A stretch of DNA of 64,000 nt, taken from NCBI RefSeq assembly GCF_007745175.1, contig NZ_CP036271.1, positions 1,632,154 to 1,696,153 on the forward strand. Direction: 5' to 3'. Origin of the DNA: Caulifigura coniformis (GTDB lineage: Bacteria; Planctomycetota; Planctomycetia; Planctomycetales; Planctomycetaceae). The notes below the pieces were generated by a model. That model was not told where the DNA came from, made no database searches, and worked only from the letters and a program-made list of their open reading frames with translations. Positions 1 to 64,000 of the stretch are shown one piece after another. The translations under genes were made by a program, and so were the position numbers. Position 1 is the first letter of the stretch, and the number at the start of each line of letters is the position of its first letter.

Positions 1-994
1 CTTGAGCCACACTCTTCGGCAGACTGACTTCCACCAGCTGGATCTCCGTTCCGCCGATGGAAATGGTCTGATTCAACCGAACCGGCTCCTCGCCCTTCGG
101 CTGCTCAATCGGCGGCAACTGGACCATCGCCCCCTCCTGAACCGATGCCGACGTGAATGGACGAATCCTGACATGCACCTTCCACGCAGGCTCGTCCGGA
201 GAAAGCCAAAGTCCGCGATTGCCGGTCGCGTCCTCGAACCAGTTTGAAACATCGCTCGACTTCCAGGCAAGCCCCTCCGCCCGCACACGTGCCTGGAGCC
301 CCAGAACGCCGAACGACAGGCCCTCCAGCGTCACCTTCGTCCCCTCCATGTACTGCGACTGCGGCAGAGGGCTTCCCATCCACACCGGAGTGTCCGTCTT
401 GAAAAACGGGTTCCTGATCGTCATTTCGATCGGAGCCACCCCCGGATTCCGGTCGAACAGGCCAATCCGAAGTTCCTCATCGCGTCTCGGAACGCAAGTC
501 CACCGCTCCAGCTCGAGTCCTCCACGGCGACGTCCCGAATCCACCTTGTTGGAGAGAAAGGAGAACCCCTTCGAGTCAATCAGTTCGATCTGTTTCCTTC
601 CGAGTGTCGAATCAACCACATAGTCCCCGTTCGAATCGACGGCCCGCAGAAGCAGGTGCGCAGCAGGAACTTCGTCCATTCTGAACCGGTCGAAGATCCC
701 GACGGGCATCATCCCCCCAACGTCCACCTCACGGTCGCGGGGAATCCTCCGCACAAACGTCGGACTGATCCGCCGGACGAACTCCGGTCGCGGATCCTTC
801 GCCGCGTATCGCAGCGGCCCCTCGCCAAGACGCAACAGGCGCACGCGGCGGGCACTCTCCTGGATCGGAACCTCCGCGAGGAATGGCTCCCGGTTCGGCC
901 AGAACGAAACGCTGTTCAGGACCACCACGAAATACGTCGCGGCCAACGCCATCGCGGCCAGCAGGCCGCACCGCTTCCAGTTTTTCCTGCTCAT
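1..994 (-). CDS. Membrane-anchored protein of unknown function (C-terminus outside window)
   Basis: Reading the minus strand from an ATG at 994 gives an open frame that continues past base 1, so at least 331 residues are visible and the C-terminus is missing. Residues 9-27 (starting RCGLLAAMALAATYFVVV) form a single hydrophobic helix after a basic start (MSRKNWKR), which fits a signal anchor; the remainder is polar with beta-rich stretches and no motif I recognise. The composition (G/C at third positions) matches the neighbours, supporting a real gene. An in-frame GTG lies two codons upstream and is an alternative start. It is divergent from the PRPP synthetase gene, with about 110 bases between them. 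Function unknown. Confidence 0.7.
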   Translation of the reverse strand, partial: MSRKNWKRCGLLAAMALAATYFVVVLNSVSFWPNREPFLAEVPIQESARRVRLLRLGEGPLRYAAKDPRPEFVRRISPTFVRRIPRDREVDVGGMMPVGIFDRFRMDEVPAAHLLLRAVDSNGDYVVDSTLGRKQIELIDSKGFSFLSNKVDSGRRRGGLELERWTCVPRRDEELRIGLFDRNPGVAPIEMTIRNPFFKTDTPVWMGSPLPQSQYMEGTKVTLEGLSFGVLGLQARVRAEGLAWKSSDVSNWFEDATGNRGLWLSPDEPAWKVHVRIRPFTSASVQEGAMVQLPPIEQPKGEEPVRLNQTISIGGTEIQLVEVSLPKSVAQ

Positions 995-1104
995 CGACAC
1001 CTGCGTCTGAAAGTCGCGGTGAAGCCCGATTGTCCGGCCCGTTTCCGATTTAAACCCTGCCCCTCTACTATAACCCCGTTCCACCTCTCTCGCCCCTCTG
1101 CCCA

Positions 1105-2118
1105 ATGCCTCCTGCACGTCCGTCCGGTCCTCGCCCCGTCTCCTTCCAGACCGCTCATGGCGAACTCTGCCTGCTCGCCGGCTCGGCGAACACCCAGCTC
1201 GCCAGAAAGATCGCGGCCGAACTCGGCGTCGAGCTCATCCCCTGTGAGGCCCACTACTTCAGCGACGGCAACGTCTTCGTCCGGATCCTCGAAAACGTCC
1301 GCGGACGCGATTGCTTCATCATCCAGGGCGTCCACCAGCCGGTGAACGACAACTTCGTCGAACTCCTCTTCTGGATCGACGCCCTCAGACGCGCCAGCGC
1401 CAACCACGTCACCGCCGTCGTCCCCTATTTCAGCTACGCCAAGGGCGACAAGAAGGATGAGCCCCGCGTTTCGATCCGCGCCCGCGTCTGCGCCGACGCC
1501 ATCCAGGGGGCCGGAGCCGAACGCTGCCTCATGATGGACCTGCATTCCCCGCAGATCCAGGGCTTCTTCCACATCCCTGTGGACCACCTCTACGCCCGCT
1601 ACGTGATGTGCGATCACATCAAGCAGCTCAACATCCCCGATCTCGTCGTCTGCAGCCCCGATATCGGGTTCGCCAAGAACGCCTCCGCCTACGCCAACTA
1701 CCTCGGCGTTCCGGTCGTCATCGGCAACAAAACCCGACGCGACCACTCCGAGCGGGCCGAAGTGCTGGAAGTCATCGGCGACGTGCAGGGCAAGAACGTC
1801 CTCATCACCGACGACTTCACGATCTCCGGCGGAACGCTCATCGCCATGGCCGACGTCCTGGCCGCCCGCGGCGCGAAAGACATCTACGCCGCCGTCTCCC
1901 ACGGAGCGCTGGCCAAAGGCGTCGCCGCCCGGATCGCCGCCAGCCGAATCAAGCTGCTGTTCATGACCGACACCATCGAGCCGCAGCAGGACCCACTCCC
2001 TCCGAACATCTGCATCGTCTCCGTCGCCAAGCTGTTCGCCGAAGCCATCCGCTCCATCCACGACCGCACCAGCGTCAGCCAGCTCTTCCCCGGCGGCCCC
2101 CCCGGAACGCCGCTGTAG
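1105..2118 (+). CDS. prs: Ribose-phosphate pyrophosphokinase (PRPP synthetase), divergent form
   Basis: Makes 5-phosphoribosyl-1-pyrophosphate from ribose 5-phosphate and ATP in the cytoplasm, feeding purine, pyrimidine, NAD, His and Trp synthesis. The 337-residue product has the family signatures in order: FSDGNVFVRI near the N-terminus, YFSYAKGDKKDEPRVSIRA (the flexible-loop region, usually YxxYARQDRK), MDLHSPQIQGFF, a CSPDIGFAKNA segment where most homologues have PDxGGxxRA, and LITDDFTISGGTL where the PRPP-binding loop normally reads VDDxxDTxGT. Two signature loops are therefore altered, so it is a divergent subgroup. The ATG at 1105 adds a Pro-rich leader of about 15 residues before the conserved core. 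Confidence 0.88.
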   Translation: MPPARPSGPRPVSFQTAHGELCLLAGSANTQLARKIAAELGVELIPCEAHYFSDGNVFVRILENVRGRDCFIIQGVHQPVNDNFVELLFWIDALRRASANHVTAVVPYFSYAKGDKKDEPRVSIRARVCADAIQGAGAERCLMMDLHSPQIQGFFHIPVDHLYARYVMCDHIKQLNIPDLVVCSPDIGFAKNASAYANYLGVPVVIGNKTRRDHSERAEVLEVIGDVQGKNVLITDDFTISGGTLIAMADVLAARGAKDIYAAVSHGALAKGVAARIAASRIKLLFMTDTIEPQQDPLPPNICIVSVAKLFAEAIRSIHDRTSVSQLFPGGPPGTPL

Positions 2119-2225
2119 GCGACGAGCCCGCCTGCACGACTTCACATTTGCCTCCCGCTCGGCCAAACTGCCGGCTCGTTCCGTCGATCCCCGACTCCCT
2201 ATCTGGTCGTTGCAGGACGCTTCCC

Positions 2226-2705
2226 ATGGAACTGCTGCAGTCGTTGCTGAACGTCGTCACGTCGCTGCTGTCGTTCCTGGTCGAGGTCGCAAACACCCTC
2301 CTCCCCTGGACGCCCCTCTTCGCCTGGATCGCCTTCTGGCTCCTCGCCGTCAACTGGCTGGCGCTCTGGCCCGTCCTCTTCCAGCGCGGCGGGTGGATCG
2401 GAGTCGCCCTCCTCTTTGCCATGGTCGTCCTCGTCTGGAGCGTCATCGCTCCCCCGCCCGATGGCGTCCATCACATCCTCGGACTGAACGTCAGCAACAT
2501 CACCGGCAAGTTCGCCTATACGACAGCCCTCACCTTCATCGCCTTCCTCTGTGGAACCGCCCAGCTCAACGGCTTCTGCAAGTCGCTCATTCGCTTTGAT
2601 GAGCCAGCCCTCGCCGAAGCCCATGCCTCGCACGGCGATGCCCACGGACATGGCGACGACCACGGCCACGCCGCACATCTCGCGGTTCATCACGACCACC
2701 ACTGA
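2226..2705 (+). CDS. Small multi-pass membrane protein with His-rich C-terminal tail
   Basis: A 159-residue protein starting at ATG 2226. It is strongly hydrophobic, with about four predicted membrane segments (from LLNVVTSLLSFLVEV through WIGVALLFAMVVLVWSVI and YTTALTFIAFLCGTA), and ends in a His/Asp/Gly-rich tail (HGDAHGHGDDHGHAAH, then HHDHH). Such tails often bind divalent metals, which is inference here. It lies about 107 bases after prs on the same strand. No family recognised; its codon use matches the neighbours and the hydrophobic pattern supports a real gene. Confidence 0.7.
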   Translation: MELLQSLLNVVTSLLSFLVEVANTLLPWTPLFAWIAFWLLAVNWLALWPVLFQRGGWIGVALLFAMVVLVWSVIAPPPDGVHHILGLNVSNITGKFAYTTALTFIAFLCGTAQLNGFCKSLIRFDEPALAEAHASHGDAHGHGDDHGHAAHLAVHHDHH

Positions 2706-2775
2706 TCACCGTCGGCCGGACTCTCCCGGCCTGCAGTCTTCAGATGTCTGATCTCACATTCCGGCGGGCCCGCCT

Positions 2776-3450
2776 GTGAATGCCTGGCTCGAACCCGAAA
2801 GGCTGGAACAGGGCTACGTGATCGTCCTGCCCGGCATCGAAGGGCGCAGCTTCCTCAATCGCGGAATCGCAGCCGGCCTGGTCGACGGCGGAGTTCCCTA
2901 CGGGATCGAGATCTACGACTGGACCGATGGCCCCCTCTGGGCCATCTACAACCTCCGCAGCCGCAAGCTCCACGCACGGCAGGCGCTGATCCTGAAAGAG
3001 AAGATCCTCGCCTATCGGGCGGAGCACCCCGGCCGTCCTGTCTATCTGGTCGGCCACTCTGGCGGAGGCGCCCTCTCGCTGCTGGCTGCCGAAGGTCTGC
3101 CGGAAGGAACGGGCGTCACCGGCATCGTGATGATCGTCCCCGCCATTTCCCCCGGGTTCCCTCTCGAACGAGCCCTCGCCCACGTCGAACAGGGCATCTG
3201 GAACTACCGCTCCATCGGTGACATCGTCTACCTCGGCGCCCTGACGACGCTCTTCGGCACCGTCGATGGCAGACACGCCCCCGCGGCCGGCGCCGTCGGG
3301 TTCGCCCGTCCGGCCGATCCCCGACTCCAGGAGATTGCGTTTCGCCTCGAAATGCTCCGCGACTGGAACACCGGCGGGCATCTCTCCTGCACAAACCGGG
3401 CGTTTATCCGGAAGTGGATCGCGCCGCTGCTGCTCACGCACAGCGGCTGA
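2776..3450 (+). CDS. Alpha/beta hydrolase, putative
   Basis: A 224-residue cytoplasmic protein (no signal peptide) starting at GTG 2776. The nucleophile elbow GHSGGG (Ser about residue 95) follows the beta strand PVYLVG; an early VIVLPGIEG strand supplies the usual oxyanion region, and a His near residue 202 (GGHLSC) is a plausible catalytic base. This fits a serine hydrolase of the alpha/beta fold; the substrate is unknown. It is followed 117 bases later by lpxB on the same strand. GTG was chosen because no in-frame ATG lies upstream before the preceding gene. Confidence 0.75.
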   Translation: MNAWLEPERLEQGYVIVLPGIEGRSFLNRGIAAGLVDGGVPYGIEIYDWTDGPLWAIYNLRSRKLHARQALILKEKILAYRAEHPGRPVYLVGHSGGGALSLLAAEGLPEGTGVTGIVMIVPAISPGFPLERALAHVEQGIWNYRSIGDIVYLGALTTLFGTVDGRHAPAAGAVGFARPADPRLQEIAFRLEMLRDWNTGGHLSCTNRAFIRKWIAPLLLTHSG

Positions 3451-3567
3451 ATCGCCCCGAAGCCCCCGCCTTCCCACGCCGCAGTCAGCGACTGATCTTG
3501 ACTCATCTCCCCGTTTTGCCGGACGTTTCCCCTCCCGTTCACGACAAAGTCGCGGAGAGTCCCGGCC

Positions 3568-4725
3568 ATGCACGTCTTCTTTTCCGTCGGTGAACCGAGT
3601 GCCGATCAGCACGGCGCTCACCTCATCGCTGAATTGCGCCGCCGCGACCCGTCCATCCACTGCTCCGGATTCGGCGGCCCTCTCATGGAGAAGGCCGGCT
3701 TCGACTCGCTCTTCCGACTCACCGACATGGCCGTCATGGGAGTGACCGAAGTCCTCCCCATGATCCCCCGGTTCTATTCCCAGTACCTCCGCGCAAAGCA
3801 GTTCCTCCGGGCAGCCCGGCCCGATGTCTGCGTCCTGATCGATTTTCCCGGCTTCAACTGGTGGATCGCCAGCGCCGCAAAGGAAGCTGGCATCGAGGTC
3901 ATCTACTACTGCCCGCCGCAGATGTGGGCCTGGGCCGGCTGGCGGATCCGCAAGATGCGCCGCCTCGTCGACCGCGTCCTCTCGGTCCTCCCCTTCGAGG
4001 CCGACTGGTACAACGACCGCGGCATGCCGGCCGAGTATGTCGGCCACCCCTTCTACGACGAGGTCGCCGAACGACCTCTCGACCGCGAGGTCTGCCGCCG
4101 CCTCGAACGCTCCGCTCCGCGACGCTGCGCCATCCTTCCCGGATCACGAAACCAGGAAGTCCGCCGCAACTTCCCCATGATGCTCGACGTCGTCGAGCGC
4201 CTCGCGCGAAAGCACCCCGACGTCCGCTTTCCCGTCGCCTGCTTCAGGCAGTCCCAGCGCCAGTTCTGTGAGAACGTCCTCCGCGAAGATGGACGAGAGC
4301 TGCCTGTCGACTTCTGCCTCGGCGAAACGTCCGAGATCATCGCGACGGCCGACTGCATCCTCATGGTCTCCGGCTCCGTCAGCCTGGAAGTCCTCTCCCG
4401 CGGGAAGCCGGCGACGGCGATGTACCGCTGTTCCCCATCGATGTACCTGCTCGGCCGGTTCCTCGGACAGTGCGACTACATGTCGCTGCCGAACATGATG
4501 GTCAACCGCCCGCTCATGCCCGAGTTCCCGCTGGCCCGGCACTCCGATGCCAACGTGACGAAGATCACCGCGGAACTCGATCGCTGGCTGTCCGACCCCG
4601 TCGCACTTCAGCGCACCGCGAGCGAAATGCGCGAGCTCGCCGCAGTCGCTGCCACCCGCGGCGGAATCTCCCGAGCCGTTGACTCCCTCCTGCGCTCCAG
4701 CAACTCCACCGCACGCGCCGCCTAG
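3568..4725 (+). CDS. lpxB: Lipid-A-disaccharide synthase
   Basis: Condenses UDP-2,3-diacylglucosamine with lipid X to form the lipid A disaccharide at the inner face of the cytoplasmic membrane (GT19). The 385-residue length is typical. Visible signatures are SVGEPSADQHGAHL at the N-terminus (family GExSGDxxGA), the FRLTDMAVMGVTEVL block, DFPGFN, the PPQMWAWAGWR segment (family PSVWAWR), the LPFEADWY block, GHPFYDEV and the C-domain LPGSRNQEVRRNFP donor-binding motif. Its presence agrees with lipid A genes known in many planctomycetes. The start ATG 3568 is the first residue of the conserved MxVFxSxGE block. Confidence 0.93.
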   Translation: MHVFFSVGEPSADQHGAHLIAELRRRDPSIHCSGFGGPLMEKAGFDSLFRLTDMAVMGVTEVLPMIPRFYSQYLRAKQFLRAARPDVCVLIDFPGFNWWIASAAKEAGIEVIYYCPPQMWAWAGWRIRKMRRLVDRVLSVLPFEADWYNDRGMPAEYVGHPFYDEVAERPLDREVCRRLERSAPRRCAILPGSRNQEVRRNFPMMLDVVERLARKHPDVRFPVACFRQSQRQFCENVLREDGRELPVDFCLGETSEIIATADCILMVSGSVSLEVLSRGKPATAMYRCSPSMYLLGRFLGQCDYMSLPNMMVNRPLMPEFPLARHSDANVTKITAELDRWLSDPVALQRTASEMRELAAVAATRGGISRAVDSLLRSSNSTARAA

Positions 4726-4727
4726 TC

Positions 4728-4818
4728 GTGAGCGGCAAGGCGCTAGCCGCCGGTCGGTGAACAATTGGTTCTCCAACGTTCCGAGAGAGTTTCCTGGAAG
4801 CCGCAAGCGTTCCCAGCG
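4728..4818. repeat. Dispersed intergenic repeat family A, copy 1
   Basis: Begins GTGAGCGGCAAGGCGCTAGC and continues CGCCGGTC, three bases after the lpxB stop. The same 28-base core occurs exactly at 18194-18221 and at 29104-29131 apart from the leading bases, and weaker similarity (TTGGTT, TCCAA, TTTCCTGGAAGCCGC, CCAGCG) extends for about 90 bases compared with the 18 kb copy. The core contains complementary arms GCGGC and GCCGC. All three copies are intergenic. Confidence 0.85.
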
Positions 4819-4846
4819 CCCCTCAAGGTGGTGCCGCCTGCCCGGG

Positions 4847-4870
4847 GGTGGCACTGGCTCCGCCAGTGCA
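4847..4870. repeat. Hairpin repeat family B (GGCACTGGC type), copy 1
   Basis: GCACTGGC (4851-4858), a three-base loop TCC, then GCCAGTGC (4862-4869): perfect 8-base arms, preceded by GGGTG. A second member with a longer loop, also preceded by GGG, is at 12330-12359. It lies between the convergent lpxB and M24-like genes and could also act as a transcription barrier, although no T-run follows. Confidence 0.75.
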
Positions 4871-4885
4871 ATCGAAGCGAACCCC

Positions 4886-6055
4886 TTAACCCGGCTGCGG
4901 AGTCTCACGACACAGAATCGCCGGCTGCGGCACCGGATCGTTCTTCACGGCAATCGGAAGCGTCGGCCAGCTGTCCGTCTGCGTCAGCATCTCGACGCGC
5001 CCCTCACGAACCAGCACCGTATCTCCCACGGCCGAAGAGCGCACCGAAGGATGCCAGAAAATCGCCGAACCTGCCGGCAACTGGCGCTCGCTCCGCGGAA
5101 CAATCAGGTGCTCCACCGGCGCATACCCGATCACTTCCCCCTGCTCGGCCGCGCGCCACTCTTCCGCTTCGCCGAACTTCTCATAGATCCGCGCAATCCG
5201 TGTCCACACATCGCCCAGCGACCAGTGGGCCCGGCTGAAATAGATACCCGTCGCCTGCACCAGGCTGGCATGCTGATGCCAGTCCAGCAGCTCCTGCGGA
5301 GGACTGTTGAAACAGACGGTCCGCGCGACGCCCACATGCAGACCGTGACGCCGCCCCACGGCGCTCAGCGTCACGAAACGTTCAATTCGGTCGTGCCCGT
5401 ACGCCCAGTGCCGATAGCGCCGGCCCTGCCCGTCCGCCATCACCTGGATTGTCGCCGGAGTAATCTCCCGCTTCATCATCCGATGCGCCAGCTGGCCCGC
5501 CACCTCCGCCTCTGTCTCGCCCAGCGAGCAGTTCCTCGCGGCCGCTTCCACGCAGTGCGCCAGGTCGTGGCCCAGCGAGCGCAATCGGGCGTGATCGTTG
5601 CTCGCCAGGGAAATCCGAAAGTCCGCCAGATCCGCATTCGTGCTTTGACCGGGCGACGTGTCGTCCGCAAACGACCTCCCGCGGCACAGATCCTGGCACA
5701 GAACCGAAACATCCTCGGTCCACGGACGCTCTTTCAGCTGGAAGCCGAGGCCCCCCAGTTCATGATCGAAGATCTGCCCCGAGTCGGCCGAGTTGCACAG
5801 CACCAGCCGCGCTTCCGGTGTCACGAACAGCGCCGCCGTCGTCCGCGAGCTTCCCCGGCGCGTGTTGTCTCCTCCGAACGTCAGCCACGCAAAGTTTTCC
5901 GGCCGTAGAAGAAGCAACCCCTGAAGATTGCGAAGCGCCAGATACTCGACCAACAATTCGTGACGACGCTCGACCTCGCGAACGCGATCAGGATCGATGG
6001 CCTGCAGCTCGGCGGCCGAGATCGGTTCGAGGACGGAGGGACGCGTCGGCGACAT
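4886..6055 (-). CDS. M24 (Xaa-Pro aminopeptidase/creatinase-like) family protein, metal ligands not evident
   Basis: A 389-residue protein starting at ATG 6055. The N-terminal half resembles the creatinase N-domain (RPENFAWLTFGGDN, LFVTPEARLVLC), the C-terminal half the pita-bread fold (AAARNCSLGETEAEVAGQL, then LHVGVARTV, then VRSSAVGDTVLV). Active M24 enzymes carry Asp, Asp, His, Glu, Glu metal ligands in a fixed order; I do not see the paired Asp motif, the GHGIG-type His motif or the terminal Glu in this translation. It may be a non-catalytic relative. It is cytoplasmic (no signal peptide) and convergent with lpxB. Confidence 0.72.
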   Translation of the reverse strand: MSPTRPSVLEPISAAELQAIDPDRVREVERRHELLVEYLALRNLQGLLLLRPENFAWLTFGGDNTRRGSSRTTAALFVTPEARLVLCNSADSGQIFDHELGGLGFQLKERPWTEDVSVLCQDLCRGRSFADDTSPGQSTNADLADFRISLASNDHARLRSLGHDLAHCVEAAARNCSLGETEAEVAGQLAHRMMKREITPATIQVMADGQGRRYRHWAYGHDRIERFVTLSAVGRRHGLHVGVARTVCFNSPPQELLDWHQHASLVQATGIYFSRAHWSLGDVWTRIARIYEKFGEAEEWRAAEQGEVIGYAPVEHLIVPRSERQLPAGSAIFWHPSVRSSAVGDTVLVREGRVEMLTQTDSWPTLPIAVKNDPVPQPAILCRETPQPG

Positions 6056-6193
6056 CGCAAACGGGGAAAGGTCGGAGGCCTGAGGGCCAATGTCGTTCCG
6101 TTGCCACCTTCTGGAGCGAACATCCTGTCAACGCCGACTCGATCATACCAGACCGACGCAGGCCGCGACGCCTCTTCCTGAGAGAAATCTCCA

Positions 6194-6685
6194 ATGGCCA
6201 GGCACGAATCCGACCGCGAAGACCTCTTTGCCGAATTGGCCGCGCTCTCCCCTCGCGTCGAGTTCCAACCCGGTCAGTCTCAACGATCCGTCTGTGCCGG
6301 ACGCAGGGAATCGACCGGCGGCTGGTCCCTGTTCTTCGGCCCCGACGAGGTCTACCACTTTGACCGCGACGGCCGCCTCCGACGCGCCTACGTCGACGGT
6401 TTTCTCTATCGCAGCGAGGGCCGGACCCTCTCACGGCTCCGCCGTCAGCGTTCCCAGACCGAAACCACGCTCCTGCGGCACGACCTGACCGTCGAAGAAC
6501 TCCCGCAGTTCCTCACTCGAATGCACACCATGCTGAACGCCCTTTCCGGGGAGATTCGAGGTTCCCAACTGAGAATCCAGCGTGTCTCCCCCCCCGATGG
6601 CAATGTCGTGCAGCAGCTGGAACAGGCCCTCGGCCTCGCCCTCGCCGCCGATCCGCCTCTCGCCCCTGCACTCCGAGGCCCATGA
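6194..6685 (+). CDS. Conserved hypothetical protein
   Basis: A 163-residue soluble protein starting at ATG 6194, preceded by GAGAG. It has a mixed alpha/beta pattern (GWSLFFGPDEVYHFDRDGRL, then an Arg-rich middle, then an amphipathic helix VVQQLEQALGLALA). No family recognised. Its stop overlaps an upstream ATG of the metW frame (ATGA), and metW proper starts 77 bases on, so the two are probably co-transcribed. Confidence 0.65.
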   Translation: MARHESDREDLFAELAALSPRVEFQPGQSQRSVCAGRRESTGGWSLFFGPDEVYHFDRDGRLRRAYVDGFLYRSEGRTLSRLRRQRSQTETTLLRHDLTVEELPQFLTRMHTMLNALSGEIRGSQLRIQRVSPPDGNVVQQLEQALGLALAADPPLAPALRGP

Positions 6686-6762
6686 CCCGCGAGGCCCATG
6701 ACCCGCGGGGAGCGCCGGCCGGAACTCGCCACGCCTTCCCGCCCCGCTATCATCGTCCTGCC

Positions 6763-7464
6763 ATGTGTGCCAAGCGAATCTTCCTCCCCGACCCCCGCGA
6801 CATCCTCGCCGACGACCTGCTCATGCAGCAGATCGAGACCGGCAGCCGCGTGCTCGACCTCGGCTGTGGCGATGGCCGACTCCTGGCCCGCCTCCGTGAT
6901 GAACGCGGATGCTCCGTCATGGGCGTTGAGAGGGATGAAGATTTCCTCGTCGCCGCCATCGAGAAGGGGCTCCCGATCATTCGGGCCGACCTCAACGTCG
7001 AACTCAGCGACATCCCGGACCGCGCCTTCGACTTCGCCGTCCTCAGCCAGACCCTGCAGCAGGTCAGTCGTCCCAAGCAGCTCCTCAATGAAATCTTCCG
7101 GATCGCCCGGAGAGCCCTCGTCGTCGTCCCCAACTTCGGCCACTGGAAAGTCCGCCTCCAGGTCGCCTGGGCCGGCCGAGCACCGGTCACCGACTCCCTT
7201 CCCTACGAATGGTTCGAATCGCCGAACGTCCACTTCCTGACGCTGCGCGATTTCCGTGAGCTGGCGGGCCGCGGCAACTTCCGCATCGTGAAAGAGCTGC
7301 CGATCATCGGCGGTCGTGCCGTCGACCGCGCCTGGGGAGCCAACCTCCGCGCGCACAGCGCCCTCTACGTCCTCGAACGATCCGATCGTCCCGACGAGAA
7401 AGCCGCCATCACCTCGGCCCCCGTTTTCGAGGCAGGAACGGCGGCTCCCACCGCGTCGAACTAG
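6763..7464 (+). CDS. metW: MetW-family SAM-dependent methyltransferase-like protein
   Basis: MetW proteins accompany MetX (homoserine O-acyltransferase) in methionine synthesis. The 233-residue product has the SAM-binding motif VLDLGCGDGRL at about residues 30-40, the MetW hallmark LSQTLQQVSRPKQLL, then VVVPNFGHWKVRLQ, GRAPVTDSLPYEWF, and SPNVHFLTLRDFREL, all in the order expected of the family. I prefer ATG 6763 (MCAKRIFLPDPRDIL) because the 27 residues encoded from the upstream ATG at 6682 are unlike MetW; that ATG overlaps the preceding stop, so a longer form cannot be excluded. No metX lies nearby. Confidence 0.87.
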   Translation: MCAKRIFLPDPRDILADDLLMQQIETGSRVLDLGCGDGRLLARLRDERGCSVMGVERDEDFLVAAIEKGLPIIRADLNVELSDIPDRAFDFAVLSQTLQQVSRPKQLLNEIFRIARRALVVVPNFGHWKVRLQVAWAGRAPVTDSLPYEWFESPNVHFLTLRDFRELAGRGNFRIVKELPIIGGRAVDRAWGANLRAHSALYVLERSDRPDEKAAITSAPVFEAGTAAPTASN

Positions 7465-7658
7465 ATCCGGTCCTTGCCAAAAGGAGCGGTCGAAAGCTCA
7501 CGCTGCTGCGGAGCCAGGCGGACACATTTGCCGTCCACTTCGAGCGAACGCCCCTCGTCGTCTCCGGCCTTCGCCTGCGCCGTCAGTTGGAACCGCTTGA
7601 GCATTTCGACGCGGATGATCGCGCTGTCGAACTCCGTTTTCCGGCTGTTCGTTTCCAT
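7461..7658 (-). CDS. Small conserved-looking hypothetical protein
   Basis: A 65-residue protein beginning METNSRKTEFDSAIIRVEML. The start is fixed by a strong ribosome-binding site, AAGGAGAGAGCC, directly before ATG 7658. The product is soluble and charged, with an amphipathic N-terminal helix; nothing recognisable. Its TAG stop overlaps the metW TAG stop from the opposite strand (convergent, 4-base overlap). Function unknown. Confidence 0.6.
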   Translation of the reverse strand: METNSRKTEFDSAIIRVEMLKRFQLTAQAKAGDDEGRSLEVDGKCVRLAPQQRELSTAPFGKDRI

Positions 7659-7985
7659 GGCTCTCTCCTTCTTGAAGCCAGATCGCGGATCAATCACCAC
7701 CAAAGAGGGTTTTCACTCGCCCAATGGCACTTGTCTCGAGCAGGCATGCTGCGCAGAATACGCCAGCTCTCGCGATCGGGCTGCACTCCGGTCTAACGTC
7801 AATACTACTTCCCGACGTTTCGGCCTGTCACGCAAAATCCGCCGAAGTCCGTCTCGCACGAATAGCCGCTTCCCGATAGAACCCCCTCCGCGTTGCGGAC
7901 GAGGGACTCGGAAACCGCAGCGAGACGTTTCGGCCGACGCAGGATCGCGTCGGACATCCTTCCGCAAGGAAAGGTGCCCTGCAGC
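7659..7985. promoter_or_regulatory. Divergent intergenic region with a repeated 12-mer
   Basis: This 327-base gap separates the small minus-strand gene from the secreted peptidase-like gene and must carry both promoters. The 12-mer GACGTTTCGGCC occurs twice in the same orientation, at 7814-7825 and 7924-7935, 110 bases apart; this could be a protein-binding site. AAGGAAAGG before 7986 is the ribosome-binding site of the next gene. I could not place convincing -35/-10 boxes. Confidence 0.4.
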
Positions 7986-9143
7986 ATGGATGCTTGGACT
8001 GCCTGTCGCTCTCTGGCGATCTGCGTTCTCTTCGTTTCTTCCGCCGGATCGGCCTTCGCCGCCGCTGAAGGTTTCCGCACCGCCAACTTCGTGGTGAACG
8101 CCCCCACGCAGGAAATCGCCCAGAAAGTTGGCAACTGCGCCGAATACTGGCGCGAGGAACTCGCCGTCGAATGGCTCGGAAAAAAACTCCCCAACTGGTA
8201 CAAGCCCTGCGAAGTCACCGTCCAGGTCGGACAGATTGGAGCCGGCGGAGCCACCACCTTCAGCTTTGAAGGGGGCGAAGTCTTCGGGTGGCGCATGCGC
8301 GTCCAGGGAACGCTCGAACGCATTCTCGATTCGGTTGTCCCCCACGAAGTCAGCCACACCATCTTCGCCTGCCATTTCCGTCGCCCCCTCCCGCGCTGGG
8401 CCGACGAAGGAGCCGCCACGCTCGTCGAACATATCTCCGAGCGCAAGCGCCAGATGGACATCCTCCAGCAGGTCACCCGCACCCGAGATCGCATCCCCCT
8501 CGCGCAGCTCCTGCAGATCGATGAATACCCCAAGGACATGCAGAAAGTCCTCGCTCTCTACGCCGAAGGCTACTCGCTCGCCGACTTCCTCGTGAAATGG
8601 CACGGCGACAGGGGGAAGCAGGTCTACCTCGAGTTCCTCAAGGATGCCCTCGCCACCAACTGGGAATCCGCCTTCCGCAAGCACTACGGCTTCCAGTCGC
8701 TGGCCGAACTCGATCAGCACTGGGATCGCTGGGTCATCGCCGGAAGCCCGGAGATCCGTCGCGACGACGCCGCCCTCGCCCTCGCGAATCAGCCGGCCGC
8801 CCGGCCGTCCCCCAGCGGCGTCATCGCCGTCGCCGCTGCCGAGGAAACGCCTCGCGCCCGCCCCGGAAAAGAAATCATGGTCCGCGGCCAGAGCGAACAA
8901 CCCGCGCCCGCGCCGGTCGACACCCCCCGCCCGATCGCCACGCCCCGCATGGCCCGACCGCTCCGCACCGCCTCGGCCTCGCAGAACGGCGTGACCACCG
9001 CCGCCGCCCGCCCGGCCAACGCCCCCCCCTCCGACCGCTTCGCCGAGGGATCGCTCGCCGCCCCCCGCTTCGCCCAGCCACCCGCCAGGGAGGAACGCCT
9101 GATTCCTCTCGACCTGGAAGCCCCCGACCCGATCACCCGCTGA
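7986..9143 (+). CDS. Secreted zinc-peptidase-like protein (peptidase MA-like domain)
   Basis: A 385-residue protein with a clear signal peptide (MDAWTACRSLAICVLFVSSA, ending AFA-A near residue 26). The catalytic-type motif HEVSH is at residues 120-124 and a RWADEGAA segment follows at 137-144, matching the HExxH plus downstream Glu of MA-clan metallopeptidases. The C-terminal 120 residues are Pro/Ala/Arg-rich and probably disordered. It is likely exported; the substrate is unknown. The start at ATG 7986 is supported by the AAGGAAAGG site and by the signal peptide; the frame also extends upstream but without a leader-like sequence. Confidence 0.82.
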   Translation: MDAWTACRSLAICVLFVSSAGSAFAAAEGFRTANFVVNAPTQEIAQKVGNCAEYWREELAVEWLGKKLPNWYKPCEVTVQVGQIGAGGATTFSFEGGEVFGWRMRVQGTLERILDSVVPHEVSHTIFACHFRRPLPRWADEGAATLVEHISERKRQMDILQQVTRTRDRIPLAQLLQIDEYPKDMQKVLALYAEGYSLADFLVKWHGDRGKQVYLEFLKDALATNWESAFRKHYGFQSLAELDQHWDRWVIAGSPEIRRDDAALALANQPAARPSPSGVIAVAAAEETPRARPGKEIMVRGQSEQPAPAPVDTPRPIATPRMARPLRTASASQNGVTTAAARPANAPPSDRFAEGSLAAPRFAQPPAREERLIPLDLEAPDPITR

Positions 9144-9159
9144 ACCACGGAAACAAAGA

Positions 9160-9191
9160 AAGCCCGGCGACTCAAAACGCCGGGCTTTTTT
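9160..9191. terminator. Rho-independent terminator between convergent genes
   Basis: Stem AAGCCCGGCG (9160-9169) pairs with CGCCGGGCTT (9178-9187) across an 8-base loop, and is followed by a run of T (9186-9191). It sits 16 bases after the stop of the secreted peptidase-like gene and before the end of the convergent transaminase gene; the mirrored A-rich flank may allow weaker use in the other direction. Confidence 0.88.
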
Positions 9192-9221
9192 CATGGGGGC
9201 ACTGCCGCCGATTCCCCGAAG

Positions 9222-10082
9222 CTACGACCGGACCAGTTCGTCGATTTCCTTCTGGTATTCGGCCACCAGCCTGAGCGTCACCGGCCCGGCCTTCCCCGTT
9301 CCGACGCCATGACCATCGACTTTCGTCACCGGCAGCACCTCCGAAGTCGTCCCCGTCAGGAACAACTCGTCGATCTGCCCCAGTTCCGATTTCAGCAGGC
9401 TCCGCTCGATCACCTCGATGTTTGCCCGGTTCGCCAGCTTCAGCACCAGCGCCCGCGTGATCCCCGGAAGAATGTTCGGGCCCAGCGGCATCGTCCACAC
9501 CCTGCCATCCTTCACTCCAAAGGCGCTCGTGTGCGAACCCTCCACGATGCTCCCGTCCTCCGCGATGAGCAGTGCCTCCTGGCATCCCGCCTGCGCCGCA
9601 GCCTCCGCCGCCATGCAGTTCCCCAGGAGATTGATCGACTTGATGTCGCAACGCTTCCAGCGAAGATCGGGAACCGTCACCACCGCCGCGCCGCTCTCCC
9701 GGAATTCCGCAAACGGCGTCTCGGTGAACTCCTTCACCCACACCAGTTCGTTCGGCTTCGTCCCCTTCGGCGGATACTTGTGCACCCGCGGGTACACGCC
9801 GCGCGTCACCTGCTGGTAGATCAGCCCTTCCTTGATTCCGCTCTTCGCGAGCAGGTTCAGCGTCCGCTTTTCGAAGGCGTCGACATCCGCATCGATGCTG
9901 ACTTCCTTCAGGCTCCGCTTCAGCCGGTCCATGTGCTCGCGCAGCAGAAACGGCTTTCCGCCATATACCCGCAGGGCCTCGTAAATGCCGTCACCGAAGA
10001 GGAAACCCCGATCGAGGACGGAAACCTTCACATCCTCGAGAGGCATCACCTCTCCATTCCAGTCGGCCAACGTCACAGACAT
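9222..10082 (-). CDS. dat: D-amino-acid transaminase (class IV aminotransferase)
   Basis: A PLP-dependent, fold-type IV enzyme that typically interconverts D-alanine and D-glutamate for cell wall synthesis; cytoplasmic. The 286 residues are the usual length. Signatures are the VSVLDRGFLFGDGIYEALRV block at residues 20-39, the PLP lysine in KRCDIKSINLLGN (Lys148), GSIVEGSHTSAFGVKDG, LPGITRALVL, and LFLTGTTSEVLPV at the phosphate-binding end. The CDIKSINLLGN wording is more typical of D-amino-acid than branched-chain transaminases, but substrate preference needs an assay. Confidence 0.88.
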   Translation of the reverse strand: MSVTLADWNGEVMPLEDVKVSVLDRGFLFGDGIYEALRVYGGKPFLLREHMDRLKRSLKEVSIDADVDAFEKRTLNLLAKSGIKEGLIYQQVTRGVYPRVHKYPPKGTKPNELVWVKEFTETPFAEFRESGAAVVTVPDLRWKRCDIKSINLLGNCMAAEAAAQAGCQEALLIAEDGSIVEGSHTSAFGVKDGRVWTMPLGPNILPGITRALVLKLANRANIEVIERSLLKSELGQIDELFLTGTTSEVLPVTKVDGHGVGTGKAGPVTLRLVAEYQKEIDELVRS

Positions 10083-10285
10083 CGAATCAAACTCCGAAAG
10101 CAGGCGTTCTTGAGCGTTTGGGGGGAGAATTCCCCATCATAGTCGAGCGACCGGGCCGGAGCGTCAATTCGTCCGCCCCCTCTCCGGACAGCGAAAACGC
10201 GCAGAAACCCCGCACGGTGGACAGGCAGACCGCCGCGGGAACAATCCTGCCAGACCCGGGCGGACACACCGGGAATGGAGATCGA

Positions 10286-10780
10286 ATGCAGACTGACGAC
10301 ACCGCCCCCGCCCGCAGGTCGCTCTCCTTCGCATCCCCGCAGGAAGTCATCGACGACTGCCAGAACCTCTCCTCCGCCCCCTGCCGCATGCTCGGCCAGT
10401 GGACGCTCAGCCAGAACATCCGCCACCTCGCCCAGGGCGTCGACTGCTTCTACGACGGCTTCGGCTTCCAGCTGAACTGGTGGAGGCGGCGGATTCTCGG
10501 CCCCCTGCTCAAGCACCACGTCCTCCGCAGGGGCATGCCGCAGGGAGTTCGACTCCCCGTCGATGCCGGAACGTTGCTCCCGCCAGCCCCGGATGACGAC
10601 CTCCCCGCCGCGCTGGAGCACCTGAAATCCGCAATTCGAAGGCTCGAACAGGAAGCCCCCCGCCATCCGCACCCCTTCTTCGGCCCCCTGACCCACGAGC
10701 AGGCCCGACAGTTCATGCTGCGACATGCCGAACTGCATCTTTCCTTCGCGATTCCCGCCCCGGAGCCCGCCCCGCGTTGA
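10286..10780 (+). CDS. DUF1569 (DinB-like four-helix) protein
   Basis: A 164-residue protein starting at ATG 10286, with GGAG six bases upstream. The RMLGQWTLSQNIRHLAQGVD segment corresponds to the GxWSlxQxxxHLA signature of DUF1569, and the C-terminal RQFMLRHAELHLSF carries the second His pair expected of the DinB-like fold. Such proteins are small metal-binding four-helix bundles of mostly unknown role. The ribBA start lies 86 bases after the stop on the same strand. Confidence 0.78.
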   Translation: MQTDDTAPARRSLSFASPQEVIDDCQNLSSAPCRMLGQWTLSQNIRHLAQGVDCFYDGFGFQLNWWRRRILGPLLKHHVLRRGMPQGVRLPVDAGTLLPPAPDDDLPAALEHLKSAIRRLEQEAPRHPHPFFGPLTHEQARQFMLRHAELHLSFAIPAPEPAPR

Positions 10781-10866
10781 CGGACCACCGGAACCGACAA
10801 CAATTGGCCGCGACCCCGTTGCCGCGCGGCGTCGATTCACGTCCGGACGGCTCGTATGCTTGTGAT

Positions 10867-12081
10867 ATGCCAGCTCTCTCCAATCTCGACGCCGCCATCT
10901 CCGCCCTCAAGGCCGGAAAGATGGTCATCGTCACCGACGAACAGGACCGCGAAAACGAAGGCGACCTGATCTGCGCCGCCGAGTTGATCACCCCCGAGAT
11001 GGTCAACTTCATGCTCCGGCAGGGTGCCGGAGTTCTCTGCGCCCCCCTCACCGAGGACGTCGCCCGACGCCTGTCGCTCTCCCCCATCGTCGATCGCGAC
11101 GCCAATACCTCGCTCCACCAGACCCCCTTCCTCATCCCCGTCGACCACCGCGACAGTGGAACCGGCGTCAGCTCCGCCGCCCGCGCATTGACGCTCAACG
11201 CCCTCGCGAATCCCAAAGCCGTCTCAAGTGATTTCGTCCGCCCCGGACACATCTCTCCCCTCCTGGCCAAGGAAGGAGGTGTCCTCCGCCGGGCCGGCCA
11301 CACCGAGGCCACCGTCGATCTCATGAAGCTCGCCGGCCTCCATCCCGTTGGTTGCCTCATCGAAATCTGCAGCCAGCGCGGCACCGGCATGGCCGATCTG
11401 GACGAACTCACCGAGTTCAGCCGCGAACACGACATCCCGATGATCACCATCGCGGACATCATCCAGCATCGCCGCGTCCGTGAACGCCTGATCCGCCGCG
11501 AGGTCGAGGTCACGATCCCTACCTCCGAGTTCGGAGCGCCGAAGTTCATCGCCTACAAGGTCGACCATGAAGACCAGGAGCCGCTGGCCCTCGTCTGGGG
11601 CGACCTGTCCACCGTCGAAGCCCCGCTCGTCCGGATGCACTCCTCCTGCTTCACCGGCGACATCCTCGGCTCGCTCCGCTGCGACTGCGGCGACCAGTTC
11701 CAGATGGCGATGAAGATGATCGTCGCCGAAGGAGCCGGCGCCGTCGTTTACCTCCCGCAGGAAGGACGCGGCATCGGCCTCGTCGCCAAGCTCAAGGCCT
11801 ACCAGCTGCAGGACGAAGGGCTCGATACCGTCGAGGCCAACCACCGCCTCGGCTACAAGGCCGACCTCCGCGACTACATGGTCGGCCTCCAGATCCTCAA
11901 GGACCTCGGCCTCACGAAGATCCGCATCCTCACGAACAACCCCAAGAAGACGGAAGCCTTCGAGCACTGGGTCGACCTCAAGATTGTCGACCAGGTCCCC
12001 ATCGTCGCCCCGCCGCATCCCCATCGCGCGGGATACATGAACACCAAACGCGACAAAATGGGCCACAAGCTCCCGAAGTGA
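10867..12081 (+). CDS. ribBA: Bifunctional 3,4-dihydroxy-2-butanone-4-phosphate synthase / GTP cyclohydrolase II
   Basis: Provides both precursors of riboflavin: the N-terminal RibB domain converts ribulose 5-phosphate to DHBP and the C-terminal RibA domain opens GTP. RibB signatures are DEQDRENEGDL (residues 24-34), HQTPFLIPVDHRDSGTGVS and RPGHISPLLAKEGGVL. RibA carries the zinc cysteines C261, C272 and C274 (SSCFTGDILGSLRCDCG), YLPQEGRGIGL, and the LTNNPKK end. Length is 404 residues. ATG 10867 begins the conserved domain; the frame is open further upstream but without conserved residues. No FMN riboswitch is evident upstream. Confidence 0.94.
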   Translation: MPALSNLDAAISALKAGKMVIVTDEQDRENEGDLICAAELITPEMVNFMLRQGAGVLCAPLTEDVARRLSLSPIVDRDANTSLHQTPFLIPVDHRDSGTGVSSAARALTLNALANPKAVSSDFVRPGHISPLLAKEGGVLRRAGHTEATVDLMKLAGLHPVGCLIEICSQRGTGMADLDELTEFSREHDIPMITIADIIQHRRVRERLIRREVEVTIPTSEFGAPKFIAYKVDHEDQEPLALVWGDLSTVEAPLVRMHSSCFTGDILGSLRCDCGDQFQMAMKMIVAEGAGAVVYLPQEGRGIGLVAKLKAYQLQDEGLDTVEANHRLGYKADLRDYMVGLQILKDLGLTKIRILTNNPKKTEAFEHWVDLKIVDQVPIVAPPHPHRAGYMNTKRDKMGHKLPK

Positions 12082-12739
12082 GAACGTGTCTTCAACGTGG
12101 GAGGGTGAGACTCTGTCACCGGACACGAAGATTCGTCAGGCAAAGGCGACACGGAGTTCGCTCTCTACCTCCCCATGAACTGAGCCCCGACAGGGGCGGC
12201 ACTGACTGGCCACGGGCGCCAGCCCGTGGAACACCGCAGTCAGTTGAGGAAGCCCCGCAAGGGGCGACACATCGCCTCTTCGCGCGAGCCCCATGACGAC
12301 GCAGGGTGCCAATGGCAGCGATCCCATGGGTGGCACTGGTCTGCTTGCAGCCAGTGCCAAGCGTTGCCGAGAATCACTTCAGGCACGTCGCGCCGACAGG
12401 ATGGCCGGGGTTGGAGCCGCTTTCGGCGAAACCCCGGACAGGTGGCACGTCCTGACTGACGTCAGGAAGGAAGGGCGTGGCAGGCGTTGCCGAGCCCACC
12501 CACGCTCGCAAACGACCACCAGATCCTGCTTGCCAACCAAACAGACCTCCTGAAACGCTGAAGTCGTCCTGCCGCGCGACCACGCCCTTGGCAGGGCGTG
12601 CCACACAACCGCTTTCGACAACACCCCGGTCGCGCGCCAAACCGATCGCCTCGTGTCGGAGAACTGTGACTCAGTGAGAGGAGTCGCCGAACGCCGGCTC
12701 CGCCGGCCGCAACCAGGCGCCACCGGCATGTCGCACCTC
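12082..12739. repeat. Gene-free region packed with short palindromic repeats
   Basis: No gene is supported in these 658 bases between the convergent ribBA and propeller-like genes. It holds GCCCCGACAGGGGCGGCAC near 12184, AGCCCCGCAAGGGGCGACAC near 12251, CCACGGGCGCCAGCCCGTGG near 12211, the TGGCACTGG hairpin at 12331-12359 (arms TGGCACTGG and CCAGTGCCA), and paired GGGCGTGGCAGGCGT / GGCAGGGCGTGCCAC stretches near 12475 and 12590. Members of the first and fourth families recur at 51646 and 4851. Confidence 0.7.
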
Positions 12740-14179
12740 TCACCCACTCTGCACCACGGCCGCACCCTGATCTCTCTCGGCCACGCCCCTGCGCCGCCAC
12801 CTCCACACCTCCCACAACCCGATCAACACCGCGGGCGGCAAGATGCCATAACGCACAAGCCACCCATAATCCGTCCGCGGCGGCAGGTCCACGCGGGTGA
12901 CCTTCGGCCCCCCATGAAACAGAAATGCCTTGTCGCCCGGTTCAACAACGACATCCGGGCCAAGCTGCGGTGTCTCCGCCACGATCTGGCCTGTCGGAAT
13001 CTCCGTGATCCGGGTGAAAGAGGACGTTGACACGAGCGGAAGCAGCTTCACGTAAACACTCGGAGCCCGCATCAGCAGGGACTGCAGGACTGAACGGGGA
13101 ATCCACCCTGACGCCCGCCCCGGCCTGCGAATCGAGGTCGAACGCCACCGCCCGTCTTCGGAGATCGCTTTCGTCCCCTGATACTCGTTGACGAGCAGCA
13201 GGGCGTCACGCGGCAGCCCGTGAATCGGCTCCGCATCGCGCGCTCTCCACCGGGCGATCCGAAACAGATCACTTCCGGCGTCATACAGCACGCACAGCTC
13301 GGTCGAGTCGTCGCTGAAGAAAAAGTATCGGCTCTGCTCGGCCGAGATCCGGCTCACCGACGCATGTTCGAGCCCCCACAGCCTCTGGCCGGTCACCGTG
13401 TCGTACAGTCCGGGAGGATCCTCCGCGTCTCTTGGAACGGCCCACCACGCCAAACGTCCGTCCGGCGATCGCTCCCCTTCATGCGGTTTCGGAAACGCCT
13501 TCCCCGTTCCGCGAACAACCTCTCCGCTCCCGGCATTGGCCAGAGCCTCCGGCGCCCCATCCTCGCTCATCTGCAGATGAACCCAATCGTCGCCAGCCCA
13601 GATCGCTGTGCTGACGCCCGGCTTCGACCACACTGCGGTTCCGTCGCGGCAGTCGTACACGCTGGCCGCCCCACCGGTCACAACCAGCAGTCGGGAGCCC
13701 TCGGGAGAAATGGTCACCTGGGCCTTCTCGGACTCGATAGGCGCTTCGACGAGCGGCTTCATTCGTCCGAAGGACCTCAGTCGGGCGAATCCGGAAATGC
13801 GCGAGACCACGAGCCCCAGGTCCATCCGGACTTTCTGAATCGCCTCGTCTTCGGCCAGGAGAGTCGACAGCGTCTCCCCGGTCGGGCTGTGCAGGGTCAA
13901 CGGCCCATGGACGGGCACTGCCTTGGCGATGCTCGAACGTCCCCGGCTGCGCTGGGCCACCGGCGGCCCGACAGCGACAGCGATGTTTCCATCCCCATCG
14001 AATCCCATCACCTGCAATCGGTTCGACCGCGACTCGGCAACCACGGTCACGAGCGGTGGGCGGCCACTCCACACCCACCCCGTTGCGAGAAGCCACAGCA
14101 GCGCCGCCCCTACGACCAGGCCCCGGATCAGGACGGCCAATCGCCCCCGCGTCCCCGATTTCGTTGTGCGTGTTGCCAC
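12740..14179 (-). CDS. Membrane-tethered propeller-like protein, paralogue 1
   Basis: A 479-residue protein with a basic N-terminus and a hydrophobic helix (VLIRGLVVGAALLWLLATG), a large extracytoplasmic region, and a C-terminal helix (YGILPPAVLIGLWEVWRW) followed by Arg-rich residues. The middle contains short WD/PQQ-like units (ISPEGSRLLVVTGGAASVYD, RSPDGRLAWWAVPRD, LYDTVTGQRLWGLEH). It aligns along its length with the protein at 18394-19752 (for example LTLHSPTGETLSTLLAEDEA against VSIHEPETGRVVRESLSEAD, and ISEDGRWR against ISPDTRWS). Function unknown; no named family. Confidence 0.75.
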   Translation of the reverse strand: MATRTTKSGTRGRLAVLIRGLVVGAALLWLLATGWVWSGRPPLVTVVAESRSNRLQVMGFDGDGNIAVAVGPPVAQRSRGRSSIAKAVPVHGPLTLHSPTGETLSTLLAEDEAIQKVRMDLGLVVSRISGFARLRSFGRMKPLVEAPIESEKAQVTISPEGSRLLVVTGGAASVYDCRDGTAVWSKPGVSTAIWAGDDWVHLQMSEDGAPEALANAGSGEVVRGTGKAFPKPHEGERSPDGRLAWWAVPRDAEDPPGLYDTVTGQRLWGLEHASVSRISAEQSRYFFFSDDSTELCVLYDAGSDLFRIARWRARDAEPIHGLPRDALLLVNEYQGTKAISEDGRWRSTSIRRPGRASGWIPRSVLQSLLMRAPSVYVKLLPLVSTSSFTRITEIPTGQIVAETPQLGPDVVVEPGDKAFLFHGGPKVTRVDLPPRTDYGWLVRYGILPPAVLIGLWEVWRWRRRGVAERDQGAAVVQSG

Positions 14180-14325
14180 GATTGCCCTGATCAGAACTGC
14201 CCGGATTTCGCCGCGCGGAGTCTACTCCGATGTTCGCTCGACGCCGAGCCCGACTGGCGTGACGACACGCCTGCGGGACCGCCATAATTCGTCACGTTGC
14301 ACACTTTCCCGGAGTTCGCTGACTT

Positions 14326-15738
14326 ATGATCCGTACCGCCCTGATCGCACTCATCGTCGGCCTGTTGCTGGCGAAGCCCACCCATGCCGCACCGCCGAAC
14401 TTCGTTCTGTGCATGGCCGATGATCAGGGCTGGGGCGATATGGCCTACAACGGCCACCCCGCCCTGAAGACCCCCGTCTTCGACGAACTCGCGAAGTCCG
14501 CCTGGCGATTCGACCGCTTCTACGCGGCCGCGCCGGTCTGCAGCCCCACACGGGCCAGCGTCATGACCGGACGGACTCCCAATCGCATGGGAGCCTTCTC
14601 CTGGGGCTGGACGCTCCGGCCGCAGGAGATCACTGTCGCCGAGGCCCTGAAATCCGCCGGGTACGCAACCGGCCATTTCGGAAAATGGCATCTCGGATCC
14701 CTGCGGGCCGACAGCCCGGTCTCGCCCGGCCAGAGTGGATTCGACACCTGGCTCAGCAGCCCGAACTTCTTCGAGATCGACCCCTGGATGTGTGACAACG
14801 GCAAAGCCGTTCAGATGAAGGGCGAAGGTTCCGAGGTCATCGTTGCCCGCGCCCTCCGCTTCATCGAACAGCAGCAACAGGCCGGCAAACCGTTCCTGGC
14901 CGTCATCTGGTTCGGCTCGCCGCACAACCCCCACGTCGGAATCGAACAGGACCTCGCCCTCTACCAGGACCAGCCGAAGAAGCAGCGCCACTTCCTGGCC
15001 GAAATCACCGCGATGGACCGGGCAATGGGCCAGCTGCGCGACGGACTTCGCCAACACAAGGCGGCCGAGAACACGCTGCTCTGGTATTGCAGCGACAACG
15101 GTGCCATCCCCGAAGGCTCGACCGGCGGACTGCGGGGCAAGAAAGGAAATCTCTACGAGGGAGGGCTCCGGGTCCCCGCGCTGATGGAATGGCCCGCCCG
15201 ACTCAAGGACCATCGTCGGATCGACGTCCCCTGCTGCACCGTCGACATCTACCCGACTCTCATCGAACTCGCCGGCACAAAAGTCGAGAAGCAGCCGGTT
15301 CTCGATGGCATCAGCCTCGTTCCGCTTCTTGATGGCCAGCTGTCCAAACGCAACAAGCCGATCGGTTTCTGGGACTACGCCACCCGCGGTCTCCCCGCAA
15401 AAAGCGCCGACCTCCTCCAGGAACTGGCAGCCGAGCAGGCCGCCGGTCAGCAGCGCCCCGCGGCCGAAGCCGAACCGATTCATCCTGACCAGTTGCGCAC
15501 CGACTACCCCGACGACACCTTCCCGCGTCATTCCGCCTGGCTGGATGGCGACTGGAAGTTGCACCGCATCGAGCCCCCGAACGGCAAGCTCAAATGGGAG
15601 CTCTACAACCTCAAGGAGGATGAGAAGGAAACCACTGACCTGCTCGCGAAAGAGCCGGACCGGGCCGCAAAGATGCAGACCGACCTCCAGACCTGGCTCA
15701 AGTCGGTCGTCGCCAGCCTGAATGGAGCGGACAACTGA
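14326..15738 (+). CDS. Secreted sulfatase (formylglycine type)
   Basis: Hydrolyses sulfate esters, probably of algal or other polysaccharides, in the periplasm or outside the cell. A signal peptide covers about residues 1-21 (MIRTALIALIVGLLLAKPTH, then AA). Family S1 features are ADDQGWGD (31-38, calcium ligands), CSPTRASVMTGR with Cys72 as the residue matured to formylglycine, GKWHLG, and SDNGA downstream. Its 470 residues are typical. Planctomycetes carry many such genes. No anaerobic-type or FGE maturase is in this window. It is divergent from the propeller-like gene, 146 bases apart. Confidence 0.92.
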   Translation: MIRTALIALIVGLLLAKPTHAAPPNFVLCMADDQGWGDMAYNGHPALKTPVFDELAKSAWRFDRFYAAAPVCSPTRASVMTGRTPNRMGAFSWGWTLRPQEITVAEALKSAGYATGHFGKWHLGSLRADSPVSPGQSGFDTWLSSPNFFEIDPWMCDNGKAVQMKGEGSEVIVARALRFIEQQQQAGKPFLAVIWFGSPHNPHVGIEQDLALYQDQPKKQRHFLAEITAMDRAMGQLRDGLRQHKAAENTLLWYCSDNGAIPEGSTGGLRGKKGNLYEGGLRVPALMEWPARLKDHRRIDVPCCTVDIYPTLIELAGTKVEKQPVLDGISLVPLLDGQLSKRNKPIGFWDYATRGLPAKSADLLQELAAEQAAGQQRPAAEAEPIHPDQLRTDYPDDTFPRHSAWLDGDWKLHRIEPPNGKLKWELYNLKEDEKETTDLLAKEPDRAAKMQTDLQTWLKSVVASLNGADN

Positions 15739-15881
15739 CGAACGGCCGTGCCACGGCGATCCCTGAAGACTCCTTCATCAACTGCAGCGGGAGGGCGGCC
15801 ATTGGTTGCCCTGCCGTCACTCTCCCAGCATGATCTTCAGCCGATGTAGATGAGCCCCATCGCCCACGGCACGAGGCAGTA

Positions 15882-18140
15882 TTGACCACCCAGTCGAGCG
15901 CGTCCGCCAGGCCCGCGTCCACGGCCGTCATGGCCGGTATCTTCGGCCTGAGCGGAAGCGCGGCCCTGATCTATCAGGTGGCCTGGCAACGCATCCTCGC
16001 GCTGCACAGCGGCGTCGGAATCTATTCCGTTGCGATGATCGTCGCGGCCTTCATGGCCGGACTCGGAATCGGCAGTTACTGGGGCGGACTCAAGGCGTCC
16101 CGATTCGGTGCATCACGCTCCTTGCTGTGGTTCGCCGGGATCGAACTCGCCGTCGGAGCCTTCGCGACCATCAGCACGCCGTTCTACTACGACCTCCTCG
16201 GCTCCCATGCCGGCGCGCTCTATTCCTCGCTGGGCCGCGCCGGCGTCGTCCACTTCGTCGCCCTCCTCCTGCCCACCTGTCTGATGGGCATGTCGCTCCC
16301 CTTCCTGGTCCAGGCCGCCGTCCACGACGTCCGTTTCGCCTGTCAGACGATCGGAGTCCTCTACGGCATCAACATCCTCGGCGCGGCCCTCGGAGCCCTG
16401 CTCGCCCCCTGGGTCCTCATCCGCTCGTTTGGAATCGACGGCGCCATCTGGTTCGGAGCCGCCACCAATATCGCTGCCGGACTCCTCTCGCTCCTCCTGT
16501 GGGCCACGCGCGGCGCCCAGCCCGACCAACCGGCCCCCGAAACACCGCCCCAGCCGGCCAAACGTCAGCCAGGCCACCCCGCCTCACGCCCCTTCGCCTC
16601 CTGGCTCCTCCTCTACACCCTCAGCGGCTTCTTCGCGCTCGCCCTCGAGATCCTCTGGTTTCGCATCATCGATGTCGGCGTCAGGTCCACCGCATTCACC
16701 TTCGGATCGGTCCTCGCCATCTACCTCCTCGGGCTCGGCCTGGGTTGCGTCTTTGGCGGCCGCTTCGCAGTCCGCGTCCGATCGCCCCTCCGCGCCTTCC
16801 TCGCCTGCCAGACGCTGCTGCTCATCTACAGCGGCGCGGTCATCCTCCTGATCGTCCACCTGCCCACCTCCACCCCCGGCTACGCCACCCTCGTCGACTA
16901 CTGGAAAGGGGCCGACATCTTCGCCCTCGGAAGCGACTGGAACTGGTCTCAGTTCATACTCCTCTACCTCGCCTTTCCCGTCGCGCTCTACGGCCCACCG
17001 ACCGTGCTGATGGGCCTGTCGTTCGCCGTCCTCCAGAAGGCCGTCCACGACGACCGACAGACCACCGGTCGGAAAGTCGGCTTCCTGCAGACCGGCAACA
17101 TCCTCGGGAACGTCGCCGGCAGCCTGGCGATCGGCCTCGTGCTCATGGGCTCTCTCGGAACCCCCGATTCCCTCAGGCTGCTTCTCGGAGCCGGGCTCAT
17201 CTTCCCGTTCCTCAGCCTGCTCTGGGCCGGTCGCGACGGAGTCACCCTTCTGTCAGGAGCGATGCTCGCAGGTCTCGTCTTCATCTGGCCGTCGTCCAAT
17301 CAGTTCTGGTCGCGTCTTCACGGCTCCGATCCCGAGCAGGCGGCATTCGCCGAAGACGCCTCGGGTCTCATGGCCATCACCCCGGCGCTCGACGAAGGCG
17401 GAGCGTTGCGGGTCTCGATGAACGGCAAATGGCAAAGCTGGCTCCCCTTCGGCGGAATCCACAGCGAACTGGGAGCCGTCGCCTCCATCCTCCATCCCGA
17501 ACCCAAAGACATCTGCATCATCGGGCTCGGTTCGGGCGACACCGCCTGGGCCGCCGCCTGCCGCCCCCAGACCGAACGCGTCGTCGTCTACGAAATCTGC
17601 GCCGCCGAGCAGAAGCTCCTCGCCCAGATCGCCCCCGTCGTGCCCGATCTCGCCTCCTTCCTCAAGGATCGCCGGATCCACATCCTCGCCGAAGACGGCC
17701 GCCAGTCACTGGCGCAGAATCCCGCGCTCTATGACGTCATCGAAGCCGACGCCCTCAGGCCCACCAGCGCCTACGCCGGAAACATCTATTCCATCGAGTT
17801 CTTCAAACTCTGTGCCTCGCGGCTCAAGCCCGGAGGATTGATGTGCCAGTGGGGCTCCACCCCCCGCGTCTACCGCACCTTCCGGGAAGCATTCCCACAC
17901 GTCGTCGAACTCCCCGGCCGGAAGATCCTCATCGGCAGCAACGACCCCATCCCGCTCGACCGCGACCGCTGGGCCGCTTCCCTCAACCCGCAGGTCCGCG
18001 CCTACCTCGGCCCCGCGATCGTCCCCGGCATGGAAGACTGTCTCTCGATGACCCGCCCCATGGCCCCCGACACCGCCGCCGACCGGAACATCCTCACCGA
18101 CCTCTTCCCCCGAGACGAATTCGTCACCCCTGGCCCCTGA
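15882..18140 (+). CDS. Membrane protein with C-terminal spermidine-synthase-like domain, copy 1
   Basis: A 752-residue protein: about 10-14 membrane helices (from MAGIFGLSGSAALIYQVAWQ onward) followed by a soluble methyltransferase-fold domain (ICIIGLGSGDTAWAAACRP nucleotide-binding loop, VVVYEICAAEQKLL, then YDVIEADALRPTSAYAGNIY). Membrane-fused spermidine synthase-like proteins are widespread in this phylum, but polyamine synthesis has not been shown for most. The start is a TTG at 15882, with GAGG a few bases upstream; ATG 15930 (MAGIFGL) is an alternative. It shares this layout with 34434-36533. Confidence 0.82.
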   Translation: MTTQSSASARPASTAVMAGIFGLSGSAALIYQVAWQRILALHSGVGIYSVAMIVAAFMAGLGIGSYWGGLKASRFGASRSLLWFAGIELAVGAFATISTPFYYDLLGSHAGALYSSLGRAGVVHFVALLLPTCLMGMSLPFLVQAAVHDVRFACQTIGVLYGINILGAALGALLAPWVLIRSFGIDGAIWFGAATNIAAGLLSLLLWATRGAQPDQPAPETPPQPAKRQPGHPASRPFASWLLLYTLSGFFALALEILWFRIIDVGVRSTAFTFGSVLAIYLLGLGLGCVFGGRFAVRVRSPLRAFLACQTLLLIYSGAVILLIVHLPTSTPGYATLVDYWKGADIFALGSDWNWSQFILLYLAFPVALYGPPTVLMGLSFAVLQKAVHDDRQTTGRKVGFLQTGNILGNVAGSLAIGLVLMGSLGTPDSLRLLLGAGLIFPFLSLLWAGRDGVTLLSGAMLAGLVFIWPSSNQFWSRLHGSDPEQAAFAEDASGLMAITPALDEGGALRVSMNGKWQSWLPFGGIHSELGAVASILHPEPKDICIIGLGSGDTAWAAACRPQTERVVVYEICAAEQKLLAQIAPVVPDLASFLKDRRIHILAEDGRQSLAQNPALYDVIEADALRPTSAYAGNIYSIEFFKLCASRLKPGGLMCQWGSTPRVYRTFREAFPHVVELPGRKILIGSNDPIPLDRDRWAASLNPQVRAYLGPAIVPGMEDCLSMTRPMAPDTAADRNILTDLFPRDEFVTPGP

Positions 18141-18288
18141 GACCACATTCCAGTCACTTGGATCGAGAAATGCGATGGGAGGGCGAGCCGCAGGTGAGCG
18201 GCAAGGCGCTAGCCGCCGGTCCGATAAACCATCGGTTTTCCAATGCTTCACACGAAGTTCCTTGGAAGCCGCGAATGTTGCCAGCGAC
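18141..18288. repeat. Dispersed intergenic repeat family A, copy 2
   Basis: Contains the exact 28-base family core at 18194-18221 and similarity on both sides. The upstream part (CACATTCCAGTCAC, then GGATCGAGAAATGCG) matches the stretch at 29024-29060 before copy 3, and the downstream part (TTGGAAGCCGC, CCAGCG) matches copy 1. This copy is therefore the fullest, about 148 bases. It follows the spermidine-synthase-like gene. Confidence 0.85.
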
Positions 18289-18393
18289 ACACCTGGATGA
18301 GATGCGCACTGAGTCCCCAGCGCACTCCACGCCCAGGCTTCCCCAAGAAACAAAAGCCCGCGAACACCATTCACAGGCTTCGTTGAATCGCCG

Positions 18394-19752
18394 TCACCGT
18401 TTCAGCTCGACCGCCTCTGCCTGACCCCGCCGCCGTCGCAGCGCTAACCCACCGAGGCAGAGGGACGGCCCGACACCCCAGGCCAGCCAGGAAAGACTGG
18501 CATTCACCGGCAGGTCATACCGCACGATGTCCTGCTGATTGTCGAGGATGAGTGAGCGGCTGTCGGGAGTGATCTTCATCGAGTTCGCCGCATTGGCCGG
18601 AATCACCGCCGCGATCCGGTCGCGGTGATTGTCGATGATCTCAATGCGGTTTCTCGGGGCCAGCACATTCATGAGCCGCGGCAGACTGTTGCCGAGCCAC
18701 TGTTTCACGGGCGCGGGGATCCATTTCGGAAACGGGTCGCTCCGGACCAGCCACCGCGCGCTCCAGCGGGTGTCCGGCGAGATCGCCGTCTTCCATTCCA
18801 GCCGTTCTGGCTTGAGCGGCAGCGGTGTGAGCAGAGTCCCGTCGCTTGTCCGCCAGCGGATGACACCGACAGCGTATTCGCCGGACTGGTACGGCGCCCG
18901 GATCTCCTGCGAGTCGTCTGTAAACGAAAACGCGGGATGGAACAGGCCCGATTTTCCCAATTCCGGAGGCGTCCTGAGTGTCCCGACATGTCGAAAAGAA
19001 CCGTGATGGTAAACGTGGAACCCGTCATCCTCCGTGCGGGTGAAATAGCCGATGCCATATTCACCAGACTCCGACTTCAGGCCGCTCCCGCAGTCGTAGT
19101 CCGGCCGATTCTTGTCAGGAACGACCAGGCCTCGATCGATGTCGATGCGGACGGCTTCCAGTTTGACGAGCCCGTTCGGCGTGCTCCGCGGCGGATTAAC
19201 CGGACGCCTGGCGTACAGCGTGTGGTCATCACCGAACATCGGGTCATCGACATTCGGGAACACGCGTTCCTCCTGGTCGAAGGGCGCATCCCACACATGC
19301 AGGCCGTCGGCGGCATCCACGACGAAACGCTGGCCTGAGGGAGACAGGCCGCCGCCGCGAAAGCGGATGGACGGGCGATGGGGATGCTCGACCAGCGTTT
19401 TCCCCGATTCAAGCGAGACAAGCCGGGTGGTGGAACCGCTTTTCGCCACGGCGAGCCGGCCCGTCCAGTGGACATTGACCAGAATATCCGCCTCTGACAG
19501 CGATTCTCGCACCACCCGGCCCGTCTCGGGCTCGTGGATGCTCACCGGTCCGCGCGTCTCATAGCTGCCGCGGCGGAGATGGACGTGCCGGCTGACAACC
19601 AGGTTGCCTTCGGCGGTGATGGCTTCCAGTCGCAGGAAGATCTGGTTGTGAGGGGCGTGGACCAGAACATGCGCACGCGGCGGAATGAGAGCGCTCACCC
19701 ATCCGCTGAGGATGAGCCAGGCGATCGCCGCGTACAGGAAGTACCGCCGCAT
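18394..19752 (-). CDS. Membrane-tethered propeller-like protein, paralogue 2
   Basis: A 452-residue protein with an N-terminal helix (YFLYAAIAWLILSGWVSAL), a large beta-rich region (GGGLSPSGQRFVVDAADGLH is one propeller-like unit) and a C-terminal helix (WLAWGVGPSLCLGGLAL) followed by RRRRG. It has the same architecture as the protein at 12740-14179 and aligns with it in several blocks, including the membrane-proximal end. ATG 19752 is preceded by a good GAGAGGG site; a GTG 18 bases upstream lacks one. Function unknown. It is convergent with the spermidine-synthase-like gene. Confidence 0.75.
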   Translation of the reverse strand: MRRYFLYAAIAWLILSGWVSALIPPRAHVLVHAPHNQIFLRLEAITAEGNLVVSRHVHLRRGSYETRGPVSIHEPETGRVVRESLSEADILVNVHWTGRLAVAKSGSTTRLVSLESGKTLVEHPHRPSIRFRGGGLSPSGQRFVVDAADGLHVWDAPFDQEERVFPNVDDPMFGDDHTLYARRPVNPPRSTPNGLVKLEAVRIDIDRGLVVPDKNRPDYDCGSGLKSESGEYGIGYFTRTEDDGFHVYHHGSFRHVGTLRTPPELGKSGLFHPAFSFTDDSQEIRAPYQSGEYAVGVIRWRTSDGTLLTPLPLKPERLEWKTAISPDTRWSARWLVRSDPFPKWIPAPVKQWLGNSLPRLMNVLAPRNRIEIIDNHRDRIAAVIPANAANSMKITPDSRSLILDNQQDIVRYDLPVNASLSWLAWGVGPSLCLGGLALRRRRGQAEAVELKR

Positions 19753-19878
19753 CGCAGTCCCTCTCGTCACTCACGCGCCGGCCAGCGCCATTCGCCACCA
19801 TGTGACGAACCTGCTCCTGACCAGAAGACTCGATCACTTTGCGTTTGTCGAGGGAAAAACGGCAGCGCTTCGCCGCCT

Positions 19879-21231
19879 CTACTTCCACTTCACCAGCGTA
19901 TTCAGCGAATACGGCACCCCCTCATGCTCGAGCTGTACTTCGCCATACACGGCCACATGCTCGCCCGGATTCGGCTTCACTTCGCCGAGGAACTTTCCGT
20001 CCTTCGACTTCAGGTCCTGCGACTGCCATTTCGACTCACGGAAATCGTGCGTCTTCGACGTGCAGTACCACAGCTTCGCCCCTTCGGCCGGCGCCGTGCA
20101 TTCCACCGTCAGCCCGATCTTCTCCTCAGCCGTCGGGAACTCCCACTTCAGCCCCGGAAGCGACTTCCCATCCACAGCATGCCGGTAGAACACCCCCAGC
20201 GTCCGCAGCGCATGATTCCGGCCGTCCCCCCCGTCGTCCAGGTTATGCCCGGCATTCGCCACGCGGTGGACATACGTCGGCCCCTTCAGATCGTCCCAGT
20301 AAAGACTCATCGCGTCGACGGCCCAGTAACGATCGTTGGCGCCGACGATCATCATCTTCGGAATTGAGATCCCATCCCGGTACGTGAAGGGGTCCATCAT
20401 CTGCCACAGGTCGTGCTCGCGACCTTCGGCCGGGATGCCGTCCTCGCGAACGAGTCCCTTGCTTGTGTAGTCGCCGATCTGCTCGCTGTAAAAACCCCAG
20501 GTCTCTTTCTGGTGCTTCATCTGCTTCGGGAAGTTCAGGATGTCGATCACCATCGGGGCCGCCGCGACAATCCGCTTGTCCGCAGCCGACGTCAGCCAGC
20601 TCGTCCAGCCACGCTTCGAAGCCCCCGTCACGACGAACGACTTCACCTCGGCATCGAGCTTCTCCTTCGAGAACTGCTGCAGCGCATCCATCGCCTTCAC
20701 CGCGCTCTTCACCATCGGGAACAGCAACGGCCAGTTCGTATCGCCCGTCTTCAAATAGCGCAGCCACGTCTCGGTGATCAGGTCGTCTTCCTTGCGGTCT
20801 CCCAGCAGCGGCTGATTCGGAACCTGGTGCAGGAACGCCACCCGCGAGCCGCACAGCTTCGCCAGCATCAGCCCCATCCCGTAGTCCTTCACTCCCGGAA
20901 CGTTTCCCGTGCTCCCGCCGGTCACGAACAGCAGCATGCTGCCCGGCCGAGTGACCTTCTCCGGTTCATAGACCATCAGCGGATGCTGCCAGACGATGTC
21001 CTGCCACTTCTGCGACACCAGGTGCAGCCGGTAAACCTTCCCGCCCGCCGTTTCGACGGTGTCCTCAAGCGACCACTTGAAAACCGGCTCCTCCCGCCCG
21101 ACATAGTCGAACAGGTGCGACGGCACAGCCACCGGCCGTTCACTGCGATCCTCGCCAACGACATGAACCGTCGCCAGGAAAGCCAGGGCCAGCGAACAGA
21201 GCCTCAATCGATACGAACTGTTGACCATCAT
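19879..21231 (-). CDS. PhoPQ-activated pathogenicity-related (PqaA-type) alpha/beta hydrolase, secreted
   Basis: A 450-residue protein with a signal peptide ([20 protein letters not shown]). The body matches the PhoPQ-related family: [42 protein letters not shown], the nucleophile elbow [37 protein letters not shown] (acid) and NAGHNL (base). Despite the family name nothing implies pathogenicity here; planctomycetes often have these as secreted hydrolases of unknown substrate. Tandem ATGs at 21231 and 21228 are both possible starts. It is last in a three-gene minus-strand run with the lipoprotein and DUF1559 genes. Confidence 0.85.
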
Positions 21232-21304
21232 CGAACACAAGACTCCGCTGGAATGGATCTGCATGCACCGGCCGGTCTTCCTCTGAGACCGAATCCGACA
21301 GCTG

Positions 21305-21757
21305 TCATTTTTTCGTCGTCAGTTCAATCGTCCCCAGATCGACGGGCTGATCACCGACGGTCACTTCATGCTCCGAGGAAGCGGCCTTTCGATACCGGCC
21401 CTTCAACTTGTCCGGACCGCCATATTGCCCGTTGAGCAGGTTGATCTGCCCCCACATGAACGTCAGCTTGTACTTCCCAGGCGGGGCGCCATCCCCCGCC
21501 TCGAAAGTCGAAATTGCGAACTTCCCGTCTTTGTCAGTGAAGGCGCTGGCGCCGGGAATCTCAGCCGCTCTTTCGAACTGTGGTTCGCAGCTCACGCTGA
21601 GATACTCGGCAGGCTTTCCATCGACCAGCACGACTCCCGCAACAGGCGTCGTCGGGACTCGTGGGCCGTCTGGAAACTTCTCCGCGCATCCCTGGAAAAT
21701 GCCGACGCAGAAAACTGCAGTGGCAACCGCCGCTGGACAACGCATCGATCGACTCAT
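21305..21757 (-). CDS. Lipoprotein with carboxypeptidase-regulatory-like domain
   Basis: A 150-residue protein with a lipoprotein signal ([15 protein letters not shown] lipobox). The mature part is a single beta-sandwich-like domain ([17 protein letters not shown], then [15 protein letters not shown], then [13 protein letters not shown]), the pattern of carboxypeptidase-regulatory-like domains that planctomycetes commonly place beside DUF1559 genes. ATG 21757 is preceded by GAGGGGA. The DUF1559 gene lies 64 bases upstream on the same strand, so the two are probably co-transcribed. Confidence 0.8.
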
Positions 21758-21821
21758 GGCGCAGCGTCCCCTCGGACCAAGCAGTGCAGAAAGATTCGTC
21801 TGATTCAAGCAGCGCTCGAAA

Positions 21822-22883
21822 TCAGAACTCTCCAACGACCTCGCCGCCGCGTGCCGTAATCAGTGACATCAGGGTCCAGCCACTGATGTTCTGGCTGATG
21901 AAACGAACTGAGCCGTCACAGAGGGCGATCTGCGCTCCCCCTTCGTGCCACGAGTACAGGCCAGCCGTCCGCGAATTCGAGCAATTCACCGCGCACGGAC
22001 CGCCGCTCGGGCTGCTGCCCGACGTCCCGTCATAGCGGCGGCCGTCGATCCAGGTGTCGCCTTGGAACGTATCCGCCCAGGCGCCACTTCCCGTCATCGA
22101 CTGCGCAATCGCTTCGGGATCGCTCATCGGCACCAGGGTCCGGCGACGGTAGAGCTGATTCCGTCCAGCCTGCTCGCCGACGAGAATCGTGTTGCTCGTG
22201 CCGTCGGTGATGTCACGGATCGGGCCCCCCTTCCCCCCCTTCGTCGCGGGCGGGGCATCCGGCACGCTCAGACACCACGTTCCCCATCCCTCGCGAGCCC
22301 CAGCGAAGTTCTGGCCCACAGATGAAAGCTGGTAGAACGCTTCGCGCACTCCGTCGAGAGTCCCGAAGTCACACGCTCCGCCATCCATCGTCCAGGCCGT
22401 CGCCGTCCCCGGATAACCCGATCCCAGGACGGTTCCAGCGGGAACGGTGTATTGCACACGCGGGTTCTGACGTGGAGTCGTCGGGCACACAAACACCGGA
22501 AGAATTGTGCGAATCGCCGGTGCGTTCACCGGATCAAAGAGGCTCCTGTTGCTGTCATAGATGTTGTACACCGGGCCCTGGTCAAGATACGGCAGAAGCA
22601 TCGTCTGCCAGCTCACACCACTCGTCATCTGCAGGCCGGAACCGGCCGTCAGACCCAGGATGGCTGGCTGCGGAAACCGGTTGAACGTGTCGTGGTAATT
22701 GTGGAATCCCAGCCCGATCTGCTTCAGCCCGTTCTTGCACTGCGTCCGCCGGGCCGCCTCACGGGCCTGCTGCACCGCTGGCAAGAGCAGGGCAATCAGG
22801 ATCGCGATGATCGCGATCACCACCAGCAACTCGATCAGCGTAAAGGCCCGGACATTGCGCGAGCGCGCACTCAACTTCCACAT
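21822..22883 (-). CDS. DUF1559 prepilin-like protein
   Basis: A 353-residue protein starting at ATG 22883, with GAGGAGA upstream. Residues 14-30 carry the type-IV prepilin cleavage and helix motif [17 protein letters not shown], followed by [15 protein letters not shown], the start of the DUF1559 domain ([17 protein letters not shown]). The C-terminus has the H-x9-DG motif ([16 protein letters not shown]). These are cell-surface pseudopilin-like proteins expanded in planctomycetes; their role is unproven. Together with the lipoprotein gene it forms a recurrent pair. Confidence 0.93.
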
Positions 22884-23618
22884 CGCAATCTCCTCAGGAA
22901 CCCAGGAAACGTGAATTAACGATGCAACGAAGCAATCGGCCAAGATGGCCCAGCAATTAATTGAAGTGATCCCGCGATCATGCCGCGGATGGCAGCGTTT
23001 GTAAATCCAATTCAGAACGACTTCGCAGCAATTTGATGCGCACCACTGGCAAACTGAACCATTCCTCAGGAACGGCTCGCCCCCGGCACACGCACCAACT
23101 CCACACGGAAAGCACGGCCCACTCCGCTCCGGCCGCAAGGGTATACCACGAATTTCGCCCCGAAGTTCTTTTCTTCCCTCGCCGTTTCTGTAAACCCCTC
23201 GATTCTTTCGCCGCCCGGCGGCCCTGCTTTCGCGTCCTGAGTTCACCGCCACGTTCTTCAGGCCCGTCGCCACACGATGGAAGCGAGGGCGATTGACTTC
23301 CATGATGCTCACTGAGCTGCCCGGCTCTGGAAGTCAAGAGACGACAAGGGGTGGGCGGCCCGGGCAGTTTCCAGACACCCTCGGCCCCACAAGGCTAACC
23401 GGGAACTGCCAACAACCCCGCGTCAATGCATCTACCCAGATCGAGACGCACTTACGACCAGAGGTAGTTTCACAACCCAGTTTTCCCAAGTTCCGGATGC
23501 GTGAAACCTTGGGATATTCACTCACCCGCGCAACTTGCCGGGCCTTTTGAAACTACTTCTACACGTTGCCACCTCGCGTCCCCCCGAACTCCGCACTGCT
23601 ATGCCCGAGGCATTCTCA
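22884..23618. other. Gene-free region with nested inverted repeats
   Basis: No convincing gene in these 735 bases between the DUF1559 gene and the IS element. Between 23461 and 23560 there are overlapping complementary arms: GTAGTTTCA (23464-23472) with TGAAACTAC (23548-23556), GTTTCAC (23467-23473) with GTGAAAC (23501-23507), and CCCAAG (23485-23490) with CTTGGG (23508-23513). These allow alternative RNA folds. The DUF1559 promoter should lie near 22890-23000. Confidence 0.4.
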
Positions 23619-23647
23619 TGACTTGCCCCCGGGGACACTACCACCCT

Positions 23648-24526
23648 CTAAGTTAAAGACTCGCCTGTCAAAGGAACCGCTGCAGAGGCCTGCTGGAGCG
23701 CAGCGGAAGCAGGCCTCTGCAGCGGGCGCACCTCCGGGGCCGGGGGACGATACCCCAAGGAGCTGTGCGGCCTGATCGTGTTGTATTCCACACGCCAGCG
23801 CTCGATCAGCACCTTCGCCTCCAGCAACGTCTCAAAGACTTCCCGTTCAAGCAGCTCATCTCTGAGCTTGCCGTTGAACGACTCCACGTAGCCGTTCTCC
23901 CAAGGACTGCCTGGTTCGATAAACAATGTCTTCACGCGAACTCTCCTGAGCCAATCCTGAACAGCGATGGCCGTGAACTCCGGGCCGTTGTCCGACCGGA
24001 TGTGCCTCGGAACACCTCTCCGGACGAACAGATCGCTGAGACGCTCCAAGACGTCCTCGCTGGTCAGTCTCCGGGCTACATCGATCGCCAGGCACTCCCG
24101 GGTGAACTCGTCAATCACCGTCAGCATCCGGACCGGCCTCCCGTCGTGCGTCCTCGTCTGCACGAAGTCGTAGCTCCAGACGTGATCCCGATGCGCCGGC
24201 CGCAGCCGGACACACGATCCATCGTTGAACCACAGTCGCTTTCGTTTTGGCTGCCGTTTGGGGACCTTCAGGCCTTCCTGCCGCCACAGACGCTCGACCC
24301 GCTTGTGGTTCACCTTCCATCCATCCCTCCGGAGCAAGGCCGTCACCCGGCGATAGCCGTAACGACCGTACTGAGTGGCCAGGGCCACCATGTCCCGGAT
24401 CAGGCGGGGTTCTTCGTCAGGAACGTGGGCCTGGCGGCGTTGGGTGGATCGGAACTGGCCCAGTACACGACAGGCCCGACGCTCTGAGATGTTCTCCGGG
24501 CCCAGCGAATTGCGGACGTAGGTCAC
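23648..24526 (-). CDS. IS3-family transposase OrfB (DDE integrase domain)
   Basis: A 292-residue frame from GTG 24526. It contains the helix-turn-helix-like N-terminus (ISERRACRVLGQFRSTQR, YGRYGYRRVTALL) and the rve integrase core with the three acidic residues in order: WSYDFVQT, RSDNGPEF and GYVESFNGKL. The PHSSLGYRPPAP end is typical of IS3. In vivo it is expected mainly as the C-terminal part of an OrfAB fusion made by the frameshift at 24556-24562, giving about 393 residues; the GTG is a secondary start at best. Confidence 0.92.
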   Translation of the reverse strand: MTYVRNSLGPENISERRACRVLGQFRSTQRRQAHVPDEEPRLIRDMVALATQYGRYGYRRVTALLRRDGWKVNHKRVERLWRQEGLKVPKRQPKRKRLWFNDGSCVRLRPAHRDHVWSYDFVQTRTHDGRPVRMLTVIDEFTRECLAIDVARRLTSEDVLERLSDLFVRRGVPRHIRSDNGPEFTAIAVQDWLRRVRVKTLFIEPGSPWENGYVESFNGKLRDELLEREVFETLLEAKVLIERWRVEYNTIRPHSSLGYRPPAPEVRPLQRPASAALQQASAAVPLTGESLT

Positions 24527-24549
24527 CGCCTGGCGCCGCTTCGCCGGGC

Positions 24550-24828
24550 TCAGAAGTTTCCCGAGGCAGCCTCCCGCAGGATCGCCTTGTCCAACTCAGC
24601 GTCGGCCAGGAGCCGCTTCAGGCGGGCGTTCTCCTTCTCCAGTTCCTTGAGCCGCTTCGCCTGGTCCATCTTCAGACCGCCGTACTCTTTCTTCCAGCGG
24701 TAGTACGTCTGCTCGGTGACACCGATCTTCTTGGCCGCCGCTGCCACCGTGGCTCCCTGAGCGATCTCGACCTCGGCTTCTCGGAGCTTCGGGATGATCT
24801 GCTCGGCGCCAAACCTTTTCCTCGCCAT
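24550..24828 (-). CDS. IS3-family transposase OrfA (HTH_Tnp_1)
   Basis: A 92-residue protein from ATG 24828, with GAGGCAAGGTC upstream. It starts MARKRFGAEQIIPKLREAEV, has the helix-turn-helix unit ATVAAAAKKIGVTEQTYYRW, and then a heptad leucine region (KRLKELEKENARLKRLLADA) that mediates oligomerisation in this family. It ends AASGNF; the same bases in the -1 frame continue into OrfB. OrfA alone usually represses transposition. Confidence 0.92.
   Translation of the reverse strand: MARKRFGAEQIIPKLREAEVEIAQGATVAAAAKKIGVTEQTYYRWKKEYGGLKMDQAKRLKELEKENARLKRLLADAELDKAILREAASGNF
24556..24562 (-). promoter_or_regulatory. Programmed -1 ribosomal frameshift site G-GGA-AAC
   Basis: On the minus strand orfA reads TCG GGA AAC TTC TGA; the heptamer GGGAAAC fits X XXY YYZ with the correct zero frame. 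Slipping back one base yields GGG AAA CTT CTG AGC, which stays open through the orfB frame (the positions agree in register). This would produce the OrfAB transposase, as in most IS3 members. Confidence 0.8.
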
Positions 24829-24909
24829 GACCTTGCCTCCTCCAGGTGAAGGTCCACGTTCGAGGCACAACTTACCCGAACTGTGGACCCGTTGAAGGGG
24901 GGCAGGTCA

Positions 24910-25344
24910 GCGCAGCGCAGAATAACACAGCCCCTAACCTTTTATTCACACAGTAGGCACGCGCCGCTCTATTCTCCCACTCAGCCGCGCCTCGCACTTG
25001 ACATTACCTAACGCCTCCCTACTCTCATTGTGCGATGCCTCGCCACTGCATCCACGCCACGCATCGAGGGTCTGCTGTTGCCCCTGCTAGGTCTCGCCTA
25101 TAGAGATCAGCACTGCGACTATTTGTCACTCCACTCGCTCGCTAGCACTCCAGAGAGCCTGCATGGCTTCCTGTCACTCGAATGTCCTCACGCGCTGTCG
25201 CGGACCACCGATGTTCGGAACTGCGAATTGCTCACTACCAGTTCCAGTTGCCCGCCGGTCGAGCCAGTGGCTACTTGCGCCGCTGTCGCGTCGACCAAAA
25301 GGCCAGACACGCATCTTCCGTACTACAAGACATTTATGTGAGAC
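24910..25344. other. Gap after the IS element, lower GC
   Basis: No gene is supported in these 435 bases. Composition is visibly lower in GC and lacks the C-rich codon periodicity of the neighbours. A TTGACA hexamer occurs at 24998 but no good -10 follows at 16-18 bases, so a promoter for the next gene is only possible. It probably belongs to the same acquired segment as 25345-27920. Confidence 0.35.
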
Positions 25345-26157
25345 ATGGATATGTCAACTCGTGTAACTCGCCGATTGCCAGCCCTTCTGTCCACTATGGC
25401 ACTAGTTGTGCAGTGCTGCACTCCTGCATTTGCGACAAATTTCATAATGAAACGCAAAGTTGGCGGCGGCTGTGGAGCTGGAAAGAGTTTCTATCTCGTC
25501 AGTTCCGGAGGGCCAGATGATGACTGGGGGTATGGCGCGGACCCGACATCACTGCTATACAGTGGTTCCGCAATGACGTCAGGCGTGTTTGGCGACTCCG
25601 CAAACGCGACCGGCAACACATCCTCAACATTATACACGGCGGAGAATGCCTACTCGGGAGCCCCTCAGGCAAATGCTGCTGCAATCCTCAACGGTCAAGT
25701 CGAGGCAACACCCGAGTCTGGGCCATATCTAGAGACGTACATCTCCACTAGTGCAAATGCCGACTACCTAATCGACGATTGCCCAGAGACGACTGGACAG
25801 CTGACTGCCAAGCTTTCAATCTTTGTGTCGAGTCCCTCGACGTATCCTTGGACAAGCACTGGCCACGCAAACGCTTCTGCCGGCGGGTCGTCCATCGACG
25901 CACTAGCCATGAACGGCAGTGTCCAAGTCCTGGGCTCACTCCAGAACAACGGAGGCTCGCCGACGACGATCGACTACGTGGAGCCCGGGGACAGCTATGC
26001 ATCCGGCCAGCGAGTCGGAACTGAGCACGTCAACTGTGGGGCGTCGGTTCAAATATCGGTTGCAACCGACTGCTCAGCAATCGACTACCCGCAAGACGAC
26101 GGTGTTATTATCGTCAACACTACCGCCCATGCCTCTTTCGAGGTTGAGACTTACTGA
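25345..26157 (+). CDS. Secreted protein of unknown function in a low-GC segment
   Basis: A 270-residue protein starting ATG 25345 (or ATG 25351), with a signal peptide (RLPALLSTMALVVQCCTPAF, cleavage after AFA near residue 31). The mature part is rich in Ser, Thr, Gly, Asn, Ala and acidic residues with no long helix, which suggests a beta-sandwich; four cysteines are spread through it. No family recognised. Codon use (AAT, ACA, GTT and so on) differs from the GC-rich neighbours. It is 44 bases upstream of the next gene on the same strand, so the pair may be one transcription unit. Confidence 0.65.
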   Translation: MDMSTRVTRRLPALLSTMALVVQCCTPAFATNFIMKRKVGGGCGAGKSFYLVSSGGPDDDWGYGADPTSLLYSGSAMTSGVFGDSANATGNTSSTLYTAENAYSGAPQANAAAILNGQVEATPESGPYLETYISTSANADYLIDDCPETTGQLTAKLSIFVSSPSTYPWTSTGHANASAGGSSIDALAMNGSVQVLGSLQNNGGSPTTIDYVEPGDSYASGQRVGTEHVNCGASVQISVATDCSAIDYPQDDGVIIVNTTAHASFEVETY

Positions 26158-26201
26158 CTAGTAGTCTTCGGCGATCCTGCTTCGTCGTACGCACCCCACA
26201 G

Positions 26202-27950
26202 ATGCCTACGGCGAAGCACTCTTTACAACCACCTAGCGATTCTGCATCACACTTTCCGGATAGGCTAATGGGACCGTTTGCCTCGCTCTTGGCGTCATCT
26301 GCGGTTTGCGCTGTCGGCACCATTTGGGGCGCAAACTTGTCGCAATTCAGTTCGCAGTTGGTCAAGGCCTGCCACGAGAGCATAACATCGGAGTACCGCA
26401 AATCTGTTTCGCAGGCGATGCGCCACCCAGCGAGAATTGACAAGGCAATGATATCGGCGAAAAGACGGCGGGACTTTGCACTACAAGTTCTCCTGCTTGC
26501 AGGTTCACCACAGACATCTCATTGGCACGATTACGACGCTCTTGTCGCCCTAGCAAAGTCGGCAGAATCCGTGCGACAACACAAAGACACCTCGCGCCTC
26601 GCTCAACTCGCAATTTCAATAGATCCGTCGCGACCAGACGCCTATGAAATATTTGGAATAAGCCTACTAAACACACACAAGCACGAACATCTAAGCGAAT
26701 TGCTGAACGAGATTGATAAACAATTTGACACACTGAACACTTCACGATCTCTTTATGTCCTTGCCTTTAGACAAGCGATTCATCACAAGAGATTCGATTC
26801 CGCATTGGCGTTCAGCGACAAAGCTGCCGAACATGTCTTTGCTGCAGCCGAGACATCCGACGCCGCCGTCCGAGTGGCAGTGCATTTCTTTCGCGAGTGG
26901 GTCCCATTCTGTGCCGTTCACGAGGCAAACTGGGACGCCGAGCATTCAATGGCACGACACGCTTCACAGCTTAAACGAGGTTTCCAACGTCAGCACGCAC
27001 AAATTACGAAGTCAAAGAACGTTGACGAAGCACTTGATACATTTTTCAAGTGCATCAGGATTCACATTCTCCTCCGAAATGTTGTGCGATTGAGTCGCCC
27101 GGAATCACTTCCCACAGAGTACTCAAATGTTCTGGCGACTTATGGCGATGCATTAATGCGCCAAGTTGATGCCGCAATCATCGCGGAAGGGCTGAAAGCA
27201 GAGCTTCGGGTGATGAAAGAAGATTCGTGCTTCTGGGAGAATTCGGAGGAGATCGTCGCGGCCTGCCAGACTTTGTCAACGAAGGCGAGGTCGCTGAATA
27301 GCCAAAGTGATGGAGTCGAAAAGGTGATAACTGCGACATCACGAATCGAAGAGTTTCTTCGACTGCACAGAACGTTGCATCGTTGTATCGGCCGCCCCAT
27401 GCCAAGTCTAAACAATGTCAAATGGAGTCGCCGAGCTTGTGAGTGGGGACCGGTCCGGGGGAGGATTCAGCCATCGGTCGTTGCACTCATACCGGCATCA
27501 AGAGTGTCACACTTGGACCTGAAGGCTCTTCGGACGCTGCTGCAACGATGGAGTGTCGACGGCAATACCGACCTTGCAATCATAGTTGTCGGTTCAGATT
27601 TGATTCAGAATGGGCAACTCGCGGAAGCAAGCAGTAGGATATTGTTTGCCGAGAACGATACTCGATGGAGCGTTGGTGAGGGAAATGCAAGTGAGTGGAT
27701 GGACGAATTGGGATTCGAACAAGCGTATGCAGACGCCATGCTACTAATTGGTGATCGTGATGGAAACATGCGGACGGGAGCCATAGGTATTGGTGAGCAG
27801 GCCGTATTTCATGCAGAGTGCGTTCTACGAGAGATAAGGGCGAGTGAGGAAGATGCCGATTTCTTTCTTTCACCGGTGTTGCCAGGATTTAGGAGAGATC
27901 GAGACAGGGAGGTTGACGGCGAGCCCGTTTACAGGGCCATCGGCCGTTGA
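26202..27950 (+). CDS. Unknown protein, N-terminal hydrophobic helix and helical-repeat body, low-GC segment
   Basis: A 582-residue frame from ATG 26202 (ATG 26268 also possible). Residues near 23-45 (MGPFASLLASSAVCAVGTIW) form a hydrophobic segment; residues about 110-260 look like helical hairpins similar to TPR (LAQLAISIDPSRPDAYEIFG), and the C-terminal 150 residues alternate alpha/beta (VVALIPASRVSHLDLKALRT, LAIIVVGSDLIQNGQLAEAS). I recognise no family. GC is far below that of the neighbours. The last 22 bases overlap the convergent hydrolase gene and the final residues change character, so the original C-terminus may have been lost at the junction. Confidence 0.6.
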   Translation: MPTAKHSLQPPSDSASHFPDRLMGPFASLLASSAVCAVGTIWGANLSQFSSQLVKACHESITSEYRKSVSQAMRHPARIDKAMISAKRRRDFALQVLLLAGSPQTSHWHDYDALVALAKSAESVRQHKDTSRLAQLAISIDPSRPDAYEIFGISLLNTHKHEHLSELLNEIDKQFDTLNTSRSLYVLAFRQAIHHKRFDSALAFSDKAAEHVFAAAETSDAAVRVAVHFFREWVPFCAVHEANWDAEHSMARHASQLKRGFQRQHAQITKSKNVDEALDTFFKCIRIHILLRNVVRLSRPESLPTEYSNVLATYGDALMRQVDAAIIAEGLKAELRVMKEDSCFWENSEEIVAACQTLSTKARSLNSQSDGVEKVITATSRIEEFLRLHRTLHRCIGRPMPSLNNVKWSRRACEWGPVRGRIQPSVVALIPASRVSHLDLKALRTLLQRWSVDGNTDLAIIVVGSDLIQNGQLAEASSRILFAENDTRWSVGEGNASEWMDELGFEQAYADAMLLIGDRDGNMRTGAIGIGEQAVFHAECVLREIRASEEDADFFLSPVLPGFRRDRDREVDGEPVYRAIGR

Positions 27951-28810
27951 CTCGGGTGCCTCAGGTACTTGTCGAAGAAACCCAGCACGACCGGCCTCAG
28001 GTCGCGCTGCTTCGGCTGCAGATGAAACGTGTGCGGGGCGTCCGGAATGATCACCAGCTCATTCACCACACCCGCCTTCGTCAGGGCCTCCGCAAACACC
28101 TCCGAATCCTTCACGTCGACCGTCGTGTCCGCCGTCCCGTGCAGGATCAGCACCGGCGGGTCGTTCTTGTCCAGGTGCGACAGCGGCGTGATCTGACGCG
28201 TCAGCTCCTCCGCCTTCGGATTCTTCGGATCGACCAGCGTCTGGATCCGCTTCAGGCTGTCAGCCATCGGCCCGTACATGTCGATCACCGCCTGCACGGC
28301 ACACGACTGCTCTCCATACGGCCCCGTGGGATCGAGCCCGTCTTTCGCCCCCGTCACCCCCACCATCGCTGCCAAGTGTCCACCGGCCGATCCCCCGATC
28401 ACGCCGATGTGTTCCACGTCGATCTGATACTTCTCCGCGTGCGCCCGCAGCCAGCGGACCGCCGTCTTGCAGTCGTGCACGTTCTGCGGCCAGATCTTCG
28501 GCCCCTCCTTCGTCTGCAGCATGTAGTCGATGCTCAGCCCCACGTAACCGTTCTCGGCCAGTGTCGTTCCGATGTTGATTTCACGCTTGGCGTCGCGGAC
28601 TCCCCCCACCCACCCGCCGCCGTGAATGATCACCACACCCGGACGCTTCTCACCCGGCTTCGCTTCGGCCGGGAGATACAGGTCGGCCAGCTCCTTCCGG
28701 TCGCCGCCAAGGTACGGAATGTTCTTCTCGATCCGGACTTCCGCCTGCAGCGGAGACGCCGCCACGGCTGCGACGGCACAACAGGCGAGAAAACGAGCGG
28801 TCATCAACAT
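27929..28810 (-). CDS. Secreted alpha/beta hydrolase (HGGGW-type esterase)
   Basis: A 293-residue protein with a signal peptide (MLMTARFLACCAVAAVAASP, then LQA). Hallmarks of the BD-FAE / hormone-sensitive-lipase-like esterases are the oxyanion motif IHGGGWVGG, the nucleophile GGSAGGHLA, the acid in LHGTADTTVD and the base in APHTFHL. Expected to be a carbohydrate esterase or lipase; substrate unknown. ATG 28810 is the most likely start; 28804 is equally possible. The stop TAA (27931-27929) lies inside the end of the convergent low-GC gene. Confidence 0.85.
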   Translation of the reverse strand: MLMTARFLACCAVAAVAASPLQAEVRIEKNIPYLGGDRKELADLYLPAEAKPGEKRPGVVIIHGGGWVGGVRDAKREINIGTTLAENGYVGLSIDYMLQTKEGPKIWPQNVHDCKTAVRWLRAHAEKYQIDVEHIGVIGGSAGGHLAAMVGVTGAKDGLDPTGPYGEQSCAVQAVIDMYGPMADSLKRIQTLVDPKNPKAEELTRQITPLSHLDKNDPPVLILHGTADTTVDVKDSEVFAEALTKAGVVNELVIIPDAPHTFHLQPKQRDLRPVVLGFFDKYLRHPSQRPMAL

Positions 28811-29023
28811 GGCGCACCACGGCTGAAACAGGGAAGTCAATTTCACGCAGCGATCATGCAGCAAGACCAGCCGCCGCACAATTCAGCCACCGTAATCGCA
28901 ACACGCCCTCCCTCTCCCCGCACTCGACTCACCTGCTCCTGCCGCCAGCGTCGGGGAGAGGGGCCAGACCAAACACCCCACCGCGCCCGGAGCACCGAGC
29001 CCCGACAGAGTCGGTACTTCTCA

Positions 29024-29155
29024 GATCACGTTCCAGTCACGCGGATCGAGAAATGCGCGGAGCCTTCTGAGGGGCGTCGTGACCAGGAACCCAGCGTCCT
29101 TAAGTGAGCGGCAAGGCGCTAGCCGCCGGTCCGATATACCATCGACAGTCCAAGG
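29024..29155. repeat. Dispersed intergenic repeat family A, copy 3
   Basis: The core at 29104-29131 is identical to the copies at 4728 and 18194 except for one flanking position, followed by CGATATACCATCG (copy 2 has CGATAAACCATCG). The upstream stretch CACGTTCCAGTCAC, GGATCGAGAAATGCG matches 18145-18175. Downstream similarity fades after 29155. Confidence 0.83.
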
Positions 29156-29498
29156 CCCAAAATGCCCGGCTTCTCCCCACAACACGCCCCGCGCCTTCAA
29201 GTTCCGCCCGGATCTCCATCAGCCTCGTGACCAAGGTCCCCCTTGGTCACGCACCCTCAGCGAAGCTCCGCTTCGCGTTGCCGAGCCCCCATTCCCTTCG
29301 ACTCGGTGCGATACGCCGCCACTGCGGAAGGGCTCCGTTTCAGCAAGACTCCTTCCTCCTCTCCTGAAAAAAGTCCCTCGCATCAACGAGCTTTCATGCT
29401 TCAGGGCGAAAGCATTTCATGGAGAGTCCTGTTCCACCTCAATCCCCAACGCGCGACCGACCTCCCTGTCGCGCGTCAAAAAAACGCCCCCATTTTTC

Positions 29499-29690
29499 GC
29501 GCAACCACCCACGCCATGGTGGAGGACCATGCATGAACACGACCACGGCACACATCAAACCCCACGGAGCCGGCATGCGGCGACAACCGCTCCCCGGACG
29601 CAGTCACCGTCCTGTCCGCCGGGGGAGGGGGGAGGGGGGCAAGGAGTACGCAACCACCCACATCAGCGCCCTCCTCGCTCGCTCGCGATC
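29499..29690. repeat. Dispersed intergenic repeat family C, copy 1
   Basis: Starts GCGCAACCACCCACGCCATG then GTGGAGGACCATG, and later has AAGGAGTACGCAACCACCCA followed by CAGCGCCCTCCTCGC. The same order of blocks occurs at 45275-45465. Between the blocks the sequences diverge. In both copies a strong GGTGGAGGAC site precedes an ATG reading MNxTT, but the following frames do not match, so a coding role is doubtful. Confidence 0.65.
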
Positions 29691-29809
29691 CGGCAGCGTC
29701 GGACAGTCCGCCGCGGGGCGGCCTGGAGGGACTGTCGGTTGCTTGCGGGCATCCAGACGCAAACCGACAATCGCCGCACGCCACTTCGCTCACCCCCAAA
29801 GGCCATTAC

Positions 29810-30787
29810 ATGCTTCGCTGCGCGCTCGCCACGCTCCTGGTCATCGCCTCGTCCGCGCTCCTCGCCCAGGACAAGCCCGACCCCAAACTCGACTCCTTCT
29901 ACAAGCTCGGCCCCGACTCGATGAAGCAGGAGGGAGTCCCCACCGGCAAGGTCGAGGGACCGTTCTTCATCAAGACGGACATCTACCCCAACACCCAGCG
30001 GAAGTACTCCGTCTACATCCCGGCCCAGTACGACCCGAAAAAGCCGGCCCACCTGATGATCTTTCAGGACGGACACGCCTTCCTGAATCCCGAGGGACAG
30101 GTTCGCGCCACGAACGTGATCGACAACCTCACCTTCCGCCGCGAGATCCCGGTGATGATCACCGTCTTCATCAATCCCGGCCGCACCCCCGATCAGCCCG
30201 AACCGCCCGATCAGGGCTGGGGCGACGGGAAGACCAACCGCGGCGTGGAATACAACACGCTGGACGACAGGTACGCCCGCATCATCTGCGACGAGCTGCT
30301 TCCTGAGCTCAAGAAGAAGTACAACATCTCCGACAACCCGGAACACCGCGGCATCGGCGGCGCCAGCTCCGGCGCCATCGCCGCCTTCACCGTCGCCTGG
30401 GAACGTCCGGACGAGTTCCGCAAGGTCCTCAGCATCGTCGGCAGCTTCACCAACATCCGGAACGGCCACACCTACAAGGACGTCATCAAGGCGAGTGAAA
30501 AGAAGCCCCTCCGCGTCTACTTCCAGGACGGCCGCAACGACAACCGCGGCATCCGCCAGGGCAAATATGATGAGAAGTGGGACTGGTTCAAGCAGAACGT
30601 TGAGCTGGTCGAAGTCATGACCGCCAGGGGCTACGACATCAACTACACCTGGGGCATCGGCCTCCACGGACAGAAGCAGGGAGGAGCCATCTTCCCCGAC
30701 ATGATGCGCTGGCTCTGGCGCGACCACGCCGTCTCAACGGATGTCCACGACAAGACCGAACGCAGCTTCAACGTCCCCGGAAAGTAG
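29810..30787 (+). CDS. Secreted putative esterase (Fes / PF00756-like)
   Basis: A 325-residue protein with a signal peptide ([20 protein letters not shown]). The body matches enterochelin-esterase-like hydrolases: [20 protein letters not shown], the MIFQDGHAF strand, the nucleophile elbow [11 protein letters not shown], and a His near the end in [11 protein letters not shown]. Probably releases acyl or ferulic esters outside the cytoplasm; substrate unknown. It is followed by a bidirectional terminator. Confidence 0.83.
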
Positions 30788-30809
30788 TCGTCGGTCGCTG
30801 ATGACAAAA

Positions 30810-30839
30810 GAAGCCCGGCCGCACCGGCGGCCGGGCTTC
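30810..30839. terminator. Bidirectional hairpin terminator
   Basis: GAAGCCCGGCCGC (30810-30822) pairs perfectly with GCGGCCGGGCTTC (30827-30839) around a 4-base loop. It lies 22 bases after the esterase stop and 28 bases before the convergent thioredoxin gene end, flanked by AAAA upstream, so it most plausibly stops transcription from both sides; T-runs are short. Confidence 0.75.
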
Positions 30840-30867
30840 TGAATGCAGCCAGGCAGCACCATCGCCG

Positions 30868-31980
30868 CTATTTCATTTCAGCCTTCGCCGCTTCATACCG
30901 CTTCAGCGCCTCCACGATCTCCGGATGCTCGGCCGCGGCCACGGCCTTCTTCGACCACGCAATCGCTTCGTCCAGGTTCCCCTGCTCGAAGTAAACCCGG
31001 GCCAGCGTATCCATCACCGCCCCGTCCTTTTCCATCGTCAGTTCCACCGCCCGCTTCGCGGCCTTGAGCGCCGTGTCGAGGGTTCCCGGATAAGTCTGTT
31101 CAGCCGCGATTCCCCAGCTCAGATCGTTCAGCAGTTGCGGCGAATCCCGGAACGTCTTCGTCGCCAGCATGTCCGCATACTGGTTCGCCTCATCCATGTT
31201 CTCGCGGTTGCCCAGCAGCTGGAGTTTGACCAATCCGACCTGGAGCGCCTTCGGCTGGCTGGCCATCAGGTCATCCACCGCTTTGATGGCCGCATCGATG
31301 TTGTCGGAAGCCAGAGCCTGACGAATCTCCCGCTGCGCCTTCATCATCGCCAGCATCTGCTGCCGCGCCTCTTCCCGTTCTTTCCGGGCGACGGTCCGGT
31401 CCCACGTGCCATCGACAACTTTCGCCAGCGGCTCATCCATCCGTGCGGGGTGGCCGATCCATTCAACCACCCCTTCCCTTCCCACGATGAACGCCGTCGG
31501 AATTCCCCGCTCGCCCGCGGCCGACATGTAGGCTTCGTTGGTTTTCCCATCAACGTCCATCGCCAGCCGGTACGTGATGGTCGCGTCCCAGGTGACCCCT
31601 TCCTTCTGCTCGTCCTTCAGGAAGTCCGCCACCTTGGAGGTCTCTTCCGTGCTCACGCCGATCATCTGCGCCTTGTCGCCGTACTTCGTCTGCAGCTCGG
31701 CCAGGTGAGGCATGGTGGCCAGGCACGGCCCGCACCATGTCGCCCAGAACTCGACGACATAAACCTGCCCCGGCTTGAATCCGTCGACTTTCTCCCCCTT
31801 CACCCAGTCGCTGATGGCGAGCGCCGGCGCCGGAGAGCCGATGTCGAGCCGTGGTCCTTCATCCGGTGATGGAGCCTTTTCGAGCTTCGGAAGCTCGAGA
31901 TCCTGCTGCGCCGCGAGCGGAAACGTACAGGCCGCAGAAAACAGGAGAGTGAAAGCCGTCCGCCAGAATCGTGTCGCCAT
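30868..31980 (-). CDS. TlpA-like thioredoxin with C-terminal TPR region, exported
   Basis: A 370-residue protein with a signal peptide (RTAFTLLFSAACTFPLAA). The thioredoxin/AhpC-TSA domain spans about residues 45-190 with the redox site WCGPC (Cys83, Cys86) after VVEFWAT and the cis-Pro segment RGIPTAFIVG. Residues from about 215 are helical (ALASDNIDAAIKAVDDLMA, MDTLARVYFEQGNLDEAIAW) in TPR style. It probably reduces disulfides in exported proteins; planctomycetes have several such fusions. Convergent with the esterase gene. Confidence 0.88.
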   Translation of the reverse strand: MATRFWRTAFTLLFSAACTFPLAAQQDLELPKLEKAPSPDEGPRLDIGSPAPALAISDWVKGEKVDGFKPGQVYVVEFWATWCGPCLATMPHLAELQTKYGDKAQMIGVSTEETSKVADFLKDEQKEGVTWDATITYRLAMDVDGKTNEAYMSAAGERGIPTAFIVGREGVVEWIGHPARMDEPLAKVVDGTWDRTVARKEREEARQQMLAMMKAQREIRQALASDNIDAAIKAVDDLMASQPKALQVGLVKLQLLGNRENMDEANQYADMLATKTFRDSPQLLNDLSWGIAAEQTYPGTLDTALKAAKRAVELTMEKDGAVMDTLARVYFEQGNLDEAIAWSKKAVAAAEHPEIVEALKRYEAAKAEMK

Positions 31981-32375
31981 GATCCCATCCCTGTCGAAAG
32001 TGACCGACGACGCGGATAGCCATCACCGCATCGTCCGAAGATTCAGACAAATTGTGTGAATCGCTGCTCCAAAACGCTATCCCACTCCGATCAGGCCTGG
32101 GCCCCGCCCCGCTCACGTTCCAGATCGCCGCGCAGGGCGGCGATCTCTGACACATCGAGGATCACGGGCCTGCGCCAGCATGACGACCATGCGTTCATGG
32201 ACGCCGGTCATCGGGCCGCGGTCGGTCATGATCGAAGTGAGTCGTTGCCAGGTGCGCGAGAGTTGTCCGAAAGAAAAGCCGTTGAACTGGCAGGCAGAGT
32301 TCAAACGATTCCGGAGAGTTGTTCAACTTTCTCCATGACAGTGATCACTTGCCCCTCGCCATCAGGTGAAATCGG
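31981..32375. other. Divergent intergenic region with a strong hairpin
   Basis: These 395 bases separate the thioredoxin-like gene and the PhoD-like gene. AGATCGCCGC (32122-32131) pairs perfectly with GCGGCGATCT (32137-32146). A short minus-strand frame (32113-32304, beginning MNSACQFNGFSFGQL) could be a remnant of a larger gene, but it has no supporting signal. Both promoters should be here. Confidence 0.4.
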
Positions 32376-34295
32376 ATGAACCGCCGCTCCGCTCTCCTCC
32401 GTTCGCTCGCCGCGTTTGCGCTGTCGCTCATCCGCCCCGGCCAGGCCCGTGCCCAGGCGCTCGCCCCACGTCCCTTCGGCGAAGCCAACCCGAATCTCGA
32501 CTCCCTCGCGGTGGGTGAATGGTGGACGAAACGGCAGCCGCCGCGCAATCCACCGCCGTCGCTGGATGTTCCCCGTGACGAGGTGGTCGCCTTCGCCGTG
32601 TACACGCACGACAACGGCGTGCTCAAAATGACGGCCCAGCTGTTCCCCCTGAAACCGGGTGAAGAACGCATGGCCCGGCTCGAACTCAAACACGGAGACG
32701 AATGGAAAGAGGTCGCCCGGCAGGAGGTCCTCTATCCCGGCTGGTCGTCGCACTTCCGGATCGAGATGTGGGACAACACGAAGGACGTTCCTTACCGCGT
32801 CCGTCACGGCGCCAACGCCATGTTCGAAGGCCTCATCCGCCGCGATCCGAAAGACAAGGACGAGATCGTCGTCGCCAACATGTCGTGCAATTCGAGCCGC
32901 ACGACGGGTCTCCGGCCGGAAATCATTGACAACATCACACTGCAGAACCCCGACCTCCTCTTCTTCGCCGGCGACCAGACATACCGCCACACCGAGCACA
33001 CGGCCGGCTGGATCGAGTTCGGACTGCAGTTCCGTGACATCCTTCGGGATCGGCCAACGATCTGCATTCCCGATGACCACGACGTTGGCCACCCCAACCT
33101 CTGGGGGGAGAATGGCAAGGTCTCGAAGATTGCCGGCAACGCCGATGGCGGATACATGTTCCCCGCGGAGTACGTGAACCTCGTGCAGCGACACCAGTCG
33201 TGGCACCTGCCCGATCCCGTCGACCCCGCGCCGGTTGAACAGGGGATCACCGTGTACTTCACGCGACTCCGCGTCGGCGGAGTCGACTTCGCGATCCTCG
33301 AAGACCGCAAGTTCAAGAGCGGCCCGGCCGGGAAGATTCCGCAGATGGGTCCCCGCCCCGATCACATCAACGACCCGAAATACGATCCGAAATCGATCGA
33401 CCTTCCGGGGCTGGAACTGCTCGGCAAACGGCAGGAAAAATTCCTCGAAGACTGGACTGCCGATTGGACCGGCGCGGACGTCAAGTGCGTTCTCTCCCAG
33501 ACGGCCTTCTGCGGCGCTGTCCACATGCACGGGAAAGAAGACCAGCGGCTGCTGGCGGATCTCGACTGCAACGGATGGCCGCAGACGCCCCGGAACCGGG
33601 CATTGAAGCTGATCCGTCGCGCGGGAGCGACGCATCTGTGCGGTGACCAGCATCTGACGGTCCTGGTGAAGCACGGCATCGACGAGTTCGGCGATGGCCC
33701 CTACGCATTTACGAGTCCCGCTCTCGTCAACACGATCTACGGGCGCTGGTGGCACCCTGAGAATGAACAGCCTGGCCCGAATCCGGTTCCGAGCAGTCCG
33801 CTTCCATGGACGGGCGATTTTCTGGACGGTCTCGGAAACCGGATCTCGATGCTCGCATACGCCAATCCACCGAAGATCGCCGATGAGAAGCAACGGGCCG
33901 ACGGCTACGGGCTCGTTCGCTTCAACAAGAAGAAGCAAACGATCACCTACGAGTGTTGGCCGCGATTCTCCGACGCGAAGGAAGGCGACAAGGCCCAGTT
34001 CGCCGGTTGGCCACAAACAGTGGCCATGGCGGCGAACGACGGCCGCAAGCCGACCGCGTGGCTGCCGCCGCTCCACTTCGATATCGACAATCCGGTCGTC
34101 CGGGTGATCGAAGAAACGACGGGCGAGGTCCTCTACTCGCGGAGGATCGTGGGCCGTGAATTCAGGCCGCCGGTGTTCTCCGACGGCTCGTTCATCGTCT
34201 CAGTCGGCCTCGATACGCCGGAAGTGACTCTTCCGGCGATGCAATCGCGTCCCTGGAACCGGGAAGACCGGATTCACCTCATCAAACTGGCGTGA
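32376..34295 (+). CDS. PhoD-like metallophosphatase, exported
   Basis: A 639-residue protein with a twin-Arg-containing N-terminus (MNRRSALLRSLAAFALSLI) that may be a Tat or Sec signal. Metallophosphoesterase features are MSCNSSR (start of the domain), FAGDQTYRHTEHTAG, RPTICIPDDHDVGHPNLWG and HLCGDQHL, matching the GDxxY, DDHD and GxxH ligands of PhoD-type enzymes. Expected role: phosphodiester or phosphomonoester hydrolysis in the periplasm with Fe/Ca. It is longer than typical PhoD because of an extra N-terminal beta domain and a C-terminal extension. Confidence 0.85.
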   Translation: MNRRSALLRSLAAFALSLIRPGQARAQALAPRPFGEANPNLDSLAVGEWWTKRQPPRNPPPSLDVPRDEVVAFAVYTHDNGVLKMTAQLFPLKPGEERMARLELKHGDEWKEVARQEVLYPGWSSHFRIEMWDNTKDVPYRVRHGANAMFEGLIRRDPKDKDEIVVANMSCNSSRTTGLRPEIIDNITLQNPDLLFFAGDQTYRHTEHTAGWIEFGLQFRDILRDRPTICIPDDHDVGHPNLWGENGKVSKIAGNADGGYMFPAEYVNLVQRHQSWHLPDPVDPAPVEQGITVYFTRLRVGGVDFAILEDRKFKSGPAGKIPQMGPRPDHINDPKYDPKSIDLPGLELLGKRQEKFLEDWTADWTGADVKCVLSQTAFCGAVHMHGKEDQRLLADLDCNGWPQTPRNRALKLIRRAGATHLCGDQHLTVLVKHGIDEFGDGPYAFTSPALVNTIYGRWWHPENEQPGPNPVPSSPLPWTGDFLDGLGNRISMLAYANPPKIADEKQRADGYGLVRFNKKKQTITYECWPRFSDAKEGDKAQFAGWPQTVAMAANDGRKPTAWLPPLHFDIDNPVVRVIEETTGEVLYSRRIVGREFRPPVFSDGSFIVSVGLDTPEVTLPAMQSRPWNREDRIHLIKLA

Positions 34296-34433
34296 ACTGC
34301 TGCCAGGGCATGTCCACGGCCTCAACCGACCGGCAATTCGACTGCTGTCGCCGGGTGTCACACCACCGTGCTATGGTTCGCCTCATTGGTGAGTCGCATT
34401 TCGCGCGACCAGCGACCACGGACGGTTTGCAAC

Positions 34434-36533
34434 ATGACTGCTGACACCTCGGGCCACGGATCGTCGACCATCGGGCGGTTCTTTTTTGCCACCACCGTGC
34501 TCCTCAGCGCGTTCCTGTTGTTCCAGGTCCAGCCGCTCCTTGGCAAGTACATCCTCCCGTGGTTTGGCGGGAGCCCGGCCGTCTGGACGACGGCGATGCT
34601 GTTCTTTCAGGTCACGCTCTTTGCAGGTTACGCGTACGCCCACGGCGTCGTCCGCTTCCTGCCGACGACGGCGCAGGCCGGCCTGCACGTGGGATTGCTC
34701 GCCACGGCGTGCCTCCTGCTGCCGATTGTTCCTGACGAATCCTGGAAGGGACGGGACGCCGAGAACCCCACCGGCGTGATCTTCGCGCTCCTGGCGTTCA
34801 CCGTCGGCCTTCCGTACCTCGCCCTCTCCGCAACCGGCCCGCTCCTCCAGGCCTGGTATCACGCCTGGAAGGCGGACGGCTCACCTTACCGCCTCTACGC
34901 ACTGTCCAACGCCGGATCGCTCGCCGGCCTGCTCACGTATCCGCTGCTTGTCGAACCGAGTTGGCGACTGCGAACCCAGGCGAACCTCTGGTCCCTCGGC
35001 TTTGGAGTCTTTGCGGGATGCTGCGCTGTGACGGCCTTCGTCGTTGCCCAGAGTCGAAGGCAGGCCCGGCAGCAGGAGAACGTCGTCGGGCCGCTCCCCA
35101 CGGTCACCTGGCTGAACCGCGCGTCGTGGCTCGGCCTGTCGATGCTCGGATCAGTCCTGCTGCTCGCAACGACCAATCACGTCTGCCAGGACGTTGCCGT
35201 GTTTCCCTTTCTGTGGGTCATCCCGCTGGCCCTCTATCTCCTCACGTTCATCATCTGCTTCGACCGCCCGCAGTGGTATGCCCGGAAATGGGTCGCTGCA
35301 CTGGCCGTCATGTGGCTTCTGGCGACCGAATCGTCGCACGTGATCGAACAGACGTTTCAAACACGGCTCGGCATCGTTCCCCTGGTGATCCTCTCCTTCG
35401 GCACCCTGTGCCTGGGCTGCATGGTCTGCCACGGGGAACTCGTCCGGCGGGCGCCTCCCCCCGCGCGATTGACCGAGTTCTACCTGTTCATGTCCGCCGG
35501 CGGCGCTCTCGGGGGACTGTTTGTCAGCTTGGTCGCGCCGGCCGTTTTCGACGCATTCTGGGAATGGCCCCTGGGGATTGCGACCTGTGTCCTTGTCGCT
35601 CTGCTCGCCGTGTGGGACGAATTCAAGCCGGCCGGAACGGAAACGAGCGGCCAATGGATGGGGCGATCGGCGATTGCCATGATCACCGGCGGCCTCGTCC
35701 TCATCCAGATCGCACAGTCGTCCCTCAACCGCCGGCCTGCGATCTTCGCCGAGCGCAACTTTTACGGAGTCGTCACCGTCAGCGACGAACCGCCATCGGC
35801 AGGCGACGACGCCGTCCGGATGATGATCAACGGCGGAATTCAACACGGCCGGCAGTACCTCGACGAGAATCGACGACGCGCCCCCCTGGCCTACTACGGC
35901 GCCAACACGGGCGTCGGGCAGGTGCTCAATGCGCGGAAGCAGCGGCCGGGCCTGAAGGTCGGCGTCGTGGGCCTGGGTGTCGGAACACTCGCGACGTTTG
36001 CCGAGCCAGGGCACGTCTACCGGTTCTACGAAATCAATCCGATCGTCGACGTCGCGGCCCGCGAATACTTCACCTACCTCGGAGATTGCCTCGGCCAGGA
36101 GGAAACGATCATTGGCGATGCACGCCTGGTCCTCGAACGCGAAGAGCCACAGCATTTCGACGTCCTGGTGCTCGACGCGTTCAGCGGCGACGCGGTTCCG
36201 GCCCACCTCCTGACCAAAGAAGCCTTCGACATCTATCTCAGGCACCTCAACCCGGATGGCGTCATCGTCGTTCACATCACCAATACGTACCTCACGCTCG
36301 ATCCCGTCGTCCTCGCTCTGGCCGATCATTCCGGACTGACGGGAGTTCGCGTCGAGACGACTCAGGATGCCAAAGCAAGGCAGGAACGCACCTGCTACAT
36401 GGTTCTCAGCCGCGACAGATCCCAGCTCGCCGACATCCAGGGAGAGCCATTCCCCTCGAGCCCCAGGACGGACGCTCAGCACTTGTGGAGCGACGACTTC
36501 AGCGACCTGCTTTCGGTCCTGAAGAGGGGATGA
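34434..36533 (+). CDS. Membrane protein with C-terminal spermidine-synthase-like domain, copy 2
   Basis: A 699-residue protein. The first half has about 12 membrane helices (IGRFFFATTVLLSAFLLFQ onward); the second is a methyltransferase-fold domain with VGVVGLGVGTLATFA, YRFYEINPIVDVAA, GDARLVLEREEP and VLVLDAFSGDAVPAHLLT, the spermidine-synthase-like pattern. ATG 34434 (MTADTSG) is preferred over an upstream ATG because the added residues are not conserved-looking. It differs in sequence from 15882-18140 but has the same architecture. Substrate and role unproven. Confidence 0.84.
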   Translation: MTADTSGHGSSTIGRFFFATTVLLSAFLLFQVQPLLGKYILPWFGGSPAVWTTAMLFFQVTLFAGYAYAHGVVRFLPTTAQAGLHVGLLATACLLLPIVPDESWKGRDAENPTGVIFALLAFTVGLPYLALSATGPLLQAWYHAWKADGSPYRLYALSNAGSLAGLLTYPLLVEPSWRLRTQANLWSLGFGVFAGCCAVTAFVVAQSRRQARQQENVVGPLPTVTWLNRASWLGLSMLGSVLLLATTNHVCQDVAVFPFLWVIPLALYLLTFIICFDRPQWYARKWVAALAVMWLLATESSHVIEQTFQTRLGIVPLVILSFGTLCLGCMVCHGELVRRAPPPARLTEFYLFMSAGGALGGLFVSLVAPAVFDAFWEWPLGIATCVLVALLAVWDEFKPAGTETSGQWMGRSAIAMITGGLVLIQIAQSSLNRRPAIFAERNFYGVVTVSDEPPSAGDDAVRMMINGGIQHGRQYLDENRRRAPLAYYGANTGVGQVLNARKQRPGLKVGVVGLGVGTLATFAEPGHVYRFYEINPIVDVAAREYFTYLGDCLGQEETIIGDARLVLEREEPQHFDVLVLDAFSGDAVPAHLLTKEAFDIYLRHLNPDGVIVVHITNTYLTLDPVVLALADHSGLTGVRVETTQDAKARQERTCYMVLSRDRSQLADIQGEPFPSSPRTDAQHLWSDDFSDLLSVLKRG

Positions 36534-36591
36534 CAGGCCTGCCCGAGAGGAGTTGACGCCCGCCGTCGAGGATGCGAGGCCAGACGGGCCT

Positions 36592-37596
36592 TCAGCGTCG
36601 CCCCATGACGAACATCAGCACCATGATCGATGCGCCGAATGCCAGCAGTTTGCCCCACCACGGCATCGTCTCGAGAGAGAATCCCTGCGGTTGAGCCGCG
36701 ACGGCTGGAATTGTTGTGGCCGGCGCGGGCGTGACCGGCACGGTAAATGGCGTAGCAGCCGGCGTCGCAAACGGATTCGCCGGATTGGTCACCGGTGTCG
36801 AGCTGCCAGGCGGAATCGACGTCGCGATCTCGGCCGCGGGCTGCTGGGCCCAGACGATTCCGCAGTGTGGACAGGTCCCGCCATACTTCGCGCCCCGCAC
36901 CTCTTTGCCGCACGCAGGATTGGAGCAGATCAAGACCTCTTCGCCCGCCGATCCGGGCGTCTGCCCGGTGGGCGGGACCGCAGTGACCGCGGAATCGTTC
37001 CCTGCTGCACTTCGTTCCCGTTCCATCGCGGCCACCGCATCCGCATCGAGTTCCGGAATTGAAGGGGCATCGAATTTCGCCAGGGCCTTCGGCTGCTGGC
37101 TCGCTCCCGCAAACCCGCCCGATTGTGCAAAGCCGCCGCCTGACGAGGTCACCTGAGACGTCGCGGCAGGCTGCATGCCGATCATCCTGGCATACCCATC
37201 CGAAGCGCCCGCCACATTCTTCGTCTTCGCCGCCGATCCAACTTCCGGCGCGTCGCGAACAATCGTGACTCCCTGCAGTTTGCTCGACTTCGCCAGAAAC
37301 TCGTCGAACGTCTCCTGCGCGGGGTAGTACTTGAAGGAGTTGTCTGCGGCCGAAATCATCGTGACGCCAGACATTTCGTAGCTGGTTTCTGCCCCGCCCC
37401 GCGGAGTGACGACGACCTGGTCGGCGGTGATCAGCGTGATCGCTCCGCGGATGAGCGCGCCATTGTGACGCACCATTCCCTCGCGCGGGGCCAGGAATGT
37501 CATGCTTCCGCCATGGGCCGCCGAGCCCGCGAGGAACGAAGCGACCGCTGCGATCAGGATCGCAGGCCATGCCTTGAATGATGATCTCCAGGCCAT
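36592..37596 (-). CDS. Exported-looking protein with zinc ribbon and C-terminal membrane helix
   Basis: A 334-residue protein with a signal peptide (WPAILIAAVASFLAGSAAHG), a short beta domain about residues 32-112 (RGAITLITADQVVVTPRGG), a low-complexity linker, a four-Cys zinc ribbon (C224, C229, C242, C245: CSNPAC and CPHC), a Pro/Thr-rich linker, and a C-terminal helix (residues 315-331) ending GRR. If the signal peptide is used the ribbon would lie outside the cytoplasm, which is unusual. No family name. Convergent with the spermidine-synthase-like gene. Confidence 0.72.
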   Translation of the reverse strand: MAWRSSFKAWPAILIAAVASFLAGSAAHGGSMTFLAPREGMVRHNGALIRGAITLITADQVVVTPRGGAETSYEMSGVTMISAADNSFKYYPAQETFDEFLAKSSKLQGVTIVRDAPEVGSAAKTKNVAGASDGYARMIGMQPAATSQVTSSGGGFAQSGGFAGASQQPKALAKFDAPSIPELDADAVAAMERERSAAGNDSAVTAVPPTGQTPGSAGEEVLICSNPACGKEVRGAKYGGTCPHCGIVWAQQPAAEIATSIPPGSSTPVTNPANPFATPAATPFTVPVTPAPATTIPAVAAQPQGFSLETMPWWGKLLAFGASIMVLMFVMGRR

Positions 37597-37744
37597 GTGG
37601 CCCCCTCCTCAATCCAGGTCCGCAGGCAACGTCCGTACCGCTGCGCCGCGCAACGACATTCGGCTCGGAGAACTGACCCAGCACGCACCCGATCCCATGA
37701 CGAACTCCTGGCCGCACCAGAGCTCGCTACCGCACCGCAGAATG

Positions 37745-37766
37745 ACGACGCCCGGCCGGGCGTCGT
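37745..37766. repeat. 22-base perfect palindrome
   Basis: ACGACGCCCGG followed immediately by CCGGGCGTCGT. It lies in the 273-base gap between the zinc-ribbon gene and the end of the kinase gene, both on the minus strand. No T-run follows on either strand, so a protein-binding site is as likely as a terminator. Confidence 0.6.
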
Positions 37767-37869
37767 TCCAAAAACAATACCCTCGGCGACGACTTTCCGT
37801 AAATATCACGCCGATTCAGAAAACCTTACGCCCATGGAACACCGGACACGGGAAATCCCCTCGTCCTGT

Positions 37870-39108
37870 TCACTCGATTTCCGAAATCCACAGCCGGAGT
37901 TCGTTTTCGTACTCGCTCGCGAGGTTGGAGCGGATCAGTTCCCGATGGAACGCCGCCGCCCCGTTCGGTGCCAATTCGGCCGCCTCGGCGGTGGCGAAGC
38001 GCTTCGCCGGGTCCGGAGCGATCAGCCCGCCCAGAAGGTGCAGCAGGTTGGCGTTCTGGGCCACGTCGCGTGGCAACCGGTCCGGCAGGTTTTCGGCCAG
38101 ATCATGCTTCGCCTGAACGAGATCCGGTCCGTCGCTGCAGTCGGCAAACGGGAATTGCCCCGAAAGCATCTCGTAGAAGATGTACCCCAGGCTCGCGAGG
38201 TCAGATGCCGCCGTATGAGCCGCTCCTTCCAGCACTTCCACCGCCGCGTACCGCGGAGTCCACAGAGGCCGGGTCGTCGGTTCATCGGCCAGCGCCGCCG
38301 AGCCGAAGTCGATGATTTTGCAGTTGCCTGTCCGCTTGACCATGATGTTCGCCGGCTTCAGATCGCCGTGGGTCAGTTGCGAACGATGCATGGCCGCAAT
38401 CCCGCTCAGGCATTCCCGCAGGATTGCCGTCGCAACCCCCGGCTTCAGGCGGAGCTGCGACGACGTCTTGGTGACGATCACATCGTTCATGTACTGCCAG
38501 CGCTGCGGATCCATCCCTTCCCGGGCCTCATCCAGCGTGCGCGGCGTGAGCAGGTAGCGCAGGTCGAAACCGTCGACCCACTCCATGGCCTGGACGTGAA
38601 TTCCCTTCAGCTCGATCACGTTGAAAATATCGAGCAGGTGGTCCTGCTGGACGGATGCCAGCTCCATTGCCACCCGGGCCAGGCGTCCCATCTCGTCCCG
38701 GTACGCCTTGACGCTGGCGTACCCGTCCGGGCGAAAGAACTTTAGCGCCAGACGGAACTTCACATCAAACGCCCCGTAGCGGTCCGCCAGGAACACGATC
38801 CCCTGGCCGCCCGCCCCGAGTCGTTCGACCAGGGTGTAAGTCTGCTCCCACGACACGTCGTCGCGTCGGAGCATTCGCTGGAACTCTTCAGCCAGCTGCT
38901 GGCCGTCGCCCTGCGGAGCCGAATCGGATCCCGGTGACGCCGCGTATGCCAGCGTCGGATCGAGTGCAGAAGGATTGAGTGTCACTGGAGACGGAAGTGC
39001 GCAAGCCGTCATGGAATGGGAAGAAAACCGATCCGTCGGCAACTGGGGGAGAACTGGCGGCGACCAATCAGAACCGGCCGTCGGAAGATGACTCACCATC
39101 TTGAGCAT
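37870..39108 (-). CDS. Ser/Thr protein kinase (Hanks type) with atypical motifs
   Basis: A 412-residue soluble kinase. The N-terminal 85 residues are Ser/Pro-rich. The domain has a GAGGQG loop (98-103), the ATP-anchoring lysine in LALKFF (K123), HGDLKPANI (residues 247-255; the usual HRD Arg is Gly), and DFG (267-269). The APE motif is AVE (YAAVEVLEG). Because the Asp and Lys are retained, catalysis is plausible. No transmembrane or PASTA region. ATG 39108 has AGGGA upstream; further upstream ATGs exist at 39132 and 39171. It is divergent from an FHA-domain gene. Confidence 0.85.
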   Translation of the reverse strand: MLKMVSHLPTAGSDWSPPVLPQLPTDRFSSHSMTACALPSPVTLNPSALDPTLAYAASPGSDSAPQGDGQQLAEEFQRMLRRDDVSWEQTYTLVERLGAGGQGIVFLADRYGAFDVKFRLALKFFRPDGYASVKAYRDEMGRLARVAMELASVQQDHLLDIFNVIELKGIHVQAMEWVDGFDLRYLLTPRTLDEAREGMDPQRWQYMNDVIVTKTSSQLRLKPGVATAILRECLSGIAAMHRSQLTHGDLKPANIMVKRTGNCKIIDFGSAALADEPTTRPLWTPRYAAVEVLEGAAHTAASDLASLGYIFYEMLSGQFPFADCSDGPDLVQAKHDLAENLPDRLPRDVAQNANLLHLLGGLIAPDPAKRFATAEAAELAPNGAAAFHRELIRSNLASEYENELRLWISEIE

Positions 39109-39350
39109 GATTATCCCTGAATCCCGGTCCATACTGAAGCCAGAAACAGGCTCCCTTTCGCGAAATGCCACAACACGCGGCTCAGCCAGCGGTTACAATC
39201 TTTGTCGCGTCTTCGCTCGATTCCCCGCCCGCCGACAGGACGCCCGCCTGCAGGCCAGGTTCGGTTCGCCTCGACGCATTCGGTTCGAACGGTCGATAGA
39301 GTCTGAAGACGTATTCTCTCCGGGTTTGTTTCAACAATTCTCGCGCGTTC

Positions 39351-40313
39351 ATGTCATCCGCCGCTCGGATCACTGTCATGGCCGGCCCCGATGAGGGGCG
39401 GTCGTTCGACGTGGTCCAGGAGCTGGCCCACATCGGACGCGACGCGGACGCCCAGATCGTTCTGACCGATCCCGCTGTTGCGAGGCATCAGGCCAGCATC
39501 GCCCGCCGAGGAGGTCGATTCGCACTCTTCACTCCCTTCGACGGCGGCGCCCATGTCGACGGAGCGGCCGTTCCGGCCGACCGCTGGGTCTGGCTCCCGT
39601 CCATGGCCGACATCCAGCTCGGGGACGAAACCCGCGTCCGGTTCGAGGCAGCGACGAATGGGAACGGCGTGACGACCGAACTGGATCTCGCCCCCGATGC
39701 CACCCCCGCGGCGCCCGAACCGGCCGGAGCCGCTCCTCCCGCACCGAAAGATGGTTCCTCCTCCACGGCTCGCCGCCGCCGCAAGAAGGGCGAAAGCAAG
39801 CGCCAGGTTGCGCGGTTCTCGGTGGATGCCGAAGGAGCCCCCGTCGTTCAACTCGGGGCGGATGGCAGGCTTCCCGAGTTCCACCTCTCCGACACGCCGG
39901 CCCCCGAATCGGAACAGCAGGCGGACGCGGGTGTTCGTCCCTGGTTGGCCATCGTCGCCGTCGTCGCCAGTGGCATCCTCTCGCTCGCTCTGATGCTGTG
40001 GACTCCCCAGACCGGAGCCCCGGCCGGACATTCCACCCGTGCCGCCCGCGAGGCGTTGACCGGCTTCTACGGCAAGGACGGGGCCGATCTCACCCCGTAT
40101 CAGAAGCTCCTCCGCCAGGCCGCCGTGGAACATTCCCAGGGGCGTTTCCGCGAAGAGCGGAGGCAGTATCTCCGGGTCCTCGACCTTCTGAACTCCTGGG
40201 ACGCCACGAATCCGCGCAACCTCAACGGCCTGACCGGCCGGCAGACTGGCCGTGGAAAAAACAGCGACCGGGAACTCCGTGAGCTGCTCGAAACGCTTGT
40301 GGCCACGCCGTAA
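39351..40313 (+). CDS. FHA-domain protein with single membrane helix
   Basis: A 320-residue protein. The forkhead-associated domain spans about residues 5-100 (IGRDADAQIVLTDPAVARHQ is the phosphothreonine-binding strand-loop), followed by a Pro/Ala linker, an Arg-rich patch (residues 141-145), a membrane helix at 198-217 (WLAIVAVVASGILSLALMLW) and a C-terminal region of about 100 residues. FHA domains bind phosphothreonine, and the neighbouring divergent kinase is a natural partner; this is inferred from context. Confidence 0.86.
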   Translation: MSSAARITVMAGPDEGRSFDVVQELAHIGRDADAQIVLTDPAVARHQASIARRGGRFALFTPFDGGAHVDGAAVPADRWVWLPSMADIQLGDETRVRFEAATNGNGVTTELDLAPDATPAAPEPAGAAPPAPKDGSSSTARRRRKKGESKRQVARFSVDAEGAPVVQLGADGRLPEFHLSDTPAPESEQQADAGVRPWLAIVAVVASGILSLALMLWTPQTGAPAGHSTRAAREALTGFYGKDGADLTPYQKLLRQAAVEHSQGRFREERRQYLRVLDLLNSWDATNPRNLNGLTGRQTGRGKNSDRELRELLETLVATP

Positions 40314-40347
40314 TCACGACGTCGGTGGATTTCGCGGTTGAGGACTC

Positions 40348-41559
40348 TTACGAAACCGGAGACGGAGCCGCCGACGCAAGCCCTGTTCGCCGCACCAGCA
40401 GTTCATGGCACAGCAGATCGGCCCCGGCGATCCCGATGATCGCTGCCGGCACGACGGCCAGGCCAAGCGTCTGCGCAATGAAGCCGACTACGCCCGGCAC
40501 CGCCGCAGCGCCGATCATCGCTGCACCGACCTGAAATCCGACTGCATGCGCGGACAGCCGGGTTCCCAGGCGCTGAGGGGTCCGGGTCATCAGGCACGGA
40601 AAGACAGGAGCCAGCCCCAATCCCCCCAGCGCCAGGCCGAAGTAGGCCCCGCCGGCCCCGAGAGGCAACGCGAACACGACAGCGCCGATGGCTGCCCCCG
40701 TCAGGCTCCAGCGAAGCAGCCGATCAATCCCAAGGCGATCGGCCACCAGTCCGAAAACCACGCGTCCCATCCCGAGAAATCCCCAGAACAATCCGACCGC
40801 CACGCCGGCCACGGCCGGATCGACACGGCGAGACTCGGTCAGAACGGTGTAGGTCCATTGGGAGAACGTGGCTTCCAGGCCGGTGTTCAGGAAGAACACC
40901 GCCATCGACATCAGCACACTCAGGTTGCTCAACGCCGACCAGGAACTGACGGCGTCGTGAGGATGGTCTTCAGCCTTCGCCGTCCCCCATTTCTCGCGAG
41001 TCATGAGAAACAGGAGCGCCAGCGTCCCCAAAGTGGATCCGACCACGATGTACCCCAGCTGATATGGGCGGCCGCCGCTGAGAACGGCCGTCATCAGAAA
41101 CGGCCCCAGCATTGCCCCGAGGCAATAGCAGGCGTGCAGCCAGTTCATATGGCGCGCGGAGAGCGAGTGCGCCGCATACCCGTTCAGGCCCGCGTCAATC
41201 GCGCCTGAGCCAAGTCCATGCAGTAGCGCCGAACTCAGGAACAACAACCACGCCGGCGCCACGGCGAAGCCAAACATGGCGCTCGCGACCAGCCCTGTGC
41301 TTGCAGCCAGCAGGAGTCCGATTCCAAGACGACGGGTCAGGCGTCCGGCGAAGAAGCTGGAAACGAAATAGCTGGCGCTCGTGGCGATGAAGAGGAAGCC
41401 AACGGTTCCCTGCTGCAATCCGAAACGATCGCGAACGGACGGCCAGGCCACGCCGATCACGGCATCCGGCAGCCCAAGACTGACAAACCCGGTATACGCC
41501 AGAATGATCAGCAGCAGCGGAGGCGTCCGCGCACGTTCCGTCGCCTGATGATTCTGCAT
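40348..41559 (-). CDS. Major facilitator superfamily transporter
   Basis: A 403-residue protein with about 12 membrane helices. The first helix is LLLIILAYTGFVSLGLPDAV, the loop 2-3 motif resembles the MFS signature (GRLTRRLGIGLLLAA, family GxLaDrxGrrxxl), and a second copy occurs in the C-half (FGLVADRLGIDRLLRW). The overall pattern resembles the sugar-permease FucP type, but the substrate is unknown. It is downstream of the tRNA-Leu gene on the same strand. Confidence 0.85.
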   Translation of the reverse strand: MQNHQATERARTPPLLLIILAYTGFVSLGLPDAVIGVAWPSVRDRFGLQQGTVGFLFIATSASYFVSSFFAGRLTRRLGIGLLLAASTGLVASAMFGFAVAPAWLLFLSSALLHGLGSGAIDAGLNGYAAHSLSARHMNWLHACYCLGAMLGPFLMTAVLSGGRPYQLGYIVVGSTLGTLALLFLMTREKWGTAKAEDHPHDAVSSWSALSNLSVLMSMAVFFLNTGLEATFSQWTYTVLTESRRVDPAVAGVAVGLFWGFLGMGRVVFGLVADRLGIDRLLRWSLTGAAIGAVVFALPLGAGGAYFGLALGGLGLAPVFPCLMTRTPQRLGTRLSAHAVGFQVGAAMIGAAAVPGVVGFIAQTLGLAVVPAAIIGIAGADLLCHELLVRRTGLASAAPSPVS

Positions 41560-41634
41560 GACCCGGGGATTCTTACAGCCCGGCGCCGGGGAACAAGGGG
41601 CGACTCAAAGCGTTTGACTCACTCAATCTCACAG

Positions 41635-41719
41635 TGCCGAAGGTGGGACTCGAACCCACACGTCTTTTGGGGACACCGGATTTTGAATCCGGCGCGTCTG
41701 CCAGTTCCGCCACTTCGGC
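41635..41719 (-). tRNA. tRNA-Leu (anticodon CAA)
   Basis: Reading the minus strand: acceptor arm GCCGAAG / CTTCGGC with discriminator A, anticodon arm GCCGGATTCAAAATCCGGT giving anticodon CAA, a long variable arm (GTCCCCAAAAGAC) as expected of class II leucine tRNA, and a T-arm GTGGGTTCGAGTCCCAC. The length is 85 bases; CCA is not encoded. Confidence 0.95.
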
Positions 41720-41911
41720 TTGAAGGCCTCTTCGCCCTCTGTTGTCTGGAAAAACTCGCAGTTTCCCCTGACGGGACGCCAGTTTACGCCGTCGACTGCC
41801 GGAGTCAACGTTGGTCATGCCGCGACGATGCCCTCGGTAGACCACGACCGCGCAAGGAGCGTACTTTGTAACCCGTATGTTCGAGCCGACCTCCGGAGAC
41901 TGCAGGCTTTC

Positions 41912-42538
41912 ATGACGAAATCGCTGGTGATCTGCGGCGCGGGAGGACACGCGAAGGTGGTCGCCGATGTCGCCCGCAGCGCGGGCTGGACGGTGGCCGG
42001 GTTCGTCGACGACCTCCACCCGGAGAGAGCCGGCGAAGCGTTTTTTGGTTCGCAGATCCTGGATGCGAACCAGGTCTTCCAGGGCAGCATGCCGGCCATT
42101 GCGCTCGGCATTGGAGACTGCGCGGCGCGGTTGCGGCGGGCGACGGAACTTCTGGATCTCGGGTGCCCGGCCCCGGTGCTGGTGCATCCACGGGCCATTG
42201 TCGCGTCCTCGGCCCAGGTCGGACCGGGCACGCAGGTGATCGCGGGGGCGGTCCTCAATCCCGACGCCCGGCTCGGAACCGCGGTCATCATCAACACCGG
42301 GGCGACCGTCGATCACGACTGCGTGATCGGCGACGGAGTGCACCTGGCTCCGGGGGTGCATCTCGCGGGGAACGTCACCGTCGGTGAACGCACGCTGATC
42401 GGCATCGGCTCGGTGGTGAAGCCGGGGATCCGCATCGGCCGCGACTGCGTCATCGGGGCCGGATCGGTCGTCGTGGAGGATCTGCCTGATGGGGCAATCG
42501 CCTACGGTGTTCCCGCGCGGATCCAGCGGAACCGGTAG
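41912..42538 (+). CDS. NeuD/PglD-family sugar O- or N-acetyltransferase
   Basis: A 208-residue protein starting ATG 41912. The N-terminus is a nucleotide-binding fold (LVICGAGGHAKVVADVA), typical of NeuD/PglD. The C-half is a left-handed beta helix of hexapeptide repeats (IVASSAQVGPGTQVIAGAVL, then GRDCVIGAGSVVVEDLPDG), ending YGVPARIQRNR. Such enzymes acetylate UDP-sugars or sialic acids for surface glycans, using acetyl-CoA. No glycan cluster is adjacent, so the acceptor is uncertain. Confidence 0.88.
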   Translation: MTKSLVICGAGGHAKVVADVARSAGWTVAGFVDDLHPERAGEAFFGSQILDANQVFQGSMPAIALGIGDCAARLRRATELLDLGCPAPVLVHPRAIVASSAQVGPGTQVIAGAVLNPDARLGTAVIINTGATVDHDCVIGDGVHLAPGVHLAGNVTVGERTLIGIGSVVKPGIRIGRDCVIGAGSVVVEDLPDGAIAYGVPARIQRNR

Positions 42539-42548
42539 ATGCTGCCGC

Positions 42549-43889
42549 TTAAACCAGCTCCTTCATCGGACCGTATTTCGCGTGGTCCACGAGGAACTGC
42601 GGTCGTCCCTGCAGGTCTTCGAAGGTCGTCGTCTCGACGTCGATACCAAGCGCCTTGTACAGCGTCGCGAAGACTTCCTGGAAATGAACGGGGCGTTCCG
42701 TCGCGTATTCGCCAAGCCGATTCGTCGCGCCGATCACCTGGCCATGCCGCATTCCGCCGCCGGCGAGGAGGGCCGTCGAGACCTGCGGCCAGTGGTCGCG
42801 GCCCCCTTCGTTATTGATCTTCGGGGTGCGGCCGAATTCGCCCCACACCACGACCGAGACATCGTTGAGCATGCCGCGCATCTCGAGGTCTTCGAGCAGC
42901 GCCGTGACGGCCTGGTCGAGCATCGGCATGTCTTCGCGGGCCTGGCCGAAATTGTTGTTGTGCCAGTCCCAGCGGCTGAAAGAAAGAGTCACGCAGCGGG
43001 CGCCGGCCTCGATGAGCCGACGCGCCACAAGAAAGTTGTCGAGAAGCCGCGGGCCGCCGTCGTCACGGTTCACGTTGAACCCGCGGCCATACCGGTCCCT
43101 GAGCTGGGGGTCCTCCAGTTCGACGTTGAGCGCATCGGCGAGCTTGCTCGACGTCAGGATTCCGAACGCCTGCTGACTGAACGCATCGAGGCCCTCCATC
43201 TGCCCCTTCGCATCGACATCACGTCGGAAACGATCGAACGACGCCAGAACCTGCTTGCGGTCATTCAGACGGTCGAGCGTGATCCCTTTCAGGACCATGT
43301 CGTCCTTCCCCTCTCCCTGGGGCATGAACGGAGCGTGGGCCACGCCGAGGAATCCGGGCTGGCCATTATCGGCCCAGGGCATATGCCCCATCTTCGGCGA
43401 AAGGCCGACGTAAGCGGGGACGGCCGGGTCTCGCGAGCCGTAGACGCGGGAGAGCACCGAACCCAGGGCAGGACGTCCGCCAGCGGGTTGGTTCTGGGTG
43501 GTGTGCCCCGTGAGGCACTGGAAGGCGTAGTGTTCGCCGCTGGCGCCGACGATCGAGCGAATGAACGTCATCCGGTCGGCCATCGAGGCCATCCGGGGAA
43601 ACATTTCGGAGATTTCGAGGCCGGGGACCTTCGTGGCGATCGACTCGAATTCGCCGCGGATCTCAGCGGGCGCTGTGGGCTTGGGGTCCCACATATCGAG
43701 GTGCGGAGGGCCTCCGGGAAGGTAGATCATGATGACCCCCTTGCCGTGACCGTTCACGCCGGAGCTCCCTTCCGCGCGAAGAAACTGCGGGAGGGCCAGT
43801 CCGCCGAGCGCGAGACCGCCGATCGAAAGAAACTGCCTGCGGGACAGCCGATCGCACATCGGCGTCCGCTTGCCGAACATCGTCAACAT
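42549..43889 (-). CDS. DUF1501 protein, Tat-exported
   Basis: A 446-residue protein with a twin-arginine signal ([21 protein letters not shown] at residues 17-18). Family marks are [40 protein letters not shown], and [23 protein letters not shown] with its metal-binding-like acidic/His residues. DUF1501 belongs to the alkaline-phosphatase-like fold and is numerous in planctomycetes, often with DUF1549/1553 cytochromes, which are absent here. ATG 43889 is preceded by AAGGA; a TTG lies two codons upstream. Convergent with the acetyltransferase. Confidence 0.92.
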
Positions 43890-44147
43890 GGCCAAGTCCT
43901 TCTGGAGCGTCGATTCGTCGCCCGGCGCAAATTTCTGCGCGCCGTTACGTTTTGCGACGATTCGAGGCTGAGAGTCCTTCTCTCACTGCAATCTATGGCG
44001 ATGCGACTCTACGGGTCAATTCGGCATTCAGTCGGCCCCGTTGCCAACAGAACTCAAAGATTAGCCCTGCCGAGAGTTAGGTTCTTCCGGATGGGGCGAA
44101 TTGGCCTGCTTCAGATTGGGACACGGCCGCCCGTAAAATCGCCCCAA

Positions 44148-44555
44148 TCACTCCGGAGCGGCCGGGTTACGCGATGACTGTTGCGTTTTGCAACGGTCAG
44201 CCTCCGCCAGGGCCTCGAACCGGGCCCGCAATTTTTCGAGATCTTTTTCATCCAGCTCTTCGAGATCCAGGAGGGTGTTCCGCGCTCCCTCCATCGCGCG
44301 GATCAGTTCATCGAGCTTGATCTGCACGGCCGCGCTGTCGCGGTTCTGGGCGCTCTGGATCAGGAACACCATCAGGAACGTGACGATCGTCGTTCCGGTG
44401 TTGATGACGAGCTGCCAGGTCTCGCTGAATCCGAAGAGCGGCCCGGTCAACGCCCAGCCGATCACGAGGGCGACGGCCGCGCAAAACGCGACCGGATGGC
44501 CCGCTGCCTTGGCGGCCCATTTGGTCATCCGGTTGAACAGGGAGTGACGATGCAT
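44148..44555 (-). CDS. Low-affinity iron permease family protein
   Basis: A 135-residue protein starting ATG 44555. Two membrane helices (residues about 21-40, VAFCAAVALVIGWALTGPL, and 48-66, WQLVINTGTTIVTFLMVF) precede the signature LIQSAQNRDSAAVQIKLDEL, which matches the iron_permease family (PF04120). The C-terminal part is charged and helical (EELDEKDLEKLRARFEAL). Bacterial members have mostly unproven transport roles; iron transport is not demonstrated. Confidence 0.88.
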   Translation of the reverse strand: MHRHSLFNRMTKWAAKAAGHPVAFCAAVALVIGWALTGPLFGFSETWQLVINTGTTIVTFLMVFLIQSAQNRDSAAVQIKLDELIRAMEGARNTLLDLEELDEKDLEKLRARFEALAEADRCKTQQSSRNPAAPE

Positions 44556-44580
44556 GGCGTCTTCCAGCCGACCGGGGAAA

Positions 44581-44608
44581 TGAAAACAGCCGGCAAATTC
44601 GCCGGCTG
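44581..44608 (-). terminator. Rho-independent terminator
   Basis: On the minus strand the stem CAGCCGGC (44608-44601) and GCCGGCTG (44594-44587) encloses a six-base loop and is followed by TTTTCATTT. It ends transcription of the small basic protein gene, 26 bases after its stop, and separates it from the iron-permease-like gene. Confidence 0.83.
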
Positions 44609-44633
44609 CGTGATCATTCGAGCCTGTTCAGGC

Positions 44634-44987
44634 TCATTCTTCGGCTTCGGCGGCGTCTGCAGCCCCCGGGGCGGCCGCGGCGCTCGTGGCCGCGGTGACC
44701 AGTTCCTTGATCGGCTGGATGAAGTACATCTTCTTGCCCTTGGAACGGAGCTGTTCCAGGCGCTCTTCGGCCGCCGCCCGCTGGTCGTACGGGAAGCGGG
44801 CTTCTTCCTTCATCGTGCCGCTGAAAACACCCCAGATCAGGCGCTTCCGCTCGGGGGCCTTCGTTTTCTTGCGAGTCGTCGCCTTCTTCGCGGTGGCGCC
44901 CTTGGTCTTCTTCGCTGCGGCCGGACGGGCGTCTGCGGCCTCCGCTTCACGGCGCTTGGAAAGACGGCTGGAAACTTTGCGTGCCAT
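44634..44987 (-). CDS. Small basic Lys/Ala-rich protein
   Basis: A 117-residue protein starting ATG 44987. The first half is Lys/Ala/Arg-rich (AAKKTKGATAKKATTRKK), similar to histone-H1-like tails, followed by a compact region (RLIWGVFSGTMKEEARFPYD) and an Ala/Glu-rich end. It could bind nucleic acid, which is inference. It has its own terminator and is likely monocistronic. No named family. Confidence 0.7.
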   Translation of the reverse strand: MARKVSSRLSKRREAEAADARPAAAKKTKGATAKKATTRKKTKAPERKRLIWGVFSGTMKEEARFPYDQRAAAEERLEQLRSKGKKMYFIQPIKELVTAATSAAAAPGAADAAEAEE

Positions 44988-45980
44988 GGAAATCCCTGTG
45001 ACTGGGCAGCTCCCTCTCGAACATCGCGAGACAGGAACGGCCGGCTGATTGAATCAAGCCCTGTAATCTAGCACGTTTGGCCGAAATGTCATGCCCGCCG
45101 GCGAGTGGCCCAGGTCTGCTCACCGTTTCAGGATGGGCCAATTCGTCGTTCGCTTGCGTCGTTGCCGCAAAATGACTTGCGGTGACAAGAGACAACCGAC
45201 TGTGAAAAAGTGACTCACCCCGCCCCAAATTCCCCCGCCAAAGCACTCCCGAGTACCGAGTACCGGGCCCCCCCGCGCAACCGCCCCCGTCATGGTGGAG
45301 GACACCATGAACCCAACCACGATCAACCTGTCGTCTCACACCCCGGCCTGGCCGGCTCCATGTCCGCACCACCCACGCTCTCCCGATCCTTCCACTGAAC
45401 TTCCGCAGGGAAAGAGGGCGAGGAGTACAGGACCACCCACACAACGCGCCCTCCTTGCCCCCCTCGGCGTCGAACACTTCCGCAGTTTTCCGAATCCCCG
45501 CGCGCGCCTGCGAGTTCCGCACACGTCTGGTCACTTGTTCACGATGGGCCAGTTCGTCTTTGCCGCAACATGACCTGCGGTTTCGAGAGACGACCTCTTG
45601 TGAAAAAGTGACTCGCCCTGGCGAGAGGCCCCGGACCGGGTGGAGTGACCGCCTGCCCCGCACGTCATCGTCCGCCGCTGCTCCCCGGCGCAACCGTCTC
45701 AGTCAGATGGAGAGACCAGACACATCCATCGGAGGCGATCATGGGCCGAGCCACCTGGAATCAGTCGCAAGTCAAAATGTCACCGATTCTTCGGGGAGAA
45801 GAGGCCAAGAAAACAGATCCGCCCCCCGGTCCCTGCGCGCCTTGGATGCGTTCCTCAGGGACTTGCGGTGGAACAGGAGGTAAAGAAGGCCGGCGAAAGC
45901 GGTTTCGTCGCAATGGGGTTCGAGGACAGAGCGTTTGCCTTGTTCGAGTTGGCTTCCAGGGGCAACTGGCGGAAAGAAAG
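44988..45980. repeat. Gene-free region with tandem and dispersed repeats
   Basis: Nearly 1 kb without a supported gene. A block at 45131-45217 (ATGGGCCAATTCGTC, TTGCCGCAAAATGAC, TTGCGGT, GAGAC, then TGTGAAAAAGTGACTC) recurs at 45541-45620 with TTGCCGCAACATGACC and the same 16-mer. Between them lies repeat family C copy 2 (45275-45465). A weaker third block starting GGCGCAACCG is near 45679. The frame 45307-45573 begins MNPTTINLSSHTPAWPAP behind a strong GGTGGAGGACACC site but is unlike the other copy. Confidence 0.65.
45275..45465. repeat. Dispersed intergenic repeat family C, copy 2
   Basis: GCGCAACCGCCCCCGTCATG, GTGGAGGACACCATG, AACCACGATCAACC, then GAGGAGTACAGGACCACCCA and CGCGCCCTCCTTGC in the order seen at 29499-29690. 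Arms diverge between the blocks. Both copies are intergenic and read in the same direction. Confidence 0.65.
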
Positions 45981-48900
45981 TCAGGGGCCGGCGGCGGGGA
46001 ATTCGAAACGGAAGATCCCCCTGGAAGTCCGGACCTCGACCCATCCGTCCGATTGGCTCCGTTCGACGACCAGCCCTGTGGAGCCGACGAGTTCACCCTG
46101 CAAATCGTTTCCGACCTGGCGCCCGGTCCGCTTGTCGAAACAGCGGATCCGGTCTTCACGGAGCTCGGGGCCCCGGAGCACGGCGTCGTTGATGACCAGC
46201 AGTGGAATGTCGCGCGGCTGATCGAGCGGGAACACCGACTTCTCCAGCGGGATCGACCACTTCAGCTCGAACGTGTGCGGGTCGAGTCCGTACACGGTGC
46301 CGTTGGCGTAGGGCCGGCGTCGATTGCCGAGGAACATCAACGGAGGCCGCAGCTGCTCGACCGCCGGCGGGCCGAAGACGCAGATCATCAGGGCGAAGGG
46401 ATCGTCCACGGCATAGACATCCGCAATTTCTCCCGGTGGCGAGATCGCGACCCGGGCCATCTCCGTGCCATCCGATGGCCGGAACAGCTGGATCGCATCA
46501 GGCCCAGCCGCTCCGATAAGCCTCGAGCCGACCTTGAACTCCACGGCACGCGGATCGATTGGGGCCTTCCAAAGGAGGGTGCCGCTCTCGAGCTCCACCG
46601 CCGCCAGTCCCGAAGGCTCATCGCCCGCCGCGGGGTCTGCGATCGTTCCAGCGATCGCGCCGCTGCGAAGGATCGCGGTCGTCCCGACCGTCGTTCGCAG
46701 CTCCCCTCCGGAAAAGCCGAGCTCGCGCGTGGCCAGCAGTGAACCGTCCAAAGGATCGAGCGTCTCGATTCGCTTCCGTGACGGAGAGACGACGACCAAC
46801 GCAGTGTGATCCGCCACGGCGAAGGCGTCGGGGTCGAATGCATCGCGATCCCACATCCGGCGCCCGGTCGCCGTCTCGCAGCACACGAGGCGACCGAATT
46901 CGCGGTAATACAGGTTCGAGGCGGTCACCGGTCCCAGTTGGGCGAGCGGCCGGCCGAATTCATCGAGATCGAGCGGATGCCGGCCCGGCGCGCTGTCGGA
47001 GAGCCTTGGAAGAAAACTGACGCTGTAAGTCGCGACGTCGCCCCAGGCGTCGATCCAGGGAACGTCCCAAAGCTTCGACGCCCCGCGCTCTCCGGCCGCG
47101 TTGAAGGGGAGAAGTCCGTGAAGTCCCGTCCCCGACTGGAGCAACACCAGCGGCCCGATTCCGATGGACTGCCGATAGTCCGACGACTGGAGCGACCGCT
47201 CCGTCTTCGGCAAATCGATGGCCCAGGGGCGATCCTGCCCGGCCCCGGAAAAGTGAACTCCCATTCCGGTGATGCCTCTGTTGTGGCCCGTGAGCTTCAC
47301 GGCGATGGAGAGGCGATCGAGTTCCCCGGGAGCCTGGGGCTCGAACCAGACGGGCCACTGGTCGACGGCAATGTTCCACGAGCGGACCGAGGCGAGCACC
47401 GGCTCTTTCGACGGCCACGCGGGGATGGATGCCGCGACAGGTCGGAGAGCGCGCTCGAGTTCGGCGGCCCGAGGTCCGACATCGCCGCCGAGCCCTTCCA
47501 GCGACAGCAGGGCGAGTCGCTGTCGCGCCCGTCCGCGCGTGTCGAGTGCAGGCGACGCCTGAAGTCGATCCAGTGTTCTTGCCGCTCCCCAGTCAGTCCG
47601 TCGCAGCAGATCGAGCAACCTTTCCACTTCGTCCGGCCGCGCCGCTCCGACGCGATTCAGCAGTTCGTCCAGCCGGCCGCGCATGGCGGGCGGAACCGAA
47701 GTGAATCCCTGAGAGCCTGGAACCGCGGGCGGCAGGAGGGTCGCGACGACGAGCAGATCGGCCCGTATCCGACGGCTGAGCCTGCGATTCGATTCGACCC
47801 AGCGTTCCGAAAGTCCGGCGAGGGAAATCTGCTCCAGGAGGTCGAGCGCCGTCTCGGGCCGGCGATCGAGCAGAAACGCTGCGAGCGCTTCATCGACGTC
47901 GTCGAAACGAGGCGGCGCAGGTGTCCGGCCAATGGGGGCGGGGATGGGATGAAACTCGCCGGCCGCCGTTTCACGGGCAATCAACCGGAATGTGTGTCGC
48001 CAGCGCCCGGCGGGGGCCGTTTGCTCCCTGAGCAGTTTTTCGGCCGCAGCCAGTTGTCCTGCGGCGGCGAGCCACTGGGGAGTGTTCGCCTTTTCGGGCG
48101 AGGCTTCGCGCTGCGCGGCGACTGTTCTGTGAAGTGCGAGGCCGCGGGGGGTGCGGACGACGATCCCCGCGGGGGTCCAGGTGAGACTTCGCAGTTCATC
48201 GAGCGTCTTCGGCCGTTGCCCGGCGATCTCCGAATCCCACGCGACGCTTCGCGTCAACGCTCCATCCTCGAGCCGCAGGGCCGCGGCGCCGCCACTGCGA
48301 AGGGGCTGAACGTACCAACCACCTGCGAACGCCCCCGCGCCGGCCGGCTGGATGATCGGCGTCGACCAGATGACGGCGCCATCGACAGGATTGAGTCGCT
48401 GTACCGCATCCGAGCGGATGACGAGGAGCGTCTCGTGGCGTTGCAGGACCGCCAGCCCGTTCTCGCGCGGCCTCTGCCAGCGAACTTCCCCGGTGATCCG
48501 ATCGAGAGCTGTGATGGCTTCGGATTCCGGGCCGACCCAGATCACGAGGTCGTCCATCAAGGCCAGCAGGGGCTCCCGCCATCCGGTCCACGTCCGAAAC
48601 CGTGGAGAGTGCGACGACATCGGTCCGGCGACCGGCGGCAGCCCGGCCCCTCGCCAGTCTTCGCGCTCACTGCGGTGGACCCATTCCAGTCTTCCGGTGC
48701 GAGGATCGACGGAAGCGAGCCCACCGTTCCCCGTTGCGCAGCGAACGCTCCGGCCACTGGTTTCGATCTGGGCCGGCATCCAGCTGCGACGATGATCGGC
48801 GACGAGGTTGAGCCCGGCGTCTCCGAGCCGCGTCCCCCATCGGTTCACAAAGGTCTCTGGATCGAGCGAGTTCAAAACAAGCTGGCCACCGGCTTCGGTG

Positions 48901-50147
48901 AGGGTGTACAGCTGGCCGTGCCCCAGCCGCGGAGGTGCGAGGACTTTCGCCGCCCGGGGCGGACCACCCGCGGGATCCGAGAATTCGCGAATTGCCTCGA
49001 TTCGCCGGCCATCCGCCAGCGCGCTCACGTCGATCTGGTCGGCAATCACGACGCGCGGCCGATTCGACTCCAGCGGCCGGACCGAGAACTCGCGATCGCC
49101 GTCGATCATCGACCGGCTGCTGATCGATTCGCCCAGAGCCTCACGAAAGGCATCCATCGCTTCGTGGCCTGCGGACGCCGGGTCGGTCGGGCTGCGCCGC
49201 TTCCACTCCGTCGTTCCGTCAGCTGTCTTGAGGCGTCGGGCCGACGCCCCTTCGATCAGCAGGAAACCGTCGCCAACGACGGGACGCCCGACCATGAACA
49301 GCGGCTGGGCCAGCTTTTCGAAGTCGCGCATCATGCGGTCCCACGCCGGCTCGTGCGTTTCATCGGACGAGGTCGAAGACCAAAGCACGTCATCGGAAGG
49401 AAGGACCTCTGCGACATCGGAGACCGGCTCGGCGGACGCGACAGTCGCTGCGTCGACTGGCTCGAGGCGTGCGACGGCCGTCCTGAGGTCATTCGGAAGA
49501 ATGGCAGCCCACTCCGTCCATCCCGAGTCGGCGACCGCGGTCTCCCCCAGCGCGAGGAGCGACAACCGCCTCCATGCGGCCATCTGAGGAAGGCGTTCGA
49601 CGGCCTTTCGTGGATCGTTCGAGGCATCGAGCCAGCGGTCGACAGCGATGCTGCAGGCGAGGAAGTCGCCTGCGTCGAAGGTGCGCGACGCGATCTGTTC
49701 GCAGGCTTCCAGGGCAGCGGTCGTGTGCGGAAAGCGGTCGACCACGCGCCAGAGAGCGTCGATGTCTTCTTTTCCGACAGCCTCCGCCAGCGCTCGATTG
49801 GCCAGCGGTTCCGTGATCCGCACGTATTCCAGCCGGATGGCTTCCGGCTGCTGGTCGATGAGTGCAGCGATCGCGGTGGGCGTCGACATCAGCGCACCGC
49901 GGTACGGAACGAGTCCGGCCGGCTGTGCCGAATCGAGCATCGCCCGCCAGCGCGAGACAGCGGTCAGGAGGTCTCCGCGGGCCAGCTCGGTTTCCGAGGC
50001 CACGAACTGCGCCCGCGCCTCATCGTCGATATCGACCTGCAACGCGTAACGCAGCAGCTGGTCGCGAGATTCGTCCTGCCCGATCGCCGAAAACGGGAAG
50101 GCTCCCGCCAGGGCGACGATCAGGGACAGGATTGCTCGGACAACCAC
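45981..50147 (-). CDS. Very large exported PQQ-type beta-propeller protein
   Basis: A 1388-residue protein from GTG 50147 (signal peptide MVVRAILSLIVALAGAFPFS); a frame from ATG 50186 would overlap the upstream gene. About residues 25-200 are helical repeats (LRYALQVDIDDEARAQFVAS and following), then a long array of PQQ-like propeller blades recognisable by the D-x-x-x-G-x-x-x-W pattern (DGTTEWKR, DPRTGRLEWVHR, DRITGEVRWQR, NPVDGAVIWS, ETATGRRMWDRD, ELESGTLLWKA), with a helical insert near residues 690-900. There is no enzyme motif. It probably works in the periplasm or cell surface. It follows the YceH gene by 7 bases. Confidence 0.83.
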   Translation of the reverse strand: MVVRAILSLIVALAGAFPFSAIGQDESRDQLLRYALQVDIDDEARAQFVASETELARGDLLTAVSRWRAMLDSAQPAGLVPYRGALMSTPTAIAALIDQQPEAIRLEYVRITEPLANRALAEAVGKEDIDALWRVVDRFPHTTAALEACEQIASRTFDAGDFLACSIAVDRWLDASNDPRKAVERLPQMAAWRRLSLLALGETAVADSGWTEWAAILPNDLRTAVARLEPVDAATVASAEPVSDVAEVLPSDDVLWSSTSSDETHEPAWDRMMRDFEKLAQPLFMVGRPVVGDGFLLIEGASARRLKTADGTTEWKRRSPTDPASAGHEAMDAFREALGESISSRSMIDGDREFSVRPLESNRPRVVIADQIDVSALADGRRIEAIREFSDPAGGPPRAAKVLAPPRLGHGQLYTLTEAGGQLVLNSLDPETFVNRWGTRLGDAGLNLVADHRRSWMPAQIETSGRSVRCATGNGGLASVDPRTGRLEWVHRSEREDWRGAGLPPVAGPMSSHSPRFRTWTGWREPLLALMDDLVIWVGPESEAITALDRITGEVRWQRPRENGLAVLQRHETLLVIRSDAVQRLNPVDGAVIWSTPIIQPAGAGAFAGGWYVQPLRSGGAAALRLEDGALTRSVAWDSEIAGQRPKTLDELRSLTWTPAGIVVRTPRGLALHRTVAAQREASPEKANTPQWLAAAGQLAAAEKLLREQTAPAGRWRHTFRLIARETAAGEFHPIPAPIGRTPAPPRFDDVDEALAAFLLDRRPETALDLLEQISLAGLSERWVESNRRLSRRIRADLLVVATLLPPAVPGSQGFTSVPPAMRGRLDELLNRVGAARPDEVERLLDLLRRTDWGAARTLDRLQASPALDTRGRARQRLALLSLEGLGGDVGPRAAELERALRPVAASIPAWPSKEPVLASVRSWNIAVDQWPVWFEPQAPGELDRLSIAVKLTGHNRGITGMGVHFSGAGQDRPWAIDLPKTERSLQSSDYRQSIGIGPLVLLQSGTGLHGLLPFNAAGERGASKLWDVPWIDAWGDVATYSVSFLPRLSDSAPGRHPLDLDEFGRPLAQLGPVTASNLYYREFGRLVCCETATGRRMWDRDAFDPDAFAVADHTALVVVSPSRKRIETLDPLDGSLLATRELGFSGGELRTTVGTTAILRSGAIAGTIADPAAGDEPSGLAAVELESGTLLWKAPIDPRAVEFKVGSRLIGAAGPDAIQLFRPSDGTEMARVAISPPGEIADVYAVDDPFALMICVFGPPAVEQLRPPLMFLGNRRRPYANGTVYGLDPHTFELKWSIPLEKSVFPLDQPRDIPLLVINDAVLRGPELREDRIRCFDKRTGRQVGNDLQGELVGSTGLVVERSQSDGWVEVRTSRGIFRFEFPAAGP

Positions 50148-50154
50148 GGCAGAC

Positions 50155-50892
50155 TCAATGCACTCCCAGTTCACGTCGCAGCGCATGCAGGCTTTCGCTC
50201 AGTTCGCTGACCGTCGCCTCGAGCGCTGTGATGCGATCTTCCAGCGGTGAGAGATCGACGCCCGCGGCCGGCGTCGACGCGGGCGCTGGCCTGGATCGTT
50301 CCTCGACCATTTCGTTCGGCGGTTCCGAGGTCGTGAACGACCCGGGAGCGAGCGTCCGCGCTTCATCGGCCTGATAGAAGTTGTGGTCGACTTCGACGCC
50401 CCGCCGGTCGAGCGGACCGTTTGCCTGGATGTAGCCGCGATCGAGGAGCGAGCCGAGTTCGGCCCGCAGCTGCTCCTGGGAATCGATCGGGACCATCCGG
50501 CTGGCGCGGGTGCGCAGTTCGCCCGGCTGCTGCCGGCCGCGGAGCAGCAGCTCTCCCATGATTGCCAGCTGCGGCTCGGTGAAGGGATAGGCCTTGCGGG
50601 CGTAGTGCCGGAAGCGTTCGGTGCGCCCGCTTTCGGTATGCACGACGGCCACGAGTCCCTGGGCCCGCAGTTCGTCCAGGAACCGTTGCAGCTGCTCTTC
50701 GCTGTAGTTCACGACCGGGTCGCGATTGCTTTTCTGATTGCAACCGGAGGTCGCCGCCTTGAGGGTCAGCGGGTACTGGTCGGGGGTTGTGAACGCCTTT
50801 TCAATCAGGACGCCGAGCACTCGCCGCTGGGGCCGAGACAGTTCGCGCGGTCCCGTCGGAGCGTCATCGGGCGAAAGAACATCGTCAGACAT
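50155..50892 (-). CDS. YceH-family protein (DUF480)
   Basis: A 245-residue protein starting ATG 50892. DUF480 marks are RRVLGVLIEKAFTTPDQYPL, AATSGCNQKSNRDPVVNYSE, then a second winged-helix (FTEPQLAIMGELLLRGRQQP, GELRTRASRM). The C-terminus adds a coiled coil (EDRITALEATVSELSESLHA). YceH proteins are two-winged-helix proteins of unknown role. The stop is 8 bases from the downstream start, so the large propeller gene is likely co-transcribed or coupled. Confidence 0.86.
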   Translation of the reverse strand: MSDDVLSPDDAPTGPRELSRPQRRVLGVLIEKAFTTPDQYPLTLKAATSGCNQKSNRDPVVNYSEEQLQRFLDELRAQGLVAVVHTESGRTERFRHYARKAYPFTEPQLAIMGELLLRGRQQPGELRTRASRMVPIDSQEQLRAELGSLLDRGYIQANGPLDRRGVEVDHNFYQADEARTLAPGSFTTSEPPNEMVEERSRPAPASTPAAGVDLSPLEDRITALEATVSELSESLHALRRELGVH

Positions 50893-51125
50893 ATCAGCAG
50901 GGCCTGTCGCCGAGAAAGTCGTCAAATTCGTGGAGGTCCGGGTCGTCCCGGGCCGCCCAAGGATTGTTGCGGCTTTCGCAGCCAATCGGAACCGTCGGTG
51001 CGGGGTGGCGTCGCCCGTTTCAGATTACCCAGTTTCCGGCCGTTCGAACGACAATTCGCGCCCGGCATGGGCGTGAGTATCATCGGGTCTGGACGGGCAA
51101 CGTTACGAAAAACGGGAGAATTGCC

Positions 51126-51614
51126 GTGACGCAGAACTGGTCGGATCGCAGAGCCTCTTGGTTGAGCGCAGGAATCGTGCTGGGCGTCGCACTCGCCAGC
51201 TACTGGCCGCATGAACCGATGGCGTATGCCGAAGCGGCCGCCGGCGCCGAGAAGTTCGCCCTGTGCACGGTGGGGACCAACATTGGCGACGCCGAGGCGA
51301 TTTTCGTTCTGGACTATGCAACGGGCCGCCTGATCGGCGCGACGTTCAACAACAAGGTCAACCAGTTCTCGCAGCCGATGATCCGCAACCTGGCCTCGGA
51401 TTTCGGCCTGACCGAACAGGGACAGTTTCTGATGGTTCCCGGTTTCGTGGGAGCGCGCGGCCGCGGAGCGCAGCCGGCGAACGGGGGCATCTATGTGGCT
51501 GAGCTGACGACGGGAAAGCTCGCCTTGTATGGATTCATCAATGTGAGCCAGGGCACGAAGATTCCGCAGGAACTGTCGGTGCTGGGCGTTTTCCCGTGGC
51601 GCTCGGCCACCTGA
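51126..51614 (+). CDS. Conserved hypothetical protein with N-terminal signal anchor
   Basis: A 162-residue protein from GTG 51126, with GGAGA upstream. The first 40 residues hold a hydrophobic helix (WLSAGIVLGVALASYWP), followed by an extracytoplasmic domain with a propeller-like strand (EAIFVLDYATGRLIGATFNN) and a repeated later one (GGIYVAELTTGKLALYGFIN). No family name. The frame extends upstream of the GTG without leader-like content. Followed by a strong hairpin. Confidence 0.7.
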   Translation: MTQNWSDRRASWLSAGIVLGVALASYWPHEPMAYAEAAAGAEKFALCTVGTNIGDAEAIFVLDYATGRLIGATFNNKVNQFSQPMIRNLASDFGLTEQGQFLMVPGFVGARGRGAQPANGGIYVAELTTGKLALYGFINVSQGTKIPQELSVLGVFPWRSAT

Positions 51615-51645
51615 GTTTGCTGCATTTGATTCTGAGAAGGGGCCC

Positions 51646-51700
51646 AGGCCCCGGCAGGGGCGACACCAGCCGTGAGGGGGTGTCGTTCCTGCCGGGGCTT
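51646..51700. repeat. Long GC-rich hairpin, repeat family D
   Basis: AGGCCCCGGCAGGGGCGACACC (51646-51667, given here as AGGCCCCGGCAGGGG plus CGACACC) pairs with the segment 51679-51700 with about three mismatches. The unit GCCCCG-x-x-AGGGGCGRCAC also occurs near 12184 and 12251. It lies 31 bases after the preceding stop and could stop transcription, but no T-run follows. Confidence 0.65.
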
Positions 51701-51774
51701 GGCATGTTGCTATTCCGCTTTATCGTGGGCAGATCCCACGTGGTCTCCGTTTCACTCGTCCTCGCCACACCACC

Positions 51775-52548
51775 ATGCTCCCCGGAATCAAACAGTTTCG
51801 CCTGGACGGCAAGGTGGCCATCGTCACCGGCGGTTCGAAGGGGCTTGGGCTGGCCATGGCTGAAGGGATCGCTTCGGCGGGAGGTGCGGTTGCGCTCGTG
51901 AGCCGGCATGTCGAGGAAGCGGCCGCGGCGGCGGAGCAGATCACAAAGGAATACGGGACGCGCGCCATCGGCATCGGCGCGGACGTGACCGAGAACGATG
52001 CGGTCAAACGGATGGTCGACCGGACGATCGGCCAACTGGGGCGGATCGACATTCTCGTCAACAACGCCGGGATCAATATCCGCGGACCGATTGACGAACT
52101 GACCTACGACGAGTTCCGGCAGGTGCAGGAGATCAATGTCAACGGGCCGTGGCTGTGCGCCCGCGCTGTCGTTCCGTTTCTCAAGGACCAGAAGTGGGGA
52201 CGGATCATCAACCTGGCCAGCACGCTGGGCGTGGTCGGGCTTGCAAACCGGACTCCGTATGCCACGAGCAAAGGGGCCGTGGTGCAGTTCACCCGGGCGC
52301 TAGCGCTGGAACTGGCGCCGTTCAACATTACGTGCAACGCGATCTGTCCGGGGCCATTCCTGACGGCGATGAACGAGCCGATCGCGCACACCGAGGAAGC
52401 GAAGAAATTCATCGTCGGCGCGGTGGCGCTGAACCGCTGGGGGAAGGTGGAAGAGATCCAGGGGGCGGCGATTTTCCTGGCATCCGATGCGTCCAGCTTC
52501 GTGACCGGCAGCCTGCTCACTGTGGATGGCGGATGGACGGCCCGTTGA
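51775..52548 (+). CDS. Short-chain dehydrogenase/reductase
   Basis: A 257-residue NAD(P)-dependent oxidoreductase. The cofactor motif VTGGSKGLGLAMAEG is at about residues 17-31, NNAG follows at LVNNAGIN, Ser in NLASTLGV, and the catalytic YATSK after it; the C-terminus CPGPFLTAMNEPI and GGWTAR complete the classical SDR. The pattern resembles gluconate-5-dehydrogenase or 3-oxoacyl reductase types; the substrate is not determinable. The next gene starts inside its last codons. Confidence 0.9.
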   Translation: MLPGIKQFRLDGKVAIVTGGSKGLGLAMAEGIASAGGAVALVSRHVEEAAAAAEQITKEYGTRAIGIGADVTENDAVKRMVDRTIGQLGRIDILVNNAGINIRGPIDELTYDEFRQVQEINVNGPWLCARAVVPFLKDQKWGRIINLASTLGVVGLANRTPYATSKGAVVQFTRALALELAPFNITCNAICPGPFLTAMNEPIAHTEEAKKFIVGAVALNRWGKVEEIQGAAIFLASDASSFVTGSLLTVDGGWTAR

Positions 52549-53270
52549 GGATTCGATCGCGGATCGGCGCTCGATGCGCGATCGTTGCCGCGCTGCTGGC
52601 GGTCGCTTGTTCGGGCTGCGGCGATCGCCGCAAGTTGGTGGCCCAGGGACTATTCAAAGCTGCGGACAGCGATAACAGCGGGGCGATCTCAATTGCGGAG
52701 TTCCATCTGGCGAGCCCTGAATCGGCTCCTGAAGATCGTGAGAAGGCGTTCACCGAGGCCGACGTCGACAACAACCAGCAACTCACCTTCGAGGAATACC
52801 GTTCGTCGCTTCCTGGCCCGGAGGCCCTGCTGTGGACGCTTGGCATCTTTTCGGCGGTTTCCTTCATCGGTTCCCTGGTCGCGATTCCGATCGTCGTGGC
52901 GCGCCTTCCGATTGACCATTTTTCCGGACCGCACGAGGCGGCCGACTGGGTCGCGTCCTCGGTGGGCCGGCGCATCTGGCTGGTGCTGAAGAATATTCTC
53001 GGAGTGCTGCTGATCACGGGGGGAGTGATCATGCTGGTCCTTCCGGGCCAGGGTGTTCTCACCATTCTTCTCGGGGTGGCGCTGATGGATCTCCCGGGAA
53101 AATGGAGGCTGATGCGGGCGCTGGCCCGCCGGCCGAACGTGATGAAGGCGCTGAACTGGATGCGTGAGCGGGCGGGGAAGCCGCCGCTGATTCCGCCGCC
53201 GGCGAAGGGGACGACTCGGCACGAAATGCCGTTGCCGGTTACCGACCAGCCGCCATCGGCCGAACCTTGA
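52533..53270 (+). CDS. EF-hand lipoprotein with C-terminal PGPGW-like membrane domain
   Basis: A 245-residue protein from ATG 52533, overlapping the SDR by 16 bases. It has a lipobox-like leader (IVAALLAVACSGC), two canonical EF-hand loops (D45-x-D47-x-S49 to E56; D77-x-D79-x-N81 to E88), one membrane helix (LWTLGIFSAVSFIGSLVAIP), and a second hydrophobic unit (ILGVLLITGGVIMLVLPGQG then LTILLGVALMDLPGKW) resembling the PGPGW putative membrane family. This combination in one protein is unusual. Calcium binding is inferred from the loops. Confidence 0.75.
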   Translation: MDGPLRIRSRIGARCAIVAALLAVACSGCGDRRKLVAQGLFKAADSDNSGAISIAEFHLASPESAPEDREKAFTEADVDNNQQLTFEEYRSSLPGPEALLWTLGIFSAVSFIGSLVAIPIVVARLPIDHFSGPHEAADWVASSVGRRIWLVLKNILGVLLITGGVIMLVLPGQGVLTILLGVALMDLPGKWRLMRALARRPNVMKALNWMRERAGKPPLIPPPAKGTTRHEMPLPVTDQPPSAEP

Positions 53271-53363
53271 AGACCAGTTCACGGACGGTTTTCAGGGGTA
53301 GTCCGTTCGGACGTTCCGTGCGACACTCGCGCCGTCTATCCGTGCGAGTGAAGGTGAGCCGAA

Positions 53364-55199
53364 ATGCCGTATCAGCCGATCGAGAATTATGGGGTCATCG
53401 GAAACCTGCGGACGGCCGCGCTGGTCGGGACGAATGGCTCGATCGACTGGCTGTGTCTTCCGCACTTCGATTCGCCAAGCGTGTTCGGGTCGATCCTGGA
53501 TGACGTCAAAGGGGGACGGTTCAGTATCTCGACTCCTTGCGACCTGGCGCGGCGCAAGCAGTTCTACTGGCCGGCGACGAACGTGCTGATCACACGCTTC
53601 CAGAGCGAGCGGGGTGTCGGCGAGATCGTGGACTTCATGCCGATCCCCGGGGACGGCCGCTCGACAGCGGACCAGGTCATCCGGCAGGTGAAAGTTTCGC
53701 GCGGCGAGATGACGTTCGATCTCGTCTGCGAGCCGGCGTTCGACTACGCGCGTTCGGAACATTCGACCACCGTGTCCGGAAGCTCGGCGTGGTTCCAGCA
53801 TGACAGTCTCACGTTGTGCCTGGCCACGCATGTGGACCTGATGCGTTCGAAGAACGGCGTGCGAAGTTCCTTCACGCTGAAGGAAGGGGAGTCGGCGGAG
53901 TTCGTGCTGCGGATCGTGACGGAGAAAGAGGTCGGCCAGCATTGCCATTCGAACCGCGAAGTGGACGCGCTGTTCCGGTCGACGGTGGACTACTGGCGGC
54001 GGTGGCTTTCGAAATGCACGTACGCGGGGCGCTGGAGGGAAGCGGTGGAGCGTTCGGCGCTGGCGCTCAAGCTGATGACGTTCGAGCCGACGGGGGCGAT
54101 CGTGGCGTCTCCGACGTGCAGCCTTCCGGAAGGGATCGGCGGGGTCCGGAACTGGGATTACCGGTACACCTGGATTCGCGACGCGGCGTTCACGGTGTAC
54201 GGGTTCCTGCGGATCGGGTTCACGGAAGAAGCGATCGGCTTCATGCAGTGGCTGGAGGCGCGTCTCAAGGATTCGCAATGGGGCGAAGATGGGCCGCTGC
54301 AGATTGTTTACGGCATTGACGGGCGGCACGACCTGACGGAGTTCGAGCTGAATCATCTCGACGGTTACAGGGGTTCGCGTCCGGTGCGGGTGGGGAACGG
54401 CGCGGCGAAGCAGTTGCAGCTGGATATTTACGGCGAGCTGTTCGATTCGGCGTATTTGGCCAACAAGTACGCCACACCGCTGTCGTACGACACGTGGCTT
54501 TCCGCGCGGAAGATGCTCGACTGGCTGTGCGACAACTGGCGTCGGGAGGATGAAGGGATCTGGGAGGTGCGTGGAGGCCGGCGGCAGTTCGTGTATTCGA
54601 AGCTGATGTGCTGGGTGGCGTTCGACCGCGGGGTGCGTCTGAGCGACAAGCGGTCGTTCCCCTGCAACCGCGACAAGTGGCTCGCCGCGCGGGACGCGAT
54701 CTATGAAGAGATCATGAGCAAGGGCTGGTGCGACGAGACGAACGCCTTCACCCAGTCGTACGGGTCCAAAGCGCTCGATGCCTCGAACCTGCTGATGCCG
54801 TTGTCTTTCTTCATGGCGCCGAACGACCCGCGGATGCTGCGGACGGTCGATGCCATCAATCGTCCGGTCCGGGAGGGAGGACTCGCGTCGGACGGGCTGC
54901 TGTTCCGGTACATCCCCGAGCAGGCGAATGACGGAATTGCCGGCGACGAAGGGACCTTCAACATGTGCACATTCTGGCTCGTCGAAGCGCTCACCCGGGC
55001 CGGAAAAACGGATCACCACCGACTGGAAGAAGCGCGCCTGCTCTTCGAACGCATGCTGGGCTACGCCAACCACCTGGGCTTGTACGCTGAGGAAACCGGG
55101 TTCGGCGGCGAAGCTCTGGGCAACTTTCCGCAGGCGTTCACGCACCTGGCCCTGATCAGCGCGGCGTTCAATCTCGATCGGGCGCTCGGATCCAGGTGA
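53364..55199 (+). CDS. Glycoside hydrolase family 15 (glucoamylase/trehalase type)
   Basis: A 611-residue protein without a signal peptide. Family marks are [20 protein letters not shown] and [17 protein letters not shown], the acid motif [20 protein letters not shown], and [20 protein letters not shown] with the catalytic Glu. Typical of GH15 proteins of about 600 residues that hydrolyse alpha-glucosides such as trehalose in the cytoplasm. Context gives no further substrate clue. ATG 53364 begins the conserved MPYxPIxxYGxIG block. Confidence 0.92.
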
Positions 55200-55289
55200 A
55201 TTCCTGTGGCAAAAACTTCCCACGCCGGAACAGGCTGCGGCGTAGTGAAACGCATCTCCGGGCAGAGGTTGTCATTCAGAGGTGCGATC

Positions 55290-56915
55290 ATGCGCAGGCA
55301 CATTCTTTCGAGTGGACTTTGTCTGGCCCTGGTTTCCGCGTCATGGGCGGGCAGGCCTGAGAAACCGCATCCCGTTCCGGGCCTGCGGATCGGACCGGAC
55401 ACGACTGTTATCTCCGGACCGCTGAACGAACTGGGCTATCCGGACTACATCGCTTCCCTGAACGAAAGGCTGGGGGATGGCGTCGCGCCGGACGAGAATT
55501 TCTGGACGGCCTACTGCGAGACGTTGCCGCGCAACTCTGTCGGAGTGAACTTCCTGGAGCGTCTCCTCAACTGCCCAGGCTTCGAGAAGGCATGCTCGAT
55601 CCCCTGCGAGTCCTACGCTCCGGCAGGGACCAACATCGAAGCGGCGAACAAGCAACTCGATGCCTCCATGAGTCGTCCGTGGAAGGCGGACGAGCTTCCG
55701 ATCATTGCCCGCTGGCTCGAGAAGAATCAGGACGCCCTCACGCGTGCCACCGAGGCCGCGGCGCGGACGAAGGCCTATGCGCCGTTGATTACGACCGACG
55801 GCAGCACGACCCTGGTCTCCGTGCTTCTCCCCCACGTCCAGCAGGTTCGCGACACGGCCCGTGCTCTTTCGGCCCGTGCGTTTCTCGCTCTCGGCGAGGG
55901 CCGCGGCGATGATGCCTGGAAGGACGTGATGACTCTCTACCGTCTCGCCGGACACCTGGAACGCGGTCCGTTCCTGATCGGCCATCTGGTGGGGATCGCC
56001 GTCTCTTCGATTGCCCGGATCCCGGCCGAGGCATGTCTGGTAGACGCGTCCGCGAGTCCCGACGTTCTGGCCAGACGCTGGAACGAACTCTCGGCGCTGC
56101 TCGGGCCGGAAACCCGCGAGGTCACATGGCTCGAATCCGAACACTTCATGACGCTCGATCTCACACTTGCGATTCGCTCCGGCAGTGCCGAGACCGCGAT
56201 CCTGCTTGGAAACGTCGCGACGATCTCCCCGCCCGGAAGCATGGATGACGAGGGATTGCCGCAGATCGACTTCCGGAAGGCCCACGAGGCGTTCCAGTCG
56301 ATGATGCTGAAGCTCGGCGACGTCAACGAGACGCTGGCGTTTTCCAATCAGTACCACGCCCGGATGGAGGCGGCGCTCGCCCTGCCGGATTATCTGGCCC
56401 GCAAGGCGGCGATCGAGAAAGTGGCCCGTGAGTTCCATGGCGATGCGACTCCGGACCACATCGGCAGCGTGACCGCAGCCTTCTTCATGGGGGGCCCCGA
56501 CGCCGTCGAGAATCTGGCCCGCAGTTCCGTGATCCGCCATTTCGCGGCCACATTCGCCCAATGCAACAAGGCCGAGGCCAGAATAATTACACGGAACCGG
56601 CTCCTCCATGCCGCGTTTGCCGCCGAGCTCACCTTTCGGAAGAACGGCCGCGACGTCGCTGATTCCAAAGAACTCAACGCGGCGATCGAAGAGTTCAGCA
56701 TGGCCGCCGATGTGGCGCCGCCGGACATGAAAGATCCCTATACCGGCGATTCCTTCCGGATCACCTCGGATGCGGAACGGCTGGTTGTGTATTCGGTCGG
56801 GGACAACGGAAAGAGCGACGGCGGGAAGACATTCGGCGAGGGCGAGGGCTGCGACGACCTGGTTGTCGTCCTGAAGCGAGTCAACGCGTCGTCTGCTTCG
56901 AAGAAGATCCCCTGA
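55290..56915 (+). CDS. Secreted protein of unknown function (helical)
   Basis: A 541-residue protein from ATG 55290, with GAGGT upstream and a signal peptide (RRHILSSGLCLALVSASWAG). An upstream GTG at 55206 would place the signal internally. The body is mainly helical (ELPIIARWLEKNQDALTRAT, HAEEAFQSM-type heptads), ending with DMKDPYTGDSFRITSDAERL and VVYSVGDNGKSDGGKTFGEG. The last motif resembles the C-terminus of type-II-secretion-like pseudopilin proteins of planctomycetes, without a prepilin leader. No family assigned. Confidence 0.72.
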   Translation: MRRHILSSGLCLALVSASWAGRPEKPHPVPGLRIGPDTTVISGPLNELGYPDYIASLNERLGDGVAPDENFWTAYCETLPRNSVGVNFLERLLNCPGFEKACSIPCESYAPAGTNIEAANKQLDASMSRPWKADELPIIARWLEKNQDALTRATEAAARTKAYAPLITTDGSTTLVSVLLPHVQQVRDTARALSARAFLALGEGRGDDAWKDVMTLYRLAGHLERGPFLIGHLVGIAVSSIARIPAEACLVDASASPDVLARRWNELSALLGPETREVTWLESEHFMTLDLTLAIRSGSAETAILLGNVATISPPGSMDDEGLPQIDFRKAHEAFQSMMLKLGDVNETLAFSNQYHARMEAALALPDYLARKAAIEKVAREFHGDATPDHIGSVTAAFFMGGPDAVENLARSSVIRHFAATFAQCNKAEARIITRNRLLHAAFAAELTFRKNGRDVADSKELNAAIEEFSMAADVAPPDMKDPYTGDSFRITSDAERLVVYSVGDNGKSDGGKTFGEGEGCDDLVVVLKRVNASSASKKIP

Positions 56916-56980
56916 TCGTGTGGTTTCCGGCTTCTTCGCCATTTATCCTGCCGGCTCACCTCAACATTTGAGTAGAGCCC

Positions 56981-57703
56981 ATGGCGGCGATTGAGACGTT
57001 CCACATCGACTGTGAGTGCGGCAGCCCGCTGACCGTCGGCATCCATCAATGTGGTCTGAACGCGATCTGTACGAGTTGCCAGCGTTCGATCCGCGTTCCC
57101 GACCTCAAGAAGCTCCGGGCCCTTTCGGGGGATCCTTATCCGACGCTGGCCTCGATCCGCAAAATCCAGAAGGCGATTGCGGATCGGCTCGCCCCGTTCG
57201 ACGGCGTGTGCGTGTCATGCAGGAAGCCGGGAACGACAGAAGTCCCGATCCTGTTCAGCGAGGTCCGCGAGCGATTCGTCACGGACCATGGTGGATTTCG
57301 CCTGGGCGTGCCGGCACTGAAGCCGGCGCAGAAGACGGAAGACGTCACCGAGGACACGGAAATCCCGCTGATCCTGTGCGATCAGTGTACCGCCGAATTC
57401 CGCGCGAACCGGCCGACGAAAGGAGTGAACTGGCTGGTTCAACTGGCGGCGTGGCTGGCCGTGACGGCGATGCTTCAGCTCCTGTTCCAGCACTGGCAGG
57501 TCACACTGATCGCCGGAGTACTGTTTGCAATCCAGATCTGGCGGTGGCGTCAGACATCGCTGGCCCGCGAACTGCGCCGCCCGAAATGGCTGGAACCGTG
57601 GACCGCGAAAGTCCGCTGGTTCCCGGAAGCGATCCGTGATGCGATGGAGTATTCACTGTCCGTCGGAGCGCCCCGGCCACTCAGGAAGTCGTCGGCCGAT
57701 TGA
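56981..57703 (+). CDS. Cys-rich membrane protein with two zinc-binding sites
   Basis: A 240-residue protein from ATG 56981. Zinc-ligand-like pairs are C11/C13 with C30/C33 (CECG, CTSC), and C77/C80 with C133/C136 (CVSC, CDQC). Two membrane helices follow (residues 151-168 WLVQLAAWLAVTAMLQLL, and 172-188). It lies 66 bases after the preceding gene on the same strand. Function unknown. Confidence 0.75.
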   Translation: MAAIETFHIDCECGSPLTVGIHQCGLNAICTSCQRSIRVPDLKKLRALSGDPYPTLASIRKIQKAIADRLAPFDGVCVSCRKPGTTEVPILFSEVRERFVTDHGGFRLGVPALKPAQKTEDVTEDTEIPLILCDQCTAEFRANRPTKGVNWLVQLAAWLAVTAMLQLLFQHWQVTLIAGVLFAIQIWRWRQTSLARELRRPKWLEPWTAKVRWFPEAIRDAMEYSLSVGAPRPLRKSSAD

Positions 57704-57770
57704 GTGAAGTGGTCGCAACCTGCTCAGTCCGGTCGGTAGAGCCGGCCCTGCTGGATCACTTGTGGGATCA

Positions 57771-57786
57771 GGGGGCTTACGCCCCC
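57771..57786. terminator. Short hairpin between convergent genes
   Basis: GGGGGC, loop TTAC, GCCCCC. It sits between the stop of the Cys-rich membrane protein and the end of the convergent C45 gene and could terminate either. It lacks a T-run, and its form resembles the GC-rich dispersed palindromes seen elsewhere in this window. Confidence 0.5.
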
Positions 57787-57812
57787 GCTCGCCCTTGAGA
57801 ACGGGATGTGAT

Positions 57813-59000
57813 TCAGCGGCTGGTTACCTGGGGAGCCATCGGCAGTTCCGGGCTGCTCATGTCGGGTTTCCGCTTCAGCAATTCGCTGAGCTGGAAGGCA
57901 TGATAGGGTTGCTCGGCCGCCGGCTTCTTATCGCTGGTCGCGTTCGAGACCCAGAACTTCGTCGACTTTGGCTCGAACAAGACGTTGTGCAGGTTGGACT
58001 TCATGGCCACGCCCATGTCCATCAGCCGCAGGGCGGATTCCGGCGTGAACTCACCGTGCCCCTTCTCGACGCGGTTGACCAGTTCCTGGTAGCGATCGCC
58101 TGCTGAAAGGAGGGCACAGTCTTTGACAGGCCGGGGCAACCGGGGGTCGGCCTGGCCGGGCTCGATGACGGTCATGACGTCCCACGACGCTTCCATTCCG
58201 ACCGCCTTGTTCGTCTTGGCGTCAGCGACGACGTAGAAGTACTGGCAGGTTCGCGGCGTCTCGCGATAGATCGTGAGGACGTCCTCAATCGTCTTCCCGC
58301 GTTCAAGTGCATCGCGGACGAGGAAGGCCATGGGCACGCCGTTCCAGTGCCCCAGCCCGCCGCCTCCCATCTCGCCGATTGAAACATGCTCGGCGTTCAT
58401 GCCGGTCACGCAGCCGACGAATCCGGCATAGGAGACATTCACAAACGGAATCGCCCCCTCGGGTTCGCAGACGATGACGACCGCGTGATCCTGGAGGCCC
58501 CAGTCGATGGCGTAATCGAGCACGCGGCCGTGGTAGAGCGTCCCATCCTTCGTGGCGGAGTTCATGAGCGCGAAACCGCTGCAGTGGAACATCTCGGGGA
58601 TGAAGTTGGCGACGCGGGCCTCGTTCGGGTTGATGCCGGCTCCGGCGGCCAGGCCGGCGATTTCCTCGATGAACTTCTGCGGCACGAAGGGTTTCTGGAT
58701 CTCGATGATGGACTGGATTGCGTCCCGCGGCTTGACTTCGATGGGCCCGAACTTCACGAGCGTTTTATCTCCCTCGACATTCAGGATCCGGTCGAGGTTG
58801 CCGCGGACGTGTTCTTTCAGCAGCGCCCCGTGCTGATATCCCATCTCGTAGGGGGTGCCCTTGAGATGGAGGACAGGCAAGCCGTTCACTTCTTCGAGCC
58901 ATCCCTGCCCGCAGCGGGCAGAGGTTTGTGCGAAGGCCGGGATCAGGGAGGTTGCGAGCAGGGCGAACAGGCAGGCGACGCGTACCGCAGTCCGAAGCAT
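57813..59000 (-). CDS. C45-family autoproteolytic acyltransferase/hydrolase, secreted
   Basis: A 395-residue protein with a signal peptide (AVRVACLFALLATSLIPAFA). It matches the acyl-CoA:6-aminopenicillanate acyltransferase-like Ntn-hydrolases: EMGYQHGALLKEHVRGNLD, NFIPEMFHCSGFALMNSAT with the candidate nucleophile Cys140, LYHGRVLDYAIDWGLQDHAV, and YAGFVGCVTGMNAEHVSIGE. Family members cleave themselves before the Cys; if that happens here the chain splits after residue 139. The start ATG 59000 was chosen for the signal peptide; the upstream frame is not leader-like. Natural substrate unknown. Confidence 0.86.
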   Translation of the reverse strand: MLRTAVRVACLFALLATSLIPAFAQTSARCGQGWLEEVNGLPVLHLKGTPYEMGYQHGALLKEHVRGNLDRILNVEGDKTLVKFGPIEVKPRDAIQSIIEIQKPFVPQKFIEEIAGLAAGAGINPNEARVANFIPEMFHCSGFALMNSATKDGTLYHGRVLDYAIDWGLQDHAVVIVCEPEGAIPFVNVSYAGFVGCVTGMNAEHVSIGEMGGGGLGHWNGVPMAFLVRDALERGKTIEDVLTIYRETPRTCQYFYVVADAKTNKAVGMEASWDVMTVIEPGQADPRLPRPVKDCALLSAGDRYQELVNRVEKGHGEFTPESALRLMDMGVAMKSNLHNVLFEPKSTKFWVSNATSDKKPAAEQPYHAFQLSELLKRKPDMSSPELPMAPQVTSR

Positions 59001-59262
59001 GGGAGGTTCCGTCAGGGAATGGCACAGGAAGAGAGGCCGTCGACGCGGTGGACAGCATACTCGCTGTCTGGTCCCGCGTCTGCCCGATCCCAATCCCTCT
59101 GAAGCGGCCCTTTTCCCTCGGCGCGATTGCGGTAGACTCCCGGATCCCGTTGGCGGAACCGGCATTCGCTGAATGCCGCCGAGGAAGACCCTCTCCAAAG
59201 CCCGGGCCGAAGCGTCCGCACCGGTGGTGGCGACGCGGTTTCCGGTGTGTTCAACGTGCGGC

Positions 59263-60279
59263 ATGAAGCGTCTCCTCCATCAACTGGCTCCAATTCTCAT
59301 TCTCGCGGTGACGGCCGGCTGTTGCTGGCTGCTCTACACGCAACTTCGTGAATACCGCTGGGCCGATATTCGCCAGGCCTGGAACGACATGCCCGCCTCG
59401 GCGCTGTGGAAGGCGGGCGGCCTCGCGTTCCTGAGCTATGTCGTCCTCGTCGGGTACGACTTCCTGGCCGTCCGGTCGATCGAACATCCGCTTCCGCTGA
59501 AGAAGATTGCGTTCGGGTCATTCGTCGGTTTCGCGATCAGCTATACGCTGGGGGCGCTGCTGGGCGGGACGTCCGTGCGATACCGCATGTATTCCTCGTG
59601 GGGACTGACGACGGTCGAGATCCTGCGCCTGCTCGTCACCGTGGGAATCACGTTCTGGCTGGGCGTATTTGCGCTGGGGGGCGTGCTGTTCGTTGTTGCG
59701 CCGTTCGAGATTCCTGCCGAAGTGGTCGCCAAGACGGGGCTGCCGGCGACGATCCGTCCGCTCGGCTGGATCCTGATTGGCCTGACGGCGATTTATTTCG
59801 CGATCGCCGGATTGTGGCGGACGCCGCTGAAGGTCCAGGGGCACAAGATCAAGCTGCCGGGCCTGAGGATGTCGCTGCTGCAGGTGCTCGTCGCCGCGCT
59901 CGATTTTGCAGTCGCCGCCGGGTGCCTGTACGTGCTGCTGCCGGACGATCTGCCGCTGGGTTACACGCGATTCCTGGCGATCTACATGCTGGCGTGGGTG
60001 GCCGTCGTGTCGACGCACGCTCCGGGTGGCGTGGGAGTGTTCGACGTCGTGATCGTGTCGCTGACCCACGAGTCGCGGAAAGACGCCGTGCTGGTGGCGC
60101 TCCTGGTTTACCGGTTTATTTACTACCTGCTTCCATTCTTCATCGCAGTGCCGATGTTCCTGCTGCATGAAGCGACGATCCGGGGGTCGAAAACAAACCG
60201 GCTCGTGATGCGAATGTTCGGAGAGAATGCACTCTCTGGGCCGCTGCAGGTTCCGCCGACCAAGCCGGACGCGAGCTAA
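59263..60279 (+). CDS. LPG-synthase-type (UPF0104) integral membrane protein
   Basis: A 338-residue protein from ATG 59263 with about 8-9 membrane helices (LAPILILAVTAGCCWLLYTQ is the first). It has the family pattern of lysylphosphatidylglycerol-synthase transmembrane regions: VGYDFLAVRSI, FGSFVGFAISYTLGALLGG, VRYRMYSSWGLT, and VSTHAPGGVGVFDVVIV. There is no fused aminoacyl-transferase domain, so it is the flippase-like part only. Divergent from the C45 gene, 262 bases apart. Confidence 0.85.
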   Translation: MKRLLHQLAPILILAVTAGCCWLLYTQLREYRWADIRQAWNDMPASALWKAGGLAFLSYVVLVGYDFLAVRSIEHPLPLKKIAFGSFVGFAISYTLGALLGGTSVRYRMYSSWGLTTVEILRLLVTVGITFWLGVFALGGVLFVVAPFEIPAEVVAKTGLPATIRPLGWILIGLTAIYFAIAGLWRTPLKVQGHKIKLPGLRMSLLQVLVAALDFAVAAGCLYVLLPDDLPLGYTRFLAIYMLAWVAVVSTHAPGGVGVFDVVIVSLTHESRKDAVLVALLVYRFIYYLLPFFIAVPMFLLHEATIRGSKTNRLVMRMFGENALSGPLQVPPTKPDAS

Positions 60280-60708
60280 GGCGCGTGGACATTCGCTGTC
60301 GCGGAGGTCGGCCCCCCGGGGGGAGACCTGTGACGACCTGTGACGACCTGTGACAGCGGAGAAACGTCTGAAACATTGGAGTTTTGGACCTGTGACATGT
60401 GTGACGAGTTTTGGAGTGCTTTTTTCACCCCCTCTCGCGGGGCTGATCACCCCTTGTTTGCGTTGCCAAAGAACGAACTCTCCACCCTGACGGGAGGGGT
60501 TGCGCATCGGGAAGAGTCTTCGCCTGCCTGAACGGGCTTTGGGCCTTAACGTTCCGTTGGGAAAGTGGTTGCGTCGCGTGCCGCAGCGAGATTCTGGCAG
60601 CGCGCCGGGACGTTTTCGCCAGCGCGGAGGGCAGGTTGAAAGTCCGGGCGGCCCAAGGCCGACGCGCAGGCCGAGCCCGGGCAAATCGCGCTGGCGGGAC
60701 TTCTCTCT
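60280..60708. other. Gene-free region with a tandem 10-base repeat
   Basis: No gene supported in these 429 bases between convergent genes. GACCTGTGAC is repeated three times in a row at 60325-60354, and a related GGACCTGTGACATGTGTGAC follows near 60390. The rest is of neutral composition with no clear terminator. Confidence 0.6.
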
Positions 60709-63453
60709 TCAGTTCGCGCTTTTCACTTTTTCGACGGCCGCCTGGAATCGCGGGTCGTCGTGGAGGGGGACGAGGTCGGGATCCTTCTCCAGCAGCGGCA
60801 GTTCGTCGTCGCGCGATCCGAATCCGAGGTCGATCGCCGCATTGAGGTGGAGGAAGGCCGCGTCACGGAACCGCTGGGCCGCGGCGTCGCGTTCCGGGGA
60901 GGCCGGGTTCTTCAGCCGCCGCTCCAGGGCCCGGGCGACAGCGCAGGCCGCGTTGTATTCGAAGTTGCGGTTGTTCTCGAAGTGGGGTTTGGCCGCGACG
61001 AGCCAGTCCAGGCATTCGTCGCGTCCCAGCATCACGCCGGCGATGACCGCTCCGGTGAGTGAGATATCGTCGCCGGGGTTGAGTTCCATGGCGGCTTCGA
61101 AATCACTGGCCGCCTCCTTCAGGTTTCCGAGCCTGAGCCACGCGTTACCGCGGACGCGATACACATCGGGCAGGAGAGGATCGATCTCCTGGGCCGCGTT
61201 GAGGATCCTCAGCGATTCGCGGATGTCCGCGGGGGCAGCGGGAACCTGGCGGTCCATGCCGAACATGGCGGTCTGGGTCGCCTCGAACGCCGGCGAGCGC
61301 TGCCAGTACATCGCGAAGGCGATCTCGGCCTGCGAACGCAGGAGGGCGTTCCGCGATTCGCGAAACTCGTACAGCGCGTCATAGGCGGCGGGGGTTCCAA
61401 TATTGGCGAGCGCATGCAGCAGTTCGTCGCGGTGGGGGAGGTTGTCAGCCCGGATCGTCCTGCGGATCGCGGCGACGGACTGATCTGACCCGTCCAGCAC
61501 CAGAATCTGCCTGCAGAGCTCCGCCAGGGAGGAATCGAGTGACGAAATCAGCCGTTCGGCGTAAGGGACGGCGCGCGGAGGATCCTCCCGCCACAGCTGG
61601 TTCAGCACGCCGGTCTGCTCGGTCGCGGACATTGCATCAAAATGTTTCATCAGCGCATCGAGTGCGGTCGATCCGCCGATCTGGGTCAGCTGTTCGACGA
61701 CGACCGTCCGTTCGGCGGCGGTGATCGAAGCGCTCGACAGACGTGTTGCGAGCATCGGGACGAAGCGGGGGTCGCGCGACCATGTTGCAATTCTCGACGC
61801 GACCGGATCTACGGAATTCTTCCTGAGGCGTTTGAGGGCCTCGGCCACGACGGCCGCGCGCAGCCGCTCGTCCCCCTGTTCGAGCCGGGTGGCGGCGGTC
61901 GTCAGCGCGGAATCGCGAATGTCCCGATCGGTCGCCGAGAACGCCTCTTCGAAGATCAGCACCGACTCCGGACTGCGATCTTTTCCCACTGCGGGAAGGG
62001 CCAGCAGGCGGGCCTCTTTGACTCCATGGCGCGCCGCGTTGCGGATTCGCTCCGTGAATTCGGGCTGCTGCGAATCGATCATCAGCTTGAGCAACATGGC
62101 CTCGGGGAGAGACGTCTGCCCCTGGGCCGCCCTGATTCCTGCAGCCACCGTAGACGCCGACCGCGCGTTCAACATGGCGGAGAGCGCGCTTTCCGCCGAC
62201 CGGGGCGCCCCTTCACGAATGGCCGTCTCCAGCACCGCGCGGCCGGCATCGCTGTTGAGCCTGGCGATCGCGCTGCAGGCCGCCTGCCTCACCGTCCTCG
62301 ATCCGTCGTCGATCCACCGCGAGAGTTTCGAGAGGTCGGCCTCCTGATAGGCGTGTGCTCCGCAGAGCAAAGCGGCCGCCCGTCCGCGGGGGTCGCCCTG
62401 TTCGAGTTCGTTGAGCACGGCGCGGCGACTGGCGGCCCGGTAAGGGGCCCACAGGCATTCGACGATCGCTGCTTCGATTTCCGGCTGTTCCTTCGACCGG
62501 CTTTCATCGCGGATGTCCCGGTTGACTCCCGCGGGAATTCCGGTGAACTGGAGGGCAGACACTTCGGTCGGGAGGGAGGGCATGGCCCGGTGGATTTCGC
62601 CGATTTCGCCGAAGACGGCCATCGAATCGAGCCAGCCGAGAATGTTTGTGGACGGGGCGGGGGCCCGCGGGCCGAAGGCGATGACGAACCGGCGCACTCC
62701 AGCCGAGTTCAGGTCCTTGATGCGCTGGGCGAGTTCGCCGGCGTTGATCCCATCGATGGCTCCGTGAATCGTCACGACGCCGCAGGCCCCCTCCGGCCCG
62801 ATCCGCGCGATGTCGGCTTCCAGAAGGGCTCCGTGCAGGCGGTTCAGGTCGAGTTCCTGGGGCTTGCCTCCCAGATCCATCCGGAGCGTCATCGAAGGGA
62901 CGCGACCACGTGCATCGACCGGGGCGAAGAGCATCAGCATGGTCGTCACCTTCCCGGGTGGAAGGCTGACGGGACGTGACGGCAGGGCTTCTTCAATGAC
63001 GACATCCCTCCCGGCAATTTCGACGACGTAGCCGCGGACTGCGGCGGGAACGTCGCTGAAGCGGAGCGTCTTTCCGTCGGCGGTCAGGCTGATCGTGGCG
63101 GGGTCGAGAGCCTGAATGCTGGACGTGGTATTCAGAAGGTGGACCACCATTGCCAGGTAGGGCACCCCTTCCGCACCGTACACGTTCGTGGAGTGGAGCG
63201 TCGGCGAGTCGGTCAATGGGATGACGGCCGGCCGGCTGGTGAACAGCGGCGGCGATCCGCTCTTTCCGAGGTTCTGTTCGATTCGGGCGAGACGTTCGCG
63301 AAACGCCTGTTCGGAAAGGGTCGAGGTATCGACTGGCGGCGGGGCCTTGGCCGGATCGATCGCCAAGGCGTTCGCGGGCATCAGCAGCACCGCTGCGCAG
63401 GCCAGGCCGAGCAGGCCGCGAAGAAATCGACGTCCAAGCGATCCGTTAATCAT
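60709..63453 (-). CDS. Exported HEAT-repeat / TPR protein
   Basis: A 914-residue protein with a signal peptide (FLRGLLGLACAAVLLMPANA). Residues about 80-330 are beta-rich and mixed (VVTIHGAIDGINAGELAQRI). Residues 350-750 are regular helical pairs in HEAT style (DDGSRTVRQAACSAIARLNS, GTPAAYDALYEFRESRNALL). A TPR unit follows (LPDVYRVRGNAWLRLGNLKE, AASDFEAAMELNPGDD). The protein should work outside the cytoplasm as a scaffold. Function unknown. Divergent from the ceramidase-like gene. Confidence 0.8.
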   Translation of the reverse strand: MINGSLGRRFLRGLLGLACAAVLLMPANALAIDPAKAPPPVDTSTLSEQAFRERLARIEQNLGKSGSPPLFTSRPAVIPLTDSPTLHSTNVYGAEGVPYLAMVVHLLNTTSSIQALDPATISLTADGKTLRFSDVPAAVRGYVVEIAGRDVVIEEALPSRPVSLPPGKVTTMLMLFAPVDARGRVPSMTLRMDLGGKPQELDLNRLHGALLEADIARIGPEGACGVVTIHGAIDGINAGELAQRIKDLNSAGVRRFVIAFGPRAPAPSTNILGWLDSMAVFGEIGEIHRAMPSLPTEVSALQFTGIPAGVNRDIRDESRSKEQPEIEAAIVECLWAPYRAASRRAVLNELEQGDPRGRAAALLCGAHAYQEADLSKLSRWIDDGSRTVRQAACSAIARLNSDAGRAVLETAIREGAPRSAESALSAMLNARSASTVAAGIRAAQGQTSLPEAMLLKLMIDSQQPEFTERIRNAARHGVKEARLLALPAVGKDRSPESVLIFEEAFSATDRDIRDSALTTAATRLEQGDERLRAAVVAEALKRLRKNSVDPVASRIATWSRDPRFVPMLATRLSSASITAAERTVVVEQLTQIGGSTALDALMKHFDAMSATEQTGVLNQLWREDPPRAVPYAERLISSLDSSLAELCRQILVLDGSDQSVAAIRRTIRADNLPHRDELLHALANIGTPAAYDALYEFRESRNALLRSQAEIAFAMYWQRSPAFEATQTAMFGMDRQVPAAPADIRESLRILNAAQEIDPLLPDVYRVRGNAWLRLGNLKEAASDFEAAMELNPGDDISLTGAVIAGVMLGRDECLDWLVAAKPHFENNRNFEYNAACAVARALERRLKNPASPERDAAAQRFRDAAFLHLNAAIDLGFGSRDDELPLLEKDPDLVPLHDDPRFQAAVEKVKSAN

Positions 63454-63722
63454 TGCTGCCGGGCCAAGGTCGAGAAGACTCCAGAGCCATTAGCTTACTC
63501 GCCGGCTCGATCCCACGCAGGACCAAATCCTCTATGGGCGCGCCTGCGCGATGCGAACTCGTTCACCGCGCGCGAGTCGAAACTCAGCACCCTCCCGAAA
63601 AACGTGTTTCGGTGACACGCACTTCTCCGCCCGGGCTGATAGATTCGGCTTCTCGCGGCAGAGAGCGCTGGCCGACGAGACCCGGACGATCTTTTCTTGC
63701 GGACTGAAGATCTGGAAGGAAC

Positions 63723-64000
63723 ATGATGAAGAGACTGCAACTCCTGGCGGCGTTCCTGATCGTTTCCCTCGTGTCCCCGCTTCGGGGGGATGATGCCAAG
63801 CCGGCCGAACTCAAGGCGGGCGCCGCCACGAGCAACATCACGCCGGAACTCGGCCTGGCCATCGTCGGCGGCTTCGCTCCGTTCCCGTCGACGTCGATCC
63901 ACGACGACCTTCACGCCCGCTGCCTGGTTCTCGACAATGGCCAGACGAAGATCGCCCTGGTCGTCTGCGACCTGCTCGGACTTCAGAGCCGCATCAGCAC
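63723..64000 (+). CDS. Neutral/alkaline non-lysosomal ceramidase-like protein (C-terminus outside window)
   Basis: Only the first 92 residues are present. ATGs at 63723 and 63726 follow a good GGAAGGA site. A signal peptide (RLQLLAAFLIVSLVSPLRG) is followed by AGAATSNITPELGLAIVGG and HDDLHARCLVLDNGQTKIA, the N-terminal pattern of neutral ceramidase-like proteins common in planctomycetes. Whether it hydrolyses ceramide cannot be judged from this fragment. Confidence 0.75.
   Translation, partial: MMKRLQLLAAFLIVSLVSPLRGDDAKPAELKAGAATSNITPELGLAIVGGFAPFPSTSIHDDLHARCLVLDNGQTKIALVVCDLLGLQSRIS

What the first reader, a model, noticed from the sequence alone, without database searches (positions are those of the whole stretch)
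25345..27950. Low-GC pair of unrecognised genes beside an IS3 element
The secreted protein and the helical-repeat protein are visibly AT-richer than everything around them and match no family I know. They are on one strand 44 bases apart, adjoin an insertion sequence, and end at a junction with a native hydrolase gene. This looks like a small acquired module. Possible roles include a surface or secretion pair, or a contact-dependent or defence-type module; none is demonstrated.
Basis: partly seen in the sequence, partly recalled or inferred. Interest (0 to 1): 0.62.

Follow-up and report, generated by a model that had tools for sequence, protein, structure and literature searches.

The report
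Rare exported two-gene cassette in planctomycetes
Two neighbouring bacterial genes that match no known family look like a foreign, rarely seen cassette making two exported proteins, and a similar pair turns up in a few other planctomycetes, though what it does is still a guess.

Summary
The segment 25345-27950 is 52.9% G+C, lower than all 1740 overlapping same-size windows from 400 kb of the genome (mean 63.2%). Neither protein has a convincing match in Pfam, NCBIfam, PHROGs, PADLOC-DB or the PDB. The genome length equals that of Caulifigura coniformis Pan44.

New here: the pair recurs. P0002's one relative in 170 family genomes (G446), and two more from a profile search of 397 class genomes (G505, G428), also have an exported ~280-aa S/T/G-rich protein encoded upstream on the same strand. 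In G446 and G505 the genes are adjacent; in G428 a transposase remnant lies between. G546 is a candidate only.

The evidence rests on gene order. TPR-type similarity alone is unspecific (four-row profile: 262 of 397 genomes); 1 of 39 other resolved TPR matches has a similar upstream gene. The first proteins resemble each other weakly.

Best reading: a laterally moving surface cassette, an exported beta-rich protein plus an exported helical-repeat partner; function is inferred. The IS3 element is a multi-copy insertion 435 bp upstream. Defence, toxin-immunity and thioredoxin readings gained no support.

The parts
25345..26157 (+). Gene 1: exported 270-aa protein; hydrophobic N-terminus, S/T/G/A-rich, six Cys (two in the leader), beta strands predicted at very low confidence
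   Evidence: similarity of its C-terminal part to the other first proteins: 1 of 60 decoys scored as high, but 15 of 40 shuffles in an earlier test without the fifth protein
26202..27950 (+). Gene 2: helical-repeat (TPR-like) protein, 582 aa as listed; probable start at 26268 (560 aa, signal-like N-terminus)
   Evidence: relatives
27369..27947 (+). C-terminal extension of gene 2 (about residues 390-582), without counterpart in the complete relatives in G505 and G428; alpha/beta at very low confidence, family unknown
   Evidence: thioredoxin-like idea tested and not supported
26178..26218 (+). Inverted repeat with 16-nt arms and a 9-nt loop in the spacer, followed by CTCTTT; perhaps a leaky terminator
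   Evidence: hairpins at the same place in G446 and G505; background 7 of 37 spacers; the terminator scan did not list it
23618..24909 (-). IS3-type insertion sequence (two transposase ORFs), multi-copy, in the lowish-GC spacer left of the pair
27929..28879 (-). Convergent alpha/beta-hydrolase gene (Pfam BD-FAE), normal composition; right edge of the low-GC segment

Best explanation
An acquired two-gene cassette found sporadically in the class to which this genome belongs. Gene 1 makes a small exported, probably beta-rich protein that is displayed on, or released from, the cell surface and evolves fast. Gene 2 makes an exported helical-repeat (TPR-like) protein that most likely binds the first protein in the periplasm or at the surface and helps to assemble or anchor it. 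The hairpin in the spacer may let more of gene 1 than of gene 2 be expressed. Shown: low G+C, lack of family matches, export-like N-termini, repeated gene order, rare occurrence. Inferred: common descent of the first proteins, binding between the two, surface location, unequal expression, benefit to the cell.
For: P0002's only match besides itself at E <= 0.01 in 170 family genomes is G446 (E 8.9e-5); the reverse search over the same 170 finds only itself and the window (E 4.8e-5); 0 of 100 shuffles reach the alignment score. G446 has a 276-aa exported protein ending 109 bp upstream on the same strand in a low-GC patch (0.454 against 0.592). A two-row profile in 397 class genomes (8 with a match at E <= 0.01, the window's genome and G446 among them) then gave G505 (7.2e-8) and G428 (1.9e-6), with exported first proteins of 278 aa and 300 aa as listed; in G428 an IS200-type transposase remnant lies between the genes. 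Background for such an arrangement: 3 of 103 gene-like ORFs of 350-620 aa in sampled stretches of the own genome, 1 of 103 with both leaders, and 1 of 39 resolved loci among 41 other TPR matches; the size and distance limits of both counts were set after seeing the pairs. First proteins: leave-one-out profile scores are reached by 1, 0, 0, 1 and 8 of 60 decoys for window, G446, G505, G428 and G546. Spacer hairpins in the window, G446 and G505.
Against: TPR-type similarity is promiscuous: the four-row profile matched 262 of 397 genomes at E <= 0.1, some at 1e-7 to 1e-9 without such a partner; P0002 alone did not find G428 although it lies in the same 170-genome family set, and P0002 and the G505 protein show no pairwise BLAST similarity (E 1.5-2.4). 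P0001 and P0003 show none either (92 of 100 shuffles score as high), and P0001 failed the first profile test (15 of 40 shuffles). Hairpins as strong follow 53 of 242 genes in this genome, are absent from G546 and G428, and the G446 one is reached by 14 of 200 shuffles; the terminator scan did not list the window one. Low G+C is strong only in the window, G446 and G546, and modest in G505 and G428. Both folds were predicted at very low confidence. No data bear on interaction or location.
Confidence: 0.42

Rival explanations
1. The second proteins are generic exported TPR proteins and the matching gene order is coincidence; the window merely holds two unrelated acquired orphan genes.
For: Generic TPR matches are frequent; the first proteins lack significant pairwise similarity; the window protein failed one profile test; of the complete second proteins read only the window one has the C-terminal extension.
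Against: The arrangement is rare in the background (3 of 103, 1 of 103 with leaders) and at other TPR matches (1 of 39 resolved), yet G446 and G505 both have it, with near-equal first-protein sizes (270, 276, 278 aa) and, from inferred starts, near-equal spacers (110, 109, 112 bp).
Confidence: 0.3
2. A conflict module: gene 1 is an exported effector or toxin against neighbours, gene 2 its exported immunity or delivery partner.
For: Rapid divergence, sporadic and partly low-GC occurrence; a SIR2-like gene lies about 3 kb from the G505 pair.
Against: No PADLOC, Pfam or NCBIfam match to a toxin, immunity or delivery family; in the complete loci gene 2 (376-582 aa) is larger than a usual immunity protein (recalled).
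Confidence: 0.12
3. Gene 2 is a helical-repeat protein with a C-terminal thioredoxin-like domain that has lost its cysteines, and the pair serves envelope redox or folding.
For: Predicted strand/helix order of residues 427-571 (very low confidence) and the LIGDRDGNM / LIGKDGNV register in the profile alignment; redoxin-type domains without a CxxC occur in this genome (L064, L067).
Against: 13 of 60 shuffles score as high in local mode and 41 of 60 in global mode; a thinner profile also failed; no Pfam match for the domain alone; G505 and G428 lack it.
Confidence: 0.1

Closest known systems
Exported TPR (tetratricopeptide) repeat proteins
   Same: Predicted all-helical after a signal-like N-terminus; weak TPR matches in the G428 and G505 second proteins (best E 2.3e-4); weak Foldseek similarity to TPR domains among other helical proteins, none at E <= 0.001
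   Different: The window protein itself gives no TPR match in Pfam and carries an extra C-terminal part
Secreted Ser/Thr/Gly-rich beta-sandwich surface proteins (recalled as a general class)
   Same: Leader peptide, composition, strands predicted at very low confidence
   Different: No match to any family searched; no anchor motif identified
IS3 family insertion sequences
   Same: The element at 23618-24909: two ORFs with HTH_Tnp_1 and rve domains
   Different: No target duplication seen next to it; the two identical copies show none either (by eye)

Membership tests
TPR protein (second gene) | Pfam TPR model above its cut-off | tested here: not met
   Window protein: no TPR match. G428: TPR_19 at 18.2 bits, cut-off 25; G505: weak matches whose bits were not shown; G446: ANAPC3 at 14.3 bits, cut-off 27.2
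TPR protein (second gene) | Arrays of paired helices | tested here: inconclusive
   Helices in most of residues 51-395, but mean pLDDT 42; mainly blocks in 121-270 reach 50-73; Foldseek best E 0.005
Laterally acquired module | Composition outside the host's range | tested here: met
   0 of 1740 windows as low
Laterally acquired module | Absent from close relatives at a defined empty site | tested here: inconclusive
   No match in G087, the only other held species of the genus, but no local synteny to define the site
Anti-phage defence system | Match to a known defence protein model | tested here: not met
   0 families in PADLOC-DB for either protein
Thioredoxin-like / redoxin domain (C-terminus of gene 2) | Profile similarity above shuffled controls | tested here: not met
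   13 of 60 shuffles reach the local score
Thioredoxin-like / redoxin domain (C-terminus of gene 2) | CxxC active site | tested here: not met
   Cysteines of that part are at 395, 413 and 540 only
Contact-dependent toxin-immunity pair | Recognisable delivery, toxin or immunity domain | tested here: not met
   None by Pfam or NCBIfam
Contact-dependent toxin-immunity pair | Toxicity relieved by the partner | not testable with these tools
   Needs an experiment

The most novel reading that the evidence does not exclude
An undescribed family of laterally moving surface cassettes in planctomycetes: an exported, fast-evolving beta-rich protein and an exported helical-repeat assembly partner, kept in fixed order, often with a hairpin in the spacer, although the first protein diverges almost beyond recognition, as expected for a recognition or adhesion system.
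Probability: 0.3. Interest if true: 0.6.

Novelty: new variant of a known kind. Interest (0 to 1): 0.42.

Why it matters
Planctomycete cell surfaces and their many orphan genes are poorly understood (recalled). If the cassette is real, it turns two orphan genes into a recurring unit with a testable partner relation, and gives a handle for finding members that sequence search alone misses because the first protein diverges so fast. Two topic searches of the paper library returned 1 and 3 papers (listings only), none of which, by title and abstract start, describes such a pair; this is a thin search and no proof that it is unpublished.

Tried and rejected
Weak hits: L002 (P0002, E 6.8e-4) reads like a generic TPR protein; L004 (P0001, E 2.1e-4) lies in a short alternative frame overlapping longer ORFs and looks spurious. 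Of the 8 genomes matched by the two-row profile, G649, G152, G497 and G442 were read and dropped: no secreted gene of that size directly upstream. Of the 26 loci L111-L136 a first look was faulty: in about eight the upstream side lay outside the fetched stretch, and in a few the wrong frame was taken. I fetched larger stretches for 40 matches and, with G546, re-read 41 of the first 43 matches listed after the four known loci (G497 and G619 left out): 39 resolved, 1 with a 240-330 aa leader-like ORF within 150 bp upstream (G525, L164; its own gene is 1338 aa and of normal G+C), 2 unresolved. G546 does not meet the size limit of that count (671 aa). A low-GC neighbour pair in G500 turned out to be two TPR genes.

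Close relatives in genome contigs: none for P0002 and none for the G428/G505 alignment. Viral contigs: none for P0002 or P0001. Plasmids: none for P0002, P0001 or the G505 second protein. Phages: none for P0002. In whole genomes P0001 was searched in the 294 phylum genomes only, not in the family or class sets. Structure: both single-sequence models are too poor to use; Foldseek on the second gave no match at E <= 0.001. A PDB match of P0001 to a RecA chain (E 1.6e-5) has no stretch that passes on its own and was set aside as an artefact. No Rfam match, no tandem repeat, no consensus promoter in the stretches scanned; three terminator-like sites, all on the minus strand. The thioredoxin idea failed with a 4-sequence and a 14-sequence profile. 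First-protein homology: with shuffles as controls 15, 1, 0 and 1 of 40 for window, G446, G505, G428; with 60 decoys (the most S/T/G/A/N-rich of 181), C-terminal parts and a fifth protein 1, 0, 0, 1 and 8 of 60, G546 last. The motif tried was made after looking, and fits 3 of the 4 proteins.

Full report
What was checked. The segment is lower in G+C than every one of 1740 overlapping windows from 400 kb of the same chromosome. In 200-bp steps G+C stays at or below 0.60 from 24910 to about 27900 and returns to 0.62-0.67 from 27910 on; the spacer to the left of the IS is lowish too (0.58). The second frame is clearly longer than chance; the first is not beyond chance by length alone (11 of 500 shuffles), and its standing as a gene rests mainly on its leader peptide and on the relatives.

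Where it is. The chromosome has 6,761,146 bases in one contig, the length given for Caulifigura coniformis Pan44 (PMC7717036, four passages seen); this identification rests on length and G+C. The other held species of the genus, G087, has no match to the second protein or the first at the thresholds used. DNA from both flanks of the segment matches scattered places in G087, so an empty site could not be defined.

The insertion sequence. An IS3-type element occupies 23618-24909. Two further full-length copies in the genome are reported as 100% identical, three more as 88% identical, and others are partial. No flanking duplication is seen here or at the two identical copies. It lies 435 bp before gene 1 and looks like a separate, recent insertion in a spacer.

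No known family. Neither protein has a match above a curated cut-off in Pfam or NCBIfam, any match in PADLOC-DB, or a better PHROGs match than E 0.14. PDB sequences gave nothing for the second protein and only a RecA artefact and a chance-level hit for the first. Single-sequence AlphaFold models are poor (mean pLDDT 32 and 42); the second shows helices over most of residues 51-395 and an alpha/beta end.

The pair elsewhere. Among 294 phylum genomes P0002 matched, at E <= 0.001, only its own genome and one generic TPR protein. Among 170 genomes of the family it matched, at E <= 0.01, its own and G446. In G446 the matching gene, cut by the contig end, starts with a leader peptide and is preceded, on the same strand, by a gene for a 276-aa exported protein. 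The reverse search over the same 170 genomes returned only itself and the window. A profile of the two, run on 397 class genomes, matched 8 at E <= 0.01. Two are the starting loci. The other six were read. G505, of another family, has a 278-aa exported protein ending 70 bp before the 376-aa second ORF. G428, of the window's family, has a 300-aa exported protein (about 280 from the likelier start) upstream of a 420-aa second ORF, with 1.8 kb between them that holds an IS200-type transposase remnant, and a DDE_3 transposase ORF on the far side. The remaining four have no such partner. G428 was in the 170-genome family set but was missed by P0002 alone.

How far this can be trusted. Adding G505 and G428 to the profile made it match 262 of 397 genomes at E <= 0.1, so similarity of helical repeats proves little by itself. 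I therefore used gene order as the test, with size and distance limits that were set after seeing the pairs. In 20 sampled stretches of the window's own genome, 3 of 103 gene-like ORFs of 350-620 aa have a 240-330 aa ORF within 150 bp upstream on the same strand, 1 of 103 with both leader-like (the leader score is a crude hydropathy measure, and P0002 itself falls just under the limit used, 1.99 against 2.0). Among 41 of the next 43 matches of the four-row profile, 39 could be resolved and 1 has a leader-like 240-330 aa ORF there; this replaces a faulty first count. One of the 39, G546, has a longer exported protein (671 aa as listed, with glutamate runs) 45 bp upstream of a 423-aa second protein. 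That pair lies in a patch of about 0.49-0.57 G+C in a neighbourhood of 0.61-0.74. G546 is kept as a candidate only, because its TPR match lies in the generic range and its first protein failed the decoy test (8 of 60). For the other first proteins, leave-one-out profile scores are reached by 0 or 1 of 60 decoys. An earlier test with shuffles gave 15, 1, 0 and 1 of 40 for window, G446, G505 and G428, and the direct window-G446 comparison was negative. I read this as weak support for common descent of the first proteins, weakest for the window's own.

The spacer. With Met23 as start, the window spacer is 110 bp; in G446 it is 109, in G505 112 counted to the Met before its leader. All three contain a hairpin with 16-18 nt arms some 20-64 nt after the first stop codon, followed by CTCTTT or a run of T. 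The sequences differ. Shuffles reach the arm score in 0, 14 and 1 of 200 for window, G446 and G505. In this genome 7 of 37 same-strand spacers of 60-200 nt and 53 of 242 gene ends have hairpins as strong, G546 and G428 lack one, and the terminator scan did not list the window hairpin. The feature is suggestive only. Its plain reading would be a leaky terminator that favours gene 1.

The extension. Residues 390-582 of P0002 have no counterpart in G505 or G428; the G446 gene is incomplete. I suspected a thioredoxin-like domain without cysteines; the alignment register fits, but shuffled sequences score as high too often (13 of 60). It stays unassigned.

Mechanism. Both proteins of the window, G446, G505 and G428 appear to be exported, judged by eye from their N-termini. 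The most economical idea is an exported beta-rich protein with a helical-repeat partner that binds it during assembly or anchoring. Rapid change of the first protein, rare occurrence and the low G+C of some loci fit a surface trait under diversifying pressure that moves between lineages. Nothing here shows binding or location.

Verdict. The new element is that the pair recurs. Interest is moderate: a plausible new cassette with weak functional evidence.

Noticed in passing
window 29103-29200, 29223-29296, 29498-29546, 29596-29696: Short stretches (about 28-100 bp) recur at many places of the chromosome (most of the 49 own-genome matches, self-match included), apparently interspersed REP- or MITE-like repeats.
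   Followed up: no
window 30868-31980 (-): Redoxin domain with weak TPR matches behind it; some related domains elsewhere in the genome have lost the CxxC motif (L064, L067).
   Followed up: partly
window about 21822-22900 (-): A gene with the prepilin-like leader typical of planctomycete DUF1559 proteins (label recalled; the scan failed on a frame error); a part of about 180 bp matches dozens of places in related genomes.
   Followed up: no
L138:542-1945: SIR2-like gene (Pfam SIR2_2) about 3 kb upstream of the G505 pair.
   Followed up: partly
L137:7678-8454 (+): A low-GC gene with a putative zinc protease domain (PF05618), divergent from the G546 candidate pair.
   Followed up: partly
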